This document shows positions 1 through 20,012 of a stretch of DNA of 20,012 nucleotides, piece after piece (the stretch's first letter is position 1; the number at the start of each line of letters is the position of its first letter). The DNA is from a virus, in the IMG/VR virus record IMGVR_UViG_3300022187_000333, positions 1-20,012 of that record; one strand, 5' to 3'. Position numbers and translations under genes: made by a program. The notes beneath the pieces were generated by a model, which was given only the letters and a program-made list of their open reading frames with translations, was not told where the DNA came from and ran no database searches.

Positions 1-543
1 ATTGCCGGTCAGAACAACTACGGCTTCGGTATTCCTGGAGCAACTGAGGGTGCCATCTCTGGTGTAGCCCCAAACACTGCTTTTTCAGCAATTTCAAACC
101 TTACATTCACTAAAACATCAGCTACAGGTTCGAGTGTGATCAATTACTTGCTTACTTTAGTAGGTAGAAGTGTGCTTTTAGCGCGATTGGACAATACGGA
201 CAACTTCGGGGTATACCGATTGGAATCTTTAACTGTGGATTCAAGCAATGCTAACCTATACGACGCAGTATTCACACATATTGTGTCCAACGGTAATATA
301 ACCGCGAATAAATACTACGGTTTTGCCGTATACCCAGAACTTGCAGCAGACAAGCACTTTACGTTTGTTCAATCGACAGCTGCCGCTACGTGGAACATCA
401 CCCATAACCTTGGCAAATTTCCCTCGGTGTCTATAGTAGACTCTGGGAACACTATAGTACGTGGTAATATCGATTACACAAGCGAAAACGCATTAACAAT
501 AACTTTCTCTGCTGCATTTGGTGGCAAAGCCTATTTAAACTAA
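1..543 (+). CDS. Phage tail fibre/baseplate protein, C-terminal part (5' truncated by window)
   Basis: The reading frame is open from base 1 to the TAA at 541-543, so this is the last 180 residues of a longer gene; the GTG at 136 is internal, not a start. The visible part is rich in Ser, Thr, Ala and Asn without long hydrophobic segments, as expected for beta-rich fibre or baseplate proteins. The final ~55 residues carry the pattern W-N-I-T-H-N-L-G-K, then a Val/Ile strand, and end with F-G-G-K-A-Y-L-N. I recognise this small beta domain from the C-termini of many phage tail or receptor-binding proteins. A related T-H-N-L-G stretch ends the next gene, 12 nt downstream. Role in host-surface contact or fibre attachment is inferred from family and from the fibre genes that follow. 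Confidence 0.7.
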   Translation: MAGQNNYGFGIPGATEGAISGVAPNTAFSAISNLTFTKTSATGSSVINYLLTLVGRSVLLARLDNTDNFGVYRLESLTVDSSNANLYDAVFTHIVSNGNITANKYYGFAVYPELAADKHFTFVQSTAAATWNITHNLGKFPSVSIVDSGNTIVRGNIDYTSENALTITFSAAFGGKAYLN

Positions 544-555
544 CAAAGCAAACAC

Positions 556-2055
556 ATGGATTTTTTAAACAACATTAACCTAGCTAAGAACGAGCTCCAG
601 AATGCGGCCATTCAAAACCTAGGTACAGCGCCTTCTTCACCGGTATCGGGGCAAATTTACTTTGACACAGGTTCCGACACACTTGAGATGTGGAACGGTT
701 CAGCATGGATCGATCTTTCATCTGAGGGCGACCTAAAATCGGTAGCATCGACAACAACGGCACAGCTGACGGTAGCTAACGGCACGGGTCCAAACCCAAC
801 ACTAGCTATTGTAACTGGTAGTATTGCCGATGGCGCTACGAACCTTGTTACTTCTGATGTTATATTCGACTATGTAGCTACCATTGCTGGTGGCTTGGTT
901 GATTCTGTAACTACCGGTAATGCCAACACAATAGTTATCGGCGGCACTGCCGCTAACCCAACGGTAGCTGCAGTCACTGCGGCGGTTGCTGATTCAGGGA
1001 CTAAGCTGGCTACGGGTGATCAGATCCACACGTTTGTAACGGACTTTGGGTACACTACTAATGTAGGTACTGTAACGAGTGTTGCTGCCGGTGGTGGTTT
1101 AAGAGTAACGGGCACTGCAACGGTTACCCCTACGGTATCTCCTGATTACACTACATCTGCTAACATTATACTGTCTTCAACTGGAACAGCGACTGCTGAC
1201 TCTGGTGACAGCATAATTTTAAGTAACAGCTCGCAGCAAGTGGTAAGAACAACGCTATCGGCTATTCCGGTTGCTTCTCTTAACCTTGTAAAGACTTATA
1301 TAGATAACTCTACCGCTGGAGCGTTAAACTTCCAGGGAGGTTACAATGCGGGTACTAACTCACCAAACTTAGAGACACCTGCATCAGGAGCAGTTAAGAA
1401 AGGTATGATGTGGTCGGTTACCGCAGACGGTGTGTTCTTCACGGAGCAGGTACGTGTGGGTGATTCTATTATAGCGAACATTGACAATCCAAGCACATTA
1501 GCGCATTGGACAACTATACAGAGTAACATTGACCTAGCCACAACAAGTTCTGTGGGTCTTGCGTCGTTCAGCTCTGATAACTTTGCAGTTAGCTCAGGAG
1601 GTGCGGTTACAATAAAAGACAACGGCGTTATACTGGGTACTGAGACTACTGGGAACTATGTAAAGAAAGTTACTGTAACGGATGGTATCTTAGGAGCTGT
1701 TGATACTGAAGGAGGCACAGCGGCAATACAACTTGACTTAGGTAACTTAGCGGTTGGCCAGAGAGCGAAGATTGTAACTGCCGATGCTGGTAGTGGTGAA
1801 GCAATGGGATTGGCTACACCTGCTGAAATTGTAGGCTCAGGTAACTCTGCAGTCACGCATGCAGCTACAATCACAGCTAACGCAACAGTAACACACAATT
1901 TAGGTACTAAGGATGTAATTGTGCAGCTTTACGACATTGTAACCTTCGACACTGTATTTGCAGATGTGGATCGTGCTACAACAAACACCGTAGGTATCTC
2001 TTTCGGTTCAACACCAACAAACAGCATTAGAGTACTGATTCAGAAGGTAGGATAA
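556..2055 (+). CDS. Tail fibre protein, 499 aa
   Basis: ATG follows the previous stop by 12 nt with an A-rich leader (caaagcaaacac). The N-terminus is of a widespread fibre type: an L-G-T-A-P-x-x-P stretch, then G-Q-I-Y-F-D-T and W-N-G-S-A-W-I-D-L, roughly residues 22-55. The middle is low-complexity Thr/Ala/Gly/Val beta material with repeated V-T-S-V and G-T-A-T-V-T patterns. A module near residues 255-360 (N-F-Q-G-G-Y-N-A, then V-G-D-S-I-I-A, then [11 protein letters not shown]) is common in T4-like and marine phage fibres. The C-terminus holds an A-T-V-T-H-N-L-G-T domain resembling the end of the upstream gene. There is no signal peptide or membrane segment. Virion fibre role is solid from composition and modules; the ligand is unknown. 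Confidence 0.75.
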
Positions 2056-2068
2056 TAAAATACAATAT

Positions 2069-5000
2069 ATGAAGTTTTTAAGTGACTTACTGGTACAGGG
2101 CGATGGGAATGAAATTTTCCTTAAATCGGCGGACCACAATATTTCAAGGATTATACCCAGAGGTACTGGAGCTAACTTAGACAAAGGCCTTTTTTCTTTG
2201 TATGACACAGGCACTGAAGACGTTCGTATAGACACAGCTGGTAACTCATGGTTCAATGGCGGCAACGTCGGTATTGGTACTGCTAGTCCATCTTACAAAC
2301 TAGAGGTACAAGGCGATTTCTATGTTAATGGAAGTAATGGTGCGTTAACAACAGCTAGCTCTCAAAGTAATCTATATTTTCTTAACCTAACAAGATCAAC
2401 AACATCTTTAATTACAGCAGGCAACGTTGGTATTGGACTAACTAGCCCTAGCTATAAATTAGATGTTTATAGCGCAGCGGGCGTTGACCAAGTTGCAAGA
2501 TTTCAATCGCCAGACGACGGTGCTTTTATACAAATTAGAGACGATGATACTTTAGGTCAAGTTACCGTAAAAGACGGTGTAATGGCCATGGGATTGAATA
2601 GCAATTATCCCGCTAACACAATGCTTAACATACTTAATAGTGGCAACGTCGGGATCGGGACTACTAGTCCAGAAACTAAATTACACGTTGCAGGCGGTGA
2701 TGTTTTAATAAGCAATGGTCAATACTATAGTATAGAATCATCAACAGGGGGTAACTATAAAGTAGCTGGAGTTACTACTGGTAATGTTGTAGCGGTTGGC
2801 GCTATTGATTATACTTCTGCGGGAACAATTTTTGCTGGTGGGGACAATGTTAGCCTTACTACAGGCGGAGTTGGAGGTTCTACTAGAATTAAAATCGCCT
2901 CTAATGGCAACGTAGGTATAGGGACAACTAGTCCTACTGCGGCATTACACGTTCAGAAAGCTATTAGCGGAGGATTTGCAGGAACTATATATAATACTCA
3001 AGCCACAGGCGGTTTTGGATTAAGCGTAAGAGGGGGTAACTCATCTTCTCAAGACGCATTAAGAGTACAAAATGTAGGCGGAACGTATTTATTAAATGTT
3101 AAAGGTGATGGCAACGTCGGGATCGGGACTACTAGTCCTTCTGCATCACTTCATATTGGTTCGTCAAACGGGGTTATATTTGGTTCAACAGCAGGAGCTG
3201 TTGGTACATCACAAATTACAACAGCAAGCGCTAGCTCTCCAGTAAGTTCAAGATTCTCATTTGGAACAGATGGAACTGGTTGGCAATACCGAATTGCAAA
3301 AAACACAGCTGGAACTATTACTGACCTATTGACTATTGCTGATAGTGGCAACGTAGGTATTGGAACTACAAATCCTGGTTATCCTCTGGATATAGTCGGA
3401 TTCGCTAATTCTAGCAGTGGTTTTAGAGTAACCGATGGTACAATTGATAATAGAATAAGTTGGTCAAGTGGCAATGTTGGATTTTTTGGCACTATATCAA
3501 ACCACCCAATTGCATTTAATACAAACTCAATTGAACGAGTGCGAATCACCTCTTCTGGCAATGTAGGTATTGGAACTACCTCGCCAAACTCTTGGGCGCA
3601 ATTAGAGACTACAGGAACAGTAGCTGTTGGCGGTATTCTGTATATTAAATCTAGTCAAAAGATTCAAGGTTTGACAGGCTTCCCAGGAGGAGCTGGTAAC
3701 CTGTCTATTAATCCTGATGGAGGTAACGTTGGTATTGGAACGACTAGCCCTTCTGAGAAGCTACACGTATCAGGCAATTTAAGAGTTACCGGTGCTTTTG
3801 TAGACTCTTCCGCTTCTGTTGGATCTGCTGGAACAGTATTAAGTTCTACAAATACAGGAACCGCGTGGGTAGGCGCAAGCGGTTTACCAGGCGGCCCTTA
3901 CCTACCACTAGCTGGTGGGACGCTGACTGGCAATTTAAAGCTAAATGATGATGTTAATTTATATTTAGGCACAGGCAGTGATGCAGCCCTGTATCATAAT
4001 GGAACCAATACAGTTTTTGAAAATCATAGCGGCCACTTATATATACAAACAACTTCTGATGATAAAGATATTATACTCAGAAGTGATGATGGCAGCGGCG
4101 GCGTTACAGCGTATTTGACTGTAGACGGTAGCTTAAAGAAGACGCAGTTTTGGCAAAGCACAAGGCACATAGATAATGTCTACGCCACGTTTGGAGCATC
4201 TGACGACCTTCAGATATTCCACAATGGAAGTAATAGTTACATAAGAGACACAGGCACAGGAGATTTATATCTACAAGCTTCTGACAATATGTATTTCCAA
4301 ACCTATGGTTCAGGAAAAAGGTGGATTACATTAAATGAAAATGCTAGTGTTGATTTATTTTATAACGACTCTAAAAAGTTTGAAACCACAAGCACGGGGG
4401 TTACCGTAACAGGTAAAATATCAGGTCTTACAGCTGGTACAGCAAACACTGATGCGGTAAACGTACAACAGCTGAACAATGCTACTACCGGTGCTTTAAT
4501 ATATAAAGGAACCTGGAGCGCTGCACCAACAACAACTTCAGTACTAGACGGAGCGGTAAGTAGCGCCGGTTCAATCGTTATAGATGCAGTTAATCCAGGT
4601 ATATCTGTAGGTGCTACAATAACAGGTACAGGTATTTCAGGTACGGTTACGGTATCTAATATAGCCGCCGATGGAATTACAATAGCCATATCAAGCGCTC
4701 AGACTATAGCAGACGGGGTTACGCTAACGTTTACTACGGTTGGTGGTACACCAGATTTATCGCAGGCTTCAAGAAAAGTAACTGGGCACTATTACATATG
4801 TGAGACTGCTGGAGCAGTGACACCTAATGGTGCTGGTACTACGCCTAACGAATGGGCTGTAGGTGACTGGGCGACGTTCTCCGATCTAACCACAGATGCA
4901 TGGCAAAAGATAGACAACAGTTCTGTACTTAGTGGTGCGGGTACTGGCGGCAAAGTTCCTGTATGGTCTGGCACTGGCACTTCGGTTACTTTAGCTGACG

Positions 5001-6769
5001 CACCAATAACAGTTTCTGGTAACAACGCAACTTTTGCGGGTAATGTAACAGCTACTAACATACTGACAGTAGCAGGAGCAGCGACTGGTAGTCCTTATCT
5101 TCAATTTACTCAAGGAGGAAGCCAAAAAGCCTATATTCAATATGCGGATTCTGGAGATTCTTTTGAATTGCAAAGTGATAATCAATTTGCTGTTAGGACC
5201 GGTGGGTCAACTGCTGCTCTTATTATAAACTCCTCTCAAAACGCAACTTTCGCAGGGGCTGTTTCTACTGGCGGTTATTTAACATTAAATTCATCAGACG
5301 ATATTCCAAGATTAATTTTCAATGGTTCTGGGGATGATTTCATGTTTAGCAATACTGCGAATTATTTTGGTTTATATAATGATACCGATAGTAGATGGGA
5401 CATTCAAGTAGATGGTGCTGGTACAACAACTTTTGGAGGGGCTGTTTTTGTAGAGGATGACTTATACCTAACAGACACAGGAACCGTTAGGGGTAAGATA
5501 CAATTAAACTCAAGTGACAGAGACAACTTAGATATTAAAGCAATCTCTTTAGGCTCTTTAATGAGATTTTATACTGTTGATACTTTAGCTTTAACTTTAG
5601 ACGCATCACAAAACGCAACTTTTGCAGGAACAATACAAAGCGATGATATAACTATTGTTGATGGCACTAATGATGTTAATTTAAATTTCGGTAACACTTC
5701 TTACGGTTTAAGGTTAGACTATAGTACAGGTGATATTTTTTTAAGAACGAATGGTGCAACAAGGTTAACAGTAGCTAACGGCGGTAACGCAACTTTTGCA
5801 GGTAGCGCCACAATAGAAACTGGAATTAATTTAGAAAGTGGTGTATTAGTTATAAAAAATGCAACAACTGATTCCAATGGTTTAAGAATATTTCAAGATT
5901 CATCAGATGCTTCTAAAATATACAACAATTATAATGGAACACTACAATTAGGTGTTAATAATACTACATCATTAACTTTAGATGCATCACAAAACGCAAC
6001 TTTTGCAGGTAATGTTGCAATGGCTACGGGTAACGCTACAGGTAAGTTTGCTGTAAAAAGCGCGGGAGTGCATGCATCATATGACTTTTATAATAATGGA
6101 ACAAGTTATTTTAATGGTGGAGTTGTAGTAGATGCTGGACTTGCTCAAACTGGTGGTGCAGACGTAACTTTTTCAGGCGATGTAGGTATTGGAACTACAG
6201 ACCCTAAGTCAAAGCTACACGTTAATGGTGGTATTCAAATGGCTGGCGATACAGCAGCTGCCTCAGCGGATAAGGTCGGTACAATGCGCTACAGAACGGG
6301 CACGGAGTATGTAGAGGTTAATGGAACAGAATTGGTTACTAACGGGGATTTTGCGGCTGATAGTAGTTGGACTAAAGAAGCGGGTTGGAGCATCGCGAGC
6401 GGCAAGGCTAGTTATGATGCCTCTTCTGCAACAAACGCACTTTATCAAAGCATAGGGTTAACAACAGGTTCTGTATATAAACTATCATTTACAGTTGTTG
6501 ATTATACAAGTGGAAGCTTTAAAGGGCATTTAAGCAACGGAAACGCTACAGCAGCAACAGACGCTATAAGTGCTAATGGCGATTACTCTTTTAACATAAC
6601 AGCAACCGGCGCATTAGTGTTATTTAGAAACGTTACTAGCTTTAATGGCTCCATAGACAATGTATCAGTGATAGAAGTAACAGCAGAAGACGCAAGCTAC
6701 GCAGATATGTGTATGCAAACAGGTAGTTCAACATACGAGTGGGTTAACATAGTAAGAAATACATACTAA
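2069..6769 (+). CDS. Giant repeat tail fibre I, 1566 aa
   Basis: ATG at 2069 follows a 13-nt A/T leader. Residues ~65-570 hold eight GNVGIG-type repeats (consensus G-N-V-G-I-G-T-T-S-P followed by K-L-H-V), separated by variable 50-90 residue inserts, plus one degenerate G-N-V-G-F-F-G copy. About residue 611 is P-L-A-G-G-T-L-T-G, a common fibre hinge motif. Residues ~812-970 form the Y-K-G-T-W...D-A-W-Q-K-I-D-N-S-S-V-L-S-G-A-G-T-G-G-K-V module of marine phage fibres. Residues ~985-1315 carry five NATFAG repeats and two variants. A last D-V-G-I-G-T-T copy is near 1370. Residues ~1419-1535 (V-T-N-G-D-F...W onwards) look like a carbohydrate-binding jelly roll placed inside a short C-terminal fibre domain ending Y-E-W-V-N-I-V. 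The gene stops with TAA directly before the ATG of an in-frame second giant fibre. Adhesion and host-range function is inferred. Confidence 0.8.
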   Translation: MKFLSDLLVQGDGNEIFLKSADHNISRIIPRGTGANLDKGLFSLYDTGTEDVRIDTAGNSWFNGGNVGIGTASPSYKLEVQGDFYVNGSNGALTTASSQSNLYFLNLTRSTTSLITAGNVGIGLTSPSYKLDVYSAAGVDQVARFQSPDDGAFIQIRDDDTLGQVTVKDGVMAMGLNSNYPANTMLNILNSGNVGIGTTSPETKLHVAGGDVLISNGQYYSIESSTGGNYKVAGVTTGNVVAVGAIDYTSAGTIFAGGDNVSLTTGGVGGSTRIKIASNGNVGIGTTSPTAALHVQKAISGGFAGTIYNTQATGGFGLSVRGGNSSSQDALRVQNVGGTYLLNVKGDGNVGIGTTSPSASLHIGSSNGVIFGSTAGAVGTSQITTASASSPVSSRFSFGTDGTGWQYRIAKNTAGTITDLLTIADSGNVGIGTTNPGYPLDIVGFANSSSGFRVTDGTIDNRISWSSGNVGFFGTISNHPIAFNTNSIERVRITSSGNVGIGTTSPNSWAQLETTGTVAVGGILYIKSSQKIQGLTGFPGGAGNLSINPDGGNVGIGTTSPSEKLHVSGNLRVTGAFVDSSASVGSAGTVLSSTNTGTAWVGASGLPGGPYLPLAGGTLTGNLKLNDDVNLYLGTGSDAALYHNGTNTVFENHSGHLYIQTTSDDKDIILRSDDGSGGVTAYLTVDGSLKKTQFWQSTRHIDNVYATFGASDDLQIFHNGSNSYIRDTGTGDLYLQASDNMYFQTYGSGKRWITLNENASVDLFYNDSKKFETTSTGVTVTGKISGLTAGTANTDAVNVQQLNNATTGALIYKGTWSAAPTTTSVLDGAVSSAGSIVIDAVNPGISVGATITGTGISGTVTVSNIAADGITIAISSAQTIADGVTLTFTTVGGTPDLSQASRKVTGHYYICETAGAVTPNGAGTTPNEWAVGDWATFSDLTTDAWQKIDNSSVLSGAGTGGKVPVWSGTGTSVTLADAPITVSGNNATFAGNVTATNILTVAGAATGSPYLQFTQGGSQKAYIQYADSGDSFELQSDNQFAVRTGGSTAALIINSSQNATFAGAVSTGGYLTLNSSDDIPRLIFNGSGDDFMFSNTANYFGLYNDTDSRWDIQVDGAGTTTFGGAVFVEDDLYLTDTGTVRGKIQLNSSDRDNLDIKAISLGSLMRFYTVDTLALTLDASQNATFAGTIQSDDITIVDGTNDVNLNFGNTSYGLRLDYSTGDIFLRTNGATRLTVANGGNATFAGSATIETGINLESGVLVIKNATTDSNGLRIFQDSSDASKIYNNYNGTLQLGVNNTTSLTLDASQNATFAGNVAMATGNATGKFAVKSAGVHASYDFYNNGTSYFNGGVVVDAGLAQTGGADVTFSGDVGIGTTDPKSKLHVNGGIQMAGDTAAASADKVGTMRYRTGTEYVEVNGTELVTNGDFAADSSWTKEAGWSIASGKASYDASSATNALYQSIGLTTGSVYKLSFTVVDYTSGSFKGHLSNGNATAATDAISANGDYSFNITATGALVLFRNVTSFNGSIDNVSVIEVTAEDASYADMCMQTGSSTYEWVNIVRNTY
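2261..3771 (+). repeat. GNVGIGTTSP coding repeats, array 1 (8 copies)
   Basis: Copies of a ~30-nt unit coding G-N-V-G-I-G-x-x-x-P begin near 2261, 2420, 2642, 2906, 3110, 3347, 3557 and 3722. They are spaced about 160-270 nt apart, with unrelated inserts between them. The repeats are more alike than the inserts, several almost identical at DNA level. In the family, such units recur along trimeric fibre shafts; each is likely a short beta turn that locks the trimer. Confidence 0.85.
2641..2670 (+). repeat. 30-nt exact direct repeat, partner at 3109-3138
   Basis: The 30 bases starting tggcaacgtcgggatcggga are identical at 2641-2670 and 3109-3138. Near-copies differing at one or two positions occur at 8459-8487 and 8786-8814 in the next gene. 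All encode the GNVGIGTTSP unit in the same frame, so recombination between copies would keep the reading frame. Confidence 0.9.
5021..6012 (+). repeat. NATFAG coding repeats
   Basis: Units coding N-A-T-F-A-G occur five times (first near 5024, last near 5996), with variants T-T-F-G-G near 5428 and V-T-F-S-G near 6165. They are usually preceded by a T-L-D-A-S-Q or similar strand. The stretches 5591-5628 and 5972-6009 are almost identical at DNA level (one C/T difference). This is a second class of fibre-shaft repeat in the same protein, with inserts of about 60 residues. Confidence 0.8.
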
Positions 6770-9700
6770 ATGGGATTAGGAAAAACATATTCAGCAGATT
6801 ACTTAATAGACAGCAACGGCAACACAGGTGTTAGCGGGCAGGTCTTAATATCAACAGCTACAGGTATTGACTGGGCTGATGGTACTGCAATTACAGGTGG
6901 TCCTTTTTTACCGCTTTCAGCCGGGTCAAGTTATCCTTTGACAGGGGATTTGTACATAGATGAAGATTCACTATACTTACGCAATGCAAGTAACAACTAC
7001 TGGAGATTTCAAACTGCAACCAGCGATAAGCTTGTTATTAAAGCAGGTACTACTCAAAGAGGTATATGGTCCAGTGGTGAGCTGCAGTTAGCGAATAATT
7101 TAGTTGTAGACGGCAACGTAGGTATTGGAAGTACTGCACCTGCTGCTAAATTAAACGTTGCCTCAACAGGAGCTAACGCCTATTCAAGTACTATAACCAA
7201 GGGTACTAATATGAAGGGTATAATAAATGCTCTTTCAAATAATGCTGACGATATGGTTGGTATTTATTTTGGTACTGGCTGGACTTCAGAAGGAACTCAC
7301 TGGAGTGGTATAACTGGTTCAAGAAGTCAAAACGCTAGTGACTGGAGTACGCAGTTGAACTTTTACACTCACGATGAAAATGTCTCAAACCTTAATGATG
7401 CTACTCAAAAAATGGTCATCAAGGGTAGTGGCAACGTCGGTATCGGGACGGCTACCCCAGTATCTAAACTTCATATAAAAACGTCTGTTGATAATAGTGT
7501 CGCTCAAGGATTGGTTATTGAGAGAAGTGCAAATAGCGATAGGGGCTATATTAATTATAATGGAGGCGGATTTCAGTTTAGGTCAACAGTTGGAGACCCT
7601 ATTGTATTTGGTGAAACAGACGCTGAACATATGCGAATTCTGCCTGATGGCAACGTTGGTATCGGGACAACTAACCCTGGGTCACTCTTGCAAGTTGGTG
7701 GATTAGATGATGGCAGCAACTACGATATAACATTAGGCTGGAACGCTGTGGACAGTGAGGCTGTTGGAACCAAAAGGTCTGCTATAACTTTTAAAACTGG
7801 GCAAACATCGGTTAATACCGAAGATATATACAAGTGGGATATCGCGATGCTCGCCGCACCCGCTACTGTAACAGGTGAAGAGTTTGGCTCTGACCTTGCT
7901 TTTTTAAGAAGCACTAGGGGTTCAACAGCGACGGATGCAACTACAATGATTCTTACCCGAACAGGCAACGTTGGTATCGGGACTACTATTCCTATAGCTA
8001 AACTTTCTGTTTTAGCAACAAGCACTGGATACTCTTCAGATTCTCAGATAAAAGTTTCTGACGGTTCAACTAGTTATTATGGGGGATTAAGTTTTGATGA
8101 TGCAGGTTCAACAAGATTATCTGTTCGTAATTCTTATGATGGAACAGGTGCAATAGTAGGGTTTGGATTTGGAGGCAGCTCAGATAAAGTTCAAATCATC
8201 AACGGAACAGGCTTTATAGTAAATGAAGGCAACGTAGGGATCGGGACGACTGCTCCTGCTCAAAAGCTACACGTTTCTGGGGGGCATATATTACTAGACA
8301 ACAACAAAGAGATAAGACAAAAAGACTCTGGAGGCACTGAAAGAACTGTTTTTGAATTAGACTCCTCTAATGATTTAAACATTGGCGGCAGCTACGCAGG
8401 TGCATTGAGGTTTATTGGCGGCGGGTCTTACGCTGAAGTAATGCGTATCCACGATGACGGCAACGTAGGTATCGGGACTACTAGTCCTGGATCTAAGTTA
8501 GAAATACACAAAAGCATAACTTACGGATCATACGGTCCAGCTGCACCCCAATTAAATTTAGTAAACACACACACTGAAGGTACAGCAGGGTTCTTAATGT
8601 TAAGCGCGCGGTACAATAACACATCACCTGCACAAACTTTCTACCAGGTTGGCGGAATGGGCGGTGGTAAAGAAACCGCTCTAGCAAATAACGAGTGGGG
8701 AGGGTATATAAACTTCTTCACAACATCAGACGGAACCGCTGGAGCTGCCTCGGGTATGTTTGAGCATATGAGAATTACAGCAGACGGCAACGTCGGTATC
8801 GGGACTACTAGTCCAACAGAAAAGTTAGTCGTAAACGGAAATATAGAAACAGCAACACCCGCAGGTAAGATTGGATTTAATGTAGGGGATGCACACACAA
8901 ATGGGCCTCATTACGGTTTAGGTAAATTAAGCGGAGCTAATCCAGTAAACTTATCTGGATACTACGGACTATCCTTTTATACAGACGGAGCCGAAAGAGT
9001 TCGCGTATCTTCTGCCGGCAACGTTGGGATTGGAACGACTAGTCCAAATACTAAGCTTCACGTAAGTGGTAGTATTAAAGCAGAGGGTAATGGTACAGAC
9101 CAGTATTTCTTTGAGGGAGTAAGAACAGGTGTAGGAACTACTATAAGAATCTACGACAATGCGAACACAGCATATATAGACTCGTATAACAATATGGCGT
9201 TTAGAGCTAATCAAAACGGTGGCTCAGGCGGTAATTTTACATTTACAGGTGGCAACGTTGGTATTGGGACTACGAGTCCATATGGTAGACTTAATGTAAT
9301 ACCGTCCTCCAATCCTACAACTCCGACTGCTGCAAATCAAATATCCATAGGTGAGTCTTCTGCAAATTCGCAATACAATCTTCGTTTAGGTTATTTTTTA
9401 GAAGGTGGTGCTTACAAGGGGTCTATACAAGCTATATCGGGCAATACACCAAATACACTCATACTAAATGGAGATGGCGGCAACGTTGGGATTGGGACAA
9501 CTAGTCCTACACACAAGCTGCACGTAAACGGTGATATGCGCTTGACTGGTGCATTGCGGGACAGTAATAACGCTACAGGTAGTGCAGGACAGGTGCTAAG
9601 CTCCACAGGAAGTGCTACAGACTGGATACCACTACCGGCAACCCCTACTATATACACGCCTAAGGTTTACAACTTAAACAATTCAACTAACATCAATAGC

Positions 9701-10129
9701 CAAGGCCAAAAGCTAGTACCGGACTTTGGCACTTTAGAAATTGAAGGTAATACTACCATACAACAAGTTAGTGGCAGTGACACTGATTTCCAGGTGACCG
9801 GTGAAAACACGGGTATATATGAAGTAACCTACGCTGTGTTCTATAAAAACACAGGTAACCAGCGTACACCGCTAGGCACATACCTAACATTAAATGGTAC
9901 CGCAGTAAACGGTTCGCTTATGGTGAACTACTTGCGGTCCGATGTAGCAGGTGGTGGTAATTGGTCAAGCTGCACAAATACTTTCTATGTAAACGTAACA
10001 GACGCATCCCACCCTATAGCTTTATGTGTTAGGAGAGCGGACAGCTCAACCGCTCCTTCGGGAATTAGCATGGTAGAGCCTGCAGGAATGGCAGTAAAAA
10101 GCACAATATCATTCAGAAGAATATCTTAA
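6770..10129 (+). CDS. Giant repeat tail fibre II, 1119 aa
   Basis: ATG at 6770 touches the TAA at 6767-6769 of the previous fibre and is in the same frame. The first ~60 residues (S-G-Q-V-L-I-S-T-A-T-G-I-D-W then P-F-L-P-L-S-A-G) are paralogous to the hinge near residue 600 of the previous protein. Residues ~115-915 contain ten GNVGIG repeats with variable inserts. Residues ~930-955 repeat the hinge type (G-S-A-G-Q-V-L-S-S-T-G). The last ~160 residues, from roughly 957, form a globular domain with G-I-Y-E-V-T-Y-A-V-F-Y and a strand-rich end (V-K-S-T-I-S-F-R-R-I-S) that resembles the TNF/C1q-like jelly rolls at the tips of phage fibres. That fold call is by pattern only. Likely a receptor-binding distal fibre; no intramolecular S74 peptidase domain was seen at its end. 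Confidence 0.8.
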   Translation: MGLGKTYSADYLIDSNGNTGVSGQVLISTATGIDWADGTAITGGPFLPLSAGSSYPLTGDLYIDEDSLYLRNASNNYWRFQTATSDKLVIKAGTTQRGIWSSGELQLANNLVVDGNVGIGSTAPAAKLNVASTGANAYSSTITKGTNMKGIINALSNNADDMVGIYFGTGWTSEGTHWSGITGSRSQNASDWSTQLNFYTHDENVSNLNDATQKMVIKGSGNVGIGTATPVSKLHIKTSVDNSVAQGLVIERSANSDRGYINYNGGGFQFRSTVGDPIVFGETDAEHMRILPDGNVGIGTTNPGSLLQVGGLDDGSNYDITLGWNAVDSEAVGTKRSAITFKTGQTSVNTEDIYKWDIAMLAAPATVTGEEFGSDLAFLRSTRGSTATDATTMILTRTGNVGIGTTIPIAKLSVLATSTGYSSDSQIKVSDGSTSYYGGLSFDDAGSTRLSVRNSYDGTGAIVGFGFGGSSDKVQIINGTGFIVNEGNVGIGTTAPAQKLHVSGGHILLDNNKEIRQKDSGGTERTVFELDSSNDLNIGGSYAGALRFIGGGSYAEVMRIHDDGNVGIGTTSPGSKLEIHKSITYGSYGPAAPQLNLVNTHTEGTAGFLMLSARYNNTSPAQTFYQVGGMGGGKETALANNEWGGYINFFTTSDGTAGAASGMFEHMRITADGNVGIGTTSPTEKLVVNGNIETATPAGKIGFNVGDAHTNGPHYGLGKLSGANPVNLSGYYGLSFYTDGAERVRVSSAGNVGIGTTSPNTKLHVSGSIKAEGNGTDQYFFEGVRTGVGTTIRIYDNANTAYIDSYNNMAFRANQNGGSGGNFTFTGGNVGIGTTSPYGRLNVIPSSNPTTPTAANQISIGESSANSQYNLRLGYFLEGGAYKGSIQAISGNTPNTLILNGDGGNVGIGTTSPTHKLHVNGDMRLTGALRDSNNATGSAGQVLSSTGSATDWIPLPATPTIYTPKVYNLNNSTNINSQGQKLVPDFGTLEIEGNTTIQQVSGSDTDFQVTGENTGIYEVTYAVFYKNTGNQRTPLGTYLTLNGTAVNGSLMVNYLRSDVAGGGNWSSCTNTFYVNVTDASHPIALCVRRADSSTAPSGISMVEPAGMAVKSTISFRRIS
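7112..9525 (+). repeat. GNVGIGTTSP coding repeats, array 2 (10 copies)
   Basis: Units start near 7112, 7430, 7649, 7964, 8228, 8459, 8786, 9017, 9251 and 9479, about 220-330 nt apart. Most have ggcaacgt as their first eight bases and are followed by a K-L-H-V-like strand. They match the units of array 1 more closely than the intervening inserts match each other. Confidence 0.85.
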
Positions 10130-10151
10130 ATAAATAAATAAAAACAAAAAA

Positions 10152-10502
10152 ATGGCAGTAGCTTACACATGGGATTGCAAAACAGTAGATGTGCACCCAA
10201 CACAAGAAGGTAAATCAGACGTAGTATACAATGTACACTGGCGTTTAACAGGAACCTCAAACAAGAAAGATGCAGCAGGCAACTTTTATGCAGTAACAAA
10301 CATTGGTACTGAAATGATCGATACAAGCGATCTATCAAACTTTAAGCCTATAGACAAAGTAACAAATGATGAGGTCACAGCGTGGGTAGAAACAGCAATG
10401 GGAGCAGATGCGGTAACGGCTATGAAAGCTAGCATTAAATCATCTATTGATTTATTGATTACACCAACTTCTGTAACCATGCAAATCGGTGGTGGTGAGT
10501 AA
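10152..10502 (+). CDS. Small conserved phage protein, 116 aa
   Basis: ATG at 10152 follows an A-rich leader (aaataaataaataaaaacaa type) and no Shine-Dalgarno. The N-terminus M-A-V-A-Y-T-W and the later V-V-Y-N-V-H-W-R-L-T-G strand match a small protein family found near tail-fibre or structural genes of many phages (I think DUF7936, number from memory). The second half has T-N-D-E-V-T-A-W-V-E-T-A-M-G, probably helical, and a Gly/Glu end. No catalytic motif, signal or membrane segment is seen. It lies between the fibre genes and the holin, and its last codons overlap the holin start. Function unknown; a minor virion or tail role is a guess. Confidence 0.6.
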   Translation: MAVAYTWDCKTVDVHPTQEGKSDVVYNVHWRLTGTSNKKDAAGNFYAVTNIGTEMIDTSDLSNFKPIDKVTNDEVTAWVETAMGADAVTAMKASIKSSIDLLITPTSVTMQIGGGE

Positions 10503-10902
10503 GCTACTTAACTTACTTACCGGTGGCGGTACTTCGCTTATAGACAAAGCAGTCGAAGTGGCTGACAAGTTTATAGAAACTCCTGAAGAGAAGAAAGCTT
10601 TTATTGAAAAAGCATACGAACAGGAAGTAGAAGACCGCCGCGCTGCACGCGATCTAGGGAAGAATAAAGCAACACCTGACATACTTACATATGTAACGTT
10701 AGTTATTGCGTTAGGATTGGCCACAGCTATCTTCACGGACTTCCTAGATTGGAAAAACCTTACCGAAGTACAGAAAGGATTGATAACTACATTTAGTGGT
10801 TTCTTTCTGCGTACATTAGGTGATGTTTACGGTTATTGGTTCGGCTCTTCAATGGGTTCAAGCGATAAGACTAAAGACTTAACTAAGCTCATGCGCAAGT
10901 AA
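10495..10902 (+). CDS. Holin, GTA-holin 3TM-like, 135 aa
   Basis: Three GTG codons in a row (10489, 10492, 10495) could start this gene, all overlapping the end of the previous gene. I chose 10495 because it gives M-S-K-L-L-N at the N-terminus, but the sequence does not decide. Residues 1-60 are amphipathic and charged (E-T-P-E-E-K-K-A-F). Hydrophobic segments lie at about 63-84 (L-T-Y-V-T-L-V-I-A-L-G-L-A) and 95-117 (F-S-G-F-F-L-R). The C-terminus G-Y-W-F-G-S-S-x-G-S-S-D-K-T-K is the signature I know from the GTA-type 3TM holin family. Holins open the inner membrane at the end of infection. No endolysin is visible beside it in this window. Confidence 0.7.
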   Translation: MSKLLNLLTGGGTSLIDKAVEVADKFIETPEEKKAFIEKAYEQEVEDRRAARDLGKNKATPDILTYVTLVIALGLATAIFTDFLDWKNLTEVQKGLITTFSGFFLRTLGDVYGYWFGSSMGSSDKTKDLTKLMRK

Positions 10903-10946
10903 TTATAGAATAATAGGTATAAAACAAAAACTTAATAATAAACAAA

Positions 10947-11189
10947 ATGGCACTAGAAACATTAAACAAAGATTCAAAAGTTGTTGTATACAACAGCGAT
11001 GTTGAATTAGCGGACAAAGGCGTTCGTAAAAACCACCAAGGAGCGGCGGCAAGTAGCTTAAATTTCATTAAAGTACAAGCAGGCAATCCTACGGCAGCAA
11101 AAGCAGGCGAAGTGATTATGGCTACTACATCTGGCAAATTGTTTGTCGCTACAGCAGATAACACTTTTGTTACTTTTACAAAAGATTAA
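10947..11189 (+). CDS. Small hypothetical phage protein, 80 aa
   Basis: ATG at 10947 is preceded by an A-rich leader (acttaataataaacaaa). I do not recognise the family. The protein is rich in Ala, Lys, Val and Thr, with no Cys, signal peptide or membrane segment. The second half (Q-A-G-N-P-T-A-A-K-A-G-E-V, then T-S-G-K-L-F-V-A-T-A-D-N-T-F-V) reads as short beta strands, like small capsid or fibre accessory proteins. It sits in the late region between the holin and the chaperonin genes. Small structural protein is a guess. Confidence 0.55.
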   Translation: MALETLNKDSKVVVYNSDVELADKGVRKNHQGAAASSLNFIKVQAGNPTAAKAGEVIMATTSGKLFVATADNTFVTFTKD

Positions 11190-11219
11190 TAATTAATAAC
11201 AACCATAAACAAAAACCAA

Positions 11220-11504
11220 ATGACTTTTTATTACCGTACTACCACTACGTCAAGTGGTAACCAACAAGTATCCGAAGAAACCAAAGCCTTTTGGCAGCAA
11301 GCCTCGGATAAAAAGAACTGGAGAATAGTTCAATTACCCAATGGCTACTTCCAAACAGAATTGCAATGGGAAGATAAGTGGAATGACGTAACTCGTCGGG
11401 AAACAGTAGACGGAGCTGAAGCAGCAATAGATACTTCAGTAGACCACTACAAAAACAAGCTTGAATTTATACAAGGGCCTAAGGTCGTTAAAACGTTCGA
11501 GTAA
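11220..11504 (+). CDS. Small hypothetical phage protein, 94 aa
   Basis: ATG at 11220 follows a 30-nt A-rich gap (ccataaacaaaaaccaa). No family recognised. The first part (Y-Y-R-T-T-T-T-S-S-G) is strand-like. The middle is rich in Trp (F-W-Q-Q, N-W-R-I-V, Q-W-E-D-K-W) and the C-terminus is helical and charged. It is soluble, without Cys. It lies immediately upstream of groEL by 26 nt and may be co-transcribed with it. Function unknown. Confidence 0.55.
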   Translation: MTFYYRTTTTSSGNQQVSEETKAFWQQASDKKNWRIVQLPNGYFQTELQWEDKWNDVTRRETVDGAEAAIDTSVDHYKNKLEFIQGPKVVKTFE

Positions 11505-11512
11505 GTAACAAT

Positions 11513-11532
11513 CTAATTTAATTTAATCTAAT
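11513..11532 (+). repeat. Tandem pentamer in the groEL leader
   Basis: Four consecutive YTAAT pentamers (ctaat, ttaat, ttaat, ctaat) run directly into the ATG of the chaperonin gene; the last pentamer shares its final two bases with the start codon. There is no purine-rich ribosome site. It may simply be an A/T-rich unstructured leader favourable for starts in Bacteroidota, or a replication-slippage tract that tunes spacing. Confidence 0.4.
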
Positions 11533-13096
11533 GCAATACAACAACCCCAGCGAGATCGTCAAAGATCTTACGTTTGGCCATACAGCCAACGAAAAAATTA
11601 TGTCCGGCGTCGAAAAGTTAACAAGCGCAGTGAAGTCTACTTTAGGAGCTTCAGGTAAATGCGTTATATACGAAGACGCTATGGGCCGACCGGTCATTAC
11701 AAAAGACGGTGTAACCGTTGCGGAAAGCGTAGTCTTACGTGATCCGGTCGAAAATATAGGTGCAACCTTAATTAAGGAAGCGGCTGCAAACACTGTGCGT
11801 GAAGCGGGTGACGGTACTACAACAGCTACCGTCCTCGCTCATGCTATTTTGAAAGAAATTAATAAACACAAAAATGAAGGGCAAACTAGAAACGTTAAAA
11901 CAGGCATTCAAGACTGTGCTGAAGAAGTTATGGTTTATCTTAATGATGCCAGTATTCCGGTTGCAGATCAAATGCTACAGCAAGTTGCTTACATTAGCTG
12001 TAACAACGATAAAGCGCTTGGAGACAAAATTGGAGAAGCTTTCGGCAAAGTTGGAGCGGATGGCGTCGTTTTGATGGAAGAGTCCGATACAAATGAAACT
12101 TATGTTGATTTTGTTGAGGGCACGCAATTTGATTCTGGCCTTAAGTCACCACACCTTGTTACGAATAAGGATAAAGGCATTGCTGAACTTGACAACCCTT
12201 TGGTACTTATCGTAGCATCGGAAATACCAAACATTCGTCGCATTCAATCTATACTAGAGTTTGCGATTAAAAACAACCGAGCACTTTTAGTTATCGCGGG
12301 TATGGATCAACAACCGTACCAAACGCTACTAGCAAACAAAGTGAAAGGTAACATTAAGATTAACATCGTTGACGTGCCAGGCTTTGGCCCCACAAAGCAA
12401 GATACTATTGAAGACTTAGCTTTACTTACGGGCGCAACGATTATAAATGAGCAGCTTGGTGACGATTTAGATTTAATCGACCCGTCAGTACTAGGCTCAG
12501 CAGTTAAGTCTGTAACAAACAATAAAAGCACAGTCCTGCAGGTTGATGTGGACAAAGAAGTGCTAGAAGATCGCATTAAAGATGTACGTAAGAAGATTAG
12601 TGAAGAAACTAACGGTTTCTTTAAAGGTAAGCTCGAACAGCGGTTATCCATGCTATCCGGCAGTGTCGGGATCGTATATGTTGGGGCTGACTCGCAAGTC
12701 GAACTAAAAGAAAAGAAAGATAGAGTTGAAGATGCTATCTATGCTGTGCAAGCAGCTTTGAAAGAAGGTATTGTGCCCGGTGGCGGTACTGCACTTCTAC
12801 AGGCCTCTCAAGCTATCAAAAGCAAAGGCTTAGGCTACGACATTCTGTTAAGTGCTATACGCGCACCGTTTAATGTTATATTGGACAACGCTGGCATTAA
12901 ATTTTCTGGTAGCTTAACAACCAAGCACGACGGTATTGATGCTTCTACTGGTGAACGCGTTAATATGATTAAGAAGGGTATTATTGACCCAGTATTAGTT
13001 ACTAAGACGGCTTTAAAGAATGCGGTAAGTGTTGCCACCACGATTACGTCTGCAGATTGTATAATCTCTAATATGCGTATCGATGCAAGCAATTAA
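11531..13096 (+). CDS. groEL: Phage GroEL-type chaperonin (Cpn60), 521 aa
   Basis: Encodes a group I chaperonin subunit, which forms ATP-driven rings that fold proteins in the cytoplasm. ATP-site features are intact: T-L-G at 37-39, K-D-G-V at 58-61, G-D-G-T-T-T at 93-98, the hydrolysis Asp at 401 in V-E-D-A, P-G-G-G-T near 416-420 and D486 in G-I-I-D-P. The apical domain has V-P-G-F-G followed by L-T-G-A-T. The protein is about 27 residues shorter than E. coli GroEL (548) and lacks the Gly-Gly-Met tail. By eye alignment, inter-ring and inter-subunit contact residues differ (E116 for A109, loop with E434 missing, N448 for R452, K457 for E461, S202 for R197, Q389 for E386). A GroES gene overlaps its 3' end. 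It is viral by context. A role in folding capsid or giant fibres is inferred; assignment to the family is certain. Confidence 0.95.
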   Translation: MQYNNPSEIVKDLTFGHTANEKIMSGVEKLTSAVKSTLGASGKCVIYEDAMGRPVITKDGVTVAESVVLRDPVENIGATLIKEAAANTVREAGDGTTTATVLAHAILKEINKHKNEGQTRNVKTGIQDCAEEVMVYLNDASIPVADQMLQQVAYISCNNDKALGDKIGEAFGKVGADGVVLMEESDTNETYVDFVEGTQFDSGLKSPHLVTNKDKGIAELDNPLVLIVASEIPNIRRIQSILEFAIKNNRALLVIAGMDQQPYQTLLANKVKGNIKINIVDVPGFGPTKQDTIEDLALLTGATIINEQLGDDLDLIDPSVLGSAVKSVTNNKSTVLQVDVDKEVLEDRIKDVRKKISEETNGFFKGKLEQRLSMLSGSVGIVYVGADSQVELKEKKDRVEDAIYAVQAALKEGIVPGGGTALLQASQAIKSKGLGYDILLSAIRAPFNVILDNAGIKFSGSLTTKHDGIDASTGERVNMIKKGIIDPVLVTKTALKNAVSVATTITSADCIISNMRIDASN

Positions 13097-13340
13097 CCAC
13101 TATATAGTAATACGTAAGATTAAAGAGGCGCCGGTGAAAGTTGGTGGCCTCGAACTTACGGAAGACCAGAACAAAGACGTGCGCTATTTAAAAGCTGAAA
13201 TCGTTAGCGTTGGTGACAAAGTTACGATGCTAGCACCTGGTAATATTATTAGGTACGATAAGCACGCTGGCCACGGTATTGAATGGAACGAAGATTTGTT
13301 CCACGTTATTAACCTCGGGGATGTTGTCATTGTAGAATGA
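13083..13340 (+). CDS. groES: GroES-type co-chaperonin (Cpn10), 85 aa
   Basis: Starts inside the last 14 nt of groEL, so the two are translationally coupled. The GroES fold order is visible: a first strand H-Y-I-V-I-R-K, a mobile-loop region V-G-G-L-E-L-T at residues 20-26, a second strand block A-E-I-V-S-V-G-D-K-V, an N-I-I-R-Y-D-K-H-A-G-H-G strand and a closing strand D-V-V-I-V-E. In E. coli GroES the loop tripeptide I-V-L docks on GroEL; here it is L-E-L, with an acidic middle residue. The protein is about ten residues shorter than GroES (97). Its 3' end overlaps the next gene by ATGA. It probably caps the adjacent phage GroEL. Confidence 0.85.
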   Translation: MQAINHYIVIRKIKEAPVKVGGLELTEDQNKDVRYLKAEIVSVGDKVTMLAPGNIIRYDKHAGHGIEWNEDLFHVINLGDVVIVE

Positions 13341-13777
13341 AAATAGAACCGAGTGACTTGCGCGATATGAATTTGTTTAAGTATTACAGGCTCGTTAGGA
13401 AATGGGCTTGTAAGACTTACGGCATAACAGATGCGGATCTTGAACTGCTTATCTATTTAGATTGCAAAGACAGGTTTACGCGTAATGATTTTATTAACGG
13501 TACATACACCTACGCGTGGGATAAAAGACGGTGGGAACGGTTACGTCAGAACGATTGGATCGAAGTATGGCGCCATAGGAATAAAACAACGATTAAATAC
13601 AGTGTTTTTAAAGTGTCACAAAAGACGCGGAGATTGATAACACGCATGTACAATATAATGTTAGGCTACGAGGATATGCCTATAGGACCTTCAAGTAAGT
13701 TTTATAAAAACAAATCGTATACAGATAAAGTCTATAACAAGGCTATAGATGATATGATAAAAGATAAAGAACGATGA
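13337..13777 (+). CDS. Putative winged-helix protein, 146 aa
   Basis: ATG overlaps the groES stop (ATGA). The protein is strongly basic and aromatic. Residues ~12-105 resemble a MarR-like winged helix: a helix F-K-Y-Y-R-L-V-R-K-W, then I-T-D-A-D-L-E-L-L-I-Y-L, a possible recognition region Y-A-W-D-K-R-R-W-E-R-L, and a wing-like hairpin W-I-E-V-W-R-H-R-N-K-T-T-I-K-Y-S-V-F, followed by a long helix. I have seen similar proteins in marine phage genomes, next to structural genes. It could bind DNA to regulate late genes, or could be a packaging or head factor. Fold is inferred by pattern; function unproven. Confidence 0.55.
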   Translation: MKIEPSDLRDMNLFKYYRLVRKWACKTYGITDADLELLIYLDCKDRFTRNDFINGTYTYAWDKRRWERLRQNDWIEVWRHRNKTTIKYSVFKVSQKTRRLITRMYNIMLGYEDMPIGPSSKFYKNKSYTDKVYNKAIDDMIKDKER

Positions 13778-13935
13778 TGTACTCTAAACCTATTACGCAA
13801 AGAGCTAAATGTAATTACAGCTCAATGCCTGCGACACAAGAAGTAACTATTGATGCTGGTGGTAAAACACCTGGTAACTTTGAAGCTTCACCAATGAAAA
13901 TGAAAGGCGGCTGCGGCTGCGGTTGCGGAAAGTAA
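13774..13935 (+). CDS. Cys-rich microprotein, 53 aa
   Basis: ATG at 13774 overlaps the previous stop (ATGATG; the next codon at 13777 is also ATG), and the TAA at 13933-13935 overlaps the next ATG. This double overlap in one frame supports a real gene despite its size. The protein begins M-M-Y-S-K-P-I-T-Q-R-A-K-C-N-Y and ends K-M-K-G-G-C-G-C-G-C-G-K, giving one early Cys and three alternating Cys near the C-terminus. No family recognised. The Cys-Gly tail could bind metal or form disulfides; neither is shown. Confidence 0.6.
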   Translation: MMYSKPITQRAKCNYSSMPATQEVTIDAGGKTPGNFEASPMKMKGGCGCGCGK

Positions 13936-14288
13936 TGTTTAAACTTAAGAACAAAGGGATGCTGTTTGGCATCAATAAAGAAGCGTCAGAGCACGGAACA
14001 CCAGTGTTTGAAAAGCAGTTAGGTGACGGCATACAGGCTGAAGCTAATCGTGACGGAACCATATTTGTTCAAAAGGGTTTGTCACAAGACAAAATTAACG
14101 ACGCTGTTGAACACGAAAAAGTACACATTGACCAAATGGCTCAGGGTAAACTTGGTTACACTGCGGACACAGTAACGTGGAAGAAGGACACTCGTTCACC
14201 AGCCAGAGTATATACAAGGCAAACAATGCTCGAAGGTGCTCACGGATTACCGTGGGAAGCAGAAGCATATCAGAAAACTAAAAAATAA
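13935..14288 (+). CDS. HExxH zincin-like protein, 117 aa
   Basis: ATG at 13935 overlaps the previous stop by 1 nt (TAATG). A TTG start 12 nt upstream is possible but less likely. The central motif is A-V-E-H-E-K-V-H-I-D-Q with H60, E61 and H64, the HExxH zinc site of metallopeptidases. P-W-E-A-E-A-Y near residues 106-112 offers E108 or E110 as a third ligand (gluzincin pattern). There is no signal peptide. The family is familiar from short phage and Bacteroidota proteins annotated as zincins; the overall length is small for a full protease. It could process a virion protein, or be a catalytically dead structural zinc fold. Confidence 0.55.
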   Translation: MFKLKNKGMLFGINKEASEHGTPVFEKQLGDGIQAEANRDGTIFVQKGLSQDKINDAVEHEKVHIDQMAQGKLGYTADTVTWKKDTRSPARVYTRQTMLEGAHGLPWEAEAYQKTKK

Positions 14289-14349
14289 CGGGGTTTACAT
14301 CGGGCGTGTAGGAAAAGGAATCGCTACCTTATTTTATTGCCCGTCCCCA
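14289..14349 (+). other. Candidate RNA structure in intergenic gap
   Basis: The 74-nt gap holds nested complementary segments: GGGG (14290-14293) with CCCC (14345-14348), CGGGC (14301-14305) with GCCCG (14339-14343), and GUAG (14308-14311) with CUAC (14324-14327). The gap is G/C-richer than other gaps in this region, which are A/T-rich leaders. No U-tract immediately follows, so it is not a clear terminator. It could be a cis-acting element controlling the downstream gene, an RNase processing site, or chance. Confidence 0.35.
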
Positions 14350-14362
14350 TTTTCACTACATT

Positions 14363-14650
14363 ATGGCATACGTACAAGAATCTTCACCTTTTAATAAGCT
14401 GAAGAAAACAACAAAAGGTAAAGGACGCCACTTTTTAAGCGCTAAAGAAGGCGCTGGAATGACAGCAGCAGGCCGTAAGGCTTACAATAGAGAGACAGGT
14501 GGTAACCTTAAGGCTCCACAGCCTAAAGGCGGTAAGCGCCGTACATCGTATTGCGCCCGCTCAAAAGGGCAAATGCAAATGCACAACATTAACTGTTCGA
14601 AAACACCGGACAAACGCATCTGCGCAGCACGCCGTAGATGGAACTGCTAA
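14363..14650 (+). CDS. Small basic Cys-containing phage protein (DUF6321-like), 95 aa
   Basis: ATG at 14363. The core L-S-A-K-E-G-A-G-M-T-A-A-G-R-K-A-Y-N-R at residues 25-43, followed by G-G-N-L-K-A-P-Q-P, then a basic Cys tail (C64, H74, C78, C87, C95) ending R-R-R-W-N-C, matches a small family widespread in phages (I think DUF6321, number from memory). The high Lys/Arg content suggests nucleic-acid binding. The Cys/His set could bind zinc. No experimental role is known to me. It lies among the head-type genes. Confidence 0.65.
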   Translation: MAYVQESSPFNKLKKTTKGKGRHFLSAKEGAGMTAAGRKAYNRETGGNLKAPQPKGGKRRTSYCARSKGQMQMHNINCSKTPDKRICAARRRWNC

Positions 14651-14669
14651 TAAGAAATAAATATATATA

Positions 14670-14924
14670 ATGGGACAATACAATCAACAACCAGATTTTG
14701 CTACTATAGCAACTACTGTAACTAAAAGTGATACAACGTTTTTAGATGGCGTAGCACTTTACGTAGGTACAGGCGGCGATGTGCACGTAATCATGAAAAA
14801 CGTGGAAAATACAGGCAGCAAAGTAATTATTTTTAAGAACGTACCTGCGGGATCGTTTTTACCAGCTATTGTAGACTACGTTAGAGCAGCAACAACAGCA
14901 GCGGATATCGTAGCGGTTAAGTAG
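14670..14924 (+). CDS. Virion spike-base/decoration-like protein, 84 aa
   Basis: ATG at 14670 with an A/T leader (aataaatatatata). The patterns A-L-Y-V-G-T-G-G-D-V-H-V, F-K-N-V-P-A-G-S-F-L-P and Y-V-R-A-A-T-T-A-A-D-I-V-A-V match small phage or GTA head-spike-base proteins of the RCAP_rcc01079 type. Typical length is about 80-100 residues, so it is complete. It is beta-rich, with no Cys. Its stop is one base before the start of the Ig-like gene. It probably attaches to the capsid, with fibres or spikes on it. Family call is moderate. Confidence 0.6.
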   Translation: MGQYNQQPDFATIATTVTKSDTTFLDGVALYVGTGGDVHVIMKNVENTGSKVIIFKNVPAGSFLPAIVDYVRAATTAADIVAVK

Positions 14925-14925
14925 C

Positions 14926-15252
14926 ATGAGCATAGGTTTAGGTACATACGTAGACTGGAACAGCGCTTCTAACCTAGGCGCACCGTTTACATTAACGTCC
15001 CCTGTAATTAGCGGCACAACAAGTGTCGGTAATAACTTATCATCAACTAATGGTACTTATTCTTCGGGAGCTACAATTACGCACACTTACCAGTGGCTAA
15101 GAAATTCTGCAGCAATATCGGGTGCAACCGCAAGTACTTATACATTAGCGTCGGACGACGTGGGCAAAACAATAGTCTGTATTGTCACTGCTACTAATTC
15201 TTATGGAGCAATAAACGTAACCTCAAATAGTTTGGGGCCTATTGCTGCATAA
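14926..15252 (+). CDS. Ig-like domain virion protein, 108 aa
   Basis: ATG at 14926, one base after the previous stop. Residues ~25-108 form a bacterial or phage Ig-like domain: I-S-G-T-T-S-V-G-N-N-L-S, then T-Y-Q-W-L-R-N (the core Trp), A-S-T-Y-T-L, D-D-V-G-K-T-I-V-C-I-V-T-A-T-N and G-P-I-A at the end. Ig-like domains decorate phage capsids and tails and bind carbohydrates weakly. A short N-terminal arm of about 24 residues may anchor it. Pairing with the spike-base gene suggests a surface-exposed decoration. A free Cys is present in the C-I-V strand. Confidence 0.75.
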   Translation: MSIGLGTYVDWNSASNLGAPFTLTSPVISGTTSVGNNLSSTNGTYSSGATITHTYQWLRNSAAISGATASTYTLASDDVGKTIVCIVTATNSYGAINVTSNSLGPIAA

Positions 15253-15323
15253 CCGACTTGTAACGAGCAAATAACACGTAATAATAACCATAACAATAAT
15301 TCAATTATATTAAACCAAAAAAA

Positions 15324-15587
15324 ATGAAAAAAGTGGAAGACGCAAAAGTAGAAAAGATCACAGCTGAAGAACTTGAGAAGCTTCAAGGCTTTGTGCAAGG
15401 AATGAACCAAGCTCAATTAAACATTGGTGGATTAGAAGCACAAAAAATGGAACTACTAAACCAAGTAGCCCAAATTAAAGAGATGCTAAATGAATTCCAA
15501 GCTGATTTAGAAAAATCTTACGGCAAAGTAAGCGTTAGCTTAGTTGACGGAACTATTTCTGAAGATGCAGATAATAAGGAAGATTAG
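15324..15587 (+). CDS. Coiled-coil small phage protein, 87 aa
   Basis: ATG at 15324 after a 71-nt A/T-rich gap with a run of A before the start. Residues ~10-65 are one long helix with heptad-like Leu/Ile (L-E-K-L-Q, Q-L-N-I-G-G-L-E, M-E-L-L-N-Q-V-A-Q-I-K-E-M-L). Then follow Y-G-K-V-S-V-S-L-V-D-G-T-I and an acidic tail. I recognise this layout from a conserved small protein of marine phages, located near terminase and head genes. A scaffold or adaptor role is plausible but unproven. Confidence 0.6.
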   Translation: MKKVEDAKVEKITAEELEKLQGFVQGMNQAQLNIGGLEAQKMELLNQVAQIKEMLNEFQADLEKSYGKVSVSLVDGTISEDADNKED

Positions 15588-15783
15588 TGTAGGAAAAGAC
15601 TATAAGAATGACGCCATGCACTATTCTGTTGGACAGGAAGTGTATGGTGGTCATACTATAGTTAATATTATAGAAGAGGAAGCAAAGTACTCTATCTATA
15701 TTCAGAAAGCTGATAATGTAATGCCGTGGAAAGACTTTAATAAGAACATGGCAGTATCTGTAGAATACGATCTTAATTGGTGA
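15565..15783 (+). CDS. Small conserved phage protein, 72 aa
   Basis: I place the start at ATG 15565, inside the end of the coiled-coil gene; a TTG at 15544 would add seven residues. The start M-Q-I-I-R-K-I-S-V-G fits the compact protein better. Further patterns are Y-S-V-G-Q-E-V-Y-G-G-H-T-I, A-D-N-V-M-P-W-K-D-F-N and a V-E-Y-D-L-N-W end. It is a small beta protein of unknown role, recurrent beside the coiled-coil and GroES-like genes in related phages (from memory). Its stop overlaps the next start (TGATG). Confidence 0.55.
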   Translation: MQIIRKISVGKDYKNDAMHYSVGQEVYGGHTIVNIIEEEAKYSIYIQKADNVMPWKDFNKNMAVSVEYDLNW

Positions 15784-16373
15784 TGCAAAGCATATTTAAC
15801 TTTATCGTTGCACCAAAGCACGGTAGGTCTACATCGAAGAAAGATATAGGCGGCAAAGAGTTACTATTAAACACAGAAGTACAAAACCACCATTATACTA
15901 GCAGGTTAGGTGTTGTAACAAATACACCTTTAGCTATTGATTCAGAAATAAAAATTGGTGACGAAGTAATCGTTCACCATAACGTATTTAGACGCTTTCG
16001 CGACATTAGAGGCAAAGAAAAGAACTCTAAGGCATATTACAAAGAAGACGCATTCTTTGTGCAACCGGATCAGATTTATGCTTACAAAAGAAACACGGAG
16101 TGGCAAGCGCTAGATGGTTACTGCTTCGTTAAACCTATAGCAGCAAAAGAGACGTTTGATATGCATAACGAGCAGCCTGCAATAGGTATTGTAAAATATG
16201 CTAGTGGAGAGCTTGAAGAAGGTGCACTTGTAGGGTTCAAACCCGGTATGGAATACGAATTTAATATAGAGGGCGAACGATTGTATCGTATACCCACCAA
16301 TCAAATTACAATCGAATATGAGTATCAAGGAGACGAAAAAGAGTATAATCCTAGCTGGTCACAGAGCTGTTGA
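15783..16373 (+). CDS. Putative tandem GroES-fold protein, 196 aa
   Basis: ATG at 15783 overlaps the previous stop; in-frame TTG and GTG just upstream are less likely. The first half follows the GroES order: F-N-F-I-V-A-P-K, a G-G-K-E-L-L-L-N-T loop resembling the mobile loop (G-G-I-V-L in E. coli), L-G-V-V-T-N, I-K-I-G-D-E-V-I-V-H-H-N-V-F like K-V-G-D-I-V-I-F-N, and A-F-F-V-Q-P-D-Q-I-Y-A-Y like the closing strands. The second half repeats this without a loop: L-D-G-Y-C-F-V-K-P, A-I-G-I-V-K-Y, V-G-F-K-P-G and Y-R-I-P-T-N-Q-I-T-I-E-Y. Pfam-like similarity cannot be tested here. A lid for a chaperonin, host or phage, is the leading idea; a head-assembly role is the alternative. Confidence 0.6.
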   Translation: MQSIFNFIVAPKHGRSTSKKDIGGKELLLNTEVQNHHYTSRLGVVTNTPLAIDSEIKIGDEVIVHHNVFRRFRDIRGKEKNSKAYYKEDAFFVQPDQIYAYKRNTEWQALDGYCFVKPIAAKETFDMHNEQPAIGIVKYASGELEEGALVGFKPGMEYEFNIEGERLYRIPTNQITIEYEYQGDEKEYNPSWSQSC

Positions 16374-16593
16374 TGAACTCATTAAAGTCGCGCAAGAGAA
16401 AATCATTACTAATACAGAAGATGATGTATCTGCAGACCGATTAAAAAACGCTGCTGCTACTAAGAAGCTGGCGATATTCGACGCATTTGAAATATTAAAT
16501 CGCATACAAGAAGAAGAACGCATACTACAAAACAAACCGGCGGAAGAAAAGAAAGAAGCTTTTAAAGGATTTGCTGAAAGACGTTCTAAGTAA
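16318..16593 (+). CDS. terS: Putative small terminase subunit, 91 aa
   Basis: ATG at 16318 lies 56 nt inside the GroES-like gene in another frame. The protein is helical and charged. The core D-D-V-S-A-D-R-L-K-N-A-A-A-T-K-K-L-A-I-F-D-A-F near residues 35-58 is a pattern I know from proteins directly upstream of the large terminase in marine phages. Small terminases recognise phage DNA and start packaging. No helix-turn-helix is obvious, and the length is short. The gene overlaps the large terminase by 1 nt (TAATG). Position is the main argument. Confidence 0.5.
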   Translation: MSIKETKKSIILAGHRAVDELIKVAQEKIITNTEDDVSADRLKNAAATKKLAIFDAFEILNRIQEEERILQNKPAEEKKEAFKGFAERRSK

Positions 16594-18803
16594 TGTACGA
16601 GCAAAGTTTAGTTAAAACCGTAGAGCCCATAAAACTTACAACGGTACATCGTTACAACAAAAGTAAGAAATGGAAATACGGTTACAATAAAGAACACGAC
16701 CTTATTGTATTAAGCAAAACAGGTCAGATAGGCGAGATTATTGAAATACAAAATCTTGTTATAGCTTTACCACCAGAGCCTAAGAATCTAAACAAAGGTT
16801 TAAACAAATGGGCTGTTCAGGAGTATCCTAAAGAGCTTAAAAACATTAAGAGCATATTCGATTGGCAAACATATCCAGATGAATTTAAGAACAAGTGGGA
16901 GAGTTATATTGATGAAGAATTCAACCGCCGTGATAACGGCTATTGGTTTTATAATAAAGGCAAGCGTACTTATATCACTGGCACTCACTACATGTACTTG
17001 CAGTGGAGTAAGATCGATGTTGGTAATCCAGACTACAGAGAAGCCAATAGACTCTTCTTTATATTCTGGGAAGCCTGTAAGGTTGATACAAGATGTTACG
17101 GAATGTGCTACCTTAAAAACAGACGGAGTGGATTCTCATTTATGGCATCAGGTGAAACTGTCAACCAAGCAACTATCTCAAGTGATGCCAGATTCGGTAT
17201 CTTATCAAAGTCCGGTAGTGATGCAAAGAAAATGTTTACCGATAAAGTTGTACCAATTTCCCTCAACTACCCGTTTTTCTTTAAGCCTATACAAGATGGT
17301 ATGGATCGACCGAAGACTGAACTGGCATATAGGGTTCCTGCTTCTAAGCTAACACGTAAGTCAATACAGTCGCAAGAAGAAAGAATACAACTGGAAGGTC
17401 TTGATACAACGATTGACTGGAAGAATACAGGGGACAACTCTTATGATGGTGAAAAGCTTAAGCTGCTTGTGCATGATGAAAGCGGTAAGTGGGAAAAGCC
17501 TGATAACATACTAAACAACTGGCGCGTAACTAAAACGTGTTTGCGTCTTGGTTCTCGTATCATTGGTAAGTGTTTAATGGGTAGCACATCGAACTCTTTA
17601 GACAAAGGTGGTAACAACTTTAAGAAGTTGTATTTAGATTCAGATGTAACCAAAAGAAACAATAATGGTCAAACAAAATCGGGATTGTACTCGCTCTTTA
17701 TACCAATGGAGTGGAACTATGAAGGATTTATTGATGAGTACGGGCAGCCGGTATTTAATACACCTGAAGAAGAAGCTATAGACCCACACGGTGATAGCAT
17801 CGAGGTCGGCGTTATAGATTACTGGGAAAATGAAGTTGACGGTCTTAAACAAGACCAAGATGCTTTGAACGAATACTACCGCCAGTTTCCACGTACCACA
17901 GACCACGCTTTCCGTGATGAAAGCAAGAATAGTATTTTTAACTTAGCAAAAATCTACGAACAGGTTGATTATAACGCAGACTTGCGTAATACTAATACTG
18001 TAACCCGTGGGAGTTTTCAGTGGGAAAACGGAGTTAAGGATACTAAAGTAGTGTTTATGCCAAACCCCTCAGGTCGCTTTAATGTGTCTTGGGTACCTGG
18101 TTTAAACTTACAAAACAAGTATACAGTTAAAAACGGTATCAAATACCCAGGCAACGAACACGTCGGCGCTTTTGGGTGTGATAGCTACGATATTTCAGGA
18201 ACGACTGACGGCAGGGGTTCCAAAGGTGCATTGCATGGATTAACTAAATTCACAATGGAGGATGCGCCACCTAGTACATTCTTTTTAGAATACATAGCTA
18301 GGCCTCAAACAGCAGAGATATTTTTCGAAGACGTGCTTATGGCTTGTGTCTTTTACGGAATGCCAATACTTGCCGAGAATAACAAACCAAGGTTATTATA
18401 CCACTTTAAAAGAAGAGGTTACCGGGGTTATTCGATGAACCGACCTGACAGATTATGGAACAAGCTTTCTATAACTGAGAAAGAAATAGGTGGAATACCT
18501 AACTCTAGTATGGACATGAAGCAAGCACACGCTGCTGCTATTGAAATGTACATCGAAAACCACGTAGGTGTAATAACCGAAGGTGAATACGGTACAATGT
18601 ATTTTAACGATACGCTAAACGATTGGTCTAAGTTCGATATGAACAACAGAACGAAGTACGATGCTTCCATCAGCTCAGGGCTGGCTATTATGGCTTGCCA
18701 CAAAGATCTGTACAAACCGATCGGTGAACAACAGAAAACAAAATTAAACCTAAAGATTGCAAGGTTCAGTCAAGACGGTTATACTTCAAAAATAATAAAA
18801 TAA
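16593..18803 (+). CDS. terL: Terminase large subunit, 736 aa
   Basis: Encodes the ATP-driven motor and nuclease that packages DNA into the prohead. The ATPase domain has a deviant Walker A K-N-R-R-S-G-F-S at residues 175-182, a Walker B L-L-V-H-D-E at 291-296 (D295, E296) and a coupling motif G-S-T-S at 330-333. The nuclease domain begins near residue 527 with F-G-C-D-S-Y-D (D530, D533), then S-G-T-T-D-G-R-G-S-K-G. About 170 residues precede Walker A, more than in typical terminases, so the protein is at the long end of the family. It starts by TAATG overlap with the putative small subunit and ends 4 nt before the portal gene. Motor motifs make this secure. Confidence 0.9.
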   Translation: MYEQSLVKTVEPIKLTTVHRYNKSKKWKYGYNKEHDLIVLSKTGQIGEIIEIQNLVIALPPEPKNLNKGLNKWAVQEYPKELKNIKSIFDWQTYPDEFKNKWESYIDEEFNRRDNGYWFYNKGKRTYITGTHYMYLQWSKIDVGNPDYREANRLFFIFWEACKVDTRCYGMCYLKNRRSGFSFMASGETVNQATISSDARFGILSKSGSDAKKMFTDKVVPISLNYPFFFKPIQDGMDRPKTELAYRVPASKLTRKSIQSQEERIQLEGLDTTIDWKNTGDNSYDGEKLKLLVHDESGKWEKPDNILNNWRVTKTCLRLGSRIIGKCLMGSTSNSLDKGGNNFKKLYLDSDVTKRNNNGQTKSGLYSLFIPMEWNYEGFIDEYGQPVFNTPEEEAIDPHGDSIEVGVIDYWENEVDGLKQDQDALNEYYRQFPRTTDHAFRDESKNSIFNLAKIYEQVDYNADLRNTNTVTRGSFQWENGVKDTKVVFMPNPSGRFNVSWVPGLNLQNKYTVKNGIKYPGNEHVGAFGCDSYDISGTTDGRGSKGALHGLTKFTMEDAPPSTFFLEYIARPQTAEIFFEDVLMACVFYGMPILAENNKPRLLYHFKRRGYRGYSMNRPDRLWNKLSITEKEIGGIPNSSMDMKQAHAAAIEMYIENHVGVITEGEYGTMYFNDTLNDWSKFDMNNRTKYDASISSGLAIMACHKDLYKPIGEQQKTKLNLKIARFSQDGYTSKIIK

Positions 18804-18807
18804 CAAT

Positions 18808-20012
18808 ATGGCTAACGCAGTTGTAAGTAACTTTTTCCCCAGCCAAGTAGCTAGCGACCAAGAGAAGATGTCGCCGGAGTACGGCTTACAAGTCGGGCGA
18901 GCCATTCAAAACGAATGGTTTGATGGCAACCAGGGAAGTGTAAGATTTAGAAGTAATCAAGACAGCTTCCATAGTTTGCGTTTATATGCACGTGGTGAGC
19001 AACCCATACAAAAATATAAAGATGAATTATCTATTAACGGTGATTTATCTTACCTCAATCTCGACTGGAAGCCAGTACCTATCTTATCTAAATTTGTAGA
19101 TATAGTTGTTAACGGTATTGCAGACCGGTCTTTTGATATTAAAGCATTCTCACAGGATCCATACGGTGTTGAAAAGCGCACAGCATATATGGATTCTATT
19201 ATTAGAGACATGCAAACCAAGGAGCTTAACGATTACGCGGCTGAAGCATTTGGTATTAACTTATACGAAAACGATCCAGCAGCATTACCTGAATCTAAAG
19301 AAGAGCTTGAGTTACATATGCAGCTCAGCTACAAGCAAGGTATTGAAATTGCTGAAGAGGTTGCTATAAACACATTATTAGATGGTAACAACTACGATCT
19401 TATTAAAAGACGTGTGTACCATGACTTAACGACTATTGGTATTGGCGCTGTTAAAAATACATTCTCTGAATCAGAAGGTGTAGTAGTTGATTATGTTGAC
19501 CCAGCAAACTTAGTATACTCATATACTGAATCACCGTACTTCGATGATATCTATTATGTTGGTGAAGTAAAAACTATTCCAATTAGTGAGCTTAAAAAGC
19601 AATATCCTGGATTAACACAAGACGATTTAGACAAGATTAAAAGTCAAGGTTCTCAGAACTTAACAGGTGGCTGGAATAGAAGTGAGATAAACGATAATCG
19701 TTACGATTCAAATACAGTTCAAGTATTGTACTTTAATTACAAGACGTACATGAACGAAGTCTATAAGATTAAAGAAACAGCTTCGGGTGCGGAGAAAGTA
19801 ATACTACGTGACGACCAGTTTAATCCACCAGCAGACGCTGAGGGATTTGCTAAGGCTTCACGTTCACTAGAAGTACTTTATGAAGGTGCAATTATCTTAG
19901 GCACTAGCACGCTGCTTGAATGGGGCATCGCTGAGAATATGGTACGTCCAAAAAGCGATTACAATAAAGTAAAAATGAATTACAGTATTGTAGCGCCTAG
20001 AATGTATAAAGG
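18808..20012 (+). CDS. Portal protein, N-terminal 401 residues (3' truncated by window)
   Basis: ATG at 18808 after TerL's stop and the leader caat. The frame is open to the end of the window. The N-terminal part has Y-G-L-Q-V-G-R-A-I, then L-Y-A-R-G-E-Q, Y-K-D-E-L-S-I-N-G-D-L-S-Y-L-N-L-D-W and P-I-L-S-K-F-V-D-I-V-V-N-G-I, which I recognise from large portal proteins of marine phages. Further on are T-L-L-D-G-N, then I-G-I-G-A-V-K-N and Y-V-D-P-A-N-L-V-Y-S. Portals form the dodecameric DNA channel at one capsid vertex and dock the terminase. The position right after terL is the usual one. An out-of-frame reading frame at 19106-19369 inside it is a shadow. Confidence 0.85.
   Translation, partial: MANAVVSNFFPSQVASDQEKMSPEYGLQVGRAIQNEWFDGNQGSVRFRSNQDSFHSLRLYARGEQPIQKYKDELSINGDLSYLNLDWKPVPILSKFVDIVVNGIADRSFDIKAFSQDPYGVEKRTAYMDSIIRDMQTKELNDYAAEAFGINLYENDPAALPESKEELELHMQLSYKQGIEIAEEVAINTLLDGNNYDLIKRRVYHDLTTIGIGAVKNTFSESEGVVVDYVDPANLVYSYTESPYFDDIYYVGEVKTIPISELKKQYPGLTQDDLDKIKSQGSQNLTGGWNRSEINDNRYDSNTVQVLYFNYKTYMNEVYKIKETASGAEKVILRDDQFNPPADAEGFAKASRSLEVLYEGAIILGTSTLLEWGIAENMVRPKSDYNKVKMNYSIVAPRMYK

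What the first reader, a model, noticed from the sequence alone, without database searches (positions are those of the whole stretch)
11531..13096. Viral GroEL with every examined inter-ring contact changed: predicted single-ring chaperonin
In E. coli GroEL the two rings touch through A109-A109 with K105-E434, and through R452-E461. Aligning by eye, the phage protein has E116 at the A109 position, so two acids would face each other. About seven residues that include E434 are deleted between D401 and A445. N448 replaces R452 and K457 replaces E461. E461K is a known E. coli mutation that disturbs ring pairing. Loss at both contact sites in one protein that keeps its ATP site suggests selection for single or loosely paired rings. 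Single-ring behaviour has been reported for chaperonins of some Pseudomonas jumbo phages, so this would be an independent case in a different phage group.
Basis: partly seen in the sequence, partly recalled or inferred. Interest (0 to 1): 0.85.

Follow-up and report, generated by a model that had tools for sequence, protein, structure and literature searches.

The report
Phage chaperonin with lost ring-pairing contacts
A virus of Bacteroidetes-type bacteria carries its own protein-folding barrel (GroEL) and lid (GroES); the residues that hold two barrels back to back in bacteria are gone in this virus and in all its close relatives, so the barrel probably works singly or in loose pairs, which would help show why cells need the double form.

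Summary
ORF 11531-13096 is a group I chaperonin (37% identical to E. coli GroEL) with K112/E116 at K105/A109, the 434 loop deleted, N448 at R452 and K457 at E461. The pattern covers a whole clade. In 79 phage relatives, six inter-ring positions that are intact in 79/79 bacteria have become variable (entropy 0.73 in cells, 2.30 in phages; 0/20,000 permutations), while the ATP and intra-ring sites stay conserved. Divergent bacterial paralogues at the same identity keep most of these contacts; viral GroELs do not (p=1.4e-6, not corrected for ancestry). The 452-461 salt bridge is lost, not swapped. The model lacks helix Q and has a shorter helix D, as reported for phage EL. The gene is linked to a cognate groES whose lid loop has an acid at position 26 in 79/79 relatives (0/73 bacteria). 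A Cpn20-like tandem co-chaperonin candidate lies upstream of terL. Best reading: a lid-using chaperonin whose rings are single or loosely paired. A strict single ring is not shown: EL with comparable losses is double without ATP, and GroEL point mutants at these contacts still crystallise as 14-mers. E434 is not a conserved contact, and E116 probably starts helix E.

The parts
11531..13096 (+). groEL-like chaperonin gene, 521 aa; ATP site intact, no GGM tail
   Evidence: Pfam Cpn60_TCP1 4e-52, PHROG groEL 1e-135; 37% identity to E. coli GroEL; AlphaFold pLDDT 84.8, Foldseek best hits all GroEL/Hsp60
11864..11878 (+). left inter-ring locus: codons K112-E116 (E. coli K105-A109); helix D predicted to end at 112
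   Evidence: ungapped register; model helices 96-112 and 116-140
12812..12832 (+). shortened loop (codons 428-434) where E. coli 430-438 including E434/D435 lies; 7 residues deleted
   Evidence: 434 column is a gap in 79/79 clade members; D435 conserved in bacteria, not in the clade
12872..12928 (+). right inter-ring locus: codons 448-466; R452->N, E461->K, V464->G, helix Q replaced by coil
   Evidence: segment is 25-27 or 36-40 residues in the clade, mostly 31-32 in the bacteria measured
13083..13340 (+). groES-like co-chaperonin, 85 aa, overlapping the end of groEL by 14 bases; roof hairpin shortened
   Evidence: Pfam Cpn10 2.6e-5; follows groEL in 80/80 loci; hhalign to GroES prob 96
13149..13157 (+). 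GroES mobile-loop tripeptide Leu-Glu-Leu (E. coli I25-V26-L27)
   Evidence: Glu at position 26 in 79/79 clade members, 0/73 bacterial GroES
15783..16373 (+). second co-chaperonin candidate, 196 aa, tandem GroES-like (Cpn20-like) fold, two genes upstream of terL
   Evidence: PHROG 'co-chaperonin GroES' 9e-16; Foldseek best PDB match 7ekq_R (entry titled CrClpP-S2c, 194-aa chain) E 2.6e-5 over full length; found in 69/80 loci in conserved order with terL

Best explanation
The gene encodes a phage group I chaperonin that still binds and hydrolyses ATP, forms heptameric rings and is capped by its own GroES, but whose rings no longer hold a stable GroEL-type (staggered, back-to-back) 14-mer: they work as single rings or as loose, nucleotide-dependent pairs. 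In GroEL the opposite ring's ATP signal ejects GroES. Here the lid would release without that signal because lid binding itself has been retuned: the cognate GroES has an acid in the middle of its docking tripeptide, opposite a remodelled apical groove (L234->Q, V264->A/S, E257->Q), and the salt bridges that stabilise GroEL's resting state are gone. The chamber would fold phage proteins (client unknown). Shown: sequence loss, clade-wide relaxation, intact ATP site, linked cognate groES. Inferred: ATPase activity, quaternary state, lid release, client.
For: Inter-ring signature 6/6 in 79/79 bacteria against 0-4 (mostly 1-2) in 79 clade members. Mean entropy at six positions 0.73 against 2.30; ATP site 0.25/0.17, helix H/I lid sites 0.45/0.21, intra-ring stem loop 0.93/0.21; permutation 0/20,000. 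452-461 opposite charges in 62/63 bacteria, 5/36 clade members (2.4 expected by shuffling), so lost and not swapped. At 0.55-0.65 identity to the nearest bacterial GroEL, divergent bacterial paralogues keep on average 4.2-5.1 of 6 contacts and viral proteins 1.6-2.3. Model: helix D one turn short and helix Q replaced by coil, two equatorial changes described for phage EL (PMC7185714). OBP, published as a single ring, scores 0/6 and lacks the same salt-bridge quartet; AR9-like PBS1 scores 1/6. groES adjacent in 80/80 loci; Glu26 in 79/79 cognate GroES; Gln234 in 79/79 GroEL. In E. coli, single-ring GroEL becomes functional when lid binding is weakened; GroES I25L, the residue most of the phage lids have at that place, appears functional with it (PMC5575113).
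Against: No quaternary structure was computed or measured. Loss of individual contacts does not abolish the 14-mer: PDB entries for GroEL E461K, K105A, A109C and E434K each hold 14 chains. EL keeps a 1:1 double ring with quite different contacts (PMC7185714). In about 10 of 37 non-redundant members K105 pairs with an acid at 109, which could form a new left contact like the one in mtHsp60 (PMC7174398). GroES V26D does not abolish GroEL binding (PMC5575113), so how far Glu26 weakens the lid is unknown.
Confidence: 0.62

Rival explanations
1. Stable double ring with a new in-register (1:1) interface, as in apo phage EL: the old contacts were replaced, not simply lost.
For: EL shares the short helix D and missing helix Q and is a 1:1 double ring without ATP (PMC7185714). 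Twenty-five of 79 clade members carry a longer segment at the helix Q position (36-40 residues), which could build a new contact.
Against: The clade shows no conserved new patch there: length and sequence of the segment vary even among members about 70% identical, and opposite charges at 452/461 are not significantly enriched (p=0.057). The window itself has the short form.
Confidence: 0.2
2. Ordinary fast divergence of a phage gene: the inter-ring positions drift like the rest, with no functional meaning.
For: Several other cell-conserved columns are variable too (R118, D121, D253, G337). One very divergent proteobacterial paralogue (L349, 0.47 identity) also scores 1/6.
Against: Matched-identity bacterial paralogues keep 4-5 of 6 contacts. 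Other functional sites are as conserved in the clade as in bacteria. Viral GroELs at 0.55-0.65 identity lose the inter-ring contacts while keeping the allosteric quartet at the bacterial level (p=0.68).
Confidence: 0.12
3. Chaperonin working without a lid, as proposed for EL/OBP/AR9 (aggregation prevention or lid-free refolding).
For: Same loss of inter-ring and allosteric residues as OBP and the EL-like protein; the apical groove is changed.
Against: A cognate groES overlaps the end of groEL and is present in 80/80 loci; helix H/I lid positions are strongly conserved within the clade.
Confidence: 0.06

Closest known systems
Phage OBP gp246 and AR9 gp228 chaperonins (single rings, PMC9598537)
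   Same: phage-encoded GroEL-like protein; R452/E461/A109 contacts lost or altered (AR9 judged from its relative PBS1); OBP also lacks the D83/K327/R197/E386 quartet
   Different: far more divergent (0.23-0.26 to nearest bacterial GroEL against 0.43), jumbo phages, reported to work without a co-chaperonin; separate on the tree
Phage EL gp146 (PMC7185714)
   Same: short helix D, helix Q replaced by a loop, allosteric salt bridges lost
   Different: double ring in apo form and single with ATP; no interaction with E. coli GroES; longer helix N; no groES known in the phage
Human mitochondrial Hsp60-Hsp10 (PMC7174398, PMC5575113)
   Same: canonical inter-ring salt bridges absent while a cognate lid is kept; weak lid binding lets single rings cycle
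   Different: cellular; forms ATP-dependent footballs; keeps a hydrophobic lid loop (own knowledge)
E. coli GroEL SR (R452A/E461A/S463A/V464A, PMC5575113)
   Same: the same four positions are altered in the phage protein or its clade
   Different: engineered; locks GroES unless the lid is weakened
GroEL/GroES of Flavobacterium phage elemo, Cellulophaga phage Calle/phi38:1, Maribacter phage Panino
   Same: group with the window clade (94/90 support with elemo and Panino), related TerL, eroded contacts, tandem GroES homologue present
   Different: only 36-39% identical; Calle has its cpn10 gene upstream of groEL

Membership tests
Group I chaperonin (Cpn60/GroEL) | Cpn60 sequence family and three-domain fold | tested here: met
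   Pfam E 4e-52; Foldseek top matches GroEL/Hsp60
Group I chaperonin (Cpn60/GroEL) | ATP site: TLG, KDG, DGTTT, catalytic D398, GGG, D495 | tested here: met
   T30 L31 G32, K51 D52 G53, D87-T91, D398, G414-G416 and D495 each 79/79 in the clade
Group I chaperonin (Cpn60/GroEL) | works with a GroES-type lid | tested here: inconclusive
   cognate groES gene adjacent in 80/80 loci; binding itself could not be tested
Group I chaperonin (Cpn60/GroEL) | canonical inter-ring contact residues of the staggered double ring (105/109 and 452/461/463/464) | tested here: not met
   contact residues lost clade-wide. This is a trait of GroEL-type double rings rather than of the sequence family (mtHsp60 lacks it too); the ring state itself could not be tested
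Single-ring phage chaperonin (OBP/AR9 type) | heptameric single ring in solution | not testable with these tools
   needs SEC-MALS, EM or native MS
Single-ring phage chaperonin (OBP/AR9 type) | loss of canonical inter-ring contacts | tested here: met
   OBP 0/6, PBS1 (AR9-like) 1/6, window clade 0-4/6
Single-ring phage chaperonin (OBP/AR9 type) | no co-chaperonin | tested here: not met
   cognate groES in 80/80 loci
Cpn20-type tandem co-chaperonin (for 15783-16373) | two GroES-like domains in one chain | tested here: inconclusive
   full-length Foldseek match to 7ekq_R, E 2.6e-5, TM 0.56; sequence support moderate for the N half (hhalign prob 75 to the phage GroES) and weak for the C half

The most novel reading that the evidence does not exclude
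Phages that capture a bacterial GroEL repeatedly abandon the double ring: inter-ring contacts erode in several separate viral lineages (the Bacteroidota-phage clade, Vibrio phages nested among gammaproteobacterial GroELs, EL/OBP, AR9/PBS1), and in the window's clade the lid has co-evolved to a weaker, acidic docking loop and been joined by a Cpn20-like second lid, giving natural single-ring encapsulating chaperonins outside mitochondria.
Probability: 0.35. Interest if true: 0.8.

Novelty: new variant of a known kind. Interest (0 to 1): 0.62.

Why it matters
Why GroEL is a double ring is a long-standing question, and the usual answer (trans-ring ATP ejects the lid) predicts that a natural lid-using single ring needs a weakened lid. 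This clade offers dozens of natural chaperonin/lid pairs in which ring contacts and lid loop have both changed, so the prediction can be tested directly. It also gives a sequence signature (six positions) that sorts phage chaperonins into ring-contact-intact and ring-contact-eroded types, both of which occur.

Tried and rejected
E434 as a diagnostic contact: rejected, not conserved in bacteria. 'Two acids face each other' at 109: doubtful, since E116 starts helix E in the model and K112-E116 could even pair across rings. MAFFT on phage sequences plus E. coli alone slides the 105/109 and 461 columns, and a large fast alignment still slides some (one search reads N at 109 of the window), so register was re-checked with bacterial sequences and with gap-free patterns. 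Generic divergence: tested with Planctomycetota and proteobacterial paralogues and rejected as the main cause. Closest Foldseek match by TM (ADP-bound mtHsp60 single ring 9shk, 0.88) reflects subunit conformation and is not used as evidence. A claim that all phage GroELs are eroded: rejected, many are intact (SJC03, Vibrio 2.275). 85-aa GroES against the phages collection: no tblastn match. LR756501 (huge phage) was not recovered full length and was left out.

Full report
WHAT IS THERE. The ORF at 11531-13096 (521 aa) is an intact group I chaperonin. Its end overlaps the start of an 85-aa GroES-like gene (13083-13340) by 14 bases. The window is a 20-kb IMG/VR virus record. Its large terminase (16593-18803) matches, in the phage collection searched, only phages of Flavobacterium, Cellulophaga, Tenacibaculum and Maribacter apart from one uncultured spring phage, and the nearest cellular GroELs are mostly flavobacterial at up to 43%, so the host is probably a Bacteroidota bacterium. 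No GGM tail is present.

THE OBSERVATION. Two refinements: E434 is not a conserved contact in bacteria while D435 is, and E116 is the first residue of helix E in the model (helix D 96-112, helix E 116-140).

IS IT MORE THAN CHANCE. I used 79 bacterial GroELs from many phyla and 79 phage sequences (the window and relatives 65-93% identical to it). All 79 bacteria keep a six-position inter-ring signature (105 K/R, 109 A/S, 452 R/K, 461 E/D, 463 S/A/G/N, 464 V/I/L; the allowed letters were set from these same bacteria, so the informative comparison is with the paralogues below); clade members keep 0-4, mostly 1-2. After removing redundancy, mean entropy at the six positions is 0.73 bits in bacteria and 2.30 in the clade, although whole-protein entropy is lower in the clade (0.79 against 0.97); no conservation-matched set of columns reached this in 20,000 draws, also within the equatorial domain. 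The ATP site, lid-binding helices H/I and the intra-ring stem loop stay as conserved as in bacteria or more so. The 452-461 salt bridge is absent, not swapped: 62/63 bacteria have opposite charges, 5/36 clade members do against 2.4 expected. The permutation treats columns as independent and does not correct for the tree.

IS IT ONLY FAST DIVERGENCE. I fetched divergent bacterial paralogues, mostly Planctomycetota. At 0.55-0.65 identity to the nearest standard GroEL they keep on average 4.2-5.1 of 6 contacts; 32 other viral GroELs in the same band keep 1.6-2.3, with the allosteric quartet equally kept in both (non-redundant Mann-Whitney 1.4e-6 and 0.68; sequences are not independent). The loss is therefore a property of these viral proteins and not a by-product of distance. 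A tree built without the inter-ring columns has a viral-only clade of 29 representatives (SH-aLRT 97), all at 0-3 of 6, and further viral losses, for example Vibrio phages beside E. coli GroEL; other phage GroELs remain 6/6. Parsimony needs ten changes, some of them in cellular paralogues. The window clade is separate from EL/OBP and AR9/PBS1, but those branches are very long and their placement is unsure. Highly bacteria-like IMG/VR sequences could be mis-assigned cellular DNA; the eroded types are hard to explain that way.

STRUCTURE. The AlphaFold model (pLDDT 85) has helix D ending at residue 112 and coil where GroEL has helix Q. For phage EL the authors report a shortened helix D and helix Q replaced by a loop, plus the loss of D83-K327 and R197-E386 (PMC7185714). 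The window clade has lost those salt bridges too: D83 is R/K/H, K327 mostly D/S/E/N, R197 S/A/C, E386 mostly K/A/Q. OBP, published as a single ring (PMC9598537), scores 0/6.

THE LID. The groES gene follows groEL in 80/80 loci. In 79/79 cognate GroES proteins the docking tripeptide has Glu in the middle (LEL in 56), against 0/73 bacterial GroES; other eroded viral GroELs with a nearby groES nearly all keep hydrophobic loops, so this step is a speciality of the clade. In the chaperonin's groove L234 and E257 are Gln in 79/79 and V264 is Ala/Ser in 77/79; Y199, Y203, F204 and L259 are also replaced in most. In E. coli, single-ring GroEL-SR locks GroES and becomes functional when lid binding is weakened; GroES I25L and I25F appear functional with it (PMC5575113). 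V26D alone did not abolish binding to GroEL, so the strength of the effect of Glu26 is unknown.

SECOND CO-CHAPERONIN. A 196-aa protein at 15783-16373, two genes upstream of terL and present with terL in 69 of the 80 loci (most of the others are short fragments), is called GroES-like by PHROGs (9e-16). Its model (pLDDT 78) best matches chain R of 7ekq (a 194-aa chain) over its whole length (E 2.6e-5, TM 0.56); from my own knowledge that entry is the Chlamydomonas ClpP-Cpn11/20/23 complex and the chain is of Cpn20/23 type. Sequence support is moderate for the N half and weak for the C half. A review describes two-domain co-chaperonins as a speciality of chloroplasts (PMC5780408). Whether this protein caps the phage chaperonin is untested.

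VERDICT. 'No stable GroEL-type double ring' is the best reading (about 0.6 with the lid mechanism). A strictly single ring is perhaps even odds within that. It remains a prediction: EL shows that such losses can coexist with an ATP-labile double ring, and single mutants at these contacts still crystallise with 14 chains.

Noticed in passing
15783-16373: Cpn20-like tandem GroES candidate, conserved next to terL in this clade and present in Flavobacterium elemo, Cellulophaga Calle/phi38:1 and Maribacter Panino phages; with the 85-aa GroES this would mirror the Cpn10+Cpn20 pair of chloroplasts.
   Followed up: partly
11531-13096, apical domain: The hydrophobic client-binding residues of GroEL (Y199, Y203, F204, L234, L259, V264) are replaced but in new, clade-conserved forms (L/I, H, L, Q, Y/F, A/S), suggesting a specialised client and a private lid.
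   Followed up: partly
13337-13777: 146-aa gene of unknown function directly after groES in 80/80 loci (62-100% identity); no Pfam, PHROG or PADLOC match. A possible third member of the cassette.
   Followed up: no
L178-L348 and named phage loci: Phage GroELs fall into contact-intact (5-6/6) and contact-eroded (0-3/6) types; erosion occurs in several separate lineages, often with a groES nearby (65 of 84).
   Followed up: yes
2069-6769 and 6770-10129: Two very large ORFs (1566 and 1119 aa) with many GNVGIGTTSP-type repeats, typical of tail-fibre or adhesin-like proteins.
   Followed up: no
13923-14288: 121-aa ORF with a HEKVH stretch (HExxH-like zinc protease motif).
   Followed up: no
14363-14650: 95-aa ORF matching the C-terminal ends of several much larger phage proteins (phrog_10346, 3477, 727 and others), as if a terminal domain had become a separate gene.
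   Followed up: no
L349: A highly divergent proteobacterial GroEL paralogue (44% to E. coli) that also lacks the inter-ring contacts (1/6) and the allosteric quartet (1/4).
   Followed up: no
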